NCBI RefSeq assembly: GCF_004339765.1
Contig: NZ_SMGO01000001.1
Coordinates: 682,001 to 746,000 of the forward strand
Origin: Albibacterium bauzanense
Lineage (GTDB): Bacteria > Bacteroidota > Bacteroidia > Sphingobacteriales > Sphingobacteriaceae
Direction of reading: 5' to 3'
Length of the DNA stretch: 64,000 nt
Shown: piece after piece, positions 1 to 64,000 of the stretch
Layout of the letters: the number at the start of each line of letters is the position of its first letter
Position numbering within the stretch: position 1 is the first letter of the stretch
The notes under the pieces: model-generated
Databases searched by the model: none
The model's input: only the letters and a program-made list of their open reading frames with translations
Told to the model about the DNA's origin: nothing
Position numbers and translations under genes: made by a program

Positions 1-271
1 AGGAAGTCAATAGGACAGTTAATAGTATAACCGACAACCCATACTTAGTCGGATTAGTTATTTTATTCATATCTATTATATAAAATTTTAGCGTTTTATT
101 GTTTGACTGAAAAGTGCTAGAATGCCTTTCCTTAGGACCGTTTTCTTTATTAAGATTTAAACGGGTATTAATGATCGTAGACTTTAAATTTTCATTTTTC
201 TCCTTTCTGTTTCTTTACCTTTAAGTAACAGAAAGGAGGAAAATCTACTTTGATTTACAATGAAGTTTGGG
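1..271. other. Intergenic left edge, no gene seen
   Basis: No convincing coding frame or RNA gene is visible here. The stretch is AT-rich and contains one long inverted repeat (positions 195-243, listed separately). It lies downstream of the leftward sigma-factor gene, where Bacteroidota ECF sigma genes often carry an anti-sigma (FecR-like) gene, and none is present. Confidence 0.6.
195..243. repeat. 17-bp inverted repeat downstream of the sigma-factor gene
   Basis: The left arm is 195-211 and the right arm 227-243. They pair over 17 bp with one G-T wobble around a 15-nt loop, and both contain the core CTTTCTGTT/AACAGAAAG. The position just after the leftward sigma gene suits a transcription terminator, but neither strand has a clear T-run after the hairpin, so intrinsic termination is uncertain. 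It may instead be an mRNA 3'-end stabiliser. Confidence 0.5.
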
Positions 272-802
272 TTAACTTATTGCTAGTTCCATTCGTAAGC
301 GACGTACTGCTTCTGCTATATTATTGGCTACAGTTTGCTCAGCTAAATTAAGCCTTACTGCTATTTCTTTAATACTCAGATTTTCACGCCGAAGAAGGAA
401 GGAACGTTTCATGTTTTTAGGTAAATTATCTATGGCAAGAACAAGCTCATTTTCCACTTCCTGGATTGAGAAAGACTCATCTATGCTGTCTATAATAAAT
501 CCTGTTTCATCCATCACAAATCCATGAACACGTTGTTTAATGTTTTCAGATCTAAAATAATTGAATACCTGCATTTTTACAGCACCCAATAGATAGTTTT
601 GCAAACTGGTTTTTATGGCTAATTGAGTTCTCTTTTGCCAAATACTAACCAACACTTCCTGAACAATATCTTTTGCTATATCTTTTTCAGCAATTCTATT
701 AAATGCTGCTTTATAAAGTAGTGTCCAATAACGATCATACAAAATATCAAAAGCGATAGACTCTCCATTTTGCAAACAAATCAACAATCTTTCTTCTGTC
801 AT
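272..802 (-). CDS. ECF-type RNA polymerase sigma factor
   Basis: A 176-residue sigma-70 family protein of the extracytoplasmic-function class, which directs RNA polymerase to alternative promoters. Region 2 is visible at about residues 18-58 (FDILYDRYW, then DIVQEVLVSIWQKR). Region 4, with its helix-turn-helix, lies at about 127-174 (LPKNMKRSFLLRRENLSIKEIA). Length and domain order are normal for the family. It starts 42 bp after the alkaline phosphatase stop on the same strand, with no TAnnTTTG element between them, so co-transcription is possible. No FecR-like anti-sigma gene and no SusC/SusD pair follows within the window, unlike many Bacteroidota ECF loci. The regulon cannot be inferred. 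Confidence 0.92.
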   Translation of the reverse strand: MTEERLLICLQNGESIAFDILYDRYWTLLYKAAFNRIAEKDIAKDIVQEVLVSIWQKRTQLAIKTSLQNYLLGAVKMQVFNYFRSENIKQRVHGFVMDETGFIIDSIDESFSIQEVENELVLAIDNLPKNMKRSFLLRRENLSIKEIAVRLNLAEQTVANNIAEAVRRLRMELAIS

Positions 803-844
803 ATTAAGAAGCTATAGGATTTTCTGTTATTGCATTCTATTGAT

Positions 845-2251
845 CTATGATTTTTCTATTAAACCAGCAGTTTGTAGCATGAAATTATGTAAATCTGTAT
901 TTTTCACAAAATGTTTAAGGTCTTCACTTCCGGGACCAAACATTGCTAATTCAACAAAATCACTAGAGTGATTGGTAGAACCGAATGAAATGCCAGTATA
1001 ATTAGATTGAATTTCAGCAAACGTTTTAAATGGCAGATTATTAGGATTATATAAACCTTCACTATCTAATTGATTATAGTGCTTTAAAATTTCCTTTGCC
1101 TCTTCATCTTTTATAGCAATACCTTGAGCCGATTCAATGTAATCTATTACTTGTTTCGAGCTAAAATTTCTATTGATACTATTCAGTACCTTATCATTCG
1201 TTTGTTTAAAATGCTGGATTTTATCGAATTTATCATTGCTAGAAAAGAGGCCTGGATTGGCATTTCCATGATCGGTTGTTATAATAACAAGTGTCTCACC
1301 GTCTTCTTCTGCAAAAGATATTACTTCTGATAGTGCTTCGTCAAATGCTATTTGCTCGTGTAATAAAGCACTAGCGTCGTTGGCGTGGGCAGCCCAATCA
1401 ACACTTCCTCCTTCTACCTGCAAAACGAAACCATTTTTATTCTGCTTTAAGCGGTTTATTGCCTGCTTAGTCATTTCTGATAGAGAAGGTATTTCAGCCT
1501 TCAGTCTATTATCAAATTGAATATCAAGAACATAAGGCAATCCGTCTTCATGAAATACACCTAACAAGGGTTTAGTTGTAGAACTTTGAAGCAGATCATT
1601 TCTATTCTGAACTACGTGATAGCCTTTTTGAGAGAATTGGCCAAAAACATCGGCTTTATCTTTTCTTTTATCTGCACTAAAAAACTCGGTTCCGCCACCT
1701 AAAAGGACATCAAAATCTAAGTTTAAATATTCGACTGCTATTTCAGACTGATCGCCTCTGCTTGCAATATTTACGCAAAATCCTGCAGGCGTTGCATGTG
1801 TTATTGGAACTGAGGTAACACAGCCTACAGCCTTACCTGCTGATTTGAATTTCTGAAGAATTGGCTTATTGAAGGATCCATCTGGGTTTACATTCAGAGC
1901 ACCATTGTTTACTCGCTTACCACCTCCCCATGCAGAGCTGGCAGCTGCAGAATCAGTTACCAGGGCATTAGCAGAAGCGGTATCCATTAAAGCACGAGTC
2001 GCTTTTCCTTCATCATAAAGTGATAACCATTTACTTCTACGACCTTCTTTTCTTTGCAGAAGTAAGTCGGCCATAGTAAGTGTGCCAATGCTCATTCCAT
2101 CACTCACCATAAATATTATATTCTTTGCTGAACCAGCATTATTAGCTAAAATGCTACGGCGTTTTTCTGAAGCCAATAAATCGAATGGGGAAAGCATAGT
2201 TGCTCCGGCAACCGCAAGCGATGCTTGTTTAAAAAAGGATCTTCTTTTCAT
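845..2251 (-). CDS. Alkaline phosphatase, Tat-exported
   Basis: A 468-residue periplasmic phosphomonoesterase of the PhoA superfamily that releases phosphate from organic esters. The N-terminus MKRRSFFKQASLAVAGATML is a twin-arginine signal, as expected for a metalloenzyme exported folded. Metal and catalytic motifs are in order: SDGMS with Asp51, the nucleophile motif VTDSAAASSAW with Ser101, HATPAG, TTDHGNANPG and TNHSSDFVELAMFGPG near the C-terminus. The Asp100-Ser101 pair matches E. coli PhoA Asp101-Ser102. A weak -7 candidate, AATATTTG, lies upstream. Phosphate control is plausible but not shown, since the repeat seen before pstS was not found here. The ECF sigma gene follows 42 bp downstream. 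Confidence 0.93.
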   Translation of the reverse strand: MKRRSFFKQASLAVAGATMLSPFDLLASEKRRSILANNAGSAKNIIFMVSDGMSIGTLTMADLLLQRKEGRRSKWLSLYDEGKATRALMDTASANALVTDSAAASSAWGGGKRVNNGALNVNPDGSFNKPILQKFKSAGKAVGCVTSVPITHATPAGFCVNIASRGDQSEIAVEYLNLDFDVLLGGGTEFFSADKRKDKADVFGQFSQKGYHVVQNRNDLLQSSTTKPLLGVFHEDGLPYVLDIQFDNRLKAEIPSLSEMTKQAINRLKQNKNGFVLQVEGGSVDWAAHANDASALLHEQIAFDEALSEVISFAEEDGETLVIITTDHGNANPGLFSSNDKFDKIQHFKQTNDKVLNSINRNFSSKQVIDYIESAQGIAIKDEEAKEILKHYNQLDSEGLYNPNNLPFKTFAEIQSNYTGISFGSTNHSSDFVELAMFGPGSEDLKHFVKNTDLHNFMLQTAGLIEKS

Positions 2252-2354
2252 TTATGAATAATCTATATTAATATGAATAAGCAAATATTGTCTATTCGTA
2301 TTAGTACAGTGTTAAATTCATATTATCTGAATAAGAAGATTATGATATTGAGAT

Positions 2355-2555
2355 CTAATCTTCTTCTAAAATTTCAGCTACTCTGCCAATCTGGCCATCT
2401 TCTAATCGAACTTTAATACCGCGTGAATGATAGGCTGATGAAGTTAGAATGTCTTTAACGATACCCTCTGTTAAATTACCAGATCGTTGATCCTTTTTCA
2501 AGATAATTGCTACCAATAAACCTGGAAAAATATCTTTTCTGTTTTGTCCACCCAT
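2355..2555 (-). CDS. ywbE: YwbE family protein
   Basis: A 66-residue protein matching the YwbE/DUF2196 family, which is widespread and of unknown biochemical function. It has the family signature GQNRKDI, then VAIILKKDQRSG, GIVKDILT, HSRGIKVRLEDGQIGRVAEI. I chose the ATG at 2555 because family members begin at M-x-GQNRKDI. The longer frame back to 2579 adds eight residues with no family counterpart. The protein is small, soluble and basic in its first half. It stands alone between the phosphatase and the divergent beta-barrel gene. Confidence 0.8.
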   Translation of the reverse strand: MGGQNRKDIFPGLLVAIILKKDQRSGNLTEGIVKDILTSSAYHSRGIKVRLEDGQIGRVAEILEED

Positions 2556-2767
2556 ATTCTGTTTGTATATAAACATCAAAAGTAGTGAAGATTTTGGGTA
2601 TTTATGTCCTCATGTGTATAAGTTTAAGTACAATCTCAGATTTGTATTATAAATAAATATTAACCTGATTATAAGGAACTTACAAAACAAAATGTTTTTT
2701 TGGCTTGACAGTTGCAAAGCAGTTTATGTTTTAAACATTAAAAAAACAGAACACAAATTTAGAAACT

Positions 2768-3388
2768 ATGAAAAAGTTAATCTTATCTGCAGTAGCAGTA
2801 TTATTTACAGTTGGAGCTTTTGCTCAAACACAAGGAATAGGATATGGTATCAAGGCTGGTGTGAATCTACCAACTTACCATTTCAGTGATGGTAATAATG
2901 CAGACGATACTGAAGCTTCTACCAATTTCCATATAACTGGTTTCATGGATGCCCCTATAACATCTATGTTCTCTATCCAACCAGGAGTTTCTCTTCAAGG
3001 AAAAGGAGCAAAATTAATGGATAATGATTTAGGAACCTTGACACAAAATACGATGTGGATTGAAATTCCAGTAAATGCAGTAGTTAAATTTCCTGCAGGT
3101 GGTGGTAATTTCTTTTTAGGAGCCGGACCTTATGCAGCCTTTGGTATATCGGGTAAGAACTCATATAAAGGAGATTGGGGTTCAGCTGAACAAGATTTCG
3201 ATTTTGGTAAGGATGGTACTCAAAAGGGAACTGAGTTTGGTGCAAACTTCCTTGCCGGATACCAATTATCGAGTGGTTTGACACTTGGTGCAGGTTATGG
3301 CTTGGGATTATCAGATATCGCTCCGGATGGTGTAGATTACAAACAAAACAACCGCGTACTTTCATTCTCGGTTGGATTTGCATTGTAA
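2768..3388 (+). CDS. Outer membrane beta-barrel protein, PorT-like family
   Basis: A 206-residue secreted protein with a clear signal peptide (MKKLILSAVAVLFTVGAFAQ, cleavage after about residue 20). The mature part has alternating hydrophobic/polar strands and ends in VLSFSVGFAL, a C-terminus typical of small outer membrane beta-barrels. GYGIKAGVNLP just after the signal is the opening strand commonly seen in Bacteroidota PorT-like (outer membrane protein beta-barrel domain) proteins. The specific role is unknown. An upstream TATGTTTT (2725-2732) is a possible -7 element with weak fit. A strong hairpin terminator follows. Confidence 0.85.
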   Translation: MKKLILSAVAVLFTVGAFAQTQGIGYGIKAGVNLPTYHFSDGNNADDTEASTNFHITGFMDAPITSMFSIQPGVSLQGKGAKLMDNDLGTLTQNTMWIEIPVNAVVKFPAGGGNFFLGAGPYAAFGISGKNSYKGDWGSAEQDFDFGKDGTQKGTEFGANFLAGYQLSSGLTLGAGYGLGLSDIAPDGVDYKQNNRVLSFSVGFAL

Positions 3389-3410
3389 AAATACCTAAAC
3401 CTTTAAATAA

Positions 3411-3440
3411 AAAAAGAGGGAAGATATCTTCCCTCTTTTT
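3411..3440 (+). terminator. Rho-independent terminator after the beta-barrel gene
   Basis: A perfect palindrome with arms 3411-3425 and 3426-3440, core GAGGGAAGAT/ATCTTCCCTC, followed by three further T residues. It ends the rightward beta-barrel transcript before the next rightward gene at 3499. Confidence 0.88.
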
Positions 3441-3498
3441 TTTATGCACTCTGATTATAAAGAATTCCTTAATATTGTAAGTCTAATAACATGATCGG

Positions 3499-4047
3499 AT
3501 GCACAAGTCAATTTATCGTTTCTTTATTTTTTCTGCAATTATTCTAATACCAAACATAACTTTTGCACAAAAACAGACAAACCAAATTAATCATTTCATT
3601 GTAGAAGAAAATCTGCTAAAAAATGATAAACTTGCAATTATTGCAACTGACTCGCTTGAACAACCTTTGGAAAATATCAATGGAACCTTCCAATTCTCTT
3701 TAAATAACTTTAATTATCCGCTTGAGTTTCATAATGGGGTTGCTATTACTCCTAATCAAGTAGAAAAATCAACCTTCGTCTTTATTAAACATATTAACGA
3801 TAGTGGATCTCACGGACAGCTATTTTATATATTAAAAAGTGATTCAGGACTTAATCCTATAAAAATAAACTGGGTTGTATTACTTATAGTTCCGGCCATA
3901 TTTATACTTATTGGAATGATGTTCCGTAAACTTCTAACCCTCGCTATTATTGCCCTGTTAGTATTCTTATACTTTAATTATAAGCACGGGATGGATTTAA
4001 CTACATTTTTTGAAACACTGGTGCATGGCATCAAGGGAATCTTCTGA
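3499..4047 (+). CDS. Secreted/membrane protein of unknown function
   Basis: A 182-residue protein I do not recognise. It starts with a signal peptide (hydrophobic stretch FFIFSAIILIPNITFA, residues about 8-23). A periplasmic region of about 100 residues follows, and then two closely spaced membrane segments (about 125-142 VVLLIVPAIFILIG and 145-160 LTLAIIALLVFLYF). It ends in a short amphipathic tail (DLTTFFETLVHGIKGIF). No catalytic motif stands out. It converges on the TamL gene with only 5 bp between the two stops and has no visible terminator. A link to outer membrane assembly is guilt by neighbourhood only. Confidence 0.7.
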   Translation: MHKSIYRFFIFSAIILIPNITFAQKQTNQINHFIVEENLLKNDKLAIIATDSLEQPLENINGTFQFSLNNFNYPLEFHNGVAITPNQVEKSTFVFIKHINDSGSHGQLFYILKSDSGLNPIKINWVVLLIVPAIFILIGMMFRKLLTLAIIALLVFLYFNYKHGMDLTTFFETLVHGIKGIF

Positions 4048-4052
4048 GGGCT

Positions 4053-6401
4053 CTAGAAAGGCATACCAATCCCAAAATTATATTGAACAAAGTTGTACCG
4101 ATCAGGATCGTTGGTCTGATTATACCGTTCCTTAAAATCTTTCGAATTCAATATCTCTGATATAACCCATCGGTCGGCTCCTTCAAATTGAGGATCTCTT
4201 ACTTTAGCAGCAATATCAAAACGGAAAACAAAGTACTCCAAATCGAAGCGGAAGCCTACACCTGCACCAATTGCGATCTGATCCATAAACCTATCCCACC
4301 TAAACTGACCCTTAGGATTCAATCCATCATCTTTTATCCGCCAAATATTTCCGGCATCAATAAAAGTTGCCCCCTTCAATTTTGCTCCAAAAAAATTATT
4401 CATTATTTTAAAGCGATATTCTGCGTTAGCTTCTAATTTAACCTCTCCTAACTGATCAAGGTTTCGAAGATTCAATCGCAATGAATCAGGCAGTACAGAA
4501 CGGTTATAACCACCAGGCCCTAATGTTCTAGCTTGCCAGGCACGAATACCGTTCATTCCACCTGAGTAAAAATTCTTCTCAAAAATTAACAGGTTTTGAT
4601 TATTTCCATAAGGAACGGCCACACCAGGATTAATACGCAATACCAATTGACGCTCTCCACCAAAGTATTTATAGAATCTAAAATCAGTTTCGACCTTTGA
4701 ATATTGTAAATAAGGAACGCCTAAAAGTGTTTTTTCTCCGCTCTCATTCTTCTTAAAATCAACGACTGAACTAATTAAACCCAAAGTGTTTCCACTTACA
4801 TCCAATGTACCTCTAAAATAGAGGAAGTTCTCTAAACTATTTAGACGGAGCGTATTAAATGTATAAGAATACTGACTACCCAAGCCTATATAAGCCCGGT
4901 CATTACTCTCAATATATAAACGATAGCCTTCTTTATCGAGTTGCTCTTTAAAAGACGCATCTAAGCGACCGATACGATATTCAAGCAATATGGGAGTAAG
5001 CTGATGCACTTTATAGCGAGTTTCATTCCAGATATAGGATATGGAATTAATAAAATATCGGTTTGAGTAAGTACTTGCCTGATCGAATATTTGCCAATTT
5101 GTAGAGAATACTGTTCTCGGCATTCCATTTTTTCCCATAACAGGAATCCAGAATGGGACAATCAAACGAGGAATAGTTAAGGAGGCACCAAACTGGAAGT
5201 CACGGTTATAGACGCGATTGAAAAGACTTCCTGAAAGTTGTGAATCAAATAGAATACCGAACTGACCCTTCACCTCCAACTGCTCCGATCCTCCAAATAA
5301 ATTTCTATTCGTATAGGTATTACCTATATTGAAACCACTCCTGCCTGAGTTAAAAGTATATTCACCTTCTATTCTATTAGCCATTCTTTTTAAAGGAATA
5401 AGAGCATAATGAGCATTGATATGCGAAGAATCAGGCTTTGTATAGCTTACTTTAATACCTTTAAATGTATTTAACTCATATAAACGATCGTAAGTAAGGT
5501 TTTCATAATCGTAATTATAACGGTCACCTTGTTTTTGAAAGATATATCGATTAAGTGGTACGGCTTTAAACTTTCCTGTATGATCTGTATAGTACATGGC
5601 TTGATCCAATGTATCTTTACGAGGAAGATTACTTATTGAGCCATCACTTTTGGCTATTTCTATAAAACTACTATCAATATAAGAGATGGGATGACTCGCT
5701 TTATTTTCGGGATTATCGATAATCAGTTTCAGATCTACAAGATTACCTTCCATTGCTGAATCTACTTCAAAACGAACATATTGACGGAGAAAATCAAAGT
5801 ATCCATAACGTCTGGATAAATTATATATATTCTCGCGTTCATACACCAGCGAATCACTATCATAGCGCATGGTTGCATGAAGATGACTGAACTCAGGACT
5901 CATTCGCTTATAGAGACTATCCAGTTTAGGATCTGCAATCTGGTATTCTAAGTTTCGAATAAAAAAAGGATTACCTTGCTCGACGATAAAAGTAATACTT
6001 GCCTTTTGTTTTTTTATAGCAATAGAGTCTTTAACCTTTGCGTTGAAATAGCCTTTGCTTGCTAGAAAACGTTCAATTTGATTACGGGAAATCTCGATCA
6101 AGGAACTATCCAGTAGTCTCGGAGCTTCACCAACATTACGAATCTTATCGGTTCGGTAATGATCGCCTTGCTTATTTGCAAAGTTGTAAATAAATAAATT
6201 TATGGTAGAGTTTGGACGTATTTCTTTCTGAATATATTCTGATGCGTCTTCCTCGTAGGCATTATCGATCCCTTTTAATTTTACTTTTGTCACTAAGGTT
6301 TGATTATCTTCTAATAAACGAACCGATCTACAAGATGTAATAAATAGCAGCAAAAGCGCTATAATTGTAAAAGATATAAGTTTAGAAGTAAATGCTCTCA
6401 A
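4053..6401 (-). CDS. tamL: TamL-like BamA-family outer membrane assembly lipoprotein
   Basis: A 782-residue Omp85-family protein of the Bacteroidota TamL type, thought to work with TamB in inserting or assembling outer membrane proteins. It has a lipoprotein signal: MRAFTSK, hydrophobic IIALLLLF, lipobox ITSC with Cys24. POTRA-like repeats fill roughly residues 30-330, and the C-terminal half is a 16-stranded-type barrel with features such as GGMNGIRAW and FIDAGNIWR. The start codon is TTG at 6401: upstream in frame a stop occurs at 6420-6422 with no ATG between, and a later start would remove the basic n-region of the signal. Its first 10 bp overlap the start of the divergent methyltransferase gene. 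Confidence 0.88.
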   Translation of the reverse strand: MRAFTSKLISFTIIALLLLFITSCRSVRLLEDNQTLVTKVKLKGIDNAYEEDASEYIQKEIRPNSTINLFIYNFANKQGDHYRTDKIRNVGEAPRLLDSSLIEISRNQIERFLASKGYFNAKVKDSIAIKKQKASITFIVEQGNPFFIRNLEYQIADPKLDSLYKRMSPEFSHLHATMRYDSDSLVYERENIYNLSRRYGYFDFLRQYVRFEVDSAMEGNLVDLKLIIDNPENKASHPISYIDSSFIEIAKSDGSISNLPRKDTLDQAMYYTDHTGKFKAVPLNRYIFQKQGDRYNYDYENLTYDRLYELNTFKGIKVSYTKPDSSHINAHYALIPLKRMANRIEGEYTFNSGRSGFNIGNTYTNRNLFGGSEQLEVKGQFGILFDSQLSGSLFNRVYNRDFQFGASLTIPRLIVPFWIPVMGKNGMPRTVFSTNWQIFDQASTYSNRYFINSISYIWNETRYKVHQLTPILLEYRIGRLDASFKEQLDKEGYRLYIESNDRAYIGLGSQYSYTFNTLRLNSLENFLYFRGTLDVSGNTLGLISSVVDFKKNESGEKTLLGVPYLQYSKVETDFRFYKYFGGERQLVLRINPGVAVPYGNNQNLLIFEKNFYSGGMNGIRAWQARTLGPGGYNRSVLPDSLRLNLRNLDQLGEVKLEANAEYRFKIMNNFFGAKLKGATFIDAGNIWRIKDDGLNPKGQFRWDRFMDQIAIGAGVGFRFDLEYFVFRFDIAAKVRDPQFEGADRWVISEILNSKDFKERYNQTNDPDRYNFVQYNFGIGMPF

Positions 6402-7141
6402 AGTCCCAAATAAGTTTAATCAAATCTCTTCACCTAAAAAAGTTTCGGAAGACCCATAATCTCTTTATTGTAGAAGGTCTCAAATCCATAACGGAATTTA
6501 TCAATGAAGAGTATGTACTTCATAGTATATATTACCTTCCCGAAATGTCTTCAAAAGTGGTTAATTTTCTGCAAATTATAAAAGGAAACGAGATAAGTTC
6601 CGATGAATTAAAGAAAATAAGTGCTTTAACTAATCCTCAGGGAATTTTAGCTGTCTTCAAAATACCTCACTACGATTTAAAAGTTGAAGATTTACGAAAT
6701 AAATTCTCGTTAGCTTTAGATTTTATCCAGGATCCGGGAAACTTAGGAACAATCATTCGTACGGCTGATTGGTTTGGAATGAATACATTGATTTGTTCAA
6801 TGAATACCGCTGATATTTATAATCCCAAAGTTATACAAGCAAGCATGGGCTCTCTGGCACGAATAAAGGTATTTTATTATGACCTGAAAGAATGGTTACC
6901 TAAATGTAAGCTTAAAATTTATGGCGCAACTCTGGACGGAGAATCGATTTATGAAACTGATTTTGGTAAAGAAGGAATTATTTTGATGGGAAATGAAGGA
7001 AGTGGGATTCAAGCAGATTTAATACCTCTTATTTCTGAAAGAATTACGATCCCTCGATTTGGTAGAGCTGAATCATTGAATGTTGCTATCTCATCAGCCA
7101 TCATTTGTTCGGAATTAAGCAGAAAAATCAAAAAAACTTAG
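6392..7141 (+). CDS. TrmH/SpoU-family RNA 2'-O-ribose methyltransferase
   Basis: A 249-residue SAM-dependent methyltransferase of the SpoU (SPOUT) class that modifies a ribose in tRNA or rRNA. The N-terminal RNA-binding part begins MLSKSQISLIKSLH and contains FIVEGLKSI. The SPOUT domain carries the three family motifs: LDFIQDPGNLGTIIRTADWF (about 110-129), LMGNEGSGI (about 199-207) and RAESLNVAISSAI (about 224-236). The exact target nucleotide cannot be read from sequence. The start at 6392 is the family start and lies within the first codons of the divergent TamL gene, so its promoter must lie inside tamL. Confidence 0.9.
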   Translation: MLSKSQISLIKSLHLKKFRKTHNLFIVEGLKSITEFINEEYVLHSIYYLPEMSSKVVNFLQIIKGNEISSDELKKISALTNPQGILAVFKIPHYDLKVEDLRNKFSLALDFIQDPGNLGTIIRTADWFGMNTLICSMNTADIYNPKVIQASMGSLARIKVFYYDLKEWLPKCKLKIYGATLDGESIYETDFGKEGIILMGNEGSGIQADLIPLISERITIPRFGRAESLNVAISSAIICSELSRKIKKT

Positions 7142-7160
7142 GCAAGATAGATTAATTTAC

Positions 7161-7168
7161 TATTTTTG
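7161..7168 (+). promoter_or_regulatory. -7 element of tRNA-Cys
   Basis: TATTTTTG matches the Bacteroidota sigma consensus TAnnTTTG. It ends 17 nt before the first base of the mature tRNA, which allows a short 5' leader for RNase P. No clear -33 TTTG is visible. Confidence 0.65.
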
Positions 7169-7185
7169 CATTCCTTAATGGGAAT

Positions 7186-7256
7186 GGTCGGATGGCCGAG
7201 TGGCTAGGCAGAGGTCTGCAAAACCTTTTACAGCGGTTCGAATCCGCTTCCGACCT
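7186..7256 (+). tRNA. tRNA-Cys (anticodon GCA)
   Basis: A 71-nt cloverleaf. The acceptor arm is GGTCGGA (7186-7192) paired with TCCGACC (7249-7255). The anticodon loop CTGCAAA gives anticodon GCA, and the T arm GCGGTTCGAATCCGC is perfect. The discriminator base is T (U73), the known identity base for cysteine tRNA. CCA is not encoded. A -7 element lies upstream, and a 60-residue protein gene begins 27 bp downstream, probably on the same primary transcript. Confidence 0.95.
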
Positions 7257-7283
7257 CGTTATTAAAATAAAAAATATACAAAA

Positions 7284-7466
7284 ATGGGAGTTACTCGCTT
7301 AAAAAGAAAAGATAGAAAGAACAAAGTTACTGCTAAACTTGATGTTCAATTTCTAAAATTAGGTCGCAACATTGAAACCGGAAGCCGTTCTGAAATGCCA
7401 GCTACGCATCAGGTTGTTAAAAACAACGCGATCTTAGATCAGTTATCTGCTGGTTTAAAGAAATAA
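7284..7466 (+). CDS. Small basic protein of unknown function (60 aa)
   Basis: A 60-residue protein rich in Lys and Arg in its first 35 residues (MGVTRLKRKDRKNKVTAKLD), with no Cys, signal peptide or membrane segment. I recognise it only as the kind of short conserved hypothetical seen in Sphingobacteriales genomes; that is recollection, not a search. The basic N-terminus suggests RNA or ribosome binding, which is inference. It starts 27 bp after tRNA-Cys without an intervening -7 element and is followed at once by a strong terminator. tRNA-Cys and this gene therefore probably form a two-gene transcript. The translated frame, compact spacing and terminator favour a real gene. Confidence 0.75.
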   Translation: MGVTRLKRKDRKNKVTAKLDVQFLKLGRNIETGSRSEMPATHQVVKNNAILDQLSAGLKK

Positions 7467-7482
7467 TCTATTTCGATAGATT

Positions 7483-7518
7483 AAAAAGCGGGATACTCAA
7501 ATGAGTATCCCGCTTTTT
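7483..7518. terminator. Bidirectional terminator between the 60-aa gene and pyrD
   Basis: A 17-bp perfect stem, arms 7483-7499 and 7502-7518 with a 2-nt loop, core GCGGGATACTCA/TGAGTATCCCGC. It is flanked by A-runs and T-runs so that it works in both directions, and it lies between two convergent genes. Confidence 0.92.
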
Positions 7519-7538
7519 TTATATAAATATATAGCGAT

Positions 7539-8570
7539 CTACTTTTTATTAATTAAGCGCTTACATATCGCTTTAATTAATTGTGGGCCTTCATAAATCA
7601 TCCCTGTATACACCTGAACCAAACTTGCGCCTGCTTGCATTTTAGAAAGAGCATCTGCAGAAGAGTGAATGCCACCCACACCAATAATCGGAAATGCCTT
7701 TCCTGATTTTTCTGACAAATAATGAATTACTTCGGTTGAACGCACAGATAGAGGTTTACCACTTAAGCCTCCACTCTCTTTTAATAAAGAAGATTCACTC
7801 TTCAGTCCTTCCCGATTTATAGTCGTATTTGTAGCAATAACTCCTGCTATTTTTGTATCAATAACAATCTCTATAATATCATCAAGCTGACTGTCGGTTA
7901 AATCGGGAGCAATTTTTAATAGAATCGGCTTTGGCTTCTCATGACCCTCATTTCGTTTTTGCAATGTATTTAAAATATGCTTAAGGGGTTCTTTCTCTTG
8001 CAAATCACGAAGTCCGGGTGTATTTGGAGAACTAACATTTACAACGAAATAGTCAACTACATCAAAAAGCTTATCAAAACAGATGATATAATCACTTACA
8101 GCATCTTCGTTGGGAGTGGTTTTATTTTTACCAATATTTCCACCAATAATAAGGCCGTTTCTATCTGTAAAATATTTCAGGCGTAAGGCTGCTACATCTA
8201 CTCCTTGATTATTAAAGCCCATTCGATTTATTAAAGCTTCGTCTTTTGTTAAACGAAACATTCTAGGCTTATCATTTCCTGGCTGAGGTCTAGGTGTTAC
8301 CGTTCCAATTTCAACAAAACCAAAGCCTAAAGCAGCCATTTCATGAATGTATTCAGCATTCTTATCGAAGCCAGCTGCCAAACCTACAGGGTTCTTAAAT
8401 TTTAATCCGAAAACCTCTCTTTCCAATGAGGGATCTGCATAGGAGAATGCCGCCTCTAGGATCTTCTTGGCGCCCCAAACTTTCAAAAAGTTTTTGAGCC
8501 CGCTAGTTACCGTATAATGAGCCGTTTCTGGCTCCATCGAAAAGAAAAAAGGTTTAACCAATTTGTACAT
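7539..8570 (-). CDS. pyrD: Dihydroorotate dehydrogenase (quinone), class 2
   Basis: A 343-residue FMN flavoprotein of the inner membrane that oxidises dihydroorotate to orotate with quinone as acceptor, the fourth step of pyrimidine synthesis. The N-terminal helix that binds membrane and quinone ([19 protein letters not shown]) marks class 2. Other signatures are [36 protein letters not shown] with the catalytic Ser, TNTT and [11 protein letters not shown] chose the ATG at 8570. A -7 element (TATCTTTG) occupies 8583-8576, so the longer frame to 8591 would begin upstream of transcription. The mRNA is predicted to be almost leaderless. Confidence 0.95.
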
Positions 8571-8575
8571 AAGAA

Positions 8576-8583
8576 CAAAGATA
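8576..8583 (-). promoter_or_regulatory. -7 element of pyrD
   Basis: TATCTTTG on the minus strand, matching TAnnTTTG and ending 5 nt before the pyrD ATG. The predicted transcript start is at or very near the start codon. It lies back to back with the promoter of the divergent ABC-F gene. Confidence 0.65.
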
Positions 8584-8608
8584 GAAAACAATTTAATTTA
8601 AAAATCCG

Positions 8609-8616
8609 TACTTTTG
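8609..8616 (+). promoter_or_regulatory. -7 element of the ABC-F gene
   Basis: TACTTTTG followed by CA, a very typical Bacteroidota -7 element, ending 7 nt before the ATG at 8624. A leaderless or nearly leaderless mRNA is predicted. Confidence 0.7.
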
Positions 8617-8623
8617 CAGCGAA

Positions 8624-10537
8624 ATGATATCAATCAATAATTTAACTTTTGAAATAGGTGCCCGCGCACTTTATGACGAAGCAAACTGGCATATAAAACC
8701 AGGAGAGAAAGCCGGATTAATCGGTGCAAATGGAACTGGTAAAACAACTCTATTAAAGTTGATCGTAGGAGAAATGAAGCCTACATCAGGCACGATTTCT
8801 ATGGCTAAGGATCTGAAAATAGGCTACCTTAACCAAGATCTACTATCTTATCAATCTGATAAAAGTATTTTACATGTTTCCATGGAAGCTTTCGAAAGGC
8901 AGAATGAACTGCATGATCAGATAGAAGAGCTTCTTAAAAAGTTAGAAACAGATTATAGCGATGATATCTTACATAAATTAAGCGATAAGCAAGCCGAATT
9001 TGAAGCTCTTGATGGATACAATATAGAATATCGTGCTGCAGGAATATTAGCAGGTCTAGGTTTCAATGAAGAACAACAACAGCGAAAACTGTCTCAATTC
9101 TCTGGAGGATGGAGAATGCGGGTTATGCTGGCAAGAATATTATTGCAAGCCCCTGATATTCTATTGCTGGATGAGCCTACCAACCACTTAGACTTACCTT
9201 CCATTCAATGGCTTGAAACGTATTTGCAAGCATTTGAAGGAGCAGTGGTAATTGTATCTCACGATAGGTATTTCTTAGACCGCGTTATTAACAAAACCGT
9301 TGAATCTAGAAAAGGCAAACTAAATGTTTACGCTGGAAACTATAGCTTTTATCAGGAAGAAAAATCCTTAAGGGAGGAAATTCAAGGTAATCAGTTTAAA
9401 AATCAGCAGGCTAAGATAAAACAGGAAGAGAAGTTGATTGAGCGTTTTAGAGCAAAAGCAAGTAAAGCTAAAATGGTTCAATCACGTATCAAAGCTTTAG
9501 ATAGAATGGACAAGGTGGATGCTGTAGATGATGATACCCCAACTGTAAATTTCAGTTTCCGTTTTAGTAAACCTTCGGGACGTCATGTTAAAACTTTAAA
9601 GAATATCAGTAAATCCTACCCGAATGTTCCTATTCTAAAGGACACTGAAGGAATTATTGAGAAAGGTGATAAGATTGCTCTTATTGGAGCGAACGGTAGA
9701 GGTAAATCAACCTTGTTACGAATCATTGCAGGCGTAGACCCTGATTTTGAAGGTACATGTGAATCAGGTCATAATGTTTCACAAACATTTTTTGCTCAAC
9801 ATCAATTGGAAGCACTTCATTTAGAAAACGAAGTGCTTCAAGAATTACAAGCATTTGCACCTAAACATACAGAAACAGAATTACGAACCATTCTGGGATC
9901 TTTCTTATTTACAGGCGATGATGCTTTTAAGAAAATTAAGGTTCTTTCTGGAGGAGAGAAATCTCGCGTAGCATTGGCAAAAGCATTAACAGCAGATGCT
10001 AATTTCCTGTTGCTGGATGAGCCGACCAACCACTTAGATATACAATCTATCAATATTCTGATTCAAGCTCTTAAACAATATGAAGGAACTTTTATTGTAG
10101 TATCTCACGATAGATATTTACTAGATAACGTAGCCAATAAAATTTGGTATATTGAAGATCAAAAGATCAAACAATATCCTGGAACTTATCAGGAATATGA
10201 AGATTGGCAAGCGGGCAGAAAGGAAGCTATTAAAAACACTTCAAAGGAGCCAAAGATAAAGAAGGAAAAAAAAGAAGTTAAACCTGAAATAAAAAAGGTT
10301 CAGGGAAAGAGTTCTTCAAATCTGAATAAAGATCTAGAACACTTAGAAGCAGATATTGTTGAAGCAGAAAACAAGATCAAAGATTTTGAACTTCAATTAG
10401 CTGATCCAGAAATATACAACTCAACCGACAAATTAGCTGAGTTAACAAAATTATATCAAGCAGCAAAGAACCAACTAAACGATTATAAAAACAGATGGGA
10501 AGAACTTGCTGATAAAATCTTAGAATTAGAAGAATAA
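8624..10537 (+). CDS. ABC-F family ATPase (Uup/EttA-like)
   Basis: A 637-residue cytoplasmic protein with two ABC ATPase domains and no membrane segments. ABC-F proteins act on the ribosome in translation, and some confer antibiotic protection. Domain 1 has Walker A GANGTGKT (34-41), signature SQFSGGW and Walker B LLLDEPTNHLDL. A charged linker follows at about 240-310. Domain 2 has GANGRGKS, LSGGEKSR and LLLDEPTNHLDI. The C-terminal tail from about 530 is Lys/Glu-rich and predicted coiled coil, as in Uup. A thioesterase gene starts 18 bp downstream. Nothing in the sequence points specifically to drug resistance, so housekeeping is more likely. Confidence 0.92.
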   Translation: MISINNLTFEIGARALYDEANWHIKPGEKAGLIGANGTGKTTLLKLIVGEMKPTSGTISMAKDLKIGYLNQDLLSYQSDKSILHVSMEAFERQNELHDQIEELLKKLETDYSDDILHKLSDKQAEFEALDGYNIEYRAAGILAGLGFNEEQQQRKLSQFSGGWRMRVMLARILLQAPDILLLDEPTNHLDLPSIQWLETYLQAFEGAVVIVSHDRYFLDRVINKTVESRKGKLNVYAGNYSFYQEEKSLREEIQGNQFKNQQAKIKQEEKLIERFRAKASKAKMVQSRIKALDRMDKVDAVDDDTPTVNFSFRFSKPSGRHVKTLKNISKSYPNVPILKDTEGIIEKGDKIALIGANGRGKSTLLRIIAGVDPDFEGTCESGHNVSQTFFAQHQLEALHLENEVLQELQAFAPKHTETELRTILGSFLFTGDDAFKKIKVLSGGEKSRVALAKALTADANFLLLDEPTNHLDIQSINILIQALKQYEGTFIVVSHDRYLLDNVANKIWYIEDQKIKQYPGTYQEYEDWQAGRKEAIKNTSKEPKIKKEKKEVKPEIKKVQGKSSSNLNKDLEHLEADIVEAENKIKDFELQLADPEIYNSTDKLAELTKLYQAAKNQLNDYKNRWEELADKILELEE

Positions 10538-10555
10538 TAATTAATCAATAGGGTA

Positions 10556-11083
10556 ATGGACAAAAAATTCGCAAAAGAATCCTTCACGGTTATGAATGAA
10601 TTGGTGTTACCCAATGATACCAATCCGTTGAATAGTTTAATGGGAGGCCGCCTACTGCACTGGATGGACATTGCTGCTGCAATATCTGCCCAAAAGCATT
10701 GCAACCGAATTGTTGTAACGGCTTCTGTAGATACTGTATCTTTTCATCACCCTATTAAATTAGGAGATGTTGTTACGATTGAAGCACAGGTTAGTCGCGC
10801 ATTTAACACTTCTATGGAAGTTAGGCTTACGGTTTGGGCACAAAACATCCCTTCAGGCACCAAGATCAAATCTAATGAGGCTTTTTATACTTTTGTTGCT
10901 ATCGATGAAAACTCTAATACCCTAAGAGTACCTGAATTAATACCTGAAACTGAAAACGAGAAGCTTTATTATACCGAAGCAATTCAACGTCGCCAATTAC
11001 GACTTGTTTTAGCTGGCAAAATGAAAGCTTCCGATGCTCATGAATTGATGCACGTATTTGACTCCTCAAATTCTGCTAAATAA
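10556..11083 (+). CDS. Acyl-CoA thioesterase, hotdog fold
   Basis: A 175-residue cytoplasmic enzyme of the YciA/BACH-type acyl-CoA thioesterase family, which hydrolyses acyl-CoA to free acid and CoA. The motif NDTNPLNSLMGGRLLHWMD holds the conserved Asn and the helix of the hotdog fold. VTASVDTVSFHHPIKLGDVV is the following strand-turn-strand typical of the family. Substrate chain length cannot be read from sequence. It sits 18 bp behind the ABC-F gene in an apparent two-gene operon and converges on the EVE gene with a 5-bp gap and no terminator. Confidence 0.88.
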   Translation: MDKKFAKESFTVMNELVLPNDTNPLNSLMGGRLLHWMDIAAAISAQKHCNRIVVTASVDTVSFHHPIKLGDVVTIEAQVSRAFNTSMEVRLTVWAQNIPSGTKIKSNEAFYTFVAIDENSNTLRVPELIPETENEKLYYTEAIQRRQLRLVLAGKMKASDAHELMHVFDSSNSAK

Positions 11084-11088
11084 GAGAA

Positions 11089-11499
11089 TTATTCAGCATT
11101 CCCTAGTGCGATAATACGATCAAACTCTGCTGCTTTTAAGGGCATTACCGACAAACGACTTTGTTTTACCAGAGCGGTATCTTTTAAAAGTTCATCATCT
11201 TTTATAGTCTGCAAACTAACTGGTTGTTTTAATGCTTCTAACGGTGCCAGATCAACTACAACCCAACGATCATCAGTAGTGGTTGGATCTTGATAAGATT
11301 CTTTAATAACTTTTGCAATACCGACTACTTCCTTCCCTTCATTACTATGATAAAAAAGGACCAGGTCGCCTTTTTTCATATCTTTCAAATTATTACGTGC
11401 CTGATAGTTACGAACGCCGTCCCAAAAGGTTTGTTTGTCTTTAAGAAATTGATCCCAGCTGTATTTAAAAGGTTCAGACTTAACTAAAAAATAATTCAT
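11089..11499 (-). CDS. EVE domain protein
   Basis: A 136-residue protein that consists of one EVE domain, a PUA-like fold that binds modified bases in nucleic acids (the human relative is THYN1). Family features: MNYFLVKSEPFKYSWDQF at the start, WDGVRNYQARNNLK (about 27-40), KGDLVLFYHS and VVGIAKV. It is full length and stands alone. A role in recognising modified DNA or RNA is inferred from the family; no restriction or modification genes are nearby. Confidence 0.9.
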   Translation of the reverse strand: MNYFLVKSEPFKYSWDQFLKDKQTFWDGVRNYQARNNLKDMKKGDLVLFYHSNEGKEVVGIAKVIKESYQDPTTTDDRWVVVDLAPLEALKQPVSLQTIKDDELLKDTALVKQSRLSVMPLKAAEFDRIIALGNAE

Positions 11500-11513
11500 A
11501 GTATTTTATAAAA

Positions 11514-11544
11514 AAGAGATTTAGGAATTATTCCTAAATCTCTT
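11514..11544 (-). terminator. Terminator of the SlyD-like gene
   Basis: A 14-bp perfect stem, arms 11514-11527 and 11531-11544, loop TTA, core GAGATTTAGGAA. On the minus strand it is followed by a T-rich run. It lies 23 bp after the leftward FKBP-type gene and before the start region of the EVE gene, which must therefore have its own promoter. Confidence 0.88.
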
Positions 11545-11566
11545 CTAATTTAATAAAAATTTAAAC

Positions 11567-12064
11567 TTAGTGACCTGAATGACCATCTGCACCATGTGCA
11601 TGACCATGTGCTAATTCATCTGCAGTAGCTTCACGAACATCTAAAACCTCAATATCAAAATGCAGGTTTTGTCCGGCCATTGGATGGTTTAAATCAACTA
11701 CAACAGCTTCCGGACTTACTTCCGTTACTCTTGCTCTAAATTGATTTCCTTGATTATCTTGTAAAGGGATAATTTCTCCTACTGGAGGAATTCCTGATTC
11801 TTTAAACATATCGGCAGGCAATTGTGCTACTGCACTTTCATCTAAATCTCCATAAGCATCAGCAGCTTGTAGTTCAAAATCAATTTTATCACCTTTTTTC
11901 AACCCTTGAATATTTTCTTCAAATTTAGGCAACATCATACCTACACCTGATAAAAAAACCAATGGGTTTGCTTGATCAGCTTCTTCTACAAATTCTTTTG
12001 AACCATCGTTTACAGTGTGTAATTTGTAAGTTAGCGCAACTACGCTGTTGGGTTGTATAATCAT
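11567..12064 (-). CDS. slyD: FKBP-type peptidyl-prolyl isomerase, SlyD-like
   Basis: A 165-residue cytoplasmic prolyl isomerase and chaperone. The N-terminal FKBP half (VVALTYKLH, then PLVFLSGVGMMLPKFEENI) is interrupted by an insert-in-flap domain at about 70-125, as in SlyD, and FKBP resumes with DLNHPMAGQNLHFDIEVLDV. The C-terminus (ELAHGHAHGADGHSGH) is His-rich and likely binds nickel or other metals. I chose the ATG at 12064, which follows the stop of the upstream DUF255 gene by 4 bp. The longer frame to 12094 overlaps that gene and adds residues outside the domain. A hairpin terminator follows. Confidence 0.92.
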   Translation of the reverse strand: MIIQPNSVVALTYKLHTVNDGSKEFVEEADQANPLVFLSGVGMMLPKFEENIQGLKKGDKIDFELQAADAYGDLDESAVAQLPADMFKESGIPPVGEIIPLQDNQGNQFRARVTEVSPEAVVVDLNHPMAGQNLHFDIEVLDVREATADELAHGHAHGADGHSGH

Positions 12065-12068
12065 CTTG

Positions 12069-14105
12069 TTAAGATTGTGGAGAATTCTGTCCATTCTCCG
12101 GTTTAAAAATTAATTTTAATAATCCCGGTATATTTATTACCGGTAAACTGCATGTTTTGTTTTTACAAACATATATTTTGTTGGCCGAATCTACACGACC
12201 CTTCAATAAAGGAAGGTTTTCATCTACCCCTCCCATCACTATTTTATTGGGAAGATAATATTTATCCAACTCTTCTTGATTTCGTTGATAATCAGGACCC
12301 GTTATAGCAATCTCGTTTAAGCCAAAGACTTCTTCTAAAAGCTGTATCGACCAATTCGAAAATGCAGAGGAATATGCTTTAATCTGTGGAAAAACATTGA
12401 TCAATATCTGCATTGCAATTGAACGATATGAATTGTTATCAAAAAATAAGCCTAACTTAAACAACTGACGTATTAACACAGAGTTTGATGATGGAATGAC
12501 ATCATCCATTATATCTTTCTTATTTGCAATCAATTTCTCTGATTGGTGAGAAGCAAAGTTGAAAGCAGTATCATTTTCATGCCTAAAATCAATTAATACC
12601 TTATCCATAAGTGATTTTGCTTTTTCAAGATAATCAATCTGAAAAGTAGTTTCATATAAAGCAATTAATGCTTCAATGTAAAATGCATAATCATCTAAGA
12701 AACCGGTTATTTCTTTTCCATTATAGGTAGGCTGGCGCAATAAATCGCCTTTTGAATTAAAAAGCTCCCTTTCAATAAAAATAGCCGCTATTTTTGCAGC
12801 AGTTATAAATTCCTCTTCGCGAAATATCCGGTAAGCATCTACGTACGCTTTAATCATCATAGAGTTCCAGGAACAAAGGATTTTATTATCCAATGCCGGG
12901 CGAGTACGTTTCTCCCGATGCTGATAAAGCTTCGATTTAATTTCACTTAAATAATTATTCCATTCAGATTCTGAATAACCCGCCTCTCGCGCCAAAGTGT
13001 CAGCATCTTCATGCAATTCCAATACGTTTGTATTTTCCTCTAACCAATTTCCTCTCTCCGTAACTTGAAAATAGTTAATAAATAATGGAGCATCTTCACC
13101 TAAGACTTCCTTTATTTCTTGCTGAGTAAATGTATAATATTTACCTTCTAATCCATCGCTATCTGCATCCAGCGAACTATAGAATGCCCCTTTATGGCTA
13201 GTCATCTCACGTTTAATCCACCCTAGGGTTTCATAAATTACCCTCTTATATTGAGGAGTTCTCTTTTGTTGATAAGCTTCGCAATAAAGGCTAACTAATA
13301 AAGCGTTATCATACAGCATTTTTTCAAAATGGGGAATATGCCATCTGGCATCTACCGAATAACGGGCAAAACCGCCGCCTACTTGATCATAAATGCCTCC
13401 GGAAGCAATTTTCTTAAGTGTAAAATGAGTATGCTCTAACACCTCCTCATCTTTTGCAAGAAAGCCATATCGCAAAAAGAATAACCAATTATTCGGTATT
13501 GGAAACTTCGGAACACGTTTATAACCTCCCTCTTTTTTATCAAACGAAGCTTTCCAAACCTCTACAATCTCATGTAATGTCGATACTTCAAAAGGTTTAT
13601 CGAGTTGATGAACCGGCATAGCATCTGACTCATGAATGCCTTGCGTTAATCGTTGTGCATAATCTAATGCAACCTCAGGTTTTTCATTCCAAGTTTCTAC
13701 TAGTTGAAGCAATACATTCTTCCAATCTTCAGGAGGAAAATAAGTACCCCCATAAATAGGACGTGTATCAGGTAAACAGATAGCATTAAGCGGCCAGCCT
13801 CCTTGTCCTTTCATAAGCTGTACCGCAGTCATATATACCTGATCAATATCAGGTCTCTCTTCCCGATCTACTTTAATTGCTATAAAATGATCGTTCATTA
13901 CTTTCGCAACTGAATCGTTTTCAAAACTCTCACGTTCCATTACATGGCACCAATGGCAGGCGGCATAACCAATGCTTACAATAATGAGTTTATTCTCTTT
14001 TTGAGCTTTCTGCAGGGCTTCATCACCCCAGGGATACCAATGAACAGGATTGTTTTGGTGTTGCTTGAGATATGGAGATGATTCAAACTTTAATTGATTT
14101 GCCAT
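12069..14105 (-). CDS. DUF255 thioredoxin-domain protein (YyaL/SPATA20 family)
   Basis: A 678-residue protein of the YyaL family. The N-terminal thioredoxin-like domain (DUF255) holds the motif [17 protein letters not shown] with a CxxC pair at about residues 50-53, and [16 protein letters not shown] follows. The rest is an (alpha/alpha)6-barrel like that of glycoside hydrolases and epimerases ([20 protein letters not shown], then [18 protein letters not shown]). Length is normal. The biochemical function is not established. It lies 4 bp upstream of the SlyD-like gene, suggesting a redox/protein-folding pair, which is inference. Confidence 0.9.
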
Positions 14106-14228
14106 ATTTAGTATAAATGTACTGTTTTGTATTTAAAATAATAAATCCATACCGGTTAGATATGGCGAGTCAAGCTATTTATAACATCGGCGCTTTTTGC
14201 TAACTTGCAGACTTAAATATTAGCAGAA

Positions 14229-16007
14229 ATGACACCTTCAGATAAGCTTTCAGCACTTCGAGAGAGGATGAAAAATGAAAATATCGATGCCTATATTATT
14301 ACTATGGCAGATCCTCATATTAGTGAATACCCACCCGATCGCTATAAAAACATAGAATGGATCTCCAATTTTACAGGTTCTGCTGGAACACTTGTAGTTA
14401 CTGCGGATTTTGCAGGTTTATGGACCGACAGCAGGTATTTTGTACAAGCAACTGATCAATTAAAAGGCTCTGGTTTTCAATTGGTAAAGCTAAAAGCTCA
14501 AGGAGCAGCAGAATATACCAAATGGCTTTCTGAAACCCTTTCTTCTGGAAAAACTCTTGCTTTTGATGGAAAATTAGCTTCTGTAACGGTTGCAAAACAA
14601 CTACTGTATACTTTAAAGCCAATAGGAATTAACATCAGAACTGATCTTGACCTGATTGAGGAAATTTGGACTGACCGTCCGCTTCTCCCAAAGGAGCCTG
14701 CTTATTTACTAGCTAAAGCTATCACCGGGAAAGATACTTCTGAAAAGATTAAGGAAATACAAAGTGTTTTAAAACAAAGAGGAGCTTCTGTTCATTTGAT
14801 TTCATCGTTAGATGATATTTCCTGGATATTTAATATTAGAGGTGGAGATGTTAAATGCAATCCGGTAGTTCTTAGCTTTGCATTATTCATTTCAGGTAGT
14901 GTGCAATTATTTATTGACTCTGAAAAACTCAACAAGGAGAATTTAGAAGAATTGAAAAGTATAGGAGTTTCTATCCATCCTTATGGAGCAATTGAGGATG
15001 CAATAAAAAGCATCCCTGCTAATGCTAACATTTTTATTGACCCTAAAAGAAATTGTTACTCGTATTATGCTTTAATTCCTGAATCTTGTAATAAAATTGA
15101 AGATACTAATCCCAGTACATTTTTAAAGTCTGTAAAAAACGATACAGAACTAGCTCACACTCGTGAAACCATGATTAAGGATGGGGTAGCATTAAGTCGT
15201 TTTTTCTATTGGTTAGAACACAATATAGAAAAAACGGCAATCTCGGAAATTACCCTTGCTGAAAAACTAAAGGAATACAGAGCTGCGCAAAAAGATTTTG
15301 TGGGTGAAAGCTTTGATACGATCGCCGGCTATAGAGAACATGGTGCCCTGCCCCATTATAAAGCTACTTCTGAAAGTAATGTAAAATTAGAATTAGACGG
15401 ACTACTTCTGATTGACTCTGGCGGACAATATATTACTGGGACTACTGATATTACTCGCGTAATTAGCTTAGGAAATCTTACTGACGATCAAAAGAAAGAT
15501 TATACCTTGGTTTTAAAGGCTATGATTGAAGGAAGTATTACTGTTTTTCCAGTTGGAACAAGAGGATATCAAATTGATGCAATTACGAGAAAGCCACTTT
15601 GGGATGAGTTCCGAAATTATGGTCATGGCACAGGGCATGGCGTTGGTTTCTTTTTGAATGTTCATGAAGGCCCTCATGTTTTTAATGCATCAAATACTGA
15701 TATCGCTATTGAACCTCATGTAATAACTTCCATTGAACCTGGTCTTTATAGGGAAGGACATTATGGTATCAGAATTGAAAACCTTGTAGCAAGTCGCTTG
15801 AATAAGGATTCTGATTTCGGACAGTTTATGAATTTTGAAACCCTGACACTATGTTATATTGAGACTTCCATTATCAACAAAACATTCTTAGAAAAACGCC
15901 ATATTGATTGGCTAAACAAATATCATAGCGAAGTTTTCGATAAGCTATCTCCATTTTTAAATGAAGATGAGAAAGCTTGGCTGGCATCCAAAACACGATC
16001 TATTTAA
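14229..16007 (+). CDS. pepP: Xaa-Pro aminopeptidase, M24B family
   Basis: A 592-residue cytoplasmic metallopeptidase (aminopeptidase P type) that removes an N-terminal residue preceding proline. Two creatinase-like N-terminal domains (to about residue 300) come before the pita-bread catalytic domain. Metal ligands are visible in LLLIDSGGQYITGTTDITR, HGTGHGVGFFLNVHEGPH, SIEPGLYREGHYGIRIEN. Length matches the long eukaryote/Bacteroidota form. The MazG gene starts 10 bp after its stop, so they are probably co-transcribed. The family assignment is secure; the symbol is approximate. Confidence 0.92.
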   Translation: MTPSDKLSALRERMKNENIDAYIITMADPHISEYPPDRYKNIEWISNFTGSAGTLVVTADFAGLWTDSRYFVQATDQLKGSGFQLVKLKAQGAAEYTKWLSETLSSGKTLAFDGKLASVTVAKQLLYTLKPIGINIRTDLDLIEEIWTDRPLLPKEPAYLLAKAITGKDTSEKIKEIQSVLKQRGASVHLISSLDDISWIFNIRGGDVKCNPVVLSFALFISGSVQLFIDSEKLNKENLEELKSIGVSIHPYGAIEDAIKSIPANANIFIDPKRNCYSYYALIPESCNKIEDTNPSTFLKSVKNDTELAHTRETMIKDGVALSRFFYWLEHNIEKTAISEITLAEKLKEYRAAQKDFVGESFDTIAGYREHGALPHYKATSESNVKLELDGLLLIDSGGQYITGTTDITRVISLGNLTDDQKKDYTLVLKAMIEGSITVFPVGTRGYQIDAITRKPLWDEFRNYGHGTGHGVGFFLNVHEGPHVFNASNTDIAIEPHVITSIEPGLYREGHYGIRIENLVASRLNKDSDFGQFMNFETLTLCYIETSIINKTFLEKRHIDWLNKYHSEVFDKLSPFLNEDEKAWLASKTRSI

Positions 16008-16017
16008 ACAAGAAAAA

Positions 16018-16824
16018 ATGTCAAAAACACCACCTCCTGAAGAATATACACCAGGAGCAGCCTTTGAACGATTACTTACTATATTGAATACCTTACGTAC
16101 TGACTGTCCGTGGGATAAGAAACAAACGATGCTCAGTTTAAGGCATCTATCTATTGAAGAGATGTACGAATTGGGAGATGCAGTTTTAGAGAATGATCTC
16201 CCTGAAATTAAAAAAGAACTGGGCGATATTCTTCTACATTTGACCTTTTACGCTAAGATCGCTGATGAACAGAAAGCTTTCAACATTACAGATGTTCTAA
16301 ATTCGGCCTGCGAAAAACTAATTAACAGGCACCCTCATATTTATGGAGACGTTATTGTTGCTAATGAAGAAGATGTTAAACAGAATTGGGAACAACTAAA
16401 ATTGAAAGAAGGAAACAAATCAGTCTTATCAGGAGTACCTAAATCGCTCCCCGCATTAGTCAAAGCTTATAGAATTCAAGATAAAGTAAAAGGTGTTGGT
16501 TTTGACTGGGAAGATAAAAGCCAGGTATGGGAGAAAGTTGAAGAGGAACTTCAAGAATTTAAGGAAGAATTCAATATAGAAGATTCTTCTTTAATTGATC
16601 AAGAAAAAGCGGAGAATGAATTTGGTGACTTATTGTTCTCATTGATCAATTACGCCCGATTTTTGAATATAAATCCAGAGAACGCTTTGGAAAGAACCAA
16701 TAAAAAGTTTATCCAACGTTTTAGTTACCTGGAAAACAAGGCTAAAGAAGAAGGGAAAAATCTAAAGGATATGACCTTAACAGAAATGGACATCTATTGG
16801 AATGAAGCAAAGAAATTAGAATAG
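16018..16824 (+). CDS. mazG: Nucleoside triphosphate pyrophosphohydrolase MazG
   Basis: A 268-residue all-alpha NTP pyrophosphohydrolase that converts (d)NTPs to monophosphates and cleans nucleotide pools. It has two tandem MazG domains. The first has CPWDKKQTM, then EEMYELGDAV and ELGDILLHLTFYA, the Mg-binding Glu/Asp set. The second has EVEEELQEFKEE-type acidic helices with NEFGDLLFSLINYAR. I chose the ATG at 16018 (MSKTPPPEEY). The longer frame from 15961 overlaps the previous gene by 47 bp and adds unrelated residues. It converges on the permease gene with a 15-bp gap. Confidence 0.92.
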   Translation: MSKTPPPEEYTPGAAFERLLTILNTLRTDCPWDKKQTMLSLRHLSIEEMYELGDAVLENDLPEIKKELGDILLHLTFYAKIADEQKAFNITDVLNSACEKLINRHPHIYGDVIVANEEDVKQNWEQLKLKEGNKSVLSGVPKSLPALVKAYRIQDKVKGVGFDWEDKSQVWEKVEEELQEFKEEFNIEDSSLIDQEKAENEFGDLLFSLINYARFLNINPENALERTNKKFIQRFSYLENKAKEEGKNLKDMTLTEMDIYWNEAKKLE

Positions 16825-16839
16825 TCCTTAGGCCAAAAG

Positions 16840-18060
16840 CTATTTAAATCCGATTGCTTTTACCGGGCTAATTCGGCTTACTAGTCCTGAAGGAATTAAA
16901 AGAACTAATAGGCAAACTACTAAAGTTCCTAAATTCAAGAAAATAATATCGGAAAAACCAATGGATATAGGCACATGATCTACATAATAGGATGCCTGGT
17001 CAAGCTTAATGAACTTTGTTTGACTTTGAATAAGACAGAAACCAAGTCCCATTAAATTTCCTAATAACAATCCATAGCCAATTAAATAAGTAGCATTATA
17101 AAGAAATACTCTTCGGATACCTCCGTTTGAAAAACCAAGCGCTTTTAAAATACCAATCATCTGAGTTCGTTCAAGAATCATGATTAAAAGAGCCGAAATC
17201 ATATTAATAACTGCCACAAGAACCATTAAGAACAAAATTACCTCCGTGTTTACATCTAATAGATCTAGCCATTGAAATACTTCTGGATAATATTCCACAA
17301 CACTTAGTGATCTGAGCTCTATAGGCAGTGCATCATTTATCTGAGTTTTGCTCTCATTCAGACTGCTAAATGAATTGAGCATAACCTCATAACCACCTAC
17401 CGTATCTGCGCCCCAATCATTTAAACGTTGAATGAGTCCCAAATTACCAATTACAAAAGTTTTATCTATTTCTTCAGCACCCTGATTAAAGATACCGACA
17501 ATTGTAAACTTTCTCTTTCGTAGAGGCTCTTGAATGAAATACATTAAAAAATCATCTCCAAGCTTTAGATTCAAACGATTTGCCAGATAGTTAGAAATTA
17601 ATATCTGACTATTTACATTTTCCTCATCTGAAAAATCAATCGGCTTACCTTCAGTTAGAATACTGGCGATAAATTCTTGATTATATGTTTTATCAATACC
17701 TTTTAATACAACACCTTCAATTTCCTCATTAGCTTTGATAATCCCGGGTTTAGTAGCAAAAGGCTGGATAGTTTTAACAAACGGAATTGCGCTTAATTTC
17801 TCTCTTATGGAATCATTTAGTAGAAATGGGGTATTATCATAAGCTGGATTTAAATCGAATTGAAAAAGAACAATATCTCCAGAAAAGCCACGCTGTTTTT
17901 CAATTACTTCCGATTTAAAACCACGAAGAACCGCAATAGCCAAAATCATGATGGTAAGTCCCAACATAATACCAGCAATGGCTACTCGAACAATCAATTT
18001 TGAGAAAGTACGATTGCTTTTAGTCGTAATCCGCTTAGCAAGAAATAAAGGAAAATTCAA
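16840..18060 (-). CDS. ABC transporter permease, LolC/LolE (FtsX-like) family
   Basis: A 406-residue inner membrane permease with the LolC/LolE/MacB layout: an N-terminal membrane segment (about 23-45, IAGIMLGLTIMILAIAVL), a large periplasmic domain of about 200 residues, then three C-terminal segments (VILFLMVLVAVINMISALLI, YNATYLIGYGLLLGNLMGLG, IIFLNLGTLVVCLLVLLI). Such permeases export lipoproteins from the inner membrane, with a separate ATPase that is not in this window. The start is assigned to TTG at 18060. A -7 element at 18093-18086 lies inside the longer frame to 18108, and family members start at this Asn-Phe-Pro-Leu-Phe-type sequence. The promoter is shared with divergent fmt. Confidence 0.85.
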   Translation of the reverse strand: MNFPLFLAKRITTKSNRTFSKLIVRVAIAGIMLGLTIMILAIAVLRGFKSEVIEKQRGFSGDIVLFQFDLNPAYDNTPFLLNDSIREKLSAIPFVKTIQPFATKPGIIKANEEIEGVVLKGIDKTYNQEFIASILTEGKPIDFSDEENVNSQILISNYLANRLNLKLGDDFLMYFIQEPLRKRKFTIVGIFNQGAEEIDKTFVIGNLGLIQRLNDWGADTVGGYEVMLNSFSSLNESKTQINDALPIELRSLSVVEYYPEVFQWLDLLDVNTEVILFLMVLVAVINMISALLIMILERTQMIGILKALGFSNGGIRRVFLYNATYLIGYGLLLGNLMGLGFCLIQSQTKFIKLDQASYYVDHVPISIGFSDIIFLNLGTLVVCLLVLLIPSGLVSRISPVKAIGFK

Positions 18061-18085
18061 ATTCGATATATTATTTTTACCTTCG

Positions 18086-18093
18086 CAAAGGTA
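18086..18093 (-). promoter_or_regulatory. -7 element of the LolC/LolE-type permease gene
   Basis: TACCTTTG on the minus strand fits TAnnTTTG. It predicts transcription from about 18080, downstream of the ATG at 18108 and about 20 nt upstream of the TTG at 18060. It therefore decides the start choice. Confidence 0.62.
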
Positions 18094-18128
18094 AAGAATG
18101 TATTCCAAAATTTTCTGAATTCTATCTT

Positions 18129-19040
18129 ATGTCAATTATATTTATGGGTACTCCTGAATTTGCAGTTGCTTCTTTGCAAGCCTTACTGAAAGCAGGAGAG
18201 AAGGTTGTTGCCGTAGTTACTGCTCCTGATAAACCAGCAGGAAGAGGTCAAAAGATTCAAGAATCTGCTGTAAAAAAGTTTGCTTTAGAAAACAATTTAC
18301 CTGTATTACAGCCAACAAACTTAAAAGATCCTGATTTTATAGAGCAGTTAAGAAGCTACAAAGCAGACCTGCAAGTGGTAGTCGCTTTTAGAATGCTACC
18401 CGAAGCTGTTTGGGATATGCCTCCAAAAGGAACTATAAATCTACATGCATCTCTTCTACCGCAATATCGTGGCGCAGCGCCAATAAATCATGCCATTATG
18501 AATGGTGAAACAGAAAGCGGTGTAAGTACTTTTTTATTGCAGCATGAAATCGATACTGGGAATATTCTCTTTAGTGAGAAAACACCAATTCTACCCGATG
18601 ATACTGCGGAAGACCTCCACGATAAACTAATGAATATTGGTGCTCAATTGTTGGTTAAAACAGTTCGTGCTATTTATGAAGGCAATATTGAAGGGACACC
18701 ACAACCTGAAAACAATGATTTAAAAACTGCACCAAAAATCCATAAAGAAGACTGTCGCATCAATTGGGATCGTTCAGTTCAGGAAGTTTATAATTTGATT
18801 AGAGGATTAAGCCCATACCCTACAGCATTTACACTTCTCGAAGGGAAGATCCTAAAAATATATAAAGCAAAACCAGAGTTTATTCAAGTTAATGAAAAAC
18901 CAGGAACACCTTTAAGCGACAGCAAAACCTATCTGAAATTTGCATGCAAAGACGGGTATATCCATATTATGGATCTGCAAATTCAAGATAAAAAAAGAAT
19001 GAGTATCTCTGATTTTCTCAGAGGTTTTCGATTAAAGTGA
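18129..19040 (+). CDS. fmt: Methionyl-tRNA formyltransferase
   Basis: A 303-residue cytoplasmic enzyme that formylates initiator Met-tRNA with 10-formyl-tetrahydrofolate. The N-terminal formyltransferase domain opens with IIFMGTPEFAVASL and contains the folate and catalytic segment NLHASLLPQYRGAAPINHAI with the Asn-x-His catalytic pair (about 106-125) and GVSTFLLQHEIDTG. The C-terminal OB-like tRNA-binding domain begins near 205 (INWDRSVQEVYNLIRGLSPY). Length is normal. Its last 9 bp overlap the end of the convergent aminotransferase gene. Confidence 0.96.
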   Translation: MSIIFMGTPEFAVASLQALLKAGEKVVAVVTAPDKPAGRGQKIQESAVKKFALENNLPVLQPTNLKDPDFIEQLRSYKADLQVVVAFRMLPEAVWDMPPKGTINLHASLLPQYRGAAPINHAIMNGETESGVSTFLLQHEIDTGNILFSEKTPILPDDTAEDLHDKLMNIGAQLLVKTVRAIYEGNIEGTPQPENNDLKTAPKIHKEDCRINWDRSVQEVYNLIRGLSPYPTAFTLLEGKILKIYKAKPEFIQVNEKPGTPLSDSKTYLKFACKDGYIHIMDLQIQDKKRMSISDFLRGFRLK

Positions 19041-19910
19041 TTTAGCCTCTTCCGCGATCTTTCTTTGCCATTGTTCATATTTTTGCCACAGATCCTTAGA
19101 TAAACGGTTGAAATACCTTTTTTTCTTGTAGCCTAAAACACACTGCATACCATGCACTGCATTGGTTAAGAAAATCTCTTCTGCTTCATTCAAAATCTGT
19201 GGATTAATCTGAGCTTCAATAATTTCTATCTCATTCTCTTTGGCAAAATCAAGGATAGAACGACGCATTACTCCATCTACACAACCTTCGCTTAAAGCAG
19301 GAGTATAGAGCATGCCATTATACCACACAAAGATATTTGAGCTAGATGACTCCACTAAAAAACCACTTTCATTTATTAGTAAAACATCATCAAACGCGTG
19401 TTTTTTACGATAAGCGCCTGCTAATACATATAAAATTGCATTACTGGATTTTATATTAGAAAGTGAATTCTGAGGTTTACGATGATCAGAAAATATGTCA
19501 ATAATCAACCCAGACTGATTATTAACATTTATCTTTTTGTCTAACTTAGTTACCTCTATTATATAAGCCGATTGATTAGTTTGTGGAGTATATAAACCTT
19601 CCCCATCACGAAATACAGAAAAACGTATTCTACATTCATTCTCTATTAATTGATTTTTCTCAAGCAAAGATGTAACTCTCCGACGAATAAAAGTACTATC
19701 AAATAGCTTTCCTCCTTCTATTTTCAAGATATCCATACTTTTTATTAAACGCTCAGCATGATAGTTCAAAAGTTGAATATCTCTATTTTCCCAACGCATT
19801 GTTTCAAATAAGCCATCTCCATAACGAAAGCCTCGGTTAGTTGCATGAAATATAGCTTCTTCCGTATGATGAAAGCGACCGTTAAAATCTAAAAAGCGGC
19901 TCTGATTCAT
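19032..19910 (-). CDS. Class IV aminotransferase, aminodeoxychorismate lyase-like
   Basis: A 292-residue PLP enzyme of fold type IV. GFRYGDGLFETMRWENRDI (about 27-45) is the family's N-terminal signature. The catalytic Lys is in SNIKSSNAILYVLAG (about residue 154), and ESSSSNIFVWYNGMLYTPAL with GVMRRSIL binds the PLP phosphate. The family includes PabC (4-amino-4-deoxychorismate lyase, folate), branched-chain and D-amino acid aminotransferases. PabC is favoured because a PabB-like gene is present at 29.5 kb, though not adjacent. It lies 30 bp downstream of the RluD gene on the same strand, so probably in the same transcript. Confidence 0.82.
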   Translation of the reverse strand: MNQSRFLDFNGRFHHTEEAIFHATNRGFRYGDGLFETMRWENRDIQLLNYHAERLIKSMDILKIEGGKLFDSTFIRRRVTSLLEKNQLIENECRIRFSVFRDGEGLYTPQTNQSAYIIEVTKLDKKINVNNQSGLIIDIFSDHRKPQNSLSNIKSSNAILYVLAGAYRKKHAFDDVLLINESGFLVESSSSNIFVWYNGMLYTPALSEGCVDGVMRRSILDFAKENEIEIIEAQINPQILNEAEEIFLTNAVHGMQCVLGYKKKRYFNRLSKDLWQKYEQWQRKIAEEAKSL

Positions 19911-19940
19911 TAACTCTATATAAACTGATTTAATAATTTC

Positions 19941-20984
19941 TTACTTATTCCCTTCGTGATCATATTGAACATATGACCGCCATTTCTCCAAACATAAACG
20001 AAAATCTTCTGGTAATGGTTTATCAAACGCAATCTTTTTTTTACTCGTTGGATGTGTAAAACCAATTATTTGAGCATGTAACGCCTGTCTGGGCAATAAG
20101 GCAAAGCAATTATCAACAAACTGTTTATACTTAGAAAAAACCGTTCCCTTAACTATTCTATCTCCTCCATACATTGCATCATTAAATAAAGGATGGCCAA
20201 TCGACTTTAAATGAGTACGGATTTGATGAGTTCTTCCTGTCTCTAATTGACACTCTATTAAAGTTACATAACCAAGTCGTTCAAGCACTTTATAATGAGT
20301 AACTGACCACTTACCTTGGTCTTCAGAATCATACATAGACATTACACGCCGATCTTTTAAGCTTCTGCCTATATATCCGGTAATAGTTCCATCTTCTGTA
20401 ATATCTCCCCATACTAAAGCCACATATTTTCTTTCTATACTATGATCGAAAAACTGCTTAGCCAAATTAGTCATTGTCCACTCATTTTTTGCAATAACCA
20501 ATAAACCACTCGTGTCTTTATCGATACGGTGTACTAAACCGGGTCTGCCATCATTACCTGGCATCTGAGGCAATGAATTAAAATGATATGTCAACGCATT
20601 AACAAGCGTTCCGGTATAGTTATTATAACCAGGGTGCACAACCATTCCAGCAGATTTATTGACAATCAATAAGTCATCATCCTCATAAATAATATCCAAT
20701 GGAATATTCTCTGGATAAACTTCTGTATCTCGTGGAGGATGAGGAAAAACGACAGAAATGACATCCTCAGGCTTTATTCTATAACTAGCCTTAACCTCTT
20801 TTTCATTAACCAGCACATTACCTGCATCAATTGCATTTTGGATCCGATTCCTTGAAGCATTTTCAACGCGATTCATTAAAAATTTATCAATGCGGAGAGG
20901 TGTCTGACCCTTATCCACTATTATTCGTAAGTGCTCAAATAAATCCTGATCGCCGTTATCCTGTGGATTAAGTTCATCTATCAT
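19941..20984 (-). CDS. rluD: RluA-family pseudouridine synthase (RluD-like)
   Basis: A 347-residue RNA pseudouridine synthase. The S4 RNA-binding domain occupies about residues 30-85 (LRIDKFLMNRVENASRNRIQ). The catalytic domain begins at IIYEDDDLLIVNKSAGMVVH and holds the active-site motif GLVHRIDKDTSGLLVIAKN with the catalytic Asp (about 157). ECQLETGRTHQIRTHLKSIG is the conserved C-terminal motif. The S4-containing, 23S-rRNA-modifying RluD subgroup is most likely. A -7 element ends 5 nt before the ATG, so the mRNA is probably leaderless. It heads a two-gene unit with the class IV aminotransferase. Confidence 0.92.
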   Translation of the reverse strand: MIDELNPQDNGDQDLFEHLRIIVDKGQTPLRIDKFLMNRVENASRNRIQNAIDAGNVLVNEKEVKASYRIKPEDVISVVFPHPPRDTEVYPENIPLDIIYEDDDLLIVNKSAGMVVHPGYNNYTGTLVNALTYHFNSLPQMPGNDGRPGLVHRIDKDTSGLLVIAKNEWTMTNLAKQFFDHSIERKYVALVWGDITEDGTITGYIGRSLKDRRVMSMYDSEDQGKWSVTHYKVLERLGYVTLIECQLETGRTHQIRTHLKSIGHPLFNDAMYGGDRIVKGTVFSKYKQFVDNCFALLPRQALHAQIIGFTHPTSKKKIAFDKPLPEDFRLCLEKWRSYVQYDHEGNK

Positions 20985-20989
20985 AATTG

Positions 20990-20997
20990 CAAAAATA
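20990..20997 (-). promoter_or_regulatory. -7 element of the RluD-like gene
   Basis: TATTTTTG followed by CA on the minus strand fits TAnnTTTG and ends 5 nt before the ATG at 20984, giving a predicted leaderless mRNA. Confidence 0.62.
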
Positions 20998-21061
20998 ACA
21001 TATGTTATGCAAACGCTCTAGAAATACTTAGTTTTATGAAAAAAAACATCATATCGTCTAA

Positions 21062-21946
21062 ATGGAATTTAATTTTGATTTTTTTAGTCCGGAACAATCT
21101 CTGATTTCACCATTAGGTGAAGAAAAAGGAATTAAAATATTCATTAAGCGGGACGATATGATTCATCCTTATATTTCAGGTAATAAATGGAGAAAGTTAA
21201 AATACTTACTTATTAAAGCCAGAGATCAAAATAAGAATCATTTGGTAACATTTGGTGGTAATTGGTCTAACCATATATTAGCAACTGCCGCTGCTGCTGC
21301 ACAATTTAAATTTAAAAGTACTGCATATATCAGAGGAGAGAAAGTAGACAACTCTATTTTAAGTTTATGTAAGTTATTTGGCATGAATATTCATTTCGTT
21401 ACACGAGATGAATACAAAAATAAAGAAGAATTATTTCAAAAATATCATGATAATGATCCATCATCTTTTTTCATAAATGAAGGAGGATATTCTATTGAGG
21501 CCGTCAAAGGTTGCGAAGAGATTATATCTGAATTAACAGAAAGATACGATCATATTTTTGCAGCTTGTGGAACAGGTGCAACCTTAGCTGGCTTAGCAAA
21601 AGGTGCAAGTAAATTTCAACCCAACGCTCATATCCACGGGATTCCTGTTTTAAAAGGTGGAGATTTTATTGAGACTGCTGTTCACAACCTTTGTCCGGAA
21701 GTAAAAATAAACCTTCATACTGATTACCACTTTGGAGGCTATGCTAAAACCAAACCTGAACTAATTGAGTTTATAAAAAATTTTTGCAAGGATACTGGTA
21801 TCTTGATTGAACCTGTTTATACAGGAAAGCTATTCTTTGCTGTGATGGATTTAATTTCAAAAAACCACTTTAAAAAAGGAGAACATATTTTAATTTTACA
21901 TAGTGGCGGACTAACAGGATTTCTAGGTCAACAAGCAAAATTTTAG
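21062..21946 (+). CDS. ACC deaminase / D-cysteine desulfhydrase family PLP enzyme
   Basis: A 294-residue PLP enzyme of the tryptophan-synthase-beta fold. The PLP Lys is in SGNKWRKLKYLL (about residue 41-47), followed by FGGNWSNHILATAAAA and the phosphate-binding loop AACGTGATLAGLAKG. The family includes 1-aminocyclopropane-1-carboxylate deaminase and D-cysteine desulfhydrase. True ACC deaminases are longer (about 340 residues), so a D-cysteine desulfhydrase or related activity is at least as likely. It is divergent from the RluD gene. The promoter of the next gene begins directly after its stop codon. Confidence 0.85.
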   Translation: MEFNFDFFSPEQSLISPLGEEKGIKIFIKRDDMIHPYISGNKWRKLKYLLIKARDQNKNHLVTFGGNWSNHILATAAAAAQFKFKSTAYIRGEKVDNSILSLCKLFGMNIHFVTRDEYKNKEELFQKYHDNDPSSFFINEGGYSIEAVKGCEEIISELTERYDHIFAACGTGATLAGLAKGASKFQPNAHIHGIPVLKGGDFIETAVHNLCPEVKINLHTDYHFGGYAKTKPELIEFIKNFCKDTGILIEPVYTGKLFFAVMDLISKNHFKKGEHILILHSGGLTGFLGQQAKF

Positions 21947-21954
21947 TACTTTTG
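21947..21954 (+). promoter_or_regulatory. -7 element of the 130-aa membrane protein gene
   Basis: TACTTTTG followed by CA fits TAnnTTTG well and begins on the base directly after the upstream stop codon. It predicts a 5' UTR of roughly 75 nt before the ATG at 22037. Confidence 0.65.
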
Positions 21955-22036
21955 CAGCACATTTCCCCCATTAGGAAAGTTCAAAAATATCATTAAGATA
22001 TGCTCAGCACTTCTGGAACTAGTAGATATAACAAAG

Positions 22037-22429
22037 ATGAATAAAGTAAATAAAAAGCGTTGGATTTGGTTTGGCTTTGTAGTTGTGTTAATTTTGATCG
22101 TTATCATTAGCGACTCTTCATTATTAACAAATTCGCAAAAGATAAGAGGTGGGTTTACTGAAACTGCTTTTTACAGAAATGAAAACAATTCGGGTCCGGT
22201 AATTCGTGTATATGCTGTGAAAGTAGACAGCCCTTTGGTTGCTGATTATGATTCTTACGGAAATTCTATGCCCCATACGGAACATGGTATCACAAAAATA
22301 TTTTTCTTTGATGCTAAAAGTGGTGCTCCCGACAAATTAACAATGAACTCTCCTCATTATGACACGACACAATATAGAACAATCTGGGTTTTTCAGAAGA
22401 ATGCCGTCGGTAGGGTAACTGAGGAATAA
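22037..22429 (+). CDS. Small membrane-anchored protein of unknown function
   Basis: A 130-residue protein with a basic N-terminus (MNKVNKKR) and one membrane segment (about 9-25, WIWFGFVVVLILIVIIS). A periplasmic region of about 100 residues follows, with no Cys and no recognised motif; it contains a short motif EHGITKIFFFDAK. I do not recognise the family. It has its own -7 element and a UTR of about 75 nt, so it need not depend on the upstream PLP-enzyme gene. It converges on the acyl-CoA dehydrogenase gene with a 4-bp gap. Confidence 0.72.
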   Translation: MNKVNKKRWIWFGFVVVLILIVIISDSSLLTNSQKIRGGFTETAFYRNENNSGPVIRVYAVKVDSPLVADYDSYGNSMPHTEHGITKIFFFDAKSGAPDKLTMNSPHYDTTQYRTIWVFQKNAVGRVTEE

Positions 22430-22433
22430 CAAA

Positions 22434-23792
22434 TTAGACGAAAGCACTATAACCCGTTATAGCTCTACCAACGATTAAGGAATTGATTTCTTTGGTTCCT
22501 TCATACGAATAAATAGCTTCTGCATCGGCAACAAAACGTGCTACATTATATTCCATTAAAATGCCATTTCCACCCATGACTTCACGTGCTCTACTAACGA
22601 TATCACGCATTCTTAAAGTACAAAACACTTTAGCTAATGAAGCATGCTCATCTTTTAATAAGTCATTATCTTGTAACTCTGATAACCGGTAAACCAATGT
22701 CTGCATAGCAGTAAGATTAGATAACATTTCAACTAAATGATTTTGAATCAATTGAAATGATGCAATCGGTTTTCCAAATTGTTCACGTTTGCGGGTATAA
22801 TCTAATGCATTTTCATAAGCTCCTCGTGCACAACCAACTGCCATCCATGCAACCCCTGCCCTGGTCATTCTCAATACATTTGCTGTATCCTTAAAAGAAT
22901 TAGCTAGAGGTAACCGATCAGATTCTTGAACAATACAATTTTCAAGGGTTATTAATCCATTCTGGACGATACGCAAAGACAATTTACCTTTTATCTTTTC
23001 AACGTGATACCCCGGAGTTCCTTTTCTTACTAAAAAACCCTTTACTTGATTATCTTCTATATCTCTGGCCCAAATAATAGTTACATCAGAAAAAGGAGCA
23101 TTACCAATCCACTTCTTCTGTCCATTAAGAACCCAGCCTTCTTCTGTTTTCTTTGCTGTTGTTGTTAAACCTCCGGCAGCTCCTGATCCTACCTCTGGTT
23201 CAGTGAGTCCGAATGCCCCGATCTTTTTTAATTGCTGTAATTGAGGCAACCATTCATTCTTTTGTTCTTCAGAACCACAAAGATAAATAGAGCCCATAAC
23301 TAACCCGCTTTGAACACCAAAAAAGGTAGCTATCGATGAGTCAATCCTTGCCATTTCCATAGCAATGATACCTTCCATTAAAAAAGACAAATTCGGACAA
23401 CCATAACCTTCATAAGTAACACCGCATAGATTCAATTCAGTGAACTTAGGTAATATCTCAAAAGGAAATTCATCATTTAACCAATACTTATTGACTAAAG
23501 GTTTAATTTCACTTTCCATAAAGTTTCTAACCTTAAATTGAATAGCTCTCTCCTCTTCTGTTAAACGAAGATGTACTTCATAAAAATCACCATTGATTAC
23601 TGGCAGTTCACGAGTTCCTTTATCTGACTGAAGCATTTTCATTAATCCGGATAACTGATTATCATCTAGATTCGAAAAGCCTGCCAATGCCTTAGGAAGG
23701 TCTACCTTTTCGGATAGTTTATTTAATTGATCAAAGTCAATCTGCTTTAATAATTTAAAAGCACTTTTAATCTTAGAAAAAGCAGTGGCCAT
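22434..23792 (-). CDS. Acyl-CoA dehydrogenase (glutaryl-CoA dehydrogenase-like)
   Basis: A 452-residue FAD enzyme that oxidises acyl-CoA to enoyl-CoA and passes electrons to ETF. An extra N-terminal helical stretch of about 65 residues precedes the standard fold. Signatures: FGLTEPEVGSGAAGGLTTTA (FAD/substrate), GQKKWIGNA, RKREQFGKPIASFQLIQNHL, VMGGNGI, and the catalytic-base region YSYEGTKEINSLIVGRAITG typical of glutaryl-CoA dehydrogenase relatives. The substrate is unproven. It begins 30 bp downstream of bshB1 on the same strand, so co-transcription is likely, with no evident functional link. Confidence 0.9.
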   Translation of the reverse strand: MATAFSKIKSAFKLLKQIDFDQLNKLSEKVDLPKALAGFSNLDDNQLSGLMKMLQSDKGTRELPVINGDFYEVHLRLTEEERAIQFKVRNFMESEIKPLVNKYWLNDEFPFEILPKFTELNLCGVTYEGYGCPNLSFLMEGIIAMEMARIDSSIATFFGVQSGLVMGSIYLCGSEEQKNEWLPQLQQLKKIGAFGLTEPEVGSGAAGGLTTTAKKTEEGWVLNGQKKWIGNAPFSDVTIIWARDIEDNQVKGFLVRKGTPGYHVEKIKGKLSLRIVQNGLITLENCIVQESDRLPLANSFKDTANVLRMTRAGVAWMAVGCARGAYENALDYTRKREQFGKPIASFQLIQNHLVEMLSNLTAMQTLVYRLSELQDNDLLKDEHASLAKVFCTLRMRDIVSRAREVMGGNGILMEYNVARFVADAEAIYSYEGTKEINSLIVGRAITGYSAFV

Positions 23793-23822
23793 AATTATGT
23801 GTACTAGTTGAACTATTTCATT

Positions 23823-24566
23823 TTATAGTAAATCAGATAAATTATTTACTCCCAATAATCTTCGGCAGGTAAAACCCTCTGCATATCTTGCTTGAATATT
23901 TTTACCAAACTCAATTGCACGACTCTCTATAACTTCTAAAAATTCAGGTCTGGATATATAGGTCTGAGGTTCATTCTCATTATATTCTGGATTGAAGAAT
24001 TGAGTTTTATAGGCTTGTATAACTTTTATTTTTTGGTCCCAATATTCACTTATATCAACTACGATATCAGGTTTTATATAATAATCTTGTATAAGTTGTA
24101 ATAATAATCTTGTACGATGAATATCCTGTTCTACATCTTTGTCATAGGTTGCGATTTTACGCAAACCAGCTAAAAACACAGCATCATTTATAAGATCACC
24201 AGCACGTCCATGATCAGGATGTCTATCACGCAGTGCATTAGAAATAATTATTTCAGGTTTATATTTCCGAATCGCTGAAATCACCTTCAATTGGTGTTCT
24301 TCGTCATTGCGAAAAAAACCATCCCTCATTTTCAAGTTTTCACGAACCTTCACCCCTAGTAATTCTGCAGCGTTAGTTGCTTCCTCATGACGGGTTTCTG
24401 CTGTACCTCTGGTACCTAATTCACCTTGCGTTAAATCAATTATTCCTACCTTTTTGCCAGCAGCAATATGTTTAAGGATTGTGCCTGCACAACCTAATTC
24501 TGCATCGTCTGGATGCACAGTTATGACTAATAAATCTAGTTTTAGATCTAAGCTTTCTGATTTCAT
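23823..24566 (-). CDS. bshB1: Bacillithiol biosynthesis deacetylase BshB1
   Basis: A 247-residue LmbE/PIG-L family zinc hydrolase that removes acetate from N-acetylglucosaminyl-malate in the second step of bacillithiol synthesis. The zinc site motif VHPDDAELGCAG (about residues 17-28) and RHPDHGRAGDL (about 115-125) are clear. DLTQGELGTRGTAETRHEEA is characteristic of BshB1 rather than generic LmbE proteins. Full length. The presence of this gene implies that bacillithiol is the low-molecular-weight thiol. bshA and bshC are not in the window. Confidence 0.94.
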   Translation of the reverse strand: MKSESLDLKLDLLVITVHPDDAELGCAGTILKHIAAGKKVGIIDLTQGELGTRGTAETRHEEATNAAELLGVKVRENLKMRDGFFRNDEEHQLKVISAIRKYKPEIIISNALRDRHPDHGRAGDLINDAVFLAGLRKIATYDKDVEQDIHRTRLLLQLIQDYYIKPDIVVDISEYWDQKIKVIQAYKTQFFNPEYNENEPQTYISRPEFLEVIESRAIEFGKNIQARYAEGFTCRRLLGVNNLSDLL

Positions 24567-24620
24567 ATAGTATTAAAGATAAAGTATTCGATACAAATTC
24601 GAATACAAAGAAAGTCGAAA

Positions 24621-25235
24621 TTAATAAAATCGGTACATACTATCCGAACTCCGGATAATATTTTCAATATCACGATCAACTACTGGATCGTATTCGTTTT
24701 TTAAATTATGACCAAAAACTCGTGCTAAAGACTGATAAAAGAAAGCAGGAACTCCTCCTTTTAACTCCTTAACCAACTCATAACTTGTATTTCCTGTTTG
24801 ACGATCGATTAATTTTAGCAATATTTCACCTTGAGAAATTGTCATATTCTTAATCTCTTTATAAAACATATCTTTAATATCCTTCTCACATTGCTTTATT
24901 AATCTTTTCTTCTCTTTCCGGTCACCAGTTAAAGCTAAATCACGGTAAAGCTGGTCATATTTTTGTTGAGCAATCCTTGCATAAGGCAACACCTTCAACA
25001 CATTATATCTCAATCTATTAAAGGCTAATCGATCTGCTTCTGTCCGAAAAGTACGTTGCCCATATATATTCACTACCCGAAGCAAAATCCAAGGCACTCG
25101 TTCTCCATCTAGCAATGTTGTTGGAACATTCATCGCTACTGATGGCATTTCAAAACGCTCTTCCTCTTCTTGTGCATGTAGCACAAATCCACAAAAAAGT
25201 AACGGAAATGTTAAATAAAATGCTAAAAATTTCAT
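24621..25235 (-). CDS. DUF4294 family secreted protein
   Basis: A 204-residue protein with an N-terminal signal peptide (MKFLAFYLTFPLLFCGFVLHA, about 21 residues). Its body matches the Bacteroidota-specific DUF4294 family (VPWILLRVVNIYGQRTF, YNVLKVLPYARIAQQKYDQL, KKRLIKQCEKDIKDMFY, ISQGEILLKLIDRQTG). The function is unknown. The region is charged and helical, without Cys in the mature part apart from one residue near the middle. It lies 54 bp upstream of bshB1 on the same strand and is divergent from the (p)ppGpp enzyme gene. Confidence 0.85.
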   Translation of the reverse strand: MKFLAFYLTFPLLFCGFVLHAQEEEERFEMPSVAMNVPTTLLDGERVPWILLRVVNIYGQRTFRTEADRLAFNRLRYNVLKVLPYARIAQQKYDQLYRDLALTGDRKEKKRLIKQCEKDIKDMFYKEIKNMTISQGEILLKLIDRQTGNTSYELVKELKGGVPAFFYQSLARVFGHNLKNEYDPVVDRDIENIIRSSDSMYRFY

Positions 25236-25331
25236 ATATTTAACTAAGCTAAACTCACGACTAATTTATGAAAAATTTGTTTCAATAAATAATATTAGTC
25301 GCTGAAGGAAGAGAAAGAAGAGAATAGAAGT

Positions 25332-27545
25332 ATGAAGGAAATAGTAATCGATTTAGAGTCGGAAAAAAAAGAAATTCTAAAGCGATATCGCGCATTATTA
25401 AGGGCTTGCAAACCAACAATGCAAAAAGGCGACAAGCAAATGATTCGAAAAGCTTTCGATATAGCTCTGGAGAGTCATAGTGATATGCGAAGAAAATCTG
25501 GCGAGCCATATATTTATCACCCAATTGCTGTGGCTCAGATCGCAGCAGAAGAAATCGGTTTAGGAACTACATCTATTGTATGCGCTTTATTACACGATGT
25601 AGTAGAGGATACAGATGTGTCCTTATTAGATATTGAACTCATATTTGGAAAAAAGGTTAGTAAGATTATTGATGGATTAACCAAGATCTCCGGAATATTT
25701 GACCCTAACAGTTCAATACAAGCTGAGAATTTTAGAAAAATGCTGCTTACACTGGCAGATGATGTCCGTGTTATATTAATTAAACTGGCTGATCGCTTAC
25801 ACAATATGCGAACCATGGAGTTTATGCCTCGGGATAAGCAATTAAAGATAGCATCTGAAACTAGTTATTTGTATGCTCCACTTGCACATAGACTAGGTTT
25901 ATATGCCATCAAATCTGAGTTGGAAGATCTTTCAATGAAGTATACAGATCCTGATACTTATAAATTCATTGCCCGAAAATTAAACGAAAAAAAGGCAGAA
26001 CGTGAGCGCTATGTTGCTGAATTCGTTGAACCTATAGAGGAAATATTAACCGATCAAGGTATTGATGCTAAAGTATTCGGACGGTCGAAATCCATTCATT
26101 CCATCTGGAATAAGATGCGTAAAAAATCAACTCCTTTTGAGGAAGTCTACGATTTATTCGCAATTCGGATTATCATTGACTCTCAACCGGAGTTTGAAAA
26201 GGCAGATTGCTGGAAAGCCTATTCGATTGTAACCGACCTTTACCGACCAAATCCAGACCGACTAAGAGACTGGATATCTTCTCCAAAAGGAAATGGATAC
26301 GAGTCCTTACATACCACTGTAATGGGCCCTAAGGGCCAATGGGTAGAAGTGCAGATCCGAACAACACGAATGAACGAGATTGCTGAAAAAGGATTTGCTG
26401 CACATTGGAAATATAAAGAGTCTAACCCAGATAGTGGCTTGGATCAATGGATACAAAAAGTACGAGATATTTTAAGTAGCCCAGAGAGTAATGCTCTTGA
26501 TTTTGTTGCCGATTTTAAAATGAATCTCTTCTCTGATGAGATATTCATCTTCACTCCAAAGGGCTCATTGATTCAATTACCGCAAGGTGCAACGGCTCTT
26601 GATTTTGCCTTCGAAATCCACTCAGATTTAGGTGCAAGTTGTATTGGAGCAAAAGTAAATCATAAGCTTGTCCCAATCTCACATATTCTTCAAAACGGCG
26701 ATCAGGTAGAGATCATTACATCAACCAAACAATCTCCTAAAGAAGACTGGTTGAACTTTGTAGTAACAGCCAAAGCTAAATCTAAAATAAAATCATCTTT
26801 AAAAGAAGAAAAGAGAAAAGTAGCAGAAGACGGCAAAGAGATTCTAGAGCGCAAATTAAAATCTCTTAAAGTAACTTACAATACTGATAATCTAAATAAA
26901 CTTACTCAGTTCTTTAAGCTCTTCTCCACTCAGGATTTATTTTATAACATAGCTAAAGGAGAAATTGATGTAAAAGATTTACGAGAGTTTGCACTTGCCG
27001 AAAAATCTGTAGATTCTGTTAATTCCAATCACTTCGACTCTCACGTTGAGGGACTCGTTAGGAAAATTAATAAAAGAGATCAAGAAACATTATTAATTGG
27101 AGACGATCTTCAAAAAATAGACTATACACTTTCTCCTTGTTGTAATCCAATTCCTGGCGATGATGTATTCGGATTTGTGACTATAAATGATGGCATTAAA
27201 ATCCATCGAAACAACTGTCCAAATGCAGCTTCATTAATGGCAAACTATGCTTATAGAGTTGTCAAAGCAAAATGGACATCACAAAAAGAATTAGCATTTC
27301 TGACAGGCCTATCAATATTAGGCATCGACGATGTTGGATTGGTAAACCGGATAACAAAAGTTATATCAGAAGACTTCAAAATTAATATCCGCTCCATTAC
27401 AATCTCAAGCAATGAAGGTATTTTTGAAGGATGTATCATGATTTATGTCAATAGCACTGATCATTTAGAAAGGTTAATTAAAAGATTAAAACAAATAAAA
27501 GGGATTACCGGAGTCAATCGTTTTGAATCAGAAATAGTATCTTAA
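25332..27545 (+). CDS. rsh: Bifunctional (p)ppGpp synthetase/hydrolase (Rsh)
   Basis: A 737-residue RelA/SpoT homologue that makes and degrades the stringent-response alarmone. Order: HD hydrolase domain with YIYHPIAVAQIAAE and ALLHDVVEDTDVS (about 50-110), so hydrolase residues are intact. The synthetase domain has GRSKSIHSIWNKM, YDLFAIRIIID and GNGYESLHTTVMGP (about 250-340). The TGS domain (IFIFTPKGSLIQLPQGATAL) lies near 400-460. A zinc-finger/helical region (SPCCNPIPGDDV) lies near 600, and the C-terminal ACT domain covers about 660-737. Bacteroidota usually have this as the main Rsh. No clear TAnnTTTG lies upstream; a purine-rich stretch precedes the ATG. Confidence 0.96.
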   Translation: MKEIVIDLESEKKEILKRYRALLRACKPTMQKGDKQMIRKAFDIALESHSDMRRKSGEPYIYHPIAVAQIAAEEIGLGTTSIVCALLHDVVEDTDVSLLDIELIFGKKVSKIIDGLTKISGIFDPNSSIQAENFRKMLLTLADDVRVILIKLADRLHNMRTMEFMPRDKQLKIASETSYLYAPLAHRLGLYAIKSELEDLSMKYTDPDTYKFIARKLNEKKAERERYVAEFVEPIEEILTDQGIDAKVFGRSKSIHSIWNKMRKKSTPFEEVYDLFAIRIIIDSQPEFEKADCWKAYSIVTDLYRPNPDRLRDWISSPKGNGYESLHTTVMGPKGQWVEVQIRTTRMNEIAEKGFAAHWKYKESNPDSGLDQWIQKVRDILSSPESNALDFVADFKMNLFSDEIFIFTPKGSLIQLPQGATALDFAFEIHSDLGASCIGAKVNHKLVPISHILQNGDQVEIITSTKQSPKEDWLNFVVTAKAKSKIKSSLKEEKRKVAEDGKEILERKLKSLKVTYNTDNLNKLTQFFKLFSTQDLFYNIAKGEIDVKDLREFALAEKSVDSVNSNHFDSHVEGLVRKINKRDQETLLIGDDLQKIDYTLSPCCNPIPGDDVFGFVTINDGIKIHRNNCPNAASLMANYAYRVVKAKWTSQKELAFLTGLSILGIDDVGLVNRITKVISEDFKINIRSITISSNEGIFEGCIMIYVNSTDHLERLIKRLKQIKGITGVNRFESEIVS

Positions 27546-27620
27546 AACTGTGCAATGATAAATCAGTTGTTTAAAAAGATATCAATTCAGCGAATTTTCC
27601 GCATTTCAATTTTTTTTGGG

Positions 27621-27628
27621 TAAATTTG
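27621..27628 (+). promoter_or_regulatory. -7 element of the Fur-family gene
   Basis: TAAATTTG fits TAnnTTTG and ends 18 nt before the ATG at 27647. No -33 TTTG at the usual distance is seen. Confidence 0.55.
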
Positions 27629-27646
27629 TTCCTTTAAGAAAAACAA

Positions 27647-28153
27647 ATGACTGCACAAGACTCATTTCAAGTGGTAAAGAAAATTTTCGAGGCCTATCTC
27701 GAAAATAAAAGTTTAAGGAAAACACCTGAACGTTTTGCCATACTTGAAGAAATTTATTCTAGAAACGACCATTTTGATGTGGAATCATTATATATCCACA
27801 TGAAAAATAAGAAATACAGAGTTAGTCGCGCTACTGTATACAACACTCTTGAATTATTAGTTTCATGTGACTTGGTGAAAAAACATCAATTTGGGAAAAA
27901 TATGGCCCAATTTGAGAAGTCCTATGGCTTTAAACAACACGATCACGTTATTTGTATTGAATGCAGTAAAGTTGTGGAATTCTGTGACCCCCGTATCCAC
28001 CAAATTCAATCCATGATTGGTGAACTATTAAATTTCGACATTAAGCATCATTCATTAAACCTATATGGTATTTGTAGTGCTTGTGCTTCAAAACGCAATA
28101 AAGAAGAGCAATCACTTCTAAGTAAAGGTTCTCTTAATCATATAAATGATTAA
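27647..28153 (+). CDS. fur: Fur-family transcriptional regulator
   Basis: A 168-residue metal-dependent repressor. The winged-helix domain spans about residues 15-90 ([35 protein letters not shown]). The dimerisation domain carries metal ligands [15 protein letters not shown] with CxxC (about 105-108) and the second pair GICSACASK (about 147-153). Whether it senses iron, zinc (Zur) or peroxide (PerR) cannot be decided from sequence. purA follows after 45 bp. Its own -7 element lies just upstream. Confidence 0.92.
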
Positions 28154-28198
28154 CAAATACTATTAAATATTTAATTTTCACTTTCTATAAAAAAAATT

Positions 28199-29473
28199 AT
28201 GCAAGTTGATATACTTTTGGGTCTTCAATGGGGCGACGAAGGTAAGGGAAAGATTGTTGATGTCCTATGTCCTCAATATGATCTGATAGCACGTTTTCAA
28301 GGTGGCCCAAATGCTGGCCATACATTAGAATTCGACCAACAGAAATACGTATTAAACACCATTCCATCCGGAATATTTAATGACAGAATCTTAAATGTAA
28401 TTGGTAACGGAGTAGTGATTGACCCAATTATCTTAAAGAGAGAAATTGATAGTCTAAAAAAGAACGGTTTTGACCCCGTTGCTAAAGGAAAACTGGTAAT
28501 TGCAAGAAAAGCTCACCTTATCTTGCCTACTCATCAACTATTAGATGCAGCTTCAGAATCAAAAATGGGTGATGGTAAGATTGGATCTACGTTAAAAGGT
28601 ATAGGTCCTACATACATGGATAAAACCGGCAGAAATGGTTTACGTGTTGGAGATACCACATTGCCTGATTTTCAAACACGTTATAATAAGCTTGTTGAAA
28701 AGCATAAATCTATTCTATCTCATTATGGAGATATCCCTGATTTTAGTGAAAAAGAAAAACAATTTTTTGAGGCAATAGAATTCCTAAAAACTATTCCTCA
28801 TGTAGATAGTGAACATCTAATAAATAAAGCATTACAAGATGGCAAGAAAGTTTTAGCCGAAGGTGCTCAAGGCACATTGCTTGATATAGATTTTGGTTCT
28901 TATCCATTCGTAACATCATCTAATACAACTTCTGCTGGAGCCTGTATTGGTTTAGGAGTAGCTCCTCAAAAGATCGGCAGCGTTATCGGCATCTTCAAGG
29001 CTTACTGTACACGTGTTGGCAGCGGCCCATTTCCTACAGAGCTTGACAATGAAATTGGTGAAAACTTAAGACAAATCGGCCACGAATTCGGTGCTACTAC
29101 TGGTAGAGCGAGACGAACAGGCTGGATTGATATCCCTGCTTTAAAGTATGCCATCATGTTAAATGGAGTTACTGAATTAGTAATGACAAAGGCCGATGTA
29201 TTAAGTGGCTTTGATGAAATAAGTGTTTGTACACATTATATTCAAAGTGGCGAGAAGATCGATTATATGCCATATGATATTATCTCTATTAAACCAGAGC
29301 CTGTCATCGAAAATTTACCAGGGTGGAAAGAAGATATAACCAAAATAACTTCAATAGAAGAAATTCCTGAGGCCTTGAAAAGTTATATTAGCTATTTAGA
29401 GGAGAAATTAAACGTACCTATAAAATATCTTTCAGTAGGTCCTGACCGTGTACAAACTCTAATTCTAAAATAA
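28199..29473 (+). CDS. purA: Adenylosuccinate synthase
   Basis: A 424-residue cytoplasmic enzyme that joins IMP and aspartate with GTP to give adenylosuccinate, the first committed step to AMP. Signatures: LGLQWGDEGKGKIVD at the N-terminus, FQGGPNAGHTL, the IMP loop STLKGIGPTYMDKTGRNGLR (about 123-142), EGAQGTLLDIDFGSYPFVTS and GATTGRARRTGWID. Length is normal. It follows the Fur gene by 45 bp on the same strand. The PabB-like gene starts 21 bp after its stop. Confidence 0.97.
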   Translation: MQVDILLGLQWGDEGKGKIVDVLCPQYDLIARFQGGPNAGHTLEFDQQKYVLNTIPSGIFNDRILNVIGNGVVIDPIILKREIDSLKKNGFDPVAKGKLVIARKAHLILPTHQLLDAASESKMGDGKIGSTLKGIGPTYMDKTGRNGLRVGDTTLPDFQTRYNKLVEKHKSILSHYGDIPDFSEKEKQFFEAIEFLKTIPHVDSEHLINKALQDGKKVLAEGAQGTLLDIDFGSYPFVTSSNTTSAGACIGLGVAPQKIGSVIGIFKAYCTRVGSGPFPTELDNEIGENLRQIGHEFGATTGRARRTGWIDIPALKYAIMLNGVTELVMTKADVLSGFDEISVCTHYIQSGEKIDYMPYDIISIKPEPVIENLPGWKEDITKITSIEEIPEALKSYISYLEEKLNVPIKYLSVGPDRVQTLILK

Positions 29474-29494
29474 TTACAGTAAATAAATAGATTC

Positions 29495-30703
29495 GTGATT
29501 TACGAACCTTCAAATATTGATTTATTTAAAGAAAAAGCCCAATTATGGGCTTCTTCTTTTTCTACCGTTTGCATATTAGATTCAAATAACTATAGTGATC
29601 CATTCGGTTCAATATCTTTAATGATTGCAGTTGGAAAAACATCAGAATTCAAGTCCGACAAACTACAAGACTTTAAAGATTTACAGAACTTCCTCAATAA
29701 ACATCCTGAAGAAATTATTCCTGGTTATTTAACTTATGACCTTGAAGCCTACTTCTTTATTCCTAACTACCTATTAACTTTCAAGAAAGGTAAAGTAGAA
29801 ATAAAAGCTACTGATCCATATGCAATTATTAATGCAATAGAGTTGATAGATATTAAAGTGGAAGCTATTAATTTCCATGGTACTATAAAAAACCGGATGT
29901 CTCGCCAGGAATATGGAACTGCTTTCCAAAAACTTCAAGAACATATCTTTAAAGGAGATATATACGAAATAAATTTATGTCAGGAATTTTATTCTGAGAA
30001 TTCAAGTCTTAATTGCTTCGCTGCTTATAAAGAATTAAATTCCATATCGCCTACTCCTTTTTCGTGTTTTCTGAAGCATGAAAACAATTTCATTATATCT
30101 GCTTCTCCTGAACGTTTCCTCTCAAAAAAGGGTGAAAAATTAATATCTCAACCTATTAAAGGAACGGCACCAAGAGGAAAAACACCAGAAGAAGATAATG
30201 AAATAAAGAACAGACTAAAAAATGACCTGAAAGAAATCAGCGAAAACATAATGATCGTTGATTTAGTCAGAAATGATTTAACTAGAAGTGCTAAAGCAGG
30301 AACTGTCAAAGTAGAAGAACTGCTGGGATTATATAGTTTCAAACAGGTTCATCAACTCATATCAACCATTAGTTGCACCATTAAACCAGGAATAGAGTCA
30401 ACAACTACAATCCAAAACACTTTCCCTCCTGGGTCAATGACAGGCGCGCCAAAAATAAGTGCAATGAATCTAATAAGTCAATATGAAAAAGGAAACCGTG
30501 GCTTATATGCTGGATCCATTGGGTACTTCAATGGAAATAACGACTTTGATTTCAATGTCGTTATTCGCACATTAATACATAATTCTGAAACAGGATATCT
30601 ATCTTTCCATGTCGGAGGAGCAATTACAGCTTATGCAAATGAAAATGCAGAATATCAGGAATGCTTACTAAAGGCTTCTGCTATAAACAAGTTACTTTCC
30701 TAA
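29495..30703 (+). CDS. pabB: Aminodeoxychorismate synthase component I (PabB-like)
   Basis: A 402-residue chorismate-binding enzyme that aminates chorismate to aminodeoxychorismate for folate synthesis, using ammonia from a separate glutaminase subunit. Motifs: GDIYEINLCQEFY, SASPERFLSKKG, ISQPIKGTAPRGKTPEEDNE with the Lys-Gly-Thr active site (PabB-type PIKGT, which carries the catalytic Lys), MIVDLVRNDLTRSAK, and FPPGSMTGAPKISAM. The length is short for anthranilate synthase and the active site favours PabB. The start codon is GTG, 21 bp behind purA. The partner lyase candidate is at 19.0-19.9 kb. Confidence 0.9.
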   Translation: MIYEPSNIDLFKEKAQLWASSFSTVCILDSNNYSDPFGSISLMIAVGKTSEFKSDKLQDFKDLQNFLNKHPEEIIPGYLTYDLEAYFFIPNYLLTFKKGKVEIKATDPYAIINAIELIDIKVEAINFHGTIKNRMSRQEYGTAFQKLQEHIFKGDIYEINLCQEFYSENSSLNCFAAYKELNSISPTPFSCFLKHENNFIISASPERFLSKKGEKLISQPIKGTAPRGKTPEEDNEIKNRLKNDLKEISENIMIVDLVRNDLTRSAKAGTVKVEELLGLYSFKQVHQLISTISCTIKPGIESTTTIQNTFPPGSMTGAPKISAMNLISQYEKGNRGLYAGSIGYFNGNNDFDFNVVIRTLIHNSETGYLSFHVGGAITAYANENAEYQECLLKASAINKLLS

Positions 30704-30722
30704 AATATCCTCCAATTCTCAA

Positions 30723-31523
30723 TTAATTCGCTTTATAATACTTCATCGCTTCGGGAATTAACTTTTTAATATCATTAATTCTGCGTGCATCACTAGGGTG
30801 TGAACTCAAAAACTCGGGTGGAGCTCCAGATCCTTCTTTAGCATTCATCATTCTGGTCCAGAAGTTAACGGCTTCATTTGGATTATATCCGGCCATTGCC
30901 ATAAAAATAAGACCCATTCTATCTGCTTCAGACTCTTGATTGCGAGAATAGTTTAAGATAGCTAATTGACCTCCAATACCGTAAAGCTGATTTATCACTG
31001 CTTGTGACTTACCCGATGAAGCAGCACCAATCAGAGTACCACCACCTTGTGCCAAAGCCATTTGAGAGGCTCGTTCAGCAGAGTGTTTTGCTATTGCATG
31101 AGCAATCTCATGACCCATAACTGCGGCTAAACCACTCTCATTTGCAGTAACTGGTAATATACCAGAAAAGACCGCTACCTTTCCTCCGGGCATACACCAT
31201 GCATTAATATTTTTGTCTTTTATCAATGCAAACTGCCAGTCAAAGTTATATTGACTACCCATCCCATTATTATTAAAATATGTAGTAATGGCACGTGAAA
31301 TTCTTTGTCCAACCCGTTGAACTTCATTTGCATCCGCGGTTCCAGTTATTACCGTAGTTTGAGGGCTCTTTAAAAACTGAGTATAAGCAAGTGCTGCCTC
31401 CTGTCTCAAACTACTATCATCTACCAGGCTCAATTGTTTTCTACCGGTAAAAGGAACAGTAGAGCATGCTGTTATAAAACTCATTAAGAGCAAGCCGGCA
31501 GTTATCTTAGGCAGGTTTTTCAT
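30723..31523 (-). CDS. M48-family metalloprotease, lipoprotein
   Basis: A 266-residue zinc peptidase of the M48 family (periplasmic, BepA/LoiP-like quality control). The lipoprotein signal is MKNLPKITAGLLLMSFITAC with Cys20 in the lipobox. The catalytic motif MGHEIAHAIAKH (HExxH, about 139-150) and the third zinc ligand in NYSRNQESEADRMGL are intact. The C-terminal SSHPSDARRINDIKKL is typical. The product likely sits on the periplasmic face of a membrane and degrades misfolded outer membrane proteins. It lies 66 bp downstream of plsY on the same strand and converges on pabB. Confidence 0.92.
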   Translation of the reverse strand: MKNLPKITAGLLLMSFITACSTVPFTGRKQLSLVDDSSLRQEAALAYTQFLKSPQTTVITGTADANEVQRVGQRISRAITTYFNNNGMGSQYNFDWQFALIKDKNINAWCMPGGKVAVFSGILPVTANESGLAAVMGHEIAHAIAKHSAERASQMALAQGGGTLIGAASSGKSQAVINQLYGIGGQLAILNYSRNQESEADRMGLIFMAMAGYNPNEAVNFWTRMMNAKEGSGAPPEFLSSHPSDARRINDIKKLIPEAMKYYKAN

Positions 31524-31589
31524 CTGATTATTTATTTAATATATAACAATAAAAAAGCAATTAACATGCCAGTACAGCAAACAACCGTA

Positions 31590-32231
31590 TTATTTATGTT
31601 TAAATAAATAAACCTTAGATTCTTTTCCTTTTAGTAAACGTTCAATATTTTTTTGATGAGTTATCAGAACCAATACGCATATACAAATACCATAAAGGAG
31701 AATAGATTTTATAGGAGTATGAAAAACCACCGAAACACTAAAAGGGAATGCAAATCCTGCACAAATAGAGCTTAAAGAGACGTATTTAAAGAGCAATAAT
31801 AGGATGATGAATACTGCAACACAAACCATTGCTGCTTCAAAATGAATAGCCAGTATCATCCCAAATAAGGTCGCTACTCCTTTTCCTCCACGAAAACCAG
31901 CAAACACAGGAAATAAATGGCCTAATACAGCAATAACTCCTAAAATAAGTTGGTAATTTATAAATTGGATAGAACTTTGTGGCCCCGTAACAGAGATACC
32001 TATGAAATAGGCCAAATTGGTAGCAGTCCACCCCTTTAATATATCAATCAGCATGACAGCAGTTCCAGCCTTTGTACCTAAAACTCTGAACGTATTAGTT
32101 GCTCCGGCATTTCCACTACCGAACTCTCTCACATCAACCCTATAAAACGATTGCCCTAGCCAAACCGCTGTAGGTATTGATCCAAATAAATAAGCTGCTA
32201 TCAGAGCTAAAATAGAAGAAATAGATATCAT
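31590..32231 (-). CDS. plsY: Glycerol-3-phosphate acyltransferase PlsY
   Basis: A 213-residue inner membrane enzyme that transfers acyl groups from acyl-phosphate to glycerol-3-phosphate, the first step of phospholipid synthesis. There are five hydrophobic segments. Family motifs: YLFGSIPTAVWLG, VREFGSGNAGATNTFRVLG (about 35-53), LIDILKG, and GHLFPVFAGFRGGKGVATLFG (about 102-122). Length is normal. It begins 6 bp after the nadC stop on the same strand, so the two are translationally close in one operon, an unusual pairing in function. Confidence 0.94.
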   Translation of the reverse strand: MISISSILALIAAYLFGSIPTAVWLGQSFYRVDVREFGSGNAGATNTFRVLGTKAGTAVMLIDILKGWTATNLAYFIGISVTGPQSSIQFINYQLILGVIAVLGHLFPVFAGFRGGKGVATLFGMILAIHFEAAMVCVAVFIILLLLFKYVSLSSICAGFAFPFSVSVVFHTPIKSILLYGICICVLVLITHQKNIERLLKGKESKVYLFKHK

Positions 32232-32237
32232 TAACTG

Positions 32238-33113
32238 CTACTTTTTCGAAAGGGTCTTTGCCAAATTGCTTTTAAGACTTATATCTATACTTTTTACGGA
32301 GTGTGTTAATGCCCCCATAGAAATAAAATCAACCCCACATGAAGCGTATTCAAAAGCATTTTCAAAAGTAATACCTCCTGATGCTTCAGTTACGAATCGT
32401 TTGTCAATTATTTGAACAGCTTCCTTCAATGTCTTAATATCAAAATTATCCAAAAGTATTCGCTCCACACCTCCATGTTCTAATACCTCATTCAGCTCAT
32501 CAATACTTCTAACCTCTATTTCAATATCAATATTTTTTTTATGTTCTCTACGATATTTATTTGCTGCATCCAAAGCACTCTTTATTCCTCCAGCAAAATC
32601 AACATGGTTATCTTTAATTAATATCATATCATACAAACCAAATCGATGATTAACTCCCCCTCCAATACGAACAGCCTCCTTTTCTAAGAAACGAATACCC
32701 GGTGTCGTCTTCCTTGTATCCAAAACTCTTGTTCCGGTCTTTGAAAGCTGTTTAACAACTTTGTTTGTTACTGTTGCTATACCACTCATACGTTGCATAA
32801 CATTTAAAACCAAACGTTCTGCTAATAGAATACTATGCACACTTCCATAAATCTCAATAACGATATCACCGGGATTTACTTCCTGACCATCCTCAAAAAA
32901 TATAGTCAATTCTAACTCTGGATCAATTTCTTTGAATATAGCTTTAGCAACTTCAACTCCAGCCAGAATACCAGATTCCTTTATCAGGATATGAGCTTTT
33001 CCCTGTGCACCTTTCGGAATCGTAGACAATGAAGTATGGTCACCATCACCAACATCTTCACGAATTGCTAATTGAATAAATTGATGCATAGCATTCCTCT
33101 CTATTTGATCCAT
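32238..33113 (-). CDS. nadC: Nicotinate-nucleotide pyrophosphorylase (carboxylating)
   Basis: A 291-residue cytoplasmic enzyme that forms nicotinate mononucleotide from quinolinate and PRPP in NAD synthesis. Signatures: REDVGDGDHTS (about 18-28), LNVMQRMSGIATVT, LDTRKTTPGIRFLEKEAVRI with the PRPP/quinolinate-binding Arg and Lys, GGVNHRFGLYDMILIKDNH, and EASGGITFENAFEYASCGVD. A -7 element TACTTTTG lies just upstream, 17 nt before the chosen ATG. A second ATG eight codons in is also possible. It heads an operon with plsY and possibly the M48 gene. Confidence 0.95.
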   Translation of the reverse strand: MDQIERNAMHQFIQLAIREDVGDGDHTSLSTIPKGAQGKAHILIKESGILAGVEVAKAIFKEIDPELELTIFFEDGQEVNPGDIVIEIYGSVHSILLAERLVLNVMQRMSGIATVTNKVVKQLSKTGTRVLDTRKTTPGIRFLEKEAVRIGGGVNHRFGLYDMILIKDNHVDFAGGIKSALDAANKYRREHKKNIDIEIEVRSIDELNEVLEHGGVERILLDNFDIKTLKEAVQIIDKRFVTEASGGITFENAFEYASCGVDFISMGALTHSVKSIDISLKSNLAKTLSKK

Positions 33114-33130
33114 ACTGTTAAATTTCCCCT

Positions 33131-33138
33131 CAAAAGTA
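33131..33138 (-). promoter_or_regulatory. -7 element of the nadC-plsY operon
   Basis: TACTTTTG on the minus strand fits TAnnTTTG and ends 17 nt before the nadC ATG. It separates nadC from the upstream DUF4783 gene. Confidence 0.62.
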
Positions 33139-33183
33139 AGAATTTGCCCTGAATTACCTTTAATATTTTCAAAAACTCGTTAA

Positions 33184-33576
33184 CTAATCAATGGTTTTCT
33201 CTATCCTAATTTCCACAACCTGGGCTTTATTATCATTAATTCTAATAGAATAAGAAACCCGAAAATACCCCTTTATTGTATTCAGCTCAATTACTGCATG
33301 TTGATAGTTAGGGTTGCTGTCTAAACGATGAATGACCTTAGAGCCTGTAGGGGAATTCATCTTAAAGAATGATTCAAGAATGATTTCTGCCTGTACCTTG
33401 GAATATACATTATTGTCATTTAAAATCGACAAATTCACCGTTGGTGAGAAGTACTTAGAGATCTCTCTGGCGTTTCCCTGTCGAAATTGACCTGATAATT
33501 CTCCAATCAAATCGTTCCCGATTGAATTCGAAATACAAATAAATATAAAAGCAATGGATAAAATACAACTCTTCAT
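33184..33576 (-). CDS. DUF4783 family secreted protein
   Basis: A 130-residue protein with an N-terminal signal peptide (CILSIAFIFICISNSIG, cleavage near residue 20). The mature part of about 110 residues fits the Bacteroidota DUF4783 family, a small NTF2-like fold (GNAREISKYFSPTVNLSILN, then KVQAEIILESFFKMN, and strands ending QVVEIRIEKTID). No catalytic residues are evident and the function is unknown. It sits 70 bp upstream of nadC, which has its own -7 element between them. The 220 bp on its other side hold the gpmI promoter. Confidence 0.82.
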   Translation of the reverse strand: MKSCILSIAFIFICISNSIGNDLIGELSGQFRQGNAREISKYFSPTVNLSILNDNNVYSKVQAEIILESFFKMNSPTGSKVIHRLDSNPNYQHAVIELNTIKGYFRVSYSIRINDNKAQVVEIRIEKTID

Positions 33577-33730
33577 TAATTATCCTGATTCAATTTAATA
33601 TATCAATAATCATTTCTTACACTAAAAGGATGCCGAGAAATCAAATATAGAATATAATGCCCATTTAAAGAAAGATAAATAATTTCACCAACATTAAAAT
33701 GCGCCATTATAATAGTCTTCTAATTATTCT

Positions 33731-33738
33731 TAAATTTG
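33731..33738 (+). promoter_or_regulatory. -7 element of gpmI
   Basis: TAAATTTG fits TAnnTTTG and lies 58 nt before the gpmI ATG. The remainder of the 33577-33796 gap shows no other recognisable feature. Confidence 0.5.
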
Positions 33739-33796
33739 TATAATTGAGTCCACTTTTTGGATAAAGCATAATTCATAGAACTAAAATATAATTTTA

Positions 33797-35320
33797 ATGC
33801 AAAAAGATAAAAAAGTAATGTTAATGATTCTCGATGGCTGGGGATTTGGTAAGCACGATAAAAGTAATGCTGTAGAAGCGGCGTCTACGCCATTCTTCAA
33901 CTCTCTATTAAAAGAATATCCAAACTCTCGTCTACAAGCCTCCGGAGAATTCGTTGGGTTACCAGAAGGACAGATGGGTAATTCAGAGGTCGGACATATG
34001 AATCTAGGTGCAGGAAGAATTGTTTACCAAGAGCTGGGAAGAATAAACAAGACAATTACTGATAATGAATTAAAAGACAATCAAGTTTTAATTGATGCTT
34101 TTAATCATGCATTAAAAAACAATACTAATATTCACTTTATTGGATTATTATCTAATGGAGGAGTACATTCTCATTTCAATCATTTAATAGGATTGTGCGA
34201 TGTAGCTAAAGATGCTGGCTTAAAGAAAGTATATGTTCATGCATTCCTTGATGGAAGAGATACAGACCCTCATTCAGGAAAAGAATTTCTTCAAACAGTA
34301 GAAGAAAAGATCTCAAATGGAGTTGGTGAAATAGTATCAGCAGTTGGCAGATATTATGCCATGGATCGAGACAACCGTTGGGAGCGTGTAAAAAAAGCAT
34401 ATGATTTATTAGTAGGTGGAAAAGGCCATCCTACCAAAAACATTATAGATTCTGTTCAGAACTCGTATGATGAAGGAATAACTGATGAGTTTGTAGAGCC
34501 TATAGTAAAAGTAAATAGCAATGGAGAACCAATTGCAACCATAAAAGATGGAGATGTAGTTATATGTTATAACTTTAGAACAGATCGTGCTCGTGAAATC
34601 ACAACTGCATTAACACAAAAACCGCTGCCAGAATTCGGAATGCACCCACTAAATCTTCATTATGTAACCATGACTTCATATGATGAAACATTTAAAAACG
34701 TAAATGTTGTTTTCAGAAAAGACGATGTGGCTCAAACACTTGGAGAAGTTTTAGAACAAAATGGGAAAACTCAGGTTAGAATTGCAGAAACAGAAAAGTA
34801 CCCTCACGTAACTTTCTTTTTCTCAGGTGGCAGAGAGAAAGAATTCATCAATGAACGCCGTCTTTTAGTACCTTCACCTAAAGTTGCTACATATGATCTG
34901 CAACCAGAGATGAGTGCCAATACTATCGCTGATACAATTTGTGAAGATATAAATTCTAATAAGCCAGATTTCATATGTCTAAATTTCGCAAACCCAGATA
35001 TGGTGGGCCATACCGGAGTATTTCAAGCAGTAATAAAAGCAGTTGAAACTGTTGATCGCTGTAGTAAGCAAGTTATTGAGTGTGGTTTAGAAAACGGTTA
35101 TTCTTTTATTATTCTCGCCGATCACGGTAATGCAGAATATATGATTAATGACGATGGAACTGTTAATACCGCTCATACTACCAATCTGGTACCTTGTATT
35201 TTGATAGATAAAGATTATAAATCAATCGCTGATGGAAAACTAGGAGATATTGCGCCAACAATATTAAAACTAATGAATGTTCCAATACCCGAAAAGATGA
35301 CAGGGCTGCCATTAGTGTAG
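33797..35320 (+). CDS. gpmI: 2,3-bisphosphoglycerate-independent phosphoglycerate mutase
   Basis: A 507-residue Mn-dependent glycolytic enzyme that interconverts 3- and 2-phosphoglycerate. It belongs to the alkaline phosphatase superfamily: LMILDGWGFGK with the metal-binding Asp near the N-terminus, the phospho-Ser motif MGNSEVGHMNLGAGR (about residues 60-74), HAFLDGRDTDPHSG, YYAMDRDNRWER, and C-terminal metal ligands NFANPDMVGHTG, LADHGNAEYM and TAHTTNLVPC. Full length. A small lipoprotein gene begins 16 bp after its stop and is probably co-transcribed. Confidence 0.96.
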   Translation: MQKDKKVMLMILDGWGFGKHDKSNAVEAASTPFFNSLLKEYPNSRLQASGEFVGLPEGQMGNSEVGHMNLGAGRIVYQELGRINKTITDNELKDNQVLIDAFNHALKNNTNIHFIGLLSNGGVHSHFNHLIGLCDVAKDAGLKKVYVHAFLDGRDTDPHSGKEFLQTVEEKISNGVGEIVSAVGRYYAMDRDNRWERVKKAYDLLVGGKGHPTKNIIDSVQNSYDEGITDEFVEPIVKVNSNGEPIATIKDGDVVICYNFRTDRAREITTALTQKPLPEFGMHPLNLHYVTMTSYDETFKNVNVVFRKDDVAQTLGEVLEQNGKTQVRIAETEKYPHVTFFFSGGREKEFINERRLLVPSPKVATYDLQPEMSANTIADTICEDINSNKPDFICLNFANPDMVGHTGVFQAVIKAVETVDRCSKQVIECGLENGYSFIILADHGNAEYMINDDGTVNTAHTTNLVPCILIDKDYKSIADGKLGDIAPTILKLMNVPIPEKMTGLPLV

Positions 35321-35336
35321 TTTAATAAATGGGTAG

Positions 35337-35873
35337 ATGCTAAAGACTTTATTAAACAGTTTATATTTAATTTTATTTCTATTTAGTTCTTGTTCTCAGG
35401 TTGAAAATACGGAATCAACCGCTCTTACTTATTTTGACATTAAAAGCTATTTTCTAAATGAAGCCTCTAGATTATCTTCAAGAAAATCGGCTATTCTTAA
35501 AGAAGTAAGTAAAAACGAACAACAGGAAAGAAAAACTATTTTAATTAATGACTGGAAAAAAGAATTCGACCTTTTTATTGAATCTGATATTAATAAACCT
35601 TCTTGGACTTCAAGTTATAAAATTGAAATTAATGGCGATACTACTCTCTATCAAGCCTTAACTCCAGAATTACGAACACGTATGATTCAAGTTATCAAAG
35701 GCGGTAGTAAAATAAGATCTATTTCTATAAAGAATGAGTCGCTCAATAGACTTTACAAAAGCTATGAATCTCTTTCCTATTATCCGGACTCAATATATGT
35801 AATTGAAAAAGAGCAACAAGTACGCTTCTTGGGTAATAACAAATACAGAGTAACAGGTATTTTTACTGATTAA
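35337..35873 (+). CDS. Lipoprotein of unknown function
   Basis: A 178-residue protein with a lipoprotein signal: MLKTLLNSLYLILFLFSSCS, lipobox Cys at about residue 19. The mature part is rich in Ser, Lys and Glu, with a helical first half (YFLNEASRLSSRKSAILKEV) and a strand-rich second half ending NNKYRVTGIFTD. No known motif is recognised. It lies 16 bp behind gpmI and in front of a strong terminator, so it is the last gene of that transcript. The location should be a membrane surface facing the periplasm or the cell surface. Confidence 0.78.
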   Translation: MLKTLLNSLYLILFLFSSCSQVENTESTALTYFDIKSYFLNEASRLSSRKSAILKEVSKNEQQERKTILINDWKKEFDLFIESDINKPSWTSSYKIEINGDTTLYQALTPELRTRMIQVIKGGSKIRSISIKNESLNRLYKSYESLSYYPDSIYVIEKEQQVRFLGNNKYRVTGIFTD

Positions 35874-35887
35874 AATATCGTATAATT

Positions 35888-35923
35888 AAAAAGGCTAGCA
35901 ACATAATTGTTGCTAGCCTTTTT
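35888..35923. terminator. Bidirectional terminator
   Basis: A 15-bp perfect stem, arms 35888-35902 and 35909-35923, core GGCTAGCAAC/GTTGCTAGCC, with A-runs and T-runs on either side. It serves the gpmI-lipoprotein unit and the convergent TPR gene. Confidence 0.92.
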
Positions 35924-35949
35924 AATTAATATCAAAATACGTTTATTCT

Positions 35950-36615
35950 CTATAAACTAGTTCTGTATACCTTAACCTTCTTCAATTCTAAATCTAAATC
36001 CTTCCTATTTGGATTTTTCTTCAATACAGTTTCTAAATCTTTAATGCAATTATCATATGACTCAACGGCAGCAGTCTTATTATAATTTTTTGAAGTACTT
36101 GTACCTATCAAATTACCTAGATCACGAAAAGCCATTGCTCTATTCTGATAAAGCTTAGCATCACTATCATTCATTTCAATAGCTTTACTATAATCACTAA
36201 TACTTGCATGTAATAAATTGCTTCGTTGTTCATCGGTCAACTTAGACTCAGTATCTATGGCCAATGTATTTTGAGCTTTTGCACGATAGTAATATGCTGA
36301 TACATCATTTGGTCTTCCTTTTATAACAGATGAAAACGACTTAGTAGCTCCAGTATAATCATTTGACTGATACTGAGAATAGCCTAACATATAAAGAATA
36401 TCTAAATTTTGTGGATCTGACGGAAGCGCTTTTTCAAGATTAGTAACAGCGGCCTTAAAATCCCCATCAATCAATGCTTTCTGACCAAGCTTAACATAAG
36501 GGTTTGTATTATTATCGGCATTCTGCGCAAAAGCAGGAATACTTCCAATAACAAACAATCCTGCTATCACAACTTTTTTTACACTTAGGTGTACTTTATT
36601 CAATTTGACTCTCAT
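35950..36615 (-). CDS. Secreted tetratricopeptide-repeat protein
   Basis: A 221-residue protein with a signal peptide (MRVKLNKVHLSVKKVVIAGL, hydrophobic to about residue 31, cleavage after AFAQ). TPR repeats follow: residues about 40-170 hold consecutive helix-turn-helix units such as NLDILYMLGYSQYQSNDYTG and DVSAYYYRAKAQ. TPR proteins act as protein-interaction scaffolds; the partner is unknown. I chose the ATG at 36615 because the longer frame to 36669 places 18 extra residues before a complete signal peptide. An upstream TTGACA with TATGTTTA may be its promoter. It is divergent from lon. Confidence 0.85.
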   Translation of the reverse strand: MRVKLNKVHLSVKKVVIAGLFVIGSIPAFAQNADNNTNPYVKLGQKALIDGDFKAAVTNLEKALPSDPQNLDILYMLGYSQYQSNDYTGATKSFSSVIKGRPNDVSAYYYRAKAQNTLAIDTESKLTDEQRSNLLHASISDYSKAIEMNDSDAKLYQNRAMAFRDLGNLIGTSTSKNYNKTAAVESYDNCIKDLETVLKKNPNRKDLDLELKKVKVYRTSL

Positions 36616-36875
36616 ATACAATTTTCTAATTTGGGATATAAACATAAAGTTAAGAAATCTTGTCAACAATAATTAAACTCATTTCTATCCTTTTTATTAT
36701 GCCTAGTACAAAAACGGTACCGAAAATATAATTAAACAGAAATTCTGTCGCTTCCTGGTCGTCTCTCGAGATTGGCATAAGCCTTGCAGATATTACATTT
36801 ACTATATGAATTAAAAAAAACCTAGTGTTGTTGCTGTCAATATGTCGCAAAATTATTAGGAACAAACTAAAATAA

Positions 36876-39347
36876 ATGAGCAATTACAACCCTTTTGATT
36901 TCAGTCAGGTTCTACCCATTATAAATGAGGATACTGAATTTTTTCCTTTATTATCACAACACGATGAAGACGAAATGAGCGCTGCTGAAATGCCAGAAGT
37001 ACTATCTATATTACCATTAAGAAATACCGTATTATTTCCTGGAGTTGTTATTCCTATAACTGTAGGTCGCGATAAGTCGATTAAATTAGTTAAAGATGCT
37101 TACAAGGGTGATAAAATAATTGGCGTCGTGTCTCAATTAAACATGGGCACAGAAGATCCTACTTTTGAAGAACTGAATAAAGTAGGAACGATAGCCAGTA
37201 TTATCAAGATCCTTCAAATGCCTGACGGTAATACAACTGTTATTATTCAAGGAAAACAACGGATTGTCTTAAAAGAAGCTGTACAAACTGAACCTTACAT
37301 TCGTGCTACAGTTGAACGTTTCAAAGAATCCAAGCATCGTGCTAACAAGGAATTCAATGCTTTATTAGCATCCATTAAGGAATTGGCGTTAGATATTATA
37401 CGACTATCTCCTAACCTGCCAAGCGAGGCAGGAATAGCTATTAAAAATATTGAGAGCCCTGGTTTTCTAATCAACTTCATTTCTTCAAACATGAATGCTG
37501 ATTTAGAATTCAAGCAAAGCTTATTAGAACTTCCAGGTTTAAAGGATCGGGCACAGAAAGTTCTCGAACAATTAATGGTAGAGCTACAGCTCTTAGAGCT
37601 AAAAAACCAAATCCAAAATAAAGTAAGAGGAGATTTAGATAAACAACAAAGAGAATATTTCTTAAATCAACAGTTAAAAACAATTCAAGAAGAACTTGGA
37701 GGAAACTCTCCTGATCTTGAAATTGAAGAACTTCAAAAAAGAGCCAAAGGGAAAAAATGGGGCGAAGAAGTTGCTATCCACTTTAAAAAGGAATTAGACA
37801 AACTTGCAAGAATCAACCCGGTAGCTGCAGATTATTCTATCCAATTAAACTATTTAGAAGTATTGCTGGATCTTCCCTGGAACTCTTTCACCAAAGATAA
37901 GTTCGATCTTAAAAGAGCGAAGAAAGTACTTGATAGAGATCATTATGGATTAGAAAAGGTAAAAAAACGTATTATCGAATACCTGGCTGTTTTAAAATTA
38001 AAACAAAACATGAAAGCTCCTATCCTTTGTCTGGTAGGCCCTCCAGGAGTAGGAAAAACATCTCTCGGAAAATCGATTGCCTCTGCTCTGGGAAGAAAAT
38101 ATGTTAGAATTGCATTAGGAGGTATTCATGATGAAGCAGATATTCGTGGTCACAGAAAAACCTATATCGGCGCAATGCCAGGTAGAATTATTCAATCATT
38201 AAAAAAGGCAAACACAGCTAATCCTGTATTTGTATTAGATGAAATTGATAAAGTTGGAAGCGACTTCCGTGGCGACCCTTCTTCTGCCCTTTTAGAAGTA
38301 TTAGACCCAGAACAAAACAATGCATTTTATGATCATTACGTGGAAGTAGATTTTGACCTCTCAAATGTAATGTTTATTGCAACCGCAAACTCTTTAAATA
38401 ATATTCAACCGGCATTATTAGACCGGATGGAAATTATTGAGGTAAACGGATATACAATTGAAGAAAAAATAGAAATTGCTAAAACCCACCTCTTACCAAA
38501 GCAAAAAGAACAACATGGTGTAAAACCAAAAGAAGTAACGCTTAAATCTTCCGTTATCGAGAAAATAATCGAAGACTACACTCGTGAATCAGGTGTTCGT
38601 GGATTAGAGAAAAAAATCGGCTCTGTAATACGAGGCGTAGCTACTCATATTGTAATGGAAGAACCTATCGGACCATCACTTTCTAACAATGATATAGAAG
38701 AAATTCTTGGTGCTCCTCTCTATGATAAAGATCTATACGAAAACAATGAAGTAGCAGGTGTGGTAACAGGGTTAGCCTGGACACAAGTTGGTGGAGATAT
38801 CCTTTTTATAGAATCAAGCTTAAGCCCGGGTAAAGGGAAGCTAACTCTTACCGGAAACCTTGGTGATGTAATGAAAGAATCTGCTTCAATAGCTATGGCA
38901 TACCTACGAGCTCATTCTAACGACATTGGTATAGACGCACATGTTTTTGATGAATGGGATGTGCACATTCACGTTCCGGCAGGCGCAACTCCTAAAGACG
39001 GACCGTCAGCAGGTGTTACTATGTTAACAGCATTAACATCTGTATTTACTCAACGAAAAGTTAAAAAGCATCTTGCCATGACAGGAGAGATTACCTTAAG
39101 AGGGAAAGTTCTACCTGTTGGAGGGATTAAAGAGAAAATACTTGCAGCAAAACGCGCGAATATCAAAGAAATCATTCTATCCAAGTCTAACAAGAAAGAT
39201 ATTTTAGAAATTAAAGAAAGTTATATAAAAGACCTGACTTTCCATTATGTTTCTGAGATGAATGAAGTGATCCAATTAGCCCTATTAAAAGAAAAGGTAA
39301 ATAAACCTCTGGATCTTAGCCCTAAGGAAACAAAGTCTAAAGTATAG
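36876..39347 (+). CDS. lon: ATP-dependent protease Lon
   Basis: An 823-residue cytoplasmic AAA+ serine protease that degrades misfolded and regulatory proteins. The N-terminal LON domain starts near residue 45 (LSILPLRNTVLFPGVVIPIT). The AAA+ domain has Walker A LVGPPGVGKTSLGKSIA (about 384-400), Walker B VFVLDEIDKVG and arginine-finger region LLDRMEIIEV. The C-terminal protease domain has the catalytic Ser in PKDGPSAGVTM (about 713) and the Lys in GGIKEKILAAKRA. The acidic N-terminal extension of about 40 residues is usual in Bacteroidota. A strong terminator follows. Confidence 0.97.
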   Translation: MSNYNPFDFSQVLPIINEDTEFFPLLSQHDEDEMSAAEMPEVLSILPLRNTVLFPGVVIPITVGRDKSIKLVKDAYKGDKIIGVVSQLNMGTEDPTFEELNKVGTIASIIKILQMPDGNTTVIIQGKQRIVLKEAVQTEPYIRATVERFKESKHRANKEFNALLASIKELALDIIRLSPNLPSEAGIAIKNIESPGFLINFISSNMNADLEFKQSLLELPGLKDRAQKVLEQLMVELQLLELKNQIQNKVRGDLDKQQREYFLNQQLKTIQEELGGNSPDLEIEELQKRAKGKKWGEEVAIHFKKELDKLARINPVAADYSIQLNYLEVLLDLPWNSFTKDKFDLKRAKKVLDRDHYGLEKVKKRIIEYLAVLKLKQNMKAPILCLVGPPGVGKTSLGKSIASALGRKYVRIALGGIHDEADIRGHRKTYIGAMPGRIIQSLKKANTANPVFVLDEIDKVGSDFRGDPSSALLEVLDPEQNNAFYDHYVEVDFDLSNVMFIATANSLNNIQPALLDRMEIIEVNGYTIEEKIEIAKTHLLPKQKEQHGVKPKEVTLKSSVIEKIIEDYTRESGVRGLEKKIGSVIRGVATHIVMEEPIGPSLSNNDIEEILGAPLYDKDLYENNEVAGVVTGLAWTQVGGDILFIESSLSPGKGKLTLTGNLGDVMKESASIAMAYLRAHSNDIGIDAHVFDEWDVHIHVPAGATPKDGPSAGVTMLTALTSVFTQRKVKKHLAMTGEITLRGKVLPVGGIKEKILAAKRANIKEIILSKSNKKDILEIKESYIKDLTFHYVSEMNEVIQLALLKEKVNKPLDLSPKETKSKV

Positions 39348-39360
39348 AAATCCCATTAAA

Positions 39361-39405
39361 AATAAAGGGCCGGTTTGAGAACAATTCTCAAACCGGCCCT
39401 TTATT
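39361..39405. terminator. Bidirectional terminator between lon and gdhA
   Basis: A 21-bp perfect stem, arms 39361-39381 and 39385-39405, loop CAA, core GGGCCGGTTTGAGAA. A T-run follows on the plus strand. It is the longest perfect hairpin noticed in the window and separates convergent genes. Confidence 0.93.
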
Positions 39406-39422
39406 TTTTAATTAGCAATACT

Positions 39423-40862
39423 TTATGGCCAAATACCCATATTTTGATAGGCTATAGCTATTTTATCTATAGAGCTTACCAATGCAGATGTCCTTAAACT
39501 CGTAATTTTAGGGTTAGCCACAAATACTTCTCGTATTTCATGATAAGAACGAATCATCGTATCCTCTAACCCTGAATTAACTAACTCTGCTTCCGATGGC
39601 CCTTTTACAATAATCTTTCGTTGTATCGCAGTTAAAGAACCTCCCGTTACAGCCTCAACCATATTTACAATATTCAAATTAGCTGTTTCCGTATAACGTC
39701 TATCCATGCGTCCAAAAGCAATATGCGACAAGTTCTTTAACCATTCGAAATACGACACAGTAACACCACCTGCATTACAATACATATCCGGAATAATTAA
39801 ACCACCGTTCTTTATAAATGCGGCAGCAGCTCCAGGAGTAGTAGGGCCATTTGCACCTTCTGCAATTATCTTTGCCTGAATACGTTGAATGTTCGCTTCA
39901 GTTATTTGGTTTTCCAACGCAGCTGGTATCAACACATCACATGGCTGTTCTAACCCTTCGGCTGAAGACTTAAATTCTCTCTTTGCACCCGGGAAACCTA
40001 AAATACTACCTGTATTCTTACGATGTTCTAATATTTCATCCGGATCCAGACCATCCTCATTATAAAGCGCTCCATCATACTCACAAACACCAACTATTAT
40101 TGCCCCAAATTCCATTAATACTTTGGAAGAGAAATAGCCTACATTTCCTAAACCTTGAACAATAATCCTTTTTCCCTTTATACCCGGAGTTAGCCCCAAA
40201 GCTTTCATATCTTCAGCAAAACTCACACATTCCCGAATCGCAATAGCTACTCCCCGCCCTGTCGCACCTCTACGACCTGCGATACCATCCAATGTTAAGG
40301 GCTTCCCTGTTACACAACCCAACGCATCTAACTGACCCGGATTCATAGTTAAATACGTATCCGCAATCCAGCTCATCTCCCGTTCACCTGTCCCATAATC
40401 AGGAGCAGGCACATCAATACCAGGACCAATAAAGTTCTTCTTAATTAACTCAACCGTATATCTACGAGTTATATTTTCAAGTTCACCAACCGTATAGTCC
40501 TTTGTATTAATCCGGATACCACCTTTCGCTCCTCCAAAAGGAACATTAACAACTGCACATTTATAACTCATCAATGCAGCTAATGCCATCACTTCATCCT
40601 CATTCACCATATCACTATAACGGATACCACCCTTTGTAGGCGATTTATGATGAGAATGTTGCACCCTCCAGGCATCAACAACTTCAATTTTACCGCTTTC
40701 ACGTCGAATAGGGAATTGAAAACGATATACACTATTACATGCCTTAATCTGGTTTAATAAACCAGCATCATGTTTCGTAAATTGAGCCGCCTGATCAAAG
40801 AACTCACAAACATCTTTGAAAAAATGAGGCGCGCTAGCAGACAAAGCTATTGGATTAGCCAT
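39423..40862 (-). CDS. gdhA: Glutamate dehydrogenase (Glu/Leu/Phe/Val dehydrogenase family)
   Basis: A 479-residue cytoplasmic NAD(P)-dependent enzyme that interconverts glutamate and 2-oxoglutarate plus ammonia. Signatures: HSHHKSPTKGGIRYSD (substrate), the catalytic-Lys region YKCAVVNVPFGGAKGGIRIN (about 110-129), PGIDVPAPDYGTGEREMSWI, and the dinucleotide fold VQGLGNVGYFSSKVL (about 238-252). The C-terminus is complete. Length is somewhat above the classical 450 but normal for this subfamily. It begins 33 bp after the ccmD-like gene on the same strand, at the end of the ccmB-C-D run, so it may be co-transcribed with it. Confidence 0.92.
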   Translation of the reverse strand: MANPIALSASAPHFFKDVCEFFDQAAQFTKHDAGLLNQIKACNSVYRFQFPIRRESGKIEVVDAWRVQHSHHKSPTKGGIRYSDMVNEDEVMALAALMSYKCAVVNVPFGGAKGGIRINTKDYTVGELENITRRYTVELIKKNFIGPGIDVPAPDYGTGEREMSWIADTYLTMNPGQLDALGCVTGKPLTLDGIAGRRGATGRGVAIAIRECVSFAEDMKALGLTPGIKGKRIIVQGLGNVGYFSSKVLMEFGAIIVGVCEYDGALYNEDGLDPDEILEHRKNTGSILGFPGAKREFKSSAEGLEQPCDVLIPAALENQITEANIQRIQAKIIAEGANGPTTPGAAAAFIKNGGLIIPDMYCNAGGVTVSYFEWLKNLSHIAFGRMDRRYTETANLNIVNMVEAVTGGSLTAIQRKIIVKGPSEAELVNSGLEDTMIRSYHEIREVFVANPKITSLRTSALVSSIDKIAIAYQNMGIWP

Positions 40863-40895
40863 AATAAATATAAATTAAGAATTAGATTAGACTTC

Positions 40896-41120
40896 CTACT
40901 GGATATTCTTGTCTTTCTTTTCCAGCTTACCTATTCTTCTATCGATTGTAAACAGATAGATAATAAAGCCAATGAAAATAATCAACAACACAATTACAAC
41001 AACGTAAATTTTCCCTGAACTACGTAAGCCAGTAGCCATTTCAACTCCGTTATCTGATTGAGCAAACGTAACCAGAAAGTTAAAGCAGCTCATTATTATT
41101 AATAGAAATATTTTTTTCAT
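40896..41120 (-). CDS. CcmD-like small membrane protein
   Basis: A 74-residue protein with an N-terminal hydrophobic signal (MKKIFLLIIMSCFNFLVTFA), a short periplasmic loop, one membrane segment (about 38-58, IYVVVIVLLIIFIGFIIYLF) and a charged cytoplasmic tail (TIDRRIGKLEKKDKNIQ). Topology, size and position directly after ccmC match the CcmD family, which helps release holo-CcmE from CcmABC during haem delivery for cytochrome c. Sequence motifs in this family are weak, so the assignment relies on context. Confidence 0.8.
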   Translation of the reverse strand: MKKIFLLIIMSCFNFLVTFAQSDNGVEMATGLRSSGKIYVVVIVLLIIFIGFIIYLFTIDRRIGKLEKKDKNIQ

Positions 41121-41165
41121 CTCGAATTTTATTTTAAAACCAGTTAAAGCCTAGAGAACTACTAA

Positions 41166-41834
41166 TTAGTTACTCTGTTCATCTGTATGATATTCTAATT
41201 TTCTTATACGATATCTTAAAGTCATTATCCAACAACCAATAAGCATCCATCCCAATGCAGCTGGTCTAAATACCCATTTCATACTTCCAGTCATATCATA
41301 ACCGCTGAAGCCCGGATTTCCGCCATTCCCAGGATGTAAAGAGTCTGTTAGTCGAGGTAAAATAAATAACAAGACGATCATAATCGGAAAAGCAAAAACG
41401 TTGTATATAGCTGATATCTTTCCTCGTTTTTGTTCCTCATCAAGTGCATTTCGAAGAACAACATAAGCCAGATACATTAATGAAGCTATTGCAGAACTAT
41501 TTAATTTAGGATCATTTGGCCAAGGATCTCCCCAGGTTATATTCGCCCATAACATACCGCTTAATAAACCAAAAAGGCAAAATATCAAACCCACATTCAC
41601 ACTTTCAACCGCAATGAAATCATCTTCTGGTTTTCCTGAACCCAAATACTTAATACTATAAACTACTGATATTAAATACATCAGAAGCATTGCAAACCAC
41701 ATAGGAACGTGAAAATAAACATTGCGAATGCTCTCATGCAAAATCGGCAAAGCCGGAACTTCACCTAATAAGCCTGCAATGACTGTATATGCAACGATAG
41801 CTGCGCCTAAAAACTTCCACCAATAAGATTTCAT
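41166..41834 (-). CDS. ccmC: Haem transporter CcmC (CcsA family)
   Basis: A 222-residue inner membrane protein with six hydrophobic segments, of the CcmC/CcsA haem-handling family in cytochrome c maturation. The periplasmic tryptophan-rich signature appears as MLWANITWGDPWPNDPK (about 93-109), with a conserved His before the second segment (ESIRNVYFHVPMWFAMLL) and a second, LHPG, in a periplasmic loop. It transfers haem to CcmE. It lies between ccmB and the ccmD-like gene on one strand with gaps of 45-60 bp. Confidence 0.92.
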   Translation of the reverse strand: MKSYWWKFLGAAIVAYTVIAGLLGEVPALPILHESIRNVYFHVPMWFAMLLMYLISVVYSIKYLGSGKPEDDFIAVESVNVGLIFCLFGLLSGMLWANITWGDPWPNDPKLNSSAIASLMYLAYVVLRNALDEEQKRGKISAIYNVFAFPIMIVLLFILPRLTDSLHPGNGGNPGFSGYDMTGSMKWVFRPAALGWMLIGCWIMTLRYRIRKLEYHTDEQSN

Positions 41835-41893
41835 TAATTAATATTTAAGTAGAACAATAATCATTTGCTCCAGAACTACCTATTGGCAATTCA

Positions 41894-42553
41894 TCAGTCC
41901 CTCCAAATGTAAGGAAATAACAATAAAGAAACGGAAATTACGATCGCATTTATTGCTAATAACACAAAGATTTCATCGTAGCTTACACTCCTATCAAGTC
42001 CATCCATCGCATTCTTGGATAATTTAATTAAAACGATAAGCAAAGGGATAATAACCGGAAAACTTAATATGGCCATTAAAGTGCCATTATTATTGGCTTT
42101 AGCACTAATTCCAGAAATCATGGTAAAAACTGTGGCGAAACTAATACTGCCTAATACAACCGAAACTAAATAAAGGAATGGGTCTCCTAATGGATTTCTG
42201 AAGATTACAGAATAAACAAATAAAGCTATCAAAGACAGCACTAACATTAAAACAATGTTATAAATTATTTTGGAAAGTATAATTGCATTGGGACTAGCTA
42301 ATGTATAATAGTATAGCTGCCTTCCCCTACTTTCTTGAACAAAGCTTTTTGAGATAGCATTGATAGAAGCAAAAAGCAAGATTATCCAAAACAATGCATT
42401 CCAAACAACACCGTCAACACTGCGAAACGCTTGGTAACAAACGAAAACGGTTGATATAACATACAACAAAATGCTGTTGAAGGCGTATTTTGAACGCCAC
42501 TCCAACAGCATTTCTTTATAAACTAAATATCGTACTTGTTCTAAGAAACTCAT
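41894..42553 (-). CDS. ccmB: Haem exporter subunit CcmB
   Basis: A 219-residue inner membrane protein with six hydrophobic segments, the permease-like CcmB component of the CcmABCD complex in cytochrome c maturation. Characteristic parts: VYKEMLLEWRSKYAFNSILL at the start, SFVQESRGRQLYYYTLASPN (about 65-85) and LSFPVIIPLLIVLIKLS. I chose the ATG at 42553, since the -7 element TATCTTTG (42567-42560) overlaps the TTG that begins the longer frame. The mRNA is predicted to be leaderless. The ATPase CcmA is not adjacent. Confidence 0.9.
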   Translation of the reverse strand: MSFLEQVRYLVYKEMLLEWRSKYAFNSILLYVISTVFVCYQAFRSVDGVVWNALFWIILLFASINAISKSFVQESRGRQLYYYTLASPNAIILSKIIYNIVLMLVLSLIALFVYSVIFRNPLGDPFLYLVSVVLGSISFATVFTMISGISAKANNNGTLMAILSFPVIIPLLIVLIKLSKNAMDGLDRSVSYDEIFVLLAINAIVISVSLLLFPYIWRD

Positions 42554-42559
42554 TGACAC

Positions 42560-42567
42560 CAAAGATA
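42560..42567 (-). promoter_or_regulatory. -7 element of the ccmB-C-D run
   Basis: TATCTTTG on the minus strand fits TAnnTTTG and ends 6 nt before the ATG at 42553, so a leaderless ccmB message is predicted. Confidence 0.63.
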
Positions 42568-42620
42568 CGATTAGGACTCTTTAGTGGCTAATGAATTCAT
42601 GAATAATTATTTAAAAATTA

Positions 42621-43046
42621 CTAACGCATTTTATTTTTAGCATCAGTTGCTAAATCTTCAGCACTACGCGCAGCTCTTCTTCCAAGATTTTCAGCATCAT
42701 CCTTTAAGCTGCTTCCTTTTTTCTTAATTTCACCCGATACATCAGAGAACTTATCTTTACCTTCTTCGAATTTCTTCTTCGCTTTATCTTTTGCCTTCTC
42801 TGCAAAATCAGAAGCACAATCCAATCCTTCGTTAGCTTTTTCTTTAATAGTGTTCGAAAGTTCATTAATACTATCGATCGCCTTATTTAAACTTTTGCGC
42901 CCATCTTTGGTACCAAATAAATACCATGCGGCTGCACCTGCTGCTAAACCTGCTAAAGCAAATCCTACTAAACTTGAATTCTTACTCATCTTATCTTTAT
43001 TTAATGATTTTTTTAATTCTGATTTCATTTTTATATCACTTTTCAT
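42621..43046 (-). CDS. YtxH domain protein
   Basis: A 141-residue protein of the YtxH type: one membrane segment (about 26-43, LVGFALAGLAAGAAAWYLFG, followed by TKDGRKS) and a long charged, Lys/Glu/Ala-rich amphipathic helix to the C-terminus, likely coiled coil. In other bacteria such proteins are stress-related, with no known biochemical activity. The start is uncertain: ATGs at 43046, 43028 and 42989 are all in frame, and YtxH proteins often start like the last one (MSKNSSLVGF). It lies between ccmB and a sugar isomerase family gene on the same strand. Confidence 0.8.
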   Translation of the reverse strand: MKSDIKMKSELKKSLNKDKMSKNSSLVGFALAGLAAGAAAWYLFGTKDGRKSLNKAIDSINELSNTIKEKANEGLDCASDFAEKAKDKAKKKFEEGKDKFSDVSGEIKKKGSSLKDDAENLGRRAARSAEDLATDAKNKMR

Positions 43047-43090
43047 AATAAGATCAACAAGCTTTAAAAGGTTTTGTTTTATAAAAAGTA

Positions 43091-44233
43091 TTATTTCAAG
43101 CCTTTCACATCGGTTAAAGCGATATCTTTTCGTTGAGGCTGAACAAGTGCTTTATAGCTATTAAACTGATAACCATCTTGTTTCAAATCCCACAACATAG
43201 GCCGCAAGAAACTTATAGCTGCTTCATAACCTTGTGTAATTGCAGCAAGATTGCCTGTTCCTTTTGAATTCATTGCTTCATTTTCAATTTCAAAAGCATC
43301 CACAAAACCTTTCTCTTTTAATATATCTACAAATGCGCGCCAATCCATACTATCAGACCCTCCAAATCCAGGTAACATAGCTTCATAGTGATGACGATCC
43401 CAGCTATTTTGTGGAATAGAAACATTCGCCTTTAATGCTAAATCTGCATTAACACTCTGCATAGGATACATTCCTCCCCAATCAGTACGCGCCTGATTTT
43501 TAATATTTCTAGTTGTTTTAACATGGATACGATGAATACGATCAATATCGCTATTAGCAATTACATCAACCGGATCAGTATTCTGCCAAACATCATGAGA
43601 AGGGTCATAGATTTCTCCATGAGCCTTACTTGGAATCATCGCATACATTAATTTTCTGGCAGCCAAAACTCCCGGTAAATTGTTAAATGTATTGGTAAAA
43701 CCCGGTGCGCGCCACCCCTCCATCGGACAATTCTCATACATCACCGTAACCCCTAAATCTTCTGCATATTTTATAATCGGGTTAAATACACGGTAATACT
43801 CATCCAAATTCTTTTGAAAACCATTTTCTTGATTTCCTAGTTCATGATTATAACCAACAAAAGTTCCCACCTTCACATTATTCTCATCACCACCTAGCAA
43901 ATAAGCAATTCTAATTAATTTCAATAAATGGTTCTGGTTCTTAATCCGTTCAGCTTCATCGCCGCCAATCATATTTTCAAAGGCACCTAAAGACAGGCCC
44001 AACTTATTCTGATTAAACTGCTCTATCAGTTTTTTTGCATCTTCTACTCCAAAGTTTTCATATTCAAGATGAGTAGCCGTATGATCTTCCCGCGTACCAT
44101 CTTTTCTAAAAACACATAAGTCGAGCCCCTGTGCACCAACCTCTATAGCTTTCTCAATTAATTGATCAAGATTCAATTGATCAAAAGCCGAACTCATCAC
44201 CCAAATAGGATTGTTTAAAGAATTGTTTTTCAT
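43091..44233 (-). CDS. Sugar phosphate isomerase/epimerase family protein
   Basis: A 380-residue TIM-barrel protein of the xylose isomerase-like (AP endonuclease 2) superfamily. Metal-ligand motifs typical of the family: GAQGLDLCVFRKDG (about 33-46), VMYENCPMEGW, YDPSHDVWQNTDPVDVI (Asp/His ligands), RIHRIHVKTTRNI, and the closing DAFEIENEAMN with the Glu ligand. There is no signal peptide. The substrate is unknown; isomerase or epimerase activity on a sugar or polyol is inferred from the fold. It stands 44 bp upstream of the YtxH gene. Confidence 0.87.
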   Translation of the reverse strand: MKNNSLNNPIWVMSSAFDQLNLDQLIEKAIEVGAQGLDLCVFRKDGTREDHTATHLEYENFGVEDAKKLIEQFNQNKLGLSLGAFENMIGGDEAERIKNQNHLLKLIRIAYLLGGDENNVKVGTFVGYNHELGNQENGFQKNLDEYYRVFNPIIKYAEDLGVTVMYENCPMEGWRAPGFTNTFNNLPGVLAARKLMYAMIPSKAHGEIYDPSHDVWQNTDPVDVIANSDIDRIHRIHVKTTRNIKNQARTDWGGMYPMQSVNADLALKANVSIPQNSWDRHHYEAMLPGFGGSDSMDWRAFVDILKEKGFVDAFEIENEAMNSKGTGNLAAITQGYEAAISFLRPMLWDLKQDGYQFNSYKALVQPQRKDIALTDVKGLK

Positions 44234-44268
44234 TTTAAAATTAAATTATTGTGATTAGGTTTAAATAA

Positions 44269-45066
44269 TTAACAATATATCACCTGGTTCGATTTAGCTA
44301 AATCAGGTAAACAAACAGCCTGATCAAATATAGCGAAAAGCGAAGAGCCACTTCCGCTCATTGCGGCATATACAGCTCCGGCATCATAAAGATCTTGTTT
44401 TATCTGTCCAATACTAGGGAACTTTTTGAAAACTGTAGCTTCAAAATCATTAAAGATAGTTTCTTTCCATGTATTAATCGGTTCAAGAATCATCTCTTTC
44501 AAGTTCCTTCCATCCTCCTTTAATAAAACGCCACCATAGGCCTCAGCCGTATTAATATGTATAGGAGGATTAACCACTAGTAAATGATAAGCTGAAAGAT
44601 CTATTTCTATTTCTAAGAATTGATCTCCGATCCCTTCTGCAAAAACACTTTTATTATTGATGAAGAATGAACAATCTGCCCCCATCGTACGTGCATAGTT
44701 CATCATCTGTTCAGACTCTAGTTTCAGATTAAAATAATCATTCATTAATTTAATCAAAAAAGCAGCATCTGATGATCCTCCACCCAAACCTGCTCCAATA
44801 GGAATCCGTTTATGCAAATAAATATGTATAGGCGATAATTTATAAATACCTCCTAATAGATTATAAACCCGGCTACATAAATTATCACCACCATCTGGTA
44901 TAGGAATTCCCGATACAAAAAGCTTTGTCTCAGAAGCCTCAACAATCTCAAGTGCATCATATATTGGAATAGGATATAAAACAGTTTCTATATCATGATA
45001 GCCATCAGAACGTTTCCTCAAGACCTGAAGACCTAAATTTATCTTAGCATTCGGGAAAGTAATCAT
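44269..45066 (-). CDS. ispE: 4-diphosphocytidyl-2-C-methyl-D-erythritol kinase
   Basis: A 265-residue GHMP-family kinase of the non-mevalonate isoprenoid pathway. Motifs: PNAKINLGLQVLRKRSDGYH at the N-terminus, the ATP loop PIGAGLGGGSSDAAFLI (about 87-103), and the third GHMP motif AAMSGSGSSLFAIF (about 236-249). Length is slightly short but normal for Bacteroidota. It is the last gene of the E1/DUF2027-like/ispE run, 37 bp after the previous stop. No terminator is visible before the next gene. Confidence 0.95.
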   Translation of the reverse strand: MITFPNAKINLGLQVLRKRSDGYHDIETVLYPIPIYDALEIVEASETKLFVSGIPIPDGGDNLCSRVYNLLGGIYKLSPIHIYLHKRIPIGAGLGGGSSDAAFLIKLMNDYFNLKLESEQMMNYARTMGADCSFFINNKSVFAEGIGDQFLEIEIDLSAYHLLVVNPPIHINTAEAYGGVLLKEDGRNLKEMILEPINTWKETIFNDFEATVFKKFPSIGQIKQDLYDAGAVYAAMSGSGSSLFAIFDQAVCLPDLAKSNQVIYC

Positions 45067-45103
45067 AGGGATTTAATTGCTCAGAAATCGTCAATAATAG
45101 CTT

Positions 45104-45754
45104 TTATTTTTTATTCGGACGATGAGAAAAGAAATGCTCTTGCAACTTATCAGTATCTATTTTAGCCTCCTCTTCATCCAGGCGGAATATCCATGCTTTC
45201 ATTCCCAAAACAGGAACTTCTTTTTTAGAAGTCGACAAATCAACAGGTCGTATTTTCTTATCGTATATTAAGGGCTTTTTAACATCAAGCAGATTTTTCG
45301 AAAAGAAAAGCAACTGGAAATTGAACACTGGCCAGTTTCCAATAGAAGCAGCATTAGCAGTATAGATCTTTTCAGCAGCATGTGCTGTAATCTGCCCGCT
45401 AAATTCACCCTTTATCTGATCAGCTTTTTTCGTATTCATAGCAAACATCAGCTGATAAGAACTTTCATTAACAACAAAAAATTCTACCAATCCTTGTTTC
45501 GGGTCGCCGGTTATCGCTAAGTATATTCCTTCATTCTTAAATTCAGCTTGAGGAACCTGCGCCTCCTCGCTTCTTTTATCCTCTTCAGTATCCATTTTAC
45601 CATATACCAGCGTAACTTTCGTTGCTGGCACCGGAATTTCAAAGCCATCCTCTCCTGTAACCGCAATCATTCCATCATTCAGAATGGCAGTAATATAACC
45701 TTCCGCGTCTTCTTCTACAAGGCGTACGAAATCTCCTAATTTATATTTACTCAT
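45104..45754 (-). CDS. DUF2027-like protein lacking a Smr domain
   Basis: A 216-residue cytoplasmic protein that resembles the N-terminal two thirds of Bacteroidota DUF2027-Smr proteins. It has a small SH3-like start (YKLGDFVRLVEEDAEGYI, then GEDGFEIPVPATKVTLVYG) and a central beta-rich DUF2027 region (GIYLAITGDPKQGLVEFFVV to KAWIFRLDEE). From memory, relatives continue with a Smr nuclease-like domain after this point. Here the protein stops with KLQEHFFSHRPNKK, and only 37 bp precede ispE, so no Smr remnant exists. Function unknown. It lies 13 bp after the E1 gene. Confidence 0.78.
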   Translation of the reverse strand: MSKYKLGDFVRLVEEDAEGYITAILNDGMIAVTGEDGFEIPVPATKVTLVYGKMDTEEDKRSEEAQVPQAEFKNEGIYLAITGDPKQGLVEFFVVNESSYQLMFAMNTKKADQIKGEFSGQITAHAAEKIYTANAASIGNWPVFNFQLLFFSKNLLDVKKPLIYDKKIRPVDLSTSKKEVPVLGMKAWIFRLDEEEAKIDTDKLQEHFFSHRPNKK

Positions 45755-45767
45755 TATGGATATTTAT

Positions 45768-48173
45768 CTAAAAAATAGTCGGGTACTTTTCCGGGTTCGC
45801 TTCATTCATGATAGCGTAAACCGCTTCAACAACGTCATCTATAGAAGGTTTTGTGAAATAATCTCCATCCGAACCATAAGGAGGCCGATGAGCCTTTGCA
45901 GTCAATGTTCGCGGCTGACCATCCAGGTGAAAATAACCTTTTTGCTGTTCTAGAATTTGTTGAAGAATAAATGCAGAACCACCACCGGGCATATCTTCAT
46001 CTACTATTAAAAGTCTATTTGTTTTGCTCAATGACTTTCCACACGTATGCTTAATATCAAAAGGCTGTAACGTTTGAGGATCAATGATCTCAATAGAAAT
46101 TCCAAGCTCTTCCAGTTCTTCTGCAGCTGCTTCTACAACCCGTAAAGTCGATCCGTAAGAAACCACCGTAACATCCGTTCCTGTTCTCATAATCTCTGCT
46201 ACACCCAACGGTACAGTAAATTCTCCCACATTCTCAGGCAAAGATTCCTTTAAACGATAGCCATTCAAACTCTCAATAACCAATGCAGGTTCGTCAGATC
46301 TAAACAATACATTATACATCCCTGCAGCCTGTGTCATATTACGCGGCACACAAATATGCATTCCACGAAGCGTATCTAAAAGCATAGCCATTGGTGAGCC
46401 CGAATGCCAGATACCCTCTAACCTATGCCCCCTTGTGCGAACAATAACTGGCGCTTTTTGACCACCCTTAGTACGATAACTCAAAGAAGCTAAATCATCA
46501 CTTAAAGCAGTAATTGCATACAGTACATAATCCAGGTATTGAATTTCAGCTATCGGCCTTAAACCCCTTAATGCGAGCCCTATACCCTGGCCAATAATTG
46601 TATTTTCACGGATCCCTGTATCAAAAACACGTTCCTCTCCAAATTTCAACTGCAAACCGGCAAACCCTTGATTAACGTCACCAATTGCACCTACATCTTC
46701 ACCAAAGGCAAGCAATCTTGCATCTCGCTCAAAATTAGCGATAAAACAAGCATTTAAAATCTCTCTGCCATCAACCAGTTTAACTTCATCAGGGTATTCT
46801 ACAGCTGTCTCTGTTATATACTCAACACCCTCTATACTCTCAGTAAATACTTTTGAATTAAAGCGATCCGTATTAATTTCCTGATGCCTTTCATACCATC
46901 TTAGCAAGTTGTTTTTTGCAGTCGAATTTTCCTTCCGCACAATCCGTAAAGCCTTGCGTACAAGCCCATAAATATCTTTAAGGCTTGGTTCATACATTAA
47001 TCTTAATTCTTCAGCCAACTGATATGCCCGATCATTGTTCAAATCACGAACAAGCCCAATCGCTTCTTCTTTCTCAGTTTCAAATACAGCCAGGTAATCC
47101 TTCCATGCCTTCTGCTGAATTTTTTTAATCGCATCCTTAGATTCCTTCTCAAGTTCGTCCAGCTCTTCAGCAGAAGAAACTTCCGTTTCAATCATCCAAT
47201 TACGCATCTTACTAATACAGTCAAACTCTTTTTCCCATTCCAAGCGTTCTTTCGTTTTATAACGCTCGTGCGATCCTGAAGTTGAATGTCCCTGAGGCTG
47301 AGTCATTTCTGTAACATGAATCATTACAGGAATATGCTTTTCTCTACAAATCTGAATAGCTCTCTCATAAGTAGCAACCAATGCTGGATAATCCCAACCT
47401 CTCACCTTAAAGATCTCAAAGCCTTCGCCTTTTTCGTCCCGTTGAAGTCCCTTTAATATTTCTGAAATATCTTCTTTGGTTGTTTGTATATCATTAGGAA
47501 CAGATATACCATATCCATCATCCCAAATCGAAATTGCCATCGGTATTTGCATAACTCCGGCAGCATTTAATGTTTCAAAAAACACACCTTCCGATGTAGA
47601 AGCATTACCGATCGTGCCAAATGCAACCTCAGTACCCATATTCGAAAAGGTGGTCATATGCTGTAAATCCTTCCGCTCTTTATAAATTTTAGATGCTTGG
47701 GCCAAACCTACCAGGCGAGGCATCTGCCCGCCTGTAGTTGAGACATCTGATGAAGAATTTTTTTGTTGAGTATGATCAAGCCAGTTACCACCGGCATCTA
47801 TTAATTTCGTAGAAAAATGGCAGTTCATCTGCCGTCCGCCAGACGACGGTTCTGCATCTATATCCGGATGAGCATATAGCTGCGCAAAGAATTTATAGTA
47901 ATCTGTTATGCCCGAAGCAAATGCAAAAGTCTGATCTCTATAATAGCCCGAACGCCAATCCCCATTTCTGAAAACTTTGGCCATCGCTATTTGAGCCAAC
48001 TCCTTTCCATCTCCGAAAATACCAAACTTTGCCTTACCCGTTAAAACCTCTCTCCTTCCAATTAAACTAATCTGTCGGCTTTCAAATGCTATTCTATAAT
48101 CGGCAATTAATTGACTTTTAAATTCGTTATAGCTTAATTCGGCCTTGGAAAATAGTTTCGTGGTTTCTGACAT
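45768..48173 (-). CDS. Branched-chain 2-oxoacid dehydrogenase E1, fused alpha and beta subunits
   Basis: An 801-residue thiamine-diphosphate enzyme with E1-alpha (about 30-400) and E1-beta (about 475-801) in one chain, a known Bacteroidota form of the 2-oxoisovalerate/2-oxoacid dehydrogenase E1. The alpha part has YYRDQTFAFASG, GGRQMNCHFS and GTIGNASTSEG. The beta part has FGEDVGAIGDVNQGFAG, VFDTGIRENTIIGQGIGLAL, RTRGHRLEGIWHSGSP and YGSDGDYFTKPSIDDV. The Mg/ThDP motif is unusual: Asn190 stands where the GDG Asp is expected and Asp219 where the closing Asn is expected. It heads an operon with its own -7 element. E2/E3 genes are not here. Confidence 0.9.
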   Translation of the reverse strand: MSETTKLFSKAELSYNEFKSQLIADYRIAFESRQISLIGRREVLTGKAKFGIFGDGKELAQIAMAKVFRNGDWRSGYYRDQTFAFASGITDYYKFFAQLYAHPDIDAEPSSGGRQMNCHFSTKLIDAGGNWLDHTQQKNSSSDVSTTGGQMPRLVGLAQASKIYKERKDLQHMTTFSNMGTEVAFGTIGNASTSEGVFFETLNAAGVMQIPMAISIWDDGYGISVPNDIQTTKEDISEILKGLQRDEKGEGFEIFKVRGWDYPALVATYERAIQICREKHIPVMIHVTEMTQPQGHSTSGSHERYKTKERLEWEKEFDCISKMRNWMIETEVSSAEELDELEKESKDAIKKIQQKAWKDYLAVFETEKEEAIGLVRDLNNDRAYQLAEELRLMYEPSLKDIYGLVRKALRIVRKENSTAKNNLLRWYERHQEINTDRFNSKVFTESIEGVEYITETAVEYPDEVKLVDGREILNACFIANFERDARLLAFGEDVGAIGDVNQGFAGLQLKFGEERVFDTGIRENTIIGQGIGLALRGLRPIAEIQYLDYVLYAITALSDDLASLSYRTKGGQKAPVIVRTRGHRLEGIWHSGSPMAMLLDTLRGMHICVPRNMTQAAGMYNVLFRSDEPALVIESLNGYRLKESLPENVGEFTVPLGVAEIMRTGTDVTVVSYGSTLRVVEAAAEELEELGISIEIIDPQTLQPFDIKHTCGKSLSKTNRLLIVDEDMPGGGSAFILQQILEQQKGYFHLDGQPRTLTAKAHRPPYGSDGDYFTKPSIDDVVEAVYAIMNEANPEKYPTIF

Positions 48174-48210
48174 AACGTTTGTATAAACTCAATAGAAATC
48201 AGTAAAAACC

Positions 48211-48218
48211 CAAAGATA
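48211..48218 (-). promoter_or_regulatory. -7 element of the E1-DUF2027-ispE operon
   Basis: TATCTTTG on the minus strand fits TAnnTTTG and predicts a leader of about 30 nt before the ATG at 48173. Confidence 0.63.
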
Positions 48219-48350
48219 AAAAAAATATAATAAATGAGGGAAGCATGCTAAACTCAGAACTATATAGCAAATAATCGGTATTTCACAAAATATAATATCG
48301 ATACCGTTAATTTAACAACTATTCCATTGTTATAAACACATTATTTTATG

Positions 48351-48358
48351 TACTTTTG
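48351..48358 (+). promoter_or_regulatory. Promoter of the DUF1573 gene
   Basis: TACTTTTG fits TAnnTTTG, with a TTG at 48327-48329, 21 nt upstream, as a possible -33 element. Predicted transcription from about 48364 rules out the first in-frame ATG (48364) as a well-led start and supports the ATG at 48418. Confidence 0.65.
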
Positions 48359-48417
48359 ATTAAATGAAAACAATTAATCAATATCGTTATGTAATCAACG
48401 GTATAAATTGGAAAAAC

Positions 48418-48801
48418 ATGAAGAAAATAATCTCAGTCCTGGTGCTTGCCTTAACTTTTATGGGTTTAACTTCCTTGACTCTACAAAATAAAGCTGAATT
48501 CAAATTTGAACAAGAGACACATGATTTTGGTAAGATTGCTCAAGGGAAGCCTGTAAGCTATGAATTCAAATTTACGAATACAGGTACAGAACCACTTATT
48601 ATCAGCAAAGTTGAGTCAACCTGCGGATGTACCGTACCAGAATTCACCACTGCCCCTGTTCAACCAGGTGCAGAAGGAAAGATAAAAGTAACTTTTGATG
48701 CCTCTGCGGCGAGTCCATTTTCAAAAATGGTGACCATTCGCTCCAATGCGAAAACACCTGTCAAAGCATTATATATTAAAGGCGTTGTACAAAAAAACTA
48801 A
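48418..48801 (+). CDS. DUF1573 secreted protein
   Basis: A 127-residue protein with a signal peptide (MKKIISVLVLALTFMGLTSL) and one Ig-like DUF1573 domain. Family hallmarks are HDFGKIAQGKPVSYEFKFTN, the conserved ESTCGCTVPEF with CxC (about 60-70) and VTFDASAASPFSKMVTIRSN. Such proteins are abundant in Bacteroidota envelopes; the function is not known. I chose the ATG at 48418 over 48364, because the extra 18 residues precede a complete signal peptide and the -7 element ends only 5 nt before 48364. A terminator follows. Confidence 0.88.
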   Translation: MKKIISVLVLALTFMGLTSLTLQNKAEFKFEQETHDFGKIAQGKPVSYEFKFTNTGTEPLIISKVESTCGCTVPEFTTAPVQPGAEGKIKVTFDASAASPFSKMVTIRSNAKTPVKALYIKGVVQKN

Positions 48802-48817
48802 AGAATAAAATTAATCC

Positions 48818-48851
48818 AAAAGGCTGTTTGATTTTATTCATTCAGCCTTTT
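48818..48851 (+). terminator. Terminator after the DUF1573 gene
   Basis: The stem arms AAAAGGCTG (48818-48826) and CAGCCTTTT (48843-48851) are followed by a T-run. The 16-nt loop is long. It lies 16 bp after the stop. Confidence 0.8.
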
Positions 48852-48906
48852 TTTATACTCAAACGAAAAATAATCAAACAAATAACTAATAATTTCAATA
48901 CTAACA

Positions 48907-50109
48907 ATGCCTAAAATATCGCAGAAGGGCTATGATATGCCAGCATCTCCAATCCGCAAATTGACTCCTTATGCGGAATCAGCTAAACAAAAGGGAAAGA
49001 AAGTATATCATCTAAATATTGGGCAACCTGATATTGAAACGCCGAAGGGAATGATAGATGCTATAAAAAGCATAAACTTTAAAGTTTGGGCCTACACTCC
49101 CTCAGAAGGGATTCTCTCCTATCGTAATAAATTAGCTCAACATTATAACCGGATTAATTACAACATTACACCCAATGATATCCTGGTTACCAATGGTGCC
49201 TCAGAAGCGATCACCATTGCCATGCAAACCTGCTTAAACAGTGGCGATGAGATCATTATCCCTGAGCCTTTCTATGCCAACTACAGTGGATTCGCTTGTA
49301 TGGCTAACATTGTTGTTAAGCCTCTTTTATCGGTCATGAATGACAATTTCGCTCTTCCTTCCATTGCCGAATTTGAAAAAGTAATTACAGATAAAACAAA
49401 AGCTATCTTTATTTGCAATCCAAATAACCCAACAGGTTATTTATATTCTAAAGAAGAACTGGAATCGCTACGTGACCTCTGCCTGAAATATGATTTATTC
49501 CTCTTTTCAGATGAAGCATATCGTGAATTCTGTTATGATGATCGTGAGTTCATCTCACCTTTAAACTTATCAGGCTTTGATGATAATGTAGTGATCATAG
49601 ATAGTGTTTCAAAACGCTATAGTGCTTGCGGAGCACGTTTAGGCTGTTTAATCACTAAAAACAAGGCTATTTATAAAGCGGCTTTAAAATTTGCTCAAGC
49701 CCGCTTAAGCGCTCCTTTAGTTGCACAAATAGCTGGTGAAGCTGCCCTTGATACTCCTGACAGCTACTTCATTGAAGTTAAAAAAGAATACACTCAACGC
49801 AGAGACCTTCTTGCCAATGGATTAAATAAGATACCAGGCGTACGCTGTTCTGTTCCAGGTGGAGCATTCTATATTTTAGCAGAATTACCTGTTAATGATA
49901 CCGAGAAATTCTGTCAATGGATGCTAGAAGAATTCGATTATAACAATGAAACAGTTATGATGGCTCCTGCCTCAGGATTCTATAGTACCCCAGGTATGGG
50001 AAAAAATGAAGTAAGATTAGCTTATGTGATTAATCAAGACGACCTAAAAAAAGCCTTAATATGCTTAGAAAATGGTTTAATTGCTTATAATTCGTCTGCA
50101 AGAGACTAA
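48907..50109 (+). CDS. Aspartate aminotransferase-like PLP enzyme
   Basis: A 400-residue class I/II aminotransferase (fold type I). Signatures: YHLNIGQPDIETP, YTPSEGILSYRNKLA, TNGASEAI (PLP phosphate), ICNPNNPTGYLYSKEEL, and the PLP Lys in DSVSKRYSACGARLG (Lys236). The C-terminal domain holds CSVPGGAFYILAELP and VRLAYVI with the substrate-carboxylate Arg. The AspB-like subgroup suggests aspartate, tyrosine or similar substrates, which sequence cannot resolve. It stands alone between the DUF1573 terminator and the pst regulatory region. No T-run terminator follows, unless the inverted repeat at 50136 serves as one. Confidence 0.9.
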   Translation: MPKISQKGYDMPASPIRKLTPYAESAKQKGKKVYHLNIGQPDIETPKGMIDAIKSINFKVWAYTPSEGILSYRNKLAQHYNRINYNITPNDILVTNGASEAITIAMQTCLNSGDEIIIPEPFYANYSGFACMANIVVKPLLSVMNDNFALPSIAEFEKVITDKTKAIFICNPNNPTGYLYSKEELESLRDLCLKYDLFLFSDEAYREFCYDDREFISPLNLSGFDDNVVIIDSVSKRYSACGARLGCLITKNKAIYKAALKFAQARLSAPLVAQIAGEAALDTPDSYFIEVKKEYTQRRDLLANGLNKIPGVRCSVPGGAFYILAELPVNDTEKFCQWMLEEFDYNNETVMMAPASGFYSTPGMGKNEVRLAYVINQDDLKKALICLENGLIAYNSSARD

Positions 50110-50135
50110 TAATATTTAAAAATAAACTTATCTAC

Positions 50136-50171
50136 TATGGATATTGTTAACATTAAGTTAACATATCCATA
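50136..50171 (+). promoter_or_regulatory. Candidate Pho box/operator in front of pstS
   Basis: Two exact TTAACA hexamers at 50147-50152 and 50158-50163 lie 11 bp apart, with weaker copies in the same phase at 50169, 50180 and 50191 (the last is TTAATA). An 11-bp-period direct repeat of this type is the form of PhoB/PhoP binding sites known from other phyla. The hexamers are part of an inverted repeat with arms 50136-50151 and 50157-50171 (one bulged base). No T-run follows, so a terminator is less likely. It ends 23 bp upstream of the pstS -7 element, next to the -33 region. Confidence 0.55.
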
Positions 50172-50194
50172 ACCTATGGTATACATTACCTTAA

Positions 50195-50202
50195 TATCTT
50201 TG
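50195..50202 (+). promoter_or_regulatory. -7 element of the pst operon
   Basis: TATCTTTG followed by CA fits TAnnTTTG. It lies inside the longest pstS frame, so the start at 50230 is preferred, with a leader of about 20 nt. No -33 TTTG is seen at the expected distance, in keeping with an activator-dependent promoter, although other promoters here also lack it. Confidence 0.68.
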
Positions 50203-50229
50203 CACCATATTAAATCGTATTTCATACCT

Positions 50230-51213
50230 ATGTATAGATTTATTTCGCTGGCAACCTTGCTCGTAGTATTCTCATCATGCTTTAAGAGCTACGAAGGGAA
50301 AATTAATATTGATGGCTCCAGCACCGTTTACCCTTTAACGGAAGCTGTTTCAGAAGAGTTTCGCGAAATACGCCCACAAATACGGGTAACTGTTGGTGTT
50401 TCAGGAACAGGTGGAGGCTTTAAGAAATTCCTTAGAAACGAAATAGACATCAGCAACGCTTCTCGTCCAATAAGTAAAAGTGAAATTGAACTAAGCAAAC
50501 AAAACAACATTGGATTTATCGAAATTCCGGTATCTTATGATGGCTTAGCAGTAGTTGTAAGTCCAAAGAATACATTTGTTGACTACCTGACCGTTGAAGA
50601 GCTTCATAAAATGTGGTCGCCGGAAAGTCAGCGAAAAATTACCCGCTGGAATCAAATCCGTCCAGAATGGCCAGATGCACCATTGAACCTTTATGGCGCT
50701 GGTACATCCTCCGGTACTTATGATTATTTTACCGAAGCTATCAACGGAAAAGCTAAAGCTTCCAGAGGCGATTATACAGCCAGTGAAGACGATAACGTAT
50801 TAGTACAAGGCGTATCTACCGATGTAAATGGCTTAGCTTACTTTGGCTTAGCTTATTATACAGAAAATAAGGACAAACTAAAGCTCGTACCAATCAAGGT
50901 AGATCAAGAGAGTGAAGCAATTTATCCAACAGATGAAACCGTTAGAACAGGTACCTATCAACCTCTTGCGCGTCCTGAATTTATTTATATCAATGTAAAA
51001 TCTGCCGAAATACCTTATATTCAAGAGTATGTAAAATTCTATTTAGAGAATGCAGCAGCTTTAGCAGAAGAAATAGGTTCTGTGGCATTACCATCCGAGG
51101 TATATAAACTGTCTTATGAAAGATTTAAAAACCTAAGGACAGGTTCTATCTTTGAAAACAAATCAATTGTTGGGGCAAATCTCCTGAACTTATTACACGA
51201 AGACGCACAATAA
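50230..51213 (+). CDS. pstS: Phosphate ABC transporter substrate-binding lipoprotein PstS
   Basis: A 327-residue periplasmic phosphate-binding protein. The signal is MYRFISLATLLVVFSSCFKS with lipobox Cys17. Phosphate ligands are in INIDGSSTVYPLTEAVSEEF (Ser/Thr loop at about 25-45), GVSGTGGGFKKFLRNEIDIS with ASRPIS, and GAGTSSGTYDYFTE. Length fits the family. I chose the ATG at 50230, because the longer frame (50176) spans the promoter and adds residues before the signal. pstC follows after 4 bp. The upstream Pho-box-like repeat suggests induction by phosphate limitation. Confidence 0.95.
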   Translation: MYRFISLATLLVVFSSCFKSYEGKINIDGSSTVYPLTEAVSEEFREIRPQIRVTVGVSGTGGGFKKFLRNEIDISNASRPISKSEIELSKQNNIGFIEIPVSYDGLAVVVSPKNTFVDYLTVEELHKMWSPESQRKITRWNQIRPEWPDAPLNLYGAGTSSGTYDYFTEAINGKAKASRGDYTASEDDNVLVQGVSTDVNGLAYFGLAYYTENKDKLKLVPIKVDQESEAIYPTDETVRTGTYQPLARPEFIYINVKSAEIPYIQEYVKFYLENAAALAEEIGSVALPSEVYKLSYERFKNLRTGSIFENKSIVGANLLNLLHEDAQ

Positions 51214-51217
51214 AGGA

Positions 51218-52105
51218 ATGGCTAACTCATCTAGAAAATCCGAGAAACTTATTGAACTAATCATGATTGCATGCAGTCTGATCTCAGTTCTCACAACACT
51301 TGGTATCATTCTCGTCCTTTCCATCGATACCATAAAATTCTTTGCAGAGGTCTCTTTTTTCGATTTTATTACTGACACGCAATGGACACCCCTTTTTGCA
51401 GATAAGCATTTTGGAATCCTACCTCTGCTTGCCGGTACAATCTTAACAACTATAATTGCAACACTTGTTGCTGTACCTGTAGGGATTAGCATTGCCGTAT
51501 ATTTAAATGAATATGCATCCAAAAAATTCACGGCAACCGTAAAACCGATTCTGGAAATACTGGCTGCTATACCAACCGTTGTATATGGTTTCTTTGCTTT
51601 ACAATTCGTAACACCTCTTCTACAACTTTTAATACCCAGCTTATCTGGCTTTAACGCACTTTCACCGGGTATCGTTATGGGAATTATGATTATCCCTTAC
51701 ATTACTTCACTAAGTGAAGATGCTTTACGTGCAGTTCCAAAATCATTGAGAGAAGCTTCTTACGGGCTAGGAGCAAACAAACTTCAAACAGCCTTTAAAG
51801 TAATGGTTCCTGCTGCCAGTTCAGGTATCATCGTATCCATCATCCTGGCTATTTCAAGAGCTTTAGGCGAAACCATGATTGTAGCCATTGCTGCAGGTCA
51901 GCAACCAAACTTAACTCTCAACCCACTTAAATCAGTAGAAACTATTACAACATATATTGTACAGGTGAGTATGGGTGATGTACCGCAAGATTCTTTAGAG
52001 TACCGCACTATTTTCGCTGCCGGTATCACACTATTTGCATTCACCTTTATCCTCAATAATATCTCTTTCTGGATTCAAAAGAAATATCAAAACCGCTATG
52101 ACTAG
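51218..52105 (+). CDS. pstC: Phosphate ABC transporter permease PstC
   Basis: A 295-residue inner membrane permease with six hydrophobic segments, forming the phosphate channel with PstA. The signal-like first segment (LIELIMIACSLISVLTTLGI) and the ABC-permease EAA loop (SLREASYGLGANKLQTAFKV, about 187-206) are clear, as is SRALGETMIVAIAAGQQPN. The start is preceded by AAAGGA, a rare clear purine-rich ribosome binding site in this window. It is 4 bp behind pstS and overlaps pstA by 8 bp. Confidence 0.96.
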   Translation: MANSSRKSEKLIELIMIACSLISVLTTLGIILVLSIDTIKFFAEVSFFDFITDTQWTPLFADKHFGILPLLAGTILTTIIATLVAVPVGISIAVYLNEYASKKFTATVKPILEILAAIPTVVYGFFALQFVTPLLQLLIPSLSGFNALSPGIVMGIMIIPYITSLSEDALRAVPKSLREASYGLGANKLQTAFKVMVPAASSGIIVSIILAISRALGETMIVAIAAGQQPNLTLNPLKSVETITTYIVQVSMGDVPQDSLEYRTIFAAGITLFAFTFILNNISFWIQKKYQNRYD

Positions 52106-52961
52106 AAAGCCACTCTTCTCTATAAAGATGAAAGATAGAATCTTTCGGATATATGCTATTGCATGTACGGCGTTTGCTTTAATCATGTTAGCCGTTTTAT
52201 TAATCGATATAACCATTAAAGGAGCATCTCGTCTTGACTGGTCGTTCTTTACAAATTTACCATCCAGACACCCGGAAGAATCTGGCATTTATACTGCCCT
52301 GGCCGGAATGGTTGCCTTACTCCTCTTCACATTAATTGTTGCTTTGCCAATAGGCATTCTGGCAGGAATTTATCTACAAGAATATGGCACAAAGAACAGA
52401 CTTGCAAAATTCGTAGAAATCAATATATCCAACCTTGCCGGAGTTCCTTCAGTTATTTATGGTATCTTAGGCTTACAGGTGTTTGTACGTATGGCCGGAC
52501 TAGGAAACAGCATTCTTGCAGGGTCGCTGACTCTGTCTTTGCTAATCATGCCTATCATTATTGTATCAACCCGTGAAGCCATTAAAGCAGTGCCAGATTC
52601 CCTGCGTCAGGCGGCATTGGGACTAGGAGCTACAAAATGGCAAACCATCCGTCGAATAGTTTTACCAGCATCCTTTGGAGGAATCATGACAGGAATCATC
52701 CTCTCAACATCCAGAGCCATTGGTGAAACAGCTCCTTTGATTGTTGTAGGCGCATTGGCTTATGTACCTTTCATCCCAGAAGGTCCGTTAGACCAATATA
52801 CTTCTCTGCCAATTCAAATCTTTAACTGGACATCCAGACCGCAACAGGGATTCATTATAAATGCTGCTGCTGGAATTATTGTGTTATTATTATTTACATT
52901 TATATTAAATGGGATCGCTATCTATTTAAGGAACAAATGGTACAAAAAAACAAATCTGTAA
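52098..52961 (+). CDS. pstA: Phosphate ABC transporter permease PstA
   Basis: A 287-residue inner membrane permease with six hydrophobic segments, partner of PstC. The EAA loop [20 protein letters not shown] (about 173-192) and [20 protein letters not shown] are typical. I chose the ATG at 52098, which overlaps the pstC stop by 8 bp, giving the N-terminus [20 protein letters not shown]. The longer frame to 52035 would overlap pstC by 71 bp. An ATG at 52128 is also possible. pstB begins inside its last 25 bp. Confidence 0.93.
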
Positions 52962-53728
52962 AAGAACTCAACCCGGAATATAAGCTGGAAAGCAGAAATT
53001 TAAATCTGTTTTACGGCCAGAAACAAGCTTTAAGAGATGTTTCAATCAAAATGTCAGCAAATACTGTTACTGCATTCATTGGTCCATCCGGTTGTGGAAA
53101 ATCTACTTTTTTACGCTGTTTCAATCGGATGAACGACCTGATTGAAGGCGTTAAGATCGATGGGGATGTATTGATCGACAATGTAGATATCTACAAAAAT
53201 GAAATCGATGTATACGAGTATCGCAAAAAGGTAGGGATGGTTTTCCAAAAACCCAACCCCTTTCCAAAATCCATATTTGAAAATGTTGCCTTCGGCTTGC
53301 GGATTAATGGTGAAAAGTCCAAATCTTATATAGAAGATACTGTTGAGTATGCTTTGAAACAAGCCGCTTTATGGGAAGAAGTAAAAGACAGTCTTCATAA
53401 ATCAGCCATAGCAATATCTGGTGGGCAGCAACAGCGTCTTTGTATTGCCCGTGCCATTGCTGTTAAGCCGTCCATTCTACTAATGGATGAACCGGCATCT
53501 GCTTTAGACCCGCTATCTACTACCAAAATCGAGGAGCTTATCCATACGTTAAAAGATAATTATACCATCGTAATTGTTACTCATAATATGCAGCAAGCAG
53601 CTCGGATTAGCGATAAAACTGCGTATTTTTATATGGGCGAATTGATCGAGTATGATTTAACTGAGAAGATATTTACAAATCCTTCAAGAATAGAAACTGA
53701 AAACTACATTACCGGCCGATTCGGTTAA
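52937..53728 (+). CDS. pstB: Phosphate ABC transporter ATPase PstB
   Basis: A 263-residue cytoplasmic ABC ATPase that powers PstSCA uptake. Walker [21 protein letters not shown] (about 54-73) is followed by the PstB-specific [15 protein letters not shown]. The Q-loop region is [21 protein letters not shown], the signature [17 protein letters not shown] (about 155-171), Walker [15 protein letters not shown] and H-loop [13 protein letters not shown]. The start overlaps the pstA end by 25 bp, consistent with translational coupling. Length is normal. Confidence 0.97.
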
Positions 53729-53745
53729 TCCAGAACTATAAGATT

Positions 53746-54399
53746 ATGATACATTTAGATAGAGAACTTGAGCAATTGAAAAAGAGCACCACAGCCATGT
53801 GGGTCTTAGTACAATCTCAAATAGAGAAGGCATATAAAGCTTTAGCAGCAAATGATAAAGACCTGGCAAGGGAAGTAATAGCCAATGAGAAACGCGTCAA
53901 TTCTATGGAGCTAAAAATCGATAGTGATTGTGAAGATCTTTTCGCTTTATATAGTCCCGTAGCCAGCGATTTACGTACTGTTCTTGCAACCTTAAAAATC
54001 AATACTAATCTGGAGCGCATCGGAGACCTTGCTGAAGGTATCTGTAAACATATACTCAGTGAAGAGAAAGCCTTTGATAAAGAACTTTTAAAAGCTTCCG
54101 AAATTCAGGAGATGTATGATGTTGTTATTGAAATTATGAAGGATGTTCTTAAAGCTTATATTAAAGAAGACACGAAATTAGCTCGTACAATCTTCAAAAA
54201 AGATGAGATTTTAAATGAAATCAATATGCAGGCAACCAAAAATATAACAGAATACATTGGTTCAGACATCTCAAAGATTGAAGCCGGATTGAATTTCTTA
54301 TCCATTATAAGAAAACTTGAACGCGTAGGCGATCAAATTACAAACATCGCAGAAGAAATTATCTTCTCACACGAAGCTAAAGTGCTAAAGCATCTTTAG
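53746..54399 (+). CDS. phoU: Phosphate transport system regulator PhoU
   Basis: A 217-residue all-helical cytoplasmic protein with two PhoU repeats (about 10-100 and 115-205). The metal-binding helices show the E/D-rich motif pairs VASDLRTVLATLKINTNLER with IGDLAEGICKH, and FLSIIRKLERVGDQITNIAE. PhoU links the Pst transporter to the PhoR kinase and restrains uptake and the Pho response. It ends the pst operon, 17 bp behind pstB, before a bidirectional terminator. No phoB/phoR genes are adjacent. Confidence 0.96.
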   Translation: MIHLDRELEQLKKSTTAMWVLVQSQIEKAYKALAANDKDLAREVIANEKRVNSMELKIDSDCEDLFALYSPVASDLRTVLATLKINTNLERIGDLAEGICKHILSEEKAFDKELLKASEIQEMYDVVIEIMKDVLKAYIKEDTKLARTIFKKDEILNEINMQATKNITEYIGSDISKIEAGLNFLSIIRKLERVGDQITNIAEEIIFSHEAKVLKHL

Positions 54400-54420
54400 T
54401 TTCAGAAATTATATCAATCT

Positions 54421-54459
54421 TAAAAAAGCCAAGAGGGTTGAAACCTTCTTGGCTTTTTT
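54421..54459. terminator. Bidirectional terminator after phoU
   Basis: The arms AAAAAAGCCAAGA (54421-54433) and TCTTGGCTTTTTT (54447-54459) enclose a smaller inner GGTT/AACC stem. It serves both the rightward pst operon and the leftward SMP-30-like gene. Confidence 0.9.
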
Positions 54460-54479
54460 TAAGATTTAATATAATATTA

Positions 54480-55403
54480 TTACTCAATACCTTTCACATT
54501 CATTTGCAAGGTATAAACTCCCTTAGATGCTGTAACGAACAAAGTTTTACGATCTTTACCAGCAAAAGATACATTAGCAACCCACGCATCCGTAATAGGA
54601 ATATTTCCTAAACGCTTACCGTTCTTATCGTATACAGTTATACCACGCCCTGCTAAATATAAATTACCCTCTTTATCCAGAGTCATTCCATCCGAACCTT
54701 GATTAACAAAAAGTTGACGGTTACTCAACGTACCGTCTTTATTGATCTGGTACTTATAAGTCTTATTATCTTTTATATCAGCTACAAATAAATACTTACC
54801 ATCAGCCGTACCCACCAAACCATTTGGCTTTAATATGGTACTATCAACTACAATCGCTTCTTTTGACCCCTTTGGCAAATAGTAAACCCGCTCACCATCA
54901 ATTTCAGAAGCCTTTCGCGTCCAATAATCACGTTGATAATAAGGATCAGTAAAATAGATTCCTCCTTTAAAATCAACCCACACATCATTCGGGCCATTTA
55001 ATTTATGCCCTTTAAAGTCAGTTAATAAAACTGTTACTTTTTTATCCGGACTAATAGACCATAGTTCATTCTTTTCATCCGCACAAGCAATTAAATTACC
55101 TTTCCGGTCAAAAAATAATCCATTAGCTCTGCCCGCATCATCCATAAAAACCGATAGCTGCCCATCTGTAGAATATTTCCATATTTTATTATTTGGCTGA
55201 TCTGTAAAATAGATATCACCATTTTTACTAATAGCCGGGCCTTCTGTAAAAGAAAACTGAGTAGAAACTTCTTTCACACTCGCTCCGGGTGCAACCACCT
55301 TAATACTATCCAGCCCTTGAGCCATACTATTCTGTCCGAATAGAAAGGGTATAGTAAGAAATGTAAATGCTACAAACGTATTTTTAAAAGATTTATTGAT
55401 CAT
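54480..55403 (-). CDS. SMP-30/gluconolactonase-like secreted protein
   Basis: A 307-residue six-bladed beta-propeller of the SMP-30/gluconolactonase/LRE family, with an N-terminal signal peptide (NTFVAFTFLTIPFLFGQNSMA, about residues 8-28). Blade motifs: FTEGPAISKNGDIYFTDQPN (about 52-71, with the family's metal-binding Glu), ADEKNELW, LNGPNDVWVDFKGGIYFTDP (metal-binding Asn and Asp region) and KPNGLVGTADGKYLFVADI. Lactonase activity on a sugar lactone is the usual inference, substrate unknown. It should act in the periplasm or outside the cell. It is divergent from the cupin fusion gene. Confidence 0.88.
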   Translation of the reverse strand: MINKSFKNTFVAFTFLTIPFLFGQNSMAQGLDSIKVVAPGASVKEVSTQFSFTEGPAISKNGDIYFTDQPNNKIWKYSTDGQLSVFMDDAGRANGLFFDRKGNLIACADEKNELWSISPDKKVTVLLTDFKGHKLNGPNDVWVDFKGGIYFTDPYYQRDYWTRKASEIDGERVYYLPKGSKEAIVVDSTILKPNGLVGTADGKYLFVADIKDNKTYKYQINKDGTLSNRQLFVNQGSDGMTLDKEGNLYLAGRGITVYDKNGKRLGNIPITDAWVANVSFAGKDRKTLFVTASKGVYTLQMNVKGIE

Positions 55404-55528
55404 GAAATATAAGATTAGGTTATCACATCGAAGTTAATATTTATCTTTTAATATCTTTATACTTATATTGAATTATAAGGTCTAAAAACATTTAACCGAC
55501 TCTTTGGTTATAAATAAAAAGATTGCTT

Positions 55529-56272
55529 ATGAGAACAATGACAACCGTTTCAGAAGTATTAAACGTACTCAAAGAAAGAGGATATACTGTAGATTTCAAT
55601 TTAAATAATAATTGTCTGATCTGTCATCAAAATTCCCTGCAGATCTACCCAGGCGAATTTGTTGTCGATAAGCACTATCGCTTTGAAGGTATGTCTGATC
55701 CGGGAGACGAAGCCATTGTATATGCCATTTCTTCAGATAAGCACAGCTTAAAAGGCACCCTCGTAAATGGTTATGGTATTTATGCAGATGAACTTGCCGA
55801 TGAAATGATTCAGGCCCTTCGTGAAAACCCAAACACCTATCAAACAGAGGAAGATCTGGATGAAGAAGATGAAGATACCAAGATAAAATACAATCAATCT
55901 ACACCATTACGGCCAGAAGGAGACAGATTACTTGATGCCCAGATGGTAAAAATGGATCTTTCAGAATACAGAGCGAAAATAAAAGACGAAAAAACCTGGA
56001 AAGAAGGTGACCGTACAGCCATCACTTTATTTAAATCAGACAGTATGCGCATCGTCCTGATTGCTCTTCATGCAGGTTCAGAAATGAAAACGCACACCGC
56101 ACCGGGAATAATCAGTGTTCAGGTATTGAGTGGCAGAATTAACTTTCGCACAGAACGACAAACTGCTGAATTAAGTGAAGGACAAATGTTAACATTGCAT
56201 AAAGGAGTACCTCATAGCGTTTTAGCCTATGAAGAATCTACTTTTTTATTAACGATGGCTCTTCAGGCATAA
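55529..56272 (+). CDS. Fusion of a small Bacteroidota domain and a cupin
   Basis: A 247-residue cytoplasmic protein with two parts. Residues about 5-98 match a short family from Bacteroidota often labelled phosphoribosylpyrophosphate synthetase, although it has no PRPP-synthetase motif (VLKERGYTVDFNLNNNCL, YRFEGMSDPGDEAIVYAISS, GTLVNGYGIYADELADEM). An acidic linker (TEEDLDEEDEDTKIKY) leads to a C-terminal cupin at about 155-247 (MKTHTAPGIISVQVLSGRIN, LSEGQMLTLHKGVPHSVLAY). Cupin metal ligands are partly present (His in MKTHTAP, His in GVPHS). The ATG at 55529 or 55538 is preferred over the TTG at 55523. Function unknown. Confidence 0.8.
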   Translation: MRTMTTVSEVLNVLKERGYTVDFNLNNNCLICHQNSLQIYPGEFVVDKHYRFEGMSDPGDEAIVYAISSDKHSLKGTLVNGYGIYADELADEMIQALRENPNTYQTEEDLDEEDEDTKIKYNQSTPLRPEGDRLLDAQMVKMDLSEYRAKIKDEKTWKEGDRTAITLFKSDSMRIVLIALHAGSEMKTHTAPGIISVQVLSGRINFRTERQTAELSEGQMLTLHKGVPHSVLAYEESTFLLTMALQA

Positions 56273-56278
56273 CACAAA

Positions 56279-57013
56279 CTAATTACTACTCTTTCCCTTC
56301 TCGAAGAAATGATGGTTTATCCAATAACTAGCCTTGGTAGTCAAAATACCAATGCCGGCACCTGTTAAAACATCGGTAAAATAGTGCTTATTATTCAGCA
56401 TGCGCAAGGCTCCTGTAGCAGAAGCAGCAACATAGCCCGAATAACTTAATAAGGGTGCTGTATTCTTAAATTCCTGATGCATAAATTCAGCAGCTACAAA
56501 AGCAGTAGCCGTATGGCCCGATGGAAATGAGTTATAAGTACTACCGTCCGGACGCTGAATATGTGTTATACTCTTCAACGCATACACGCTACCGGCCATC
56601 AACAAGCCCGATGTCACATACAATCGTAATGAACTTCCAAAAGCATGCTCACTCTCCTTTCCAGCCATCTTCAATGCAAAAGTAGCAACAGCCGGGCTAA
56701 ACTGTAAATAATCATCTACACTCGTTTTAAAATTAGGATAATGCTCCTGTACTTCTTCCCTAAACTCATAATTAAGAGCTTTCAGTCCATCATTCTCAAT
56801 CCCGACAAAACCATAACTTGTTAAAGCTAATGGAATAAACAATGGATGTGACAGAATTCTCCTTGCAGAAGACGCTCTTTGTGGCAGAGAATATGTTAGT
56901 TCAAGTGTATGAATAGAATCCTGTTTAATATCTTCAGGCGTTACTTGTGAGAAACCAGGATTAGCCTGTAATAAACCAAGCAAAAACAACCCCACTGCTA
57001 TTACTATATTCAT
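56279..57013 (-). CDS. PAP2-family phosphatase
   Basis: A 244-residue phosphatidic-acid-phosphatase-type enzyme with a signal peptide (VIAVGLFLLGLLQANPGFSQ). The three PAP2 motifs are complete: KSITHIQRP (K-x6-RP), PSGHTATAF (PSGH) and RMLNNKHYFTDV (R-x5-H-x3-D). The active site faces the periplasm. Lipid phosphate, undecaprenyl pyrophosphate or lipid A are possible substrates. It lies 72 bp downstream of the histidine kinase gene on the same strand and could belong to that operon's tail. Confidence 0.9.
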   Translation of the reverse strand: MNIVIAVGLFLLGLLQANPGFSQVTPEDIKQDSIHTLELTYSLPQRASSARRILSHPLFIPLALTSYGFVGIENDGLKALNYEFREEVQEHYPNFKTSVDDYLQFSPAVATFALKMAGKESEHAFGSSLRLYVTSGLLMAGSVYALKSITHIQRPDGSTYNSFPSGHTATAFVAAEFMHQEFKNTAPLLSYSGYVAASATGALRMLNNKHYFTDVLTGAGIGILTTKASYWINHHFFEKGKSSN

Positions 57014-57085
57014 TTATTAGCTCTATAATTAAATCAACGAAGAATTACAGGCTAAACTAAATGGCGAATCTGAAGATAATCTGAA

Positions 57086-58348
57086 TTAGAAATAAATTGC
57101 AAAATGATGATGAGCTTCTTGATAAACATAGGCTAATTTCATACCATGGAGTTTAATTATTCTAAATGATATAGCTAACCCCAGGCTATTCCCCTTCGAG
57201 TTTCCTTGTTTCTTTGAAAAACGTTCAAAAAGCTTCTCTTTCTTAAAAGGCATCTCCTCTCCCGGATTAATAATCTCAATAGATTTTGATGAAAGAATAA
57301 TTCGAATTTCAGAACCCGGTGCTGAATACTTAATAGCATTCAATAAAAGATTAGTCACAACCTGCTTAAACAATTGATGATTACCCAATAAAGAGGTATT
57401 TGTTTCTTCCACATAGCTAATATGATGCTGTGAAACCTCTATAAAGAAGTCCAATTCTTCAATAATCTCTTTAATCAGTTCGCTTGCTGAAAACTCTTCA
57501 TTCAATGGATACTGCTGATTATCCATTTTAGTCAATAACAACAGGCTCGTATTCATTTGCTCCATACCTGTCAATACTCCGTTAATTTCATCAATCAACT
57601 TACTCTGACTTTCAGAAAGATGCTCCTCCTGCAGAAGCAACTCTAATTTAACTCGCATAATAGCCAATGGAGTCTGTAGCTCATGAGAAGCATTTTCTGT
57701 AAACTCTTTTTGTGATGAATAAGCAGTATTAACCCGACTTACCAAACCATTAACAGAATAATTAAGCTCTCTAAACTCATCTATCACCAAATCAGTATTA
57801 CTATTTATAATACCTTTATCCAATTCAAACGTTTTAAGATAATTCAAAATACCTTGAAAAGGCTTCCATATCTTTTTACTGATATACTGATTAATCCACA
57901 AATAGCCCAAAAACAAAAAACTCAATAAAGCTATTTGCAAACCTAAAACAGCTTTAACAAGATCCTCCTTTTCAATCAAAGAAGATTTGAAAGTAATCAC
58001 ATAATCCCTATCTAAGAGCCGAACATCCTTCTCAAGAGCACGAAACTGTATACTCTCTTTCGCTCCCTTGCTATGTTCAATAATTGTATAAGGCCTTTGC
58101 TTAATAGCAATTCCATTTGCAGGGTTTACCTCAATATCCCAATCCAGATTCTTCCATAGCTCAATATCTGCTTCCGACTTTATATGTTTTGTATATTCAG
58201 GTAACAGAATAGCCTGATGCTTTAGCGAATCATCTACAGCCCTAATAAACAATTTTTCCAGAACAATGTAGAAGATCGGAATGCTCAAAACAACCAATAA
58301 AACCGAAAAAACCAGGTATCTTTTTGTACTATAGGTTAATAGTTTCAT
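57086..58348 (-). CDS. Sensor histidine kinase
   Basis: A 420-residue membrane kinase of a two-component system. The first membrane segment is at about 10-30 (YLVFSVLLVVLSIPIFYIVL), a periplasmic sensor domain of about 110 residues follows, and the second segment lies near 137-155. The dimerisation domain has the phosphoacceptor His222 in ASHELQTPLAIM. The ATPase domain shows the N-box VVTNLLLNAIKYSA and glycine-rich SLGLAISFRIIKLHG. The G1 box reads INPGEE, with Asn instead of Asp, a variant also seen in other Bacteroidota kinases. The start overlaps the response regulator stop by 4 bp (ATGA). Confidence 0.92.
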   Translation of the reverse strand: MKLLTYSTKRYLVFSVLLVVLSIPIFYIVLEKLFIRAVDDSLKHQAILLPEYTKHIKSEADIELWKNLDWDIEVNPANGIAIKQRPYTIIEHSKGAKESIQFRALEKDVRLLDRDYVITFKSSLIEKEDLVKAVLGLQIALLSFLFLGYLWINQYISKKIWKPFQGILNYLKTFELDKGIINSNTDLVIDEFRELNYSVNGLVSRVNTAYSSQKEFTENASHELQTPLAIMRVKLELLLQEEHLSESQSKLIDEINGVLTGMEQMNTSLLLLTKMDNQQYPLNEEFSASELIKEIIEELDFFIEVSQHHISYVEETNTSLLGNHQLFKQVVTNLLLNAIKYSAPGSEIRIILSSKSIEIINPGEEMPFKKEKLFERFSKKQGNSKGNSLGLAISFRIIKLHGMKLAYVYQEAHHHFAIYF

Positions 58349-59013
58349 GCTTCTAATTTATAACCTGTAGCATAAATAGTCTTTAAGTATTCTCCACTAC
58401 TACCCAATTTCTTTTTCAAATTCTTGATATGCGTGTAAATAACATCAAAATTATCGAAGTACATAGCAGACTGACCACTCAAATGTTCAGCAATCGTACT
58501 TTTAGAAACCACCTTCCCCTTATTCATCAGCAAAAAAAGCAATAACTCCAATTCTGTCCTGGTAATCTCAATGAGATCGCCCTTCACAGTAACACTCTTA
58601 GCAAGCATATCAATCGTAATAGTTTTATAATGAATAACATTACTACCTCCTAATTGCCTGCGTCGGATAATAGATTGAACCCTGGCACTCAGCTCAGCCA
58701 AATGAAAAGGTTTAGAAAGATAGTCATCAGCACCTACATTCAAAGAGAAAATACGGTCTTCCAGCGAGTTTTTAGCCGAAACGATAATAATGCCGTCCAT
58801 CTTGTTTTCTTTTTTCAACATCTCCAGCAAATCGATCCCATTGCCATTAGGAAGCATAATATCCAATAGAACACAATCGTAATCAAACAAAGCTAACTTC
58901 TCTTTTGCCTCCTGATAATCAAACGCTGTATCGCAAACATAATTTTCCTGCTTCATATAAGCTACTATACTTTCCGAAAGTGCTCGCTCATCTTCAACAA
59001 TTAATATTTTCAT
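58345..59013 (-). CDS. Response regulator, OmpR family
   Basis: A 222-residue DNA-binding response regulator. The receiver domain (1-120) has acidic residues in ILIVEDE, phosphoacceptor Asp51 in VLLDIMLPNGNG and the switch Lys in YLSKPFHLAEL. The C-terminal winged helix (about 130-222) is of the OmpR/PhoB type (ITRTELELLLFLLMNKGKVV, VYTHIKNLKKKLG, IYATGYKLEA). It sits 1 bp after the RND pump gene and overlaps the kinase gene, so this pair is expressed from the efflux operon and probably controls it. Confidence 0.95.
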   Translation of the reverse strand: MKILIVEDERALSESIVAYMKQENYVCDTAFDYQEAKEKLALFDYDCVLLDIMLPNGNGIDLLEMLKKENKMDGIIIVSAKNSLEDRIFSLNVGADDYLSKPFHLAELSARVQSIIRRRQLGGSNVIHYKTITIDMLAKSVTVKGDLIEITRTELELLLFLLMNKGKVVSKSTIAEHLSGQSAMYFDNFDVIYTHIKNLKKKLGSSGEYLKTIYATGYKLEA

Positions 59014-59014
59014 T

Positions 59015-62000
59015 TCAGTTTTTCCCCGGGCTTGTTAAATTCAATAAAGATGGTAAAACAATTAACAACAATGGAAGAGCAAACAAGAAGCCTCCTATAA
59101 CTGCAATTGCCAATGGCTGATGCAGCTGAGCGCCTGTTCCTATTCCCAAGGCAAGTGGCGCCAGCGCAATAATAGCGCCCAAAGCCGTCATTAGTTTAGG
59201 TCTCAAACGAGTACTGATGGCATAAATTAATGCCCTGTCCTGAGTCATCTTCTTCAAAGCATCCTCGTATTGAAGATACGTAAAAATAGCATTCTCACCC
59301 ACAATACCCACCATCATAATTAAACCAGTATAGCTTCCAACATTCAAGGGAGTATTCGTTAAAAATAACAAAATACAACTTCCAGACACCCCTAATACTG
59401 CTACAGTAAGAATAATAAGAGCAACCCAAATATCCTTAAAAAGGAATAATATAACAGAAAAAACCAGCAAACTCGAAATCACTAAAATCATAAACAACTC
59501 CTTAAAAGATTGCTGCTGTTCAGCATAAGCCCCGCCATATCTAAGAGTATACCCATTTGCCAAAGAAACCTTGGTAGCTATCGCTGTTTGAATATCACTC
59601 ATTGTACTACCCAAATCCCGATTATCCAATCGAGCAGTAACTACACCCATAACCTGTAGGTTTTCACGATCTATTTCAGCTTCTCCCGAATGGATCGTAA
59701 CATCAGCAAACTCACTAATAGGTTTCATTTTTCCATCAGGCAAGAAAACAGACGTATTATTAACATCGTTCACATTCAAACTACTGCTTAGTGGATAAAT
59801 CATACGAATAGGTGTAAGCTGCAAAGGATCAAAAACATCACCTATCACATTTCCTTCCAGAGCGGTTTGCAATTGATACTGTAAAATCAAAGGCGTAATA
59901 TTATATTGTGCTAACTGAACGGCATTCGGCTTAATAGAAACAGAAGGCCCGGCAATAATGCGCCCATCAAAAACATCAGCAGTACCCTTTATCTGACTAA
60001 CAATTTCACTGATCTGTGCTGCATAGGCTTGAACCCTTTCCTGATCCGGGCCAAATACTTTAACTTCAATAGGCTGCACCGAACTCATTAAATCACCCAG
60101 CATATCACCAATAACCTGTCCAAAATCAATCCTCAACGCTGGCTGAGAAGACTCTACCTTAGCTCGTATCTCATCAATCACTTCATCAGTTGTATGCGTC
60201 CTGTCTTTCTTCAATTGAATCAAATAATCTCCCTGGTTCGGCTCTGTAATAAAGAAACCCATCTGCGTACCCGTGCGCCTGCTATACGACTCAACTTCAG
60301 GCACTTCAAGAATCATTCTCTCAACCTCTTTCAATATTCTGTCCGTTTCTTCCAACGTAGTACCTGGAGGAGATTCATAATCCAATACGATACTCCCTTC
60401 ATCCATTTCAGGCAAAAATCCAGTAGCTAATCGTGGTAAAATCAATACCATTGAAATAATAAACAGCAACATAATTATCAAACTGATAACCGGCTTTCTA
60501 ATAAAAAAACCTACCCATATACGCTCCTTAACCTCATGCTCAACCATGCTTTCTTTAGAGTTATTCTCTTTTTTAGTAAGCAATAAATAAATAACTGGAA
60601 GCAATACCCAGGTAGCAAAAAAGGAACATACCAAGGTAATAATCATCGTATCGGTCATTACTTTAAAGTAAGCCCCGGCAACACCACTCATTAATATAAA
60701 AGGAAGAAAAATAACAATCGTACTGATGGAAGATCCAATCATTGCTTTTAATAGAAAATTAATAGCTTTCTGAACCAGCACCTTACTAGATTCTGTTGGA
60801 TGCTCTTCATGAGTACGATGAATCTGCTCAACTACGACAATGGCATCATCAATTATCAAACCAACCGCGGCAGCGATGGCCCCTAAAGTCATAATATTAA
60901 AAGTCTGGCCCACGAAATACAAAACAATCAATGTCAGGCTCAAGGTAATAGGGATAGTAATCAAGATCGTTAAGCTCGCCTTCCAAGATCTCAGGAAAAT
61001 GATCGCAACCACCATTGCTAATACCAAACCAATCCACAAACTATCGCTTACACTTTTTATAGAATCATTAACGAAATCAGCCTGTACGTAATATGGTTTG
61101 ATAATAATATCGGCAGGTAAAGCCTTTTGCAGCTCCTCAATCTTCGCCTCCATCCTTACACTCAGATCAATCAAGTTAGCATTTGGCTGTTTAACAACAG
61201 CAATCAATAAACTTTCTTCTCCATTCGCATTCACTTTAACATATTCTTTTGCTTCGTGAATTTCAACGCTCGCTATATCTTTCAGTTGAATAACCCTTTT
61301 GCCATCGTTTTTAACAACCAGATCAGCCAACTGCTCTTTATCGGTAATCTGTGCATCAGTAACCGTTAAGTACATCAATCGATAATCAGACAAATACCCG
61401 TTTGAACTAACAAAATTAGTGCTACTAACAGCCTGACTTACAGCATCGGGCGTTAAACCCAATCTGCTCATCTTCTCCTTATCCAACACAACCCAATACT
61501 CCTTATCCTTACCACCCACAATTCGAATATCACTACTTCCTTCTACCTGTGATAAAAAGGGCTTAATTGTATGTAAAGCCAGTTGCTTTAACTCCAAAGG
61601 ACTTCGACTGGCACTATTTACAGAATAACCAATTACAGGCAAAATAGAAGGATTCATCTGCTCTACTGTAATCTGGATATCAGGTGGCAATTGATTTCTT
61701 ATCTGATTAATCTTAGATTCAACCTGTTGCTGGCTCAAATTAATATCAGCATTCCAGTTAATAAAAGCCGATATTTCACAACTCCCCCTACTTGTTATAC
61801 TTCGTATATTCACCAAACCAGGAACTTGTTTAATGGCATTCTCCAACGGACGCGTAACCGTTACCGTCATTTGCTTTACAGGCTGCTGTCCGGCATCTGC
61901 AATAATCTTTATCTTAGGAAAGGTAATTTCAGGAAAAAGAGCCGTTTGCATGCGCGAATAAGTATAACCCCCACCCATAATAATTAATAAGGCAATAACC

Positions 62001-62041
62001 AGTAAAGGATTTTTATATCGATAGAAGAAAGAATTATCCAT
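59015..62041 (-). CDS. RND efflux transporter permease
   Basis: A 1008-residue inner membrane RND pump subunit with the usual 12 membrane segments and two large periplasmic loops. It begins with FYRYKNPLLVIALLIIMGGG, then FPEITFPKIKIIADAGQQPV. The proton-relay pair is Asp-Asp at about 398-399 in LIIDDAIVVVEQIH, as in drug-type (HAE) pumps rather than metal-type pumps. A second repeat shows GSYTGLIMMVGIVGENAIF. The substrate is unknown. It is 5 bp downstream of the adaptor gene and 1 bp upstream of the response regulator. Confidence 0.94.
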   Translation of the reverse strand: MDNSFFYRYKNPLLVIALLIIMGGGYTYSRMQTALFPEITFPKIKIIADAGQQPVKQMTVTVTRPLENAIKQVPGLVNIRSITSRGSCEISAFINWNADINLSQQQVESKINQIRNQLPPDIQITVEQMNPSILPVIGYSVNSASRSPLELKQLALHTIKPFLSQVEGSSDIRIVGGKDKEYWVVLDKEKMSRLGLTPDAVSQAVSSTNFVSSNGYLSDYRLMYLTVTDAQITDKEQLADLVVKNDGKRVIQLKDIASVEIHEAKEYVKVNANGEESLLIAVVKQPNANLIDLSVRMEAKIEELQKALPADIIIKPYYVQADFVNDSIKSVSDSLWIGLVLAMVVAIIFLRSWKASLTILITIPITLSLTLIVLYFVGQTFNIMTLGAIAAAVGLIIDDAIVVVEQIHRTHEEHPTESSKVLVQKAINFLLKAMIGSSISTIVIFLPFILMSGVAGAYFKVMTDTMIITLVCSFFATWVLLPVIYLLLTKKENNSKESMVEHEVKERIWVGFFIRKPVISLIIMLLFIISMVLILPRLATGFLPEMDEGSIVLDYESPPGTTLEETDRILKEVERMILEVPEVESYSRRTGTQMGFFITEPNQGDYLIQLKKDRTHTTDEVIDEIRAKVESSQPALRIDFGQVIGDMLGDLMSSVQPIEVKVFGPDQERVQAYAAQISEIVSQIKGTADVFDGRIIAGPSVSIKPNAVQLAQYNITPLILQYQLQTALEGNVIGDVFDPLQLTPIRMIYPLSSSLNVNDVNNTSVFLPDGKMKPISEFADVTIHSGEAEIDRENLQVMGVVTARLDNRDLGSTMSDIQTAIATKVSLANGYTLRYGGAYAEQQQSFKELFMILVISSLLVFSVILFLFKDIWVALIILTVAVLGVSGSCILLFLTNTPLNVGSYTGLIMMVGIVGENAIFTYLQYEDALKKMTQDRALIYAISTRLRPKLMTALGAIIALAPLALGIGTGAQLHQPLAIAVIGGFLFALPLLLIVLPSLLNLTSPGKN

Positions 62042-62046
62042 AGCGT

Positions 62047-62970
62047 TTATTCCTTAATCAACCTAACTTTTGCAGTATCAGCCAATCCATAATTACCACT
62101 GATCAAAATCAGATCTTGAGGACTGAACTGAGGTGATATAATCTCCACACGCGAACCAGTTTCCAGGCCCTTATGAATTGGTGTACGAACAGCTGTTGAA
62201 TCATTCTGCATCTTCATAACCCAGAAATTCTGCTGTTGCTCATCAGAAAGAACTGCCTCCTTTGGCAAAGAAGGGTACTGTGCGGTCTTTTTAACTAACA
62301 AAACTTTGGCTATCAAATTTTCAGGAATATTAGCAGCGTCACTAACTTTTATAAGTACCCTCTGTGTTTGAGAAACTGAATCTACACTGGGCATGGTTTG
62401 CGAAATAATACCTCGCAAAACTCGCTCGTCTGGCAATACCAACTCAATCAACTTATTATCTTTCAGCAATTGATTATACTCATAAGGCAAATTCATAATA
62501 AATCCAAAGCTGCTTTGGTCAGACAACTGCGCCAAAGATTCACCATCCTGAACATAATCTCCTACCTGATGATTTAATTGAACAATATAACCACTGGCGG
62601 AACTCTTGACCTGAGTAGTTCCGGAAAAATTAAAAGAAGTATCCAGCTTAGTTATCAGCTTACCGAGGCTCTCCGCCTCCTTTGTTTTAATAACAAAAAG
62701 CGTCTGCCCTCGATTTATCCAATCGCCCACCTCAATGTTCGATGAAGTTATATAACCAGTTGTATTAGCTTTTACAAAATTCTTAAGCAGAAAAACAGCT
62801 GTAGCATTCAGCTCAATCTTCTCCTGTAATAAAGCAGAATCAATACTTATTGCAGTTACAGGTGTAGCTGCAGCCGCAGGAGCTTGCTCGGCAGCTGCAG
62901 GGTCGCTTACCTGACAAGCATTGATGCTTAAACAAAATATCAATAAAGAATAAATTGATAAGTACCTCAT
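62047..62970 (-). CDS. RND efflux periplasmic adaptor lipoprotein
   Basis: A 307-residue membrane-fusion protein that links the RND pump to the outer membrane channel. The lipoprotein signal is MRYLSIYSLLIFCLSINACQ with Cys19. A low-complexity Ala/Pro/Glu stretch (AAAEQAPAAAATPV) follows. The biotinyl-lipoyl-like half motifs flank a short hairpin (IEVGDWINRGQTLFVIK, and SGYIVQLNHQVGDYVQDGES), and a beta-barrel domain follows. The adaptor is small for the class because its coiled-coil hairpin is very short. It lies between the tolC-like and pump genes with gaps of 2 and 5 bp. Confidence 0.92.
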   Translation of the reverse strand: MRYLSIYSLLIFCLSINACQVSDPAAAEQAPAAAATPVTAISIDSALLQEKIELNATAVFLLKNFVKANTTGYITSSNIEVGDWINRGQTLFVIKTKEAESLGKLITKLDTSFNFSGTTQVKSSASGYIVQLNHQVGDYVQDGESLAQLSDQSSFGFIMNLPYEYNQLLKDNKLIELVLPDERVLRGIISQTMPSVDSVSQTQRVLIKVSDAANIPENLIAKVLLVKKTAQYPSLPKEAVLSDEQQQNFWVMKMQNDSTAVRTPIHKGLETGSRVEIISPQFSPQDLILISGNYGLADTAKVRLIKE

Positions 62971-62972
62971 AG

Positions 62973-64000
62973 CTATTGAATTAACAAATAATTAAGCTGA
63001 TTAATAAGTTGCTCTTGATTAACGTAATTCTGAATAATAGCAGACCTCAAATCCAGGTAATTATTAACAGAAAGAACAAAATCAACTACACGTACATCCC
63101 CTTTTTGCAACTGCAAGGCATTGGCTTGCACCAAGGTCTTTGAATATTGTATTTGCTCTTCTGCTAATTTTAAAATATCATTATACTGTTCTACTTGCTG
63201 CTGAATTTGCAATATTTGCTGTTGATACTGTTGCTTTGAAAAATCACGATTAGCAACAGCAGTTGATTCAATCAGTCTGTTTTTTGCCAAAGCAATCCTC
63301 CTTTGTCCACCATCATAAATAGGAATTGAAAGATTTAGCCCAACACTAAAACCCATATTTTTATAAGCGTGCGTAATCAACGGTGACTGATAACCGGCAT
63401 CTGCAAAAACGCTTAATTTAGGTTGATATGATTGCAAAATCAACTGCTCATTATTGCTATTTTTAAGACTGTCGACTTGAAAGCTCTGATAATAAATACT
63501 GTTCTGAAAGGAAGTCTCATCCAGCTTCTTAATAGCAGGTTTTTCTAAATGTTGAAGAGTTGTGTCTACAATTCCACTTAAATAATTTAACGTTGCCAAA
63601 TCATTAAGATACTGTCCATGCAACTGTTTATGAGCTAATTCGCGCTGTTTCAAAGTCACATTAAAGGTCAAATATTCAGTTTGCGTAAACACAGCCTTTT
63701 GAGTTAAAAGCTTTAAAACCTGATCTTCTCCATAAAGCAGATCCATTATTTCAGAAGAAAGCAAAAGCTGCTCCTGTTCGCCATAAACAAGCACATATTG
63801 TTCGGTAATACTTTTTCTTAAACTAGCTCCAGCTAGTTTATATTGATTATTTAATGCGTTCTTATCAAGCTCAACACCCAATAATTGAGCATTTAATTTC
63901 TTACGACCAACAAGTTCCTTGTTAACAGTTACCAAAGCACTTACCAGCTGCCCATTTGTGATAGCATCATCATAACCATAACCGTTAATAACCGGGGCAT
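62973..64000 (-). CDS. TolC-family outer membrane efflux protein (5' end outside the window)
   Basis: The C-terminal 341 residues of an outer membrane efflux factor. The frame is open to the right edge (it reads APVINGYGYDDAITNGQLVS before residue V of the first internal start), so the gene continues beyond 64000. A TTG at 63935 is unlikely to be the true start. Long amphipathic helices rich in Gln, Leu and Asn (QQQILQIQQQVEQYNDILKL) and the strand-turn VGLNLSIPIYDGGQRRIALA are typical of TolC repeats. It is the first visible gene of the efflux operon and lies 2 bp upstream of the adaptor gene. Confidence 0.9.
   Translation of the reverse strand, partial: APVINGYGYDDAITNGQLVSALVTVNKELVGRKKLNAQLLGVELDKNALNNQYKLAGASLRKSITEQYVLVYGEQEQLLLSSEIMDLLYGEDQVLKLLTQKAVFTQTEYLTFNVTLKQRELAHKQLHGQYLNDLATLNYLSGIVDTTLQHLEKPAIKKLDETSFQNSIYYQSFQVDSLKNSNNEQLILQSYQPKLSVFADAGYQSPLITHAYKNMGFSVGLNLSIPIYDGGQRRIALAKNRLIESTAVANRDFSKQQYQQQILQIQQQVEQYNDILKLAEEQIQYSKTLVQANALQLQKGDVRVVDFVLSVNNYLDLRSAIIQNYVNQEQLINQLNYLLIQ

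Follow-up and report, generated by a model that had tools for sequence, protein, structure and literature searches.

Upstream of the pst operon of Albibacterium bauzanense lies an array of TTAACA-like direct repeats which, with a probability that we put at roughly 80%, is a Pho box from which a PhoB-like regulator of the OmpR family would activate pst at low phosphate. On sequence grounds its structure, its recurrence and its position all mark it as a Pho box, and the Bacteroidota consensus is predicted to be tandem TTAAC(A)-N5. The repeats follow one another every 11 bp, recur before phosphate genes and keep a fixed helical register to the -7 promoter element. Since they recur at fixed spacing before the phosphate genes of relatives, the array is very probably the docking site of a regulator that responds to phosphate shortage.

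In the window, i.e. the whole stretch of 64,000 nucleotides that was analysed, the array lies on the forward strand. Checking of the letters confirmed what the original prediction had read there: TTAACA is exact (6/6) at 50147–50152 and 50158–50163 (units 1 and 2) and returns imperfectly as ATAACC at 50169–50174 (unit 3, 4/6), TATACA at 50180–50185 (unit 4, 4/6) and TTAATA at 50191–50196 (unit 5, 5/6). Unit 3 is degenerate in A. bauzanense, while in the aligned pstS upstream regions its position reads TTAAC or TTAAT in 12 of 18 relatives; the weak unit 4 sits where, presumably, a -33 element would be expected. The -7 element of Bacteroidota promoters has the consensus TAnnTTTG. It is matched by TATCTTTG at 50195–50202 (forward strand), which overlaps unit 5 and starts 48 nt past the first base of unit 1. 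Over the five-unit register 25 of 30 letters fit, a value reached in none of 4000 shuffles of the 120-nt intergenic region, and dinucleotide shuffling of the same region produced the exact TTAACA-N5-TTAACA pair in 4 trials out of 20000.

The genes behind the array, all on the forward strand, encode the phosphate-binding protein PstS (50230–51213; PF12849, E 2.9e-33, with a lipoprotein-like signal by eye), a PstC-type permease (51218–52105; PF00528), a PstA-type permease (longest ORF 52035–52961, inside which the true start probably lies; PF00528), the PstB ATPase (52937–53728; PF00005) and PhoU (53746–54399; PF01895). The start of pstS was taken to be the ATG at 50230; an alternative upstream ATG in the list of open reading frames, at 50176, falls within the repeat array. 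A second PstS-like protein (L002, L315; G000:C2) is encoded, by eye, among ExbB/ExbD/TonB-type genes, and ahead of the first gene seen in that operon no core exceeds 10/12. In Bacteroides fragilis, the genes listed as PhoB-dependent include those for a phosphate-binding component and for a protein of ExbB type (PMC3547664, Table 2).

A search of 151 family genomes with PstS gave matches in 63 and a close relative (at least 54 percent identity; loci L033–L052) in 20; with one broken gene (L052) dropped, the pstS set comprises 19 loci, own genome included. Defining the core as at least 11 of the 12 letters of TTAAYR-N5-TTAAYR, we found it upstream of pstS in 17 of the 19 members, the two without it being L035 and L036. 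Pairs of TTAAY stand at distance 11 in 17 and at distance 22 in 14 of these upstream regions, and every remaining distance from 6 to 40 occurs in at most 6 of 19. In the genome of the same genus the pstS upstream region reads TTAACATTAAATTAACATTGGTTTAAC. Seven Bacteroidota pstS loci from outside the family score 9–13/15 for three TTAAC units; relatives outside Bacteroidota (11 of 12 loci, L069 omitted) score 6–10/15.

The genome of A. bauzanense encodes nine OmpR-family regulators, and one of them, G000:C1:813684-814370 (229 aa; PF00072 and PF00486, i.e. receiver plus Trans_reg_C), is the only one with PhoB as its best NCBIfam model; its two highest matches are both PhoB models. It scores 224.7 bits against the PhoB model, compared with 177.6 for the best of the other eight, and stays under both PhoB equivalog cut-offs (224.7 versus 296.2 bits for TIGR02154, 220.3 versus 270 for NF053854). 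Its gene carries the repeat upstream. Among the 30 best-scoring loci of this phoB-like gene the core is present upstream in all 30, and TTAAY-TTAAY at distance 11 in 28, as in TTAACAATTTG TTAATATTGGC TTAAC, so that self-control is the natural reading. By eye, there is no sensor kinase gene beside the regulator within 7 kb.

Two further phosphate loci carry the box. The core lies upstream of ppk in 28 of the 30 best loci (24 at 12/12, 4 at 11/12; 56 of 61 genomes searched had a match), and in A. bauzanense TTAATATTAGCTTAATA lies 74 bp upstream of the ppk ATG. A search of 20 genomes yielded 17 loci with full-length PHO4; the core precedes the DUF47-Pit operon in 16 of them, with the -7 element at +26 in 15. 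Full-length PHO4 (Pit) was found in 17 of the 18 other genomes searched and had no match in A. bauzanense (G000) or its congener (G017), though both have pst; in A. bauzanense the search found no more than a 751-aa frame (L218) that distantly resembles PHO4. The recurrence that the original prediction proposed to look for, before other phosphate genes and the pst operons of relatives, was thus found at pstS, the phoB-like gene, ppk and the DUF47-Pit operon, the first three of them in A. bauzanense itself, and lends support to the Pho-box reading of the 11-bp repeats. These target sets are homologous promoters, akin by descent, and patterns were picked with some sites already known; for comparison, 12 of 217 other upstream regions from the homology-fetched loci reach the core score (3 at 12/12, 9 at 11/12). 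Upstream windows were 200 nt for these regions and for the phoB-like, pit and ppk sets, and about 330 nt for pstS.

Genome-wide searches separate strict from loose forms of the repeat. The three-unit pattern TTAACRNNNNNTTAAYRNNNNNTTAAC, which was composed once some matched sites were known, gave 129 matches with at most one mismatch in 30 genomes, versus 44 for the reversed pattern. Its 25 exact matches include 17 that end 44–50 bp before a phoB-like gene and 4 before pstS; the other 4 are elsewhere. Exact TTAACA-N5-TTAACA occurs four times in the 3.08 Mb of the A. bauzanense genome, which corresponds to roughly 1.3e-4 for each directed upstream region of 200 bp, and behind the three sites other than pstS (L004, L005, L006) no known phosphate gene was seen by eye. 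At one of these, L006 (identical with L299, G000:C4:27431-27449), a DUF2490 gene follows 31 bp after an exact TTAACATTAAATTAACATT, and the congener has TTAACATACAGTTAACTATTTGATAACA (L091) near apparent counterparts of the genes at that locus. In A. bauzanense the TTAACA pair with one mismatch is found 74 times versus 55 for the reversed control, two exact TTAAYR units 51 versus 38 times (36 versus 16 in the congener), and three TTAACA units with at most three mismatches 21 versus 21 times (27 versus 20 in the congener); hardly any enrichment is seen there, hence most loose matches in this genome are background. Within the window, the pair with up to two mismatches is not enriched either (23 found, 17.7 expected).

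A position relative to the promoter was found as well. Wherever a core is followed by TAnnTTWG 17–62 nt downstream (9 pstS, 16 phoB-like, 15 pit and 12 phylum-wide promoters, with the pit promoter L207, identical with L300 of G021, counted in two sets), we took the offset between the two. In 47 of these 52 promoters, which share descent and so testify to conservation rather than to 52 independent events, the -7 element starts 11n+4 nt (n = 2–5) past a repeat. The offset equals 4 modulo 11 in all 9 pstS, all 16 phoB-like and all 15 pit promoters (40/40 in the family) and in 7 of the 12 phylum-wide ones, the other five being outside the register. For pstS and the phoB-like gene the values themselves are 48 and 37, with a single 59 for pstS; for pit the value is 26, and +26 is also seen at two TonB-receptor promoters (L306, L310). 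The fixed distance known from the PHO box is therefore present, ppk excepted: none of its 28 core-bearing promoters has TAnnTTWG 17–62 nt downstream.

The box seems, from its sequence, to reach beyond Sphingobacteriaceae. Exact TTAACATT-N3-TTAACATT was found at 35 places in 32 of 296 genomes, versus 9 for the reversed pattern, and 29 of the 30 places fetched are intergenic. By eye, a DUF47-type gene follows at five of these places, four of them in the family and one outside it. TonB-receptor-type genes, each of which encodes both Plug and CarboxypepD-like domains, follow at six places, and genes matching Porin_O_P at three, where one match is below cut-off; all places of these two kinds are in genomes from outside the family. 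The remaining 16 places have other genes or none downstream.

Arrays also adjoin genes of other kinds. In 6 of 20 stretches examined a porin-like gene has an array next to its start, running along the gene in L183, L187, L188 and L189 and matched on the opposite strand in L190 and L191; of three proteins tested, those of L183 and L190 match Porin_O_P and that of L188 does not. The Porin_O_P gene of A. bauzanense (L323) has a best core of 10/12. Among 11 porin matches fetched with 350-nt windows, three reach 11/12 and one 12/12 (L324 of G047); the last has its -7 element at +48 and is immediately followed by pstS, in the manner of a joint porin and pst operon. In four genomes of three genera (L185, L186, L198, L199) an array adjoins the start of a TonB-receptor-type gene whose two neighbours are, by eye, the same each time; in L185 and L186 the match is on the other strand than the gene. 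Four-unit arrays in L161 and L162 adjoin, and are oriented away from, the starts of genes for secreted-looking proteins that are similar by eye and have no Pfam match. Three-unit arrays with one mismatch lie in two genera between nadB- and nadA-like genes, as judged by eye (L193, L197).

The binder, its control by phosphorylation and the activation of pst we infer. The head-to-tail TTAAC(A)-N5 units, spaced at 11 bp, would be bound in tandem on one face of the DNA by a PhoB-like OmpR-family regulator, most likely the product of G000:C1:813684-814370, whose own gene bears the same box. Under phosphate shortage the phosphorylated form of this protein would fill units 1 and 2 and then the weaker units 3 and 4; it would thereby cover the -33 place and help RNA polymerase to use TATCTTTG, so that pstSCAB-phoU would be switched on.

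It may be, though we consider it unlikely, that a PhoB-like protein does bind the box and is a general regulator (of envelope, redox or growth) that represses or tunes pst rather than a starvation activator. The regulator was found in 149 of 151 family genomes and close pstS, patchy in its distribution, in 20, so the former may rule more than phosphate; core sites across the phylum also precede TonB receptors. Activation itself is put in doubt by Riemerella, where deletion of phoPR raised pstS mRNA 8-fold according to the accessible part of one report (PMC5399024). PhoP of Riemerella gave 583 DAP-seq peaks according to that of another (PMC9603813). Against this, the most specific sites in the family are those of pstS and of the regulator's own gene, together with ppk and pit, and the Riemerella regulator is only a possible orthologue of the one described here. 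Moreover, pst, ppk, porin O and the phosphate permease BF3715 of B. fragilis need PhoB, and pst expression is lost in the mutants, as stated in the accessible part of that study (PMC3547664). The sign of control over pstS is thus divided among Bacteroidota mutants, down in B. fragilis without phoB and up in Riemerella without phoPR.

Far less probable is that a dimeric repressor has its operator in the palindrome TGTTAAC-N5-GTTAACA, where the self-complementary GTTAAC would yield the direct repeat as a by-product. The 15/16-bp inverted repeat noted in the original prediction is real: it is gapped, spans units 1 and 2 at 50136–50171 (no strand assigned), has arms of 16 and 15 nt (50136–50151 and 50157–50171) with one bulged base, and as RNA folds into a strong hairpin (z -4.7). 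The congener, however, lacks its arms, and so do nearly all orthologues (the ungapped arm is 0 at all listed orthologue core sites except L033, with 7, and L044, with 5), while the orthologous promoters keep the 11-bp direct repeat and, in 14 of 19 cases, have a further TTAAY 22 bp on, which largely refutes such an operator. CTATGG likewise occurs on both sides in the window (50135 and 50174), as had been noted, and does not flank the site of the congener. An intrinsic terminator at the array was considered and rejected, as no terminator-like site was called in 49900–50400; Rfam matched nothing in the window but a tRNA, away from the array. That the repeats arose by chance in AT-rich promoter DNA has a negligible probability, for despite the high background of loose patterns it is refuted by recurrence and spacing.

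If the array is a Pho box, the register invites a tentative and rather doubtful idea of a single Bacteroidota phosphate operator, whose distance to the -7 element in whole 11-bp turns would set the outcome. A first unit at four turns plus 4 nt (pst, phoB-like gene) would activate and one at two turns plus 4 nt (DUF47-Pit) would block, so that low phosphate would swap low-affinity for high-affinity uptake. Evidence on the sign of pit control points both ways: in Sinorhizobium meliloti orfA-pit is repressed under phosphate starvation (PMC3131613, accessible part), yet BF3715 needs PhoB and TonB-receptor promoters share the +26 spacing.

Descriptions of such a box are scarce. Among the titles and abstract openings listed from the open literature we found no Bacteroidota Pho-box sequence besides that of Riemerella PhoP; one may be given in the supplement of PMC4796936, the accessible part of which reports Pho boxes that were predicted close to plcP in marine bacteria, with a flavobacterium among the isolates. 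Term searches of the texts of PMC3547664, PMC9603813 (which gives the TTTAACA motif) and PMC8115612 showed no 11-bp tandem box. The first mentions a Pho box once and never 'consensus', 'binding site' or 'direct repeat'; in the second neither 'Pho box' nor 'direct repeat' occurs, and in the third, on Flavobacterium johnsoniae, neither 'promoter' nor 'motif'.

A consensus and a promoter rule for the Bacteroidota Pho box could be searched across a large phylum with measured Pho regulons in B. fragilis and F. johnsoniae, making regulon prediction from sequence possible. The pair of pst and pit would be a clean case for distance-dependent control.

PhoP sites of Bacillus subtilis are repeats of TT(A/T/C)ACA. 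The array resembles them in its TTAACA half-site and its 11-bp period and in having several units in tandem ahead of the promoter, and differs in phylum and in the type of sigma-factor promoter, with no sign that the sites share descent. Closer in phylogeny is the OmpR-type PhoP of Riemerella anatipestifer, also of Bacteroidota, which binds a motif with TTTAACA as its most conserved letters and has a site before its own operon; unlike our box, that motif is likened to the one of ArcA in the accessible part of its paper (PMC9603813). The PhoB regulon of B. fragilis overlaps the targets of the box in pst, ppk, a porin and a phosphate permease. The PHO box of Escherichia coli consists, according to the accessible part of PMC4415409, of two 11-nt direct repeats (seven conserved and four looser bases) to which the regulator binds head to tail, and 11-nt direct repeats are what we found at the pstS site. 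The conserved motif is CTGTCAT in E. coli and TTAAC(A) in the Bacteroidota box, the half-site before pstS of A. bauzanense being TTAACA and not of the CTGTCAT type; the Bacteroidota box further differs in its frequent third unit and in the TAnnTTTG -7 element that follows at 11n+4.
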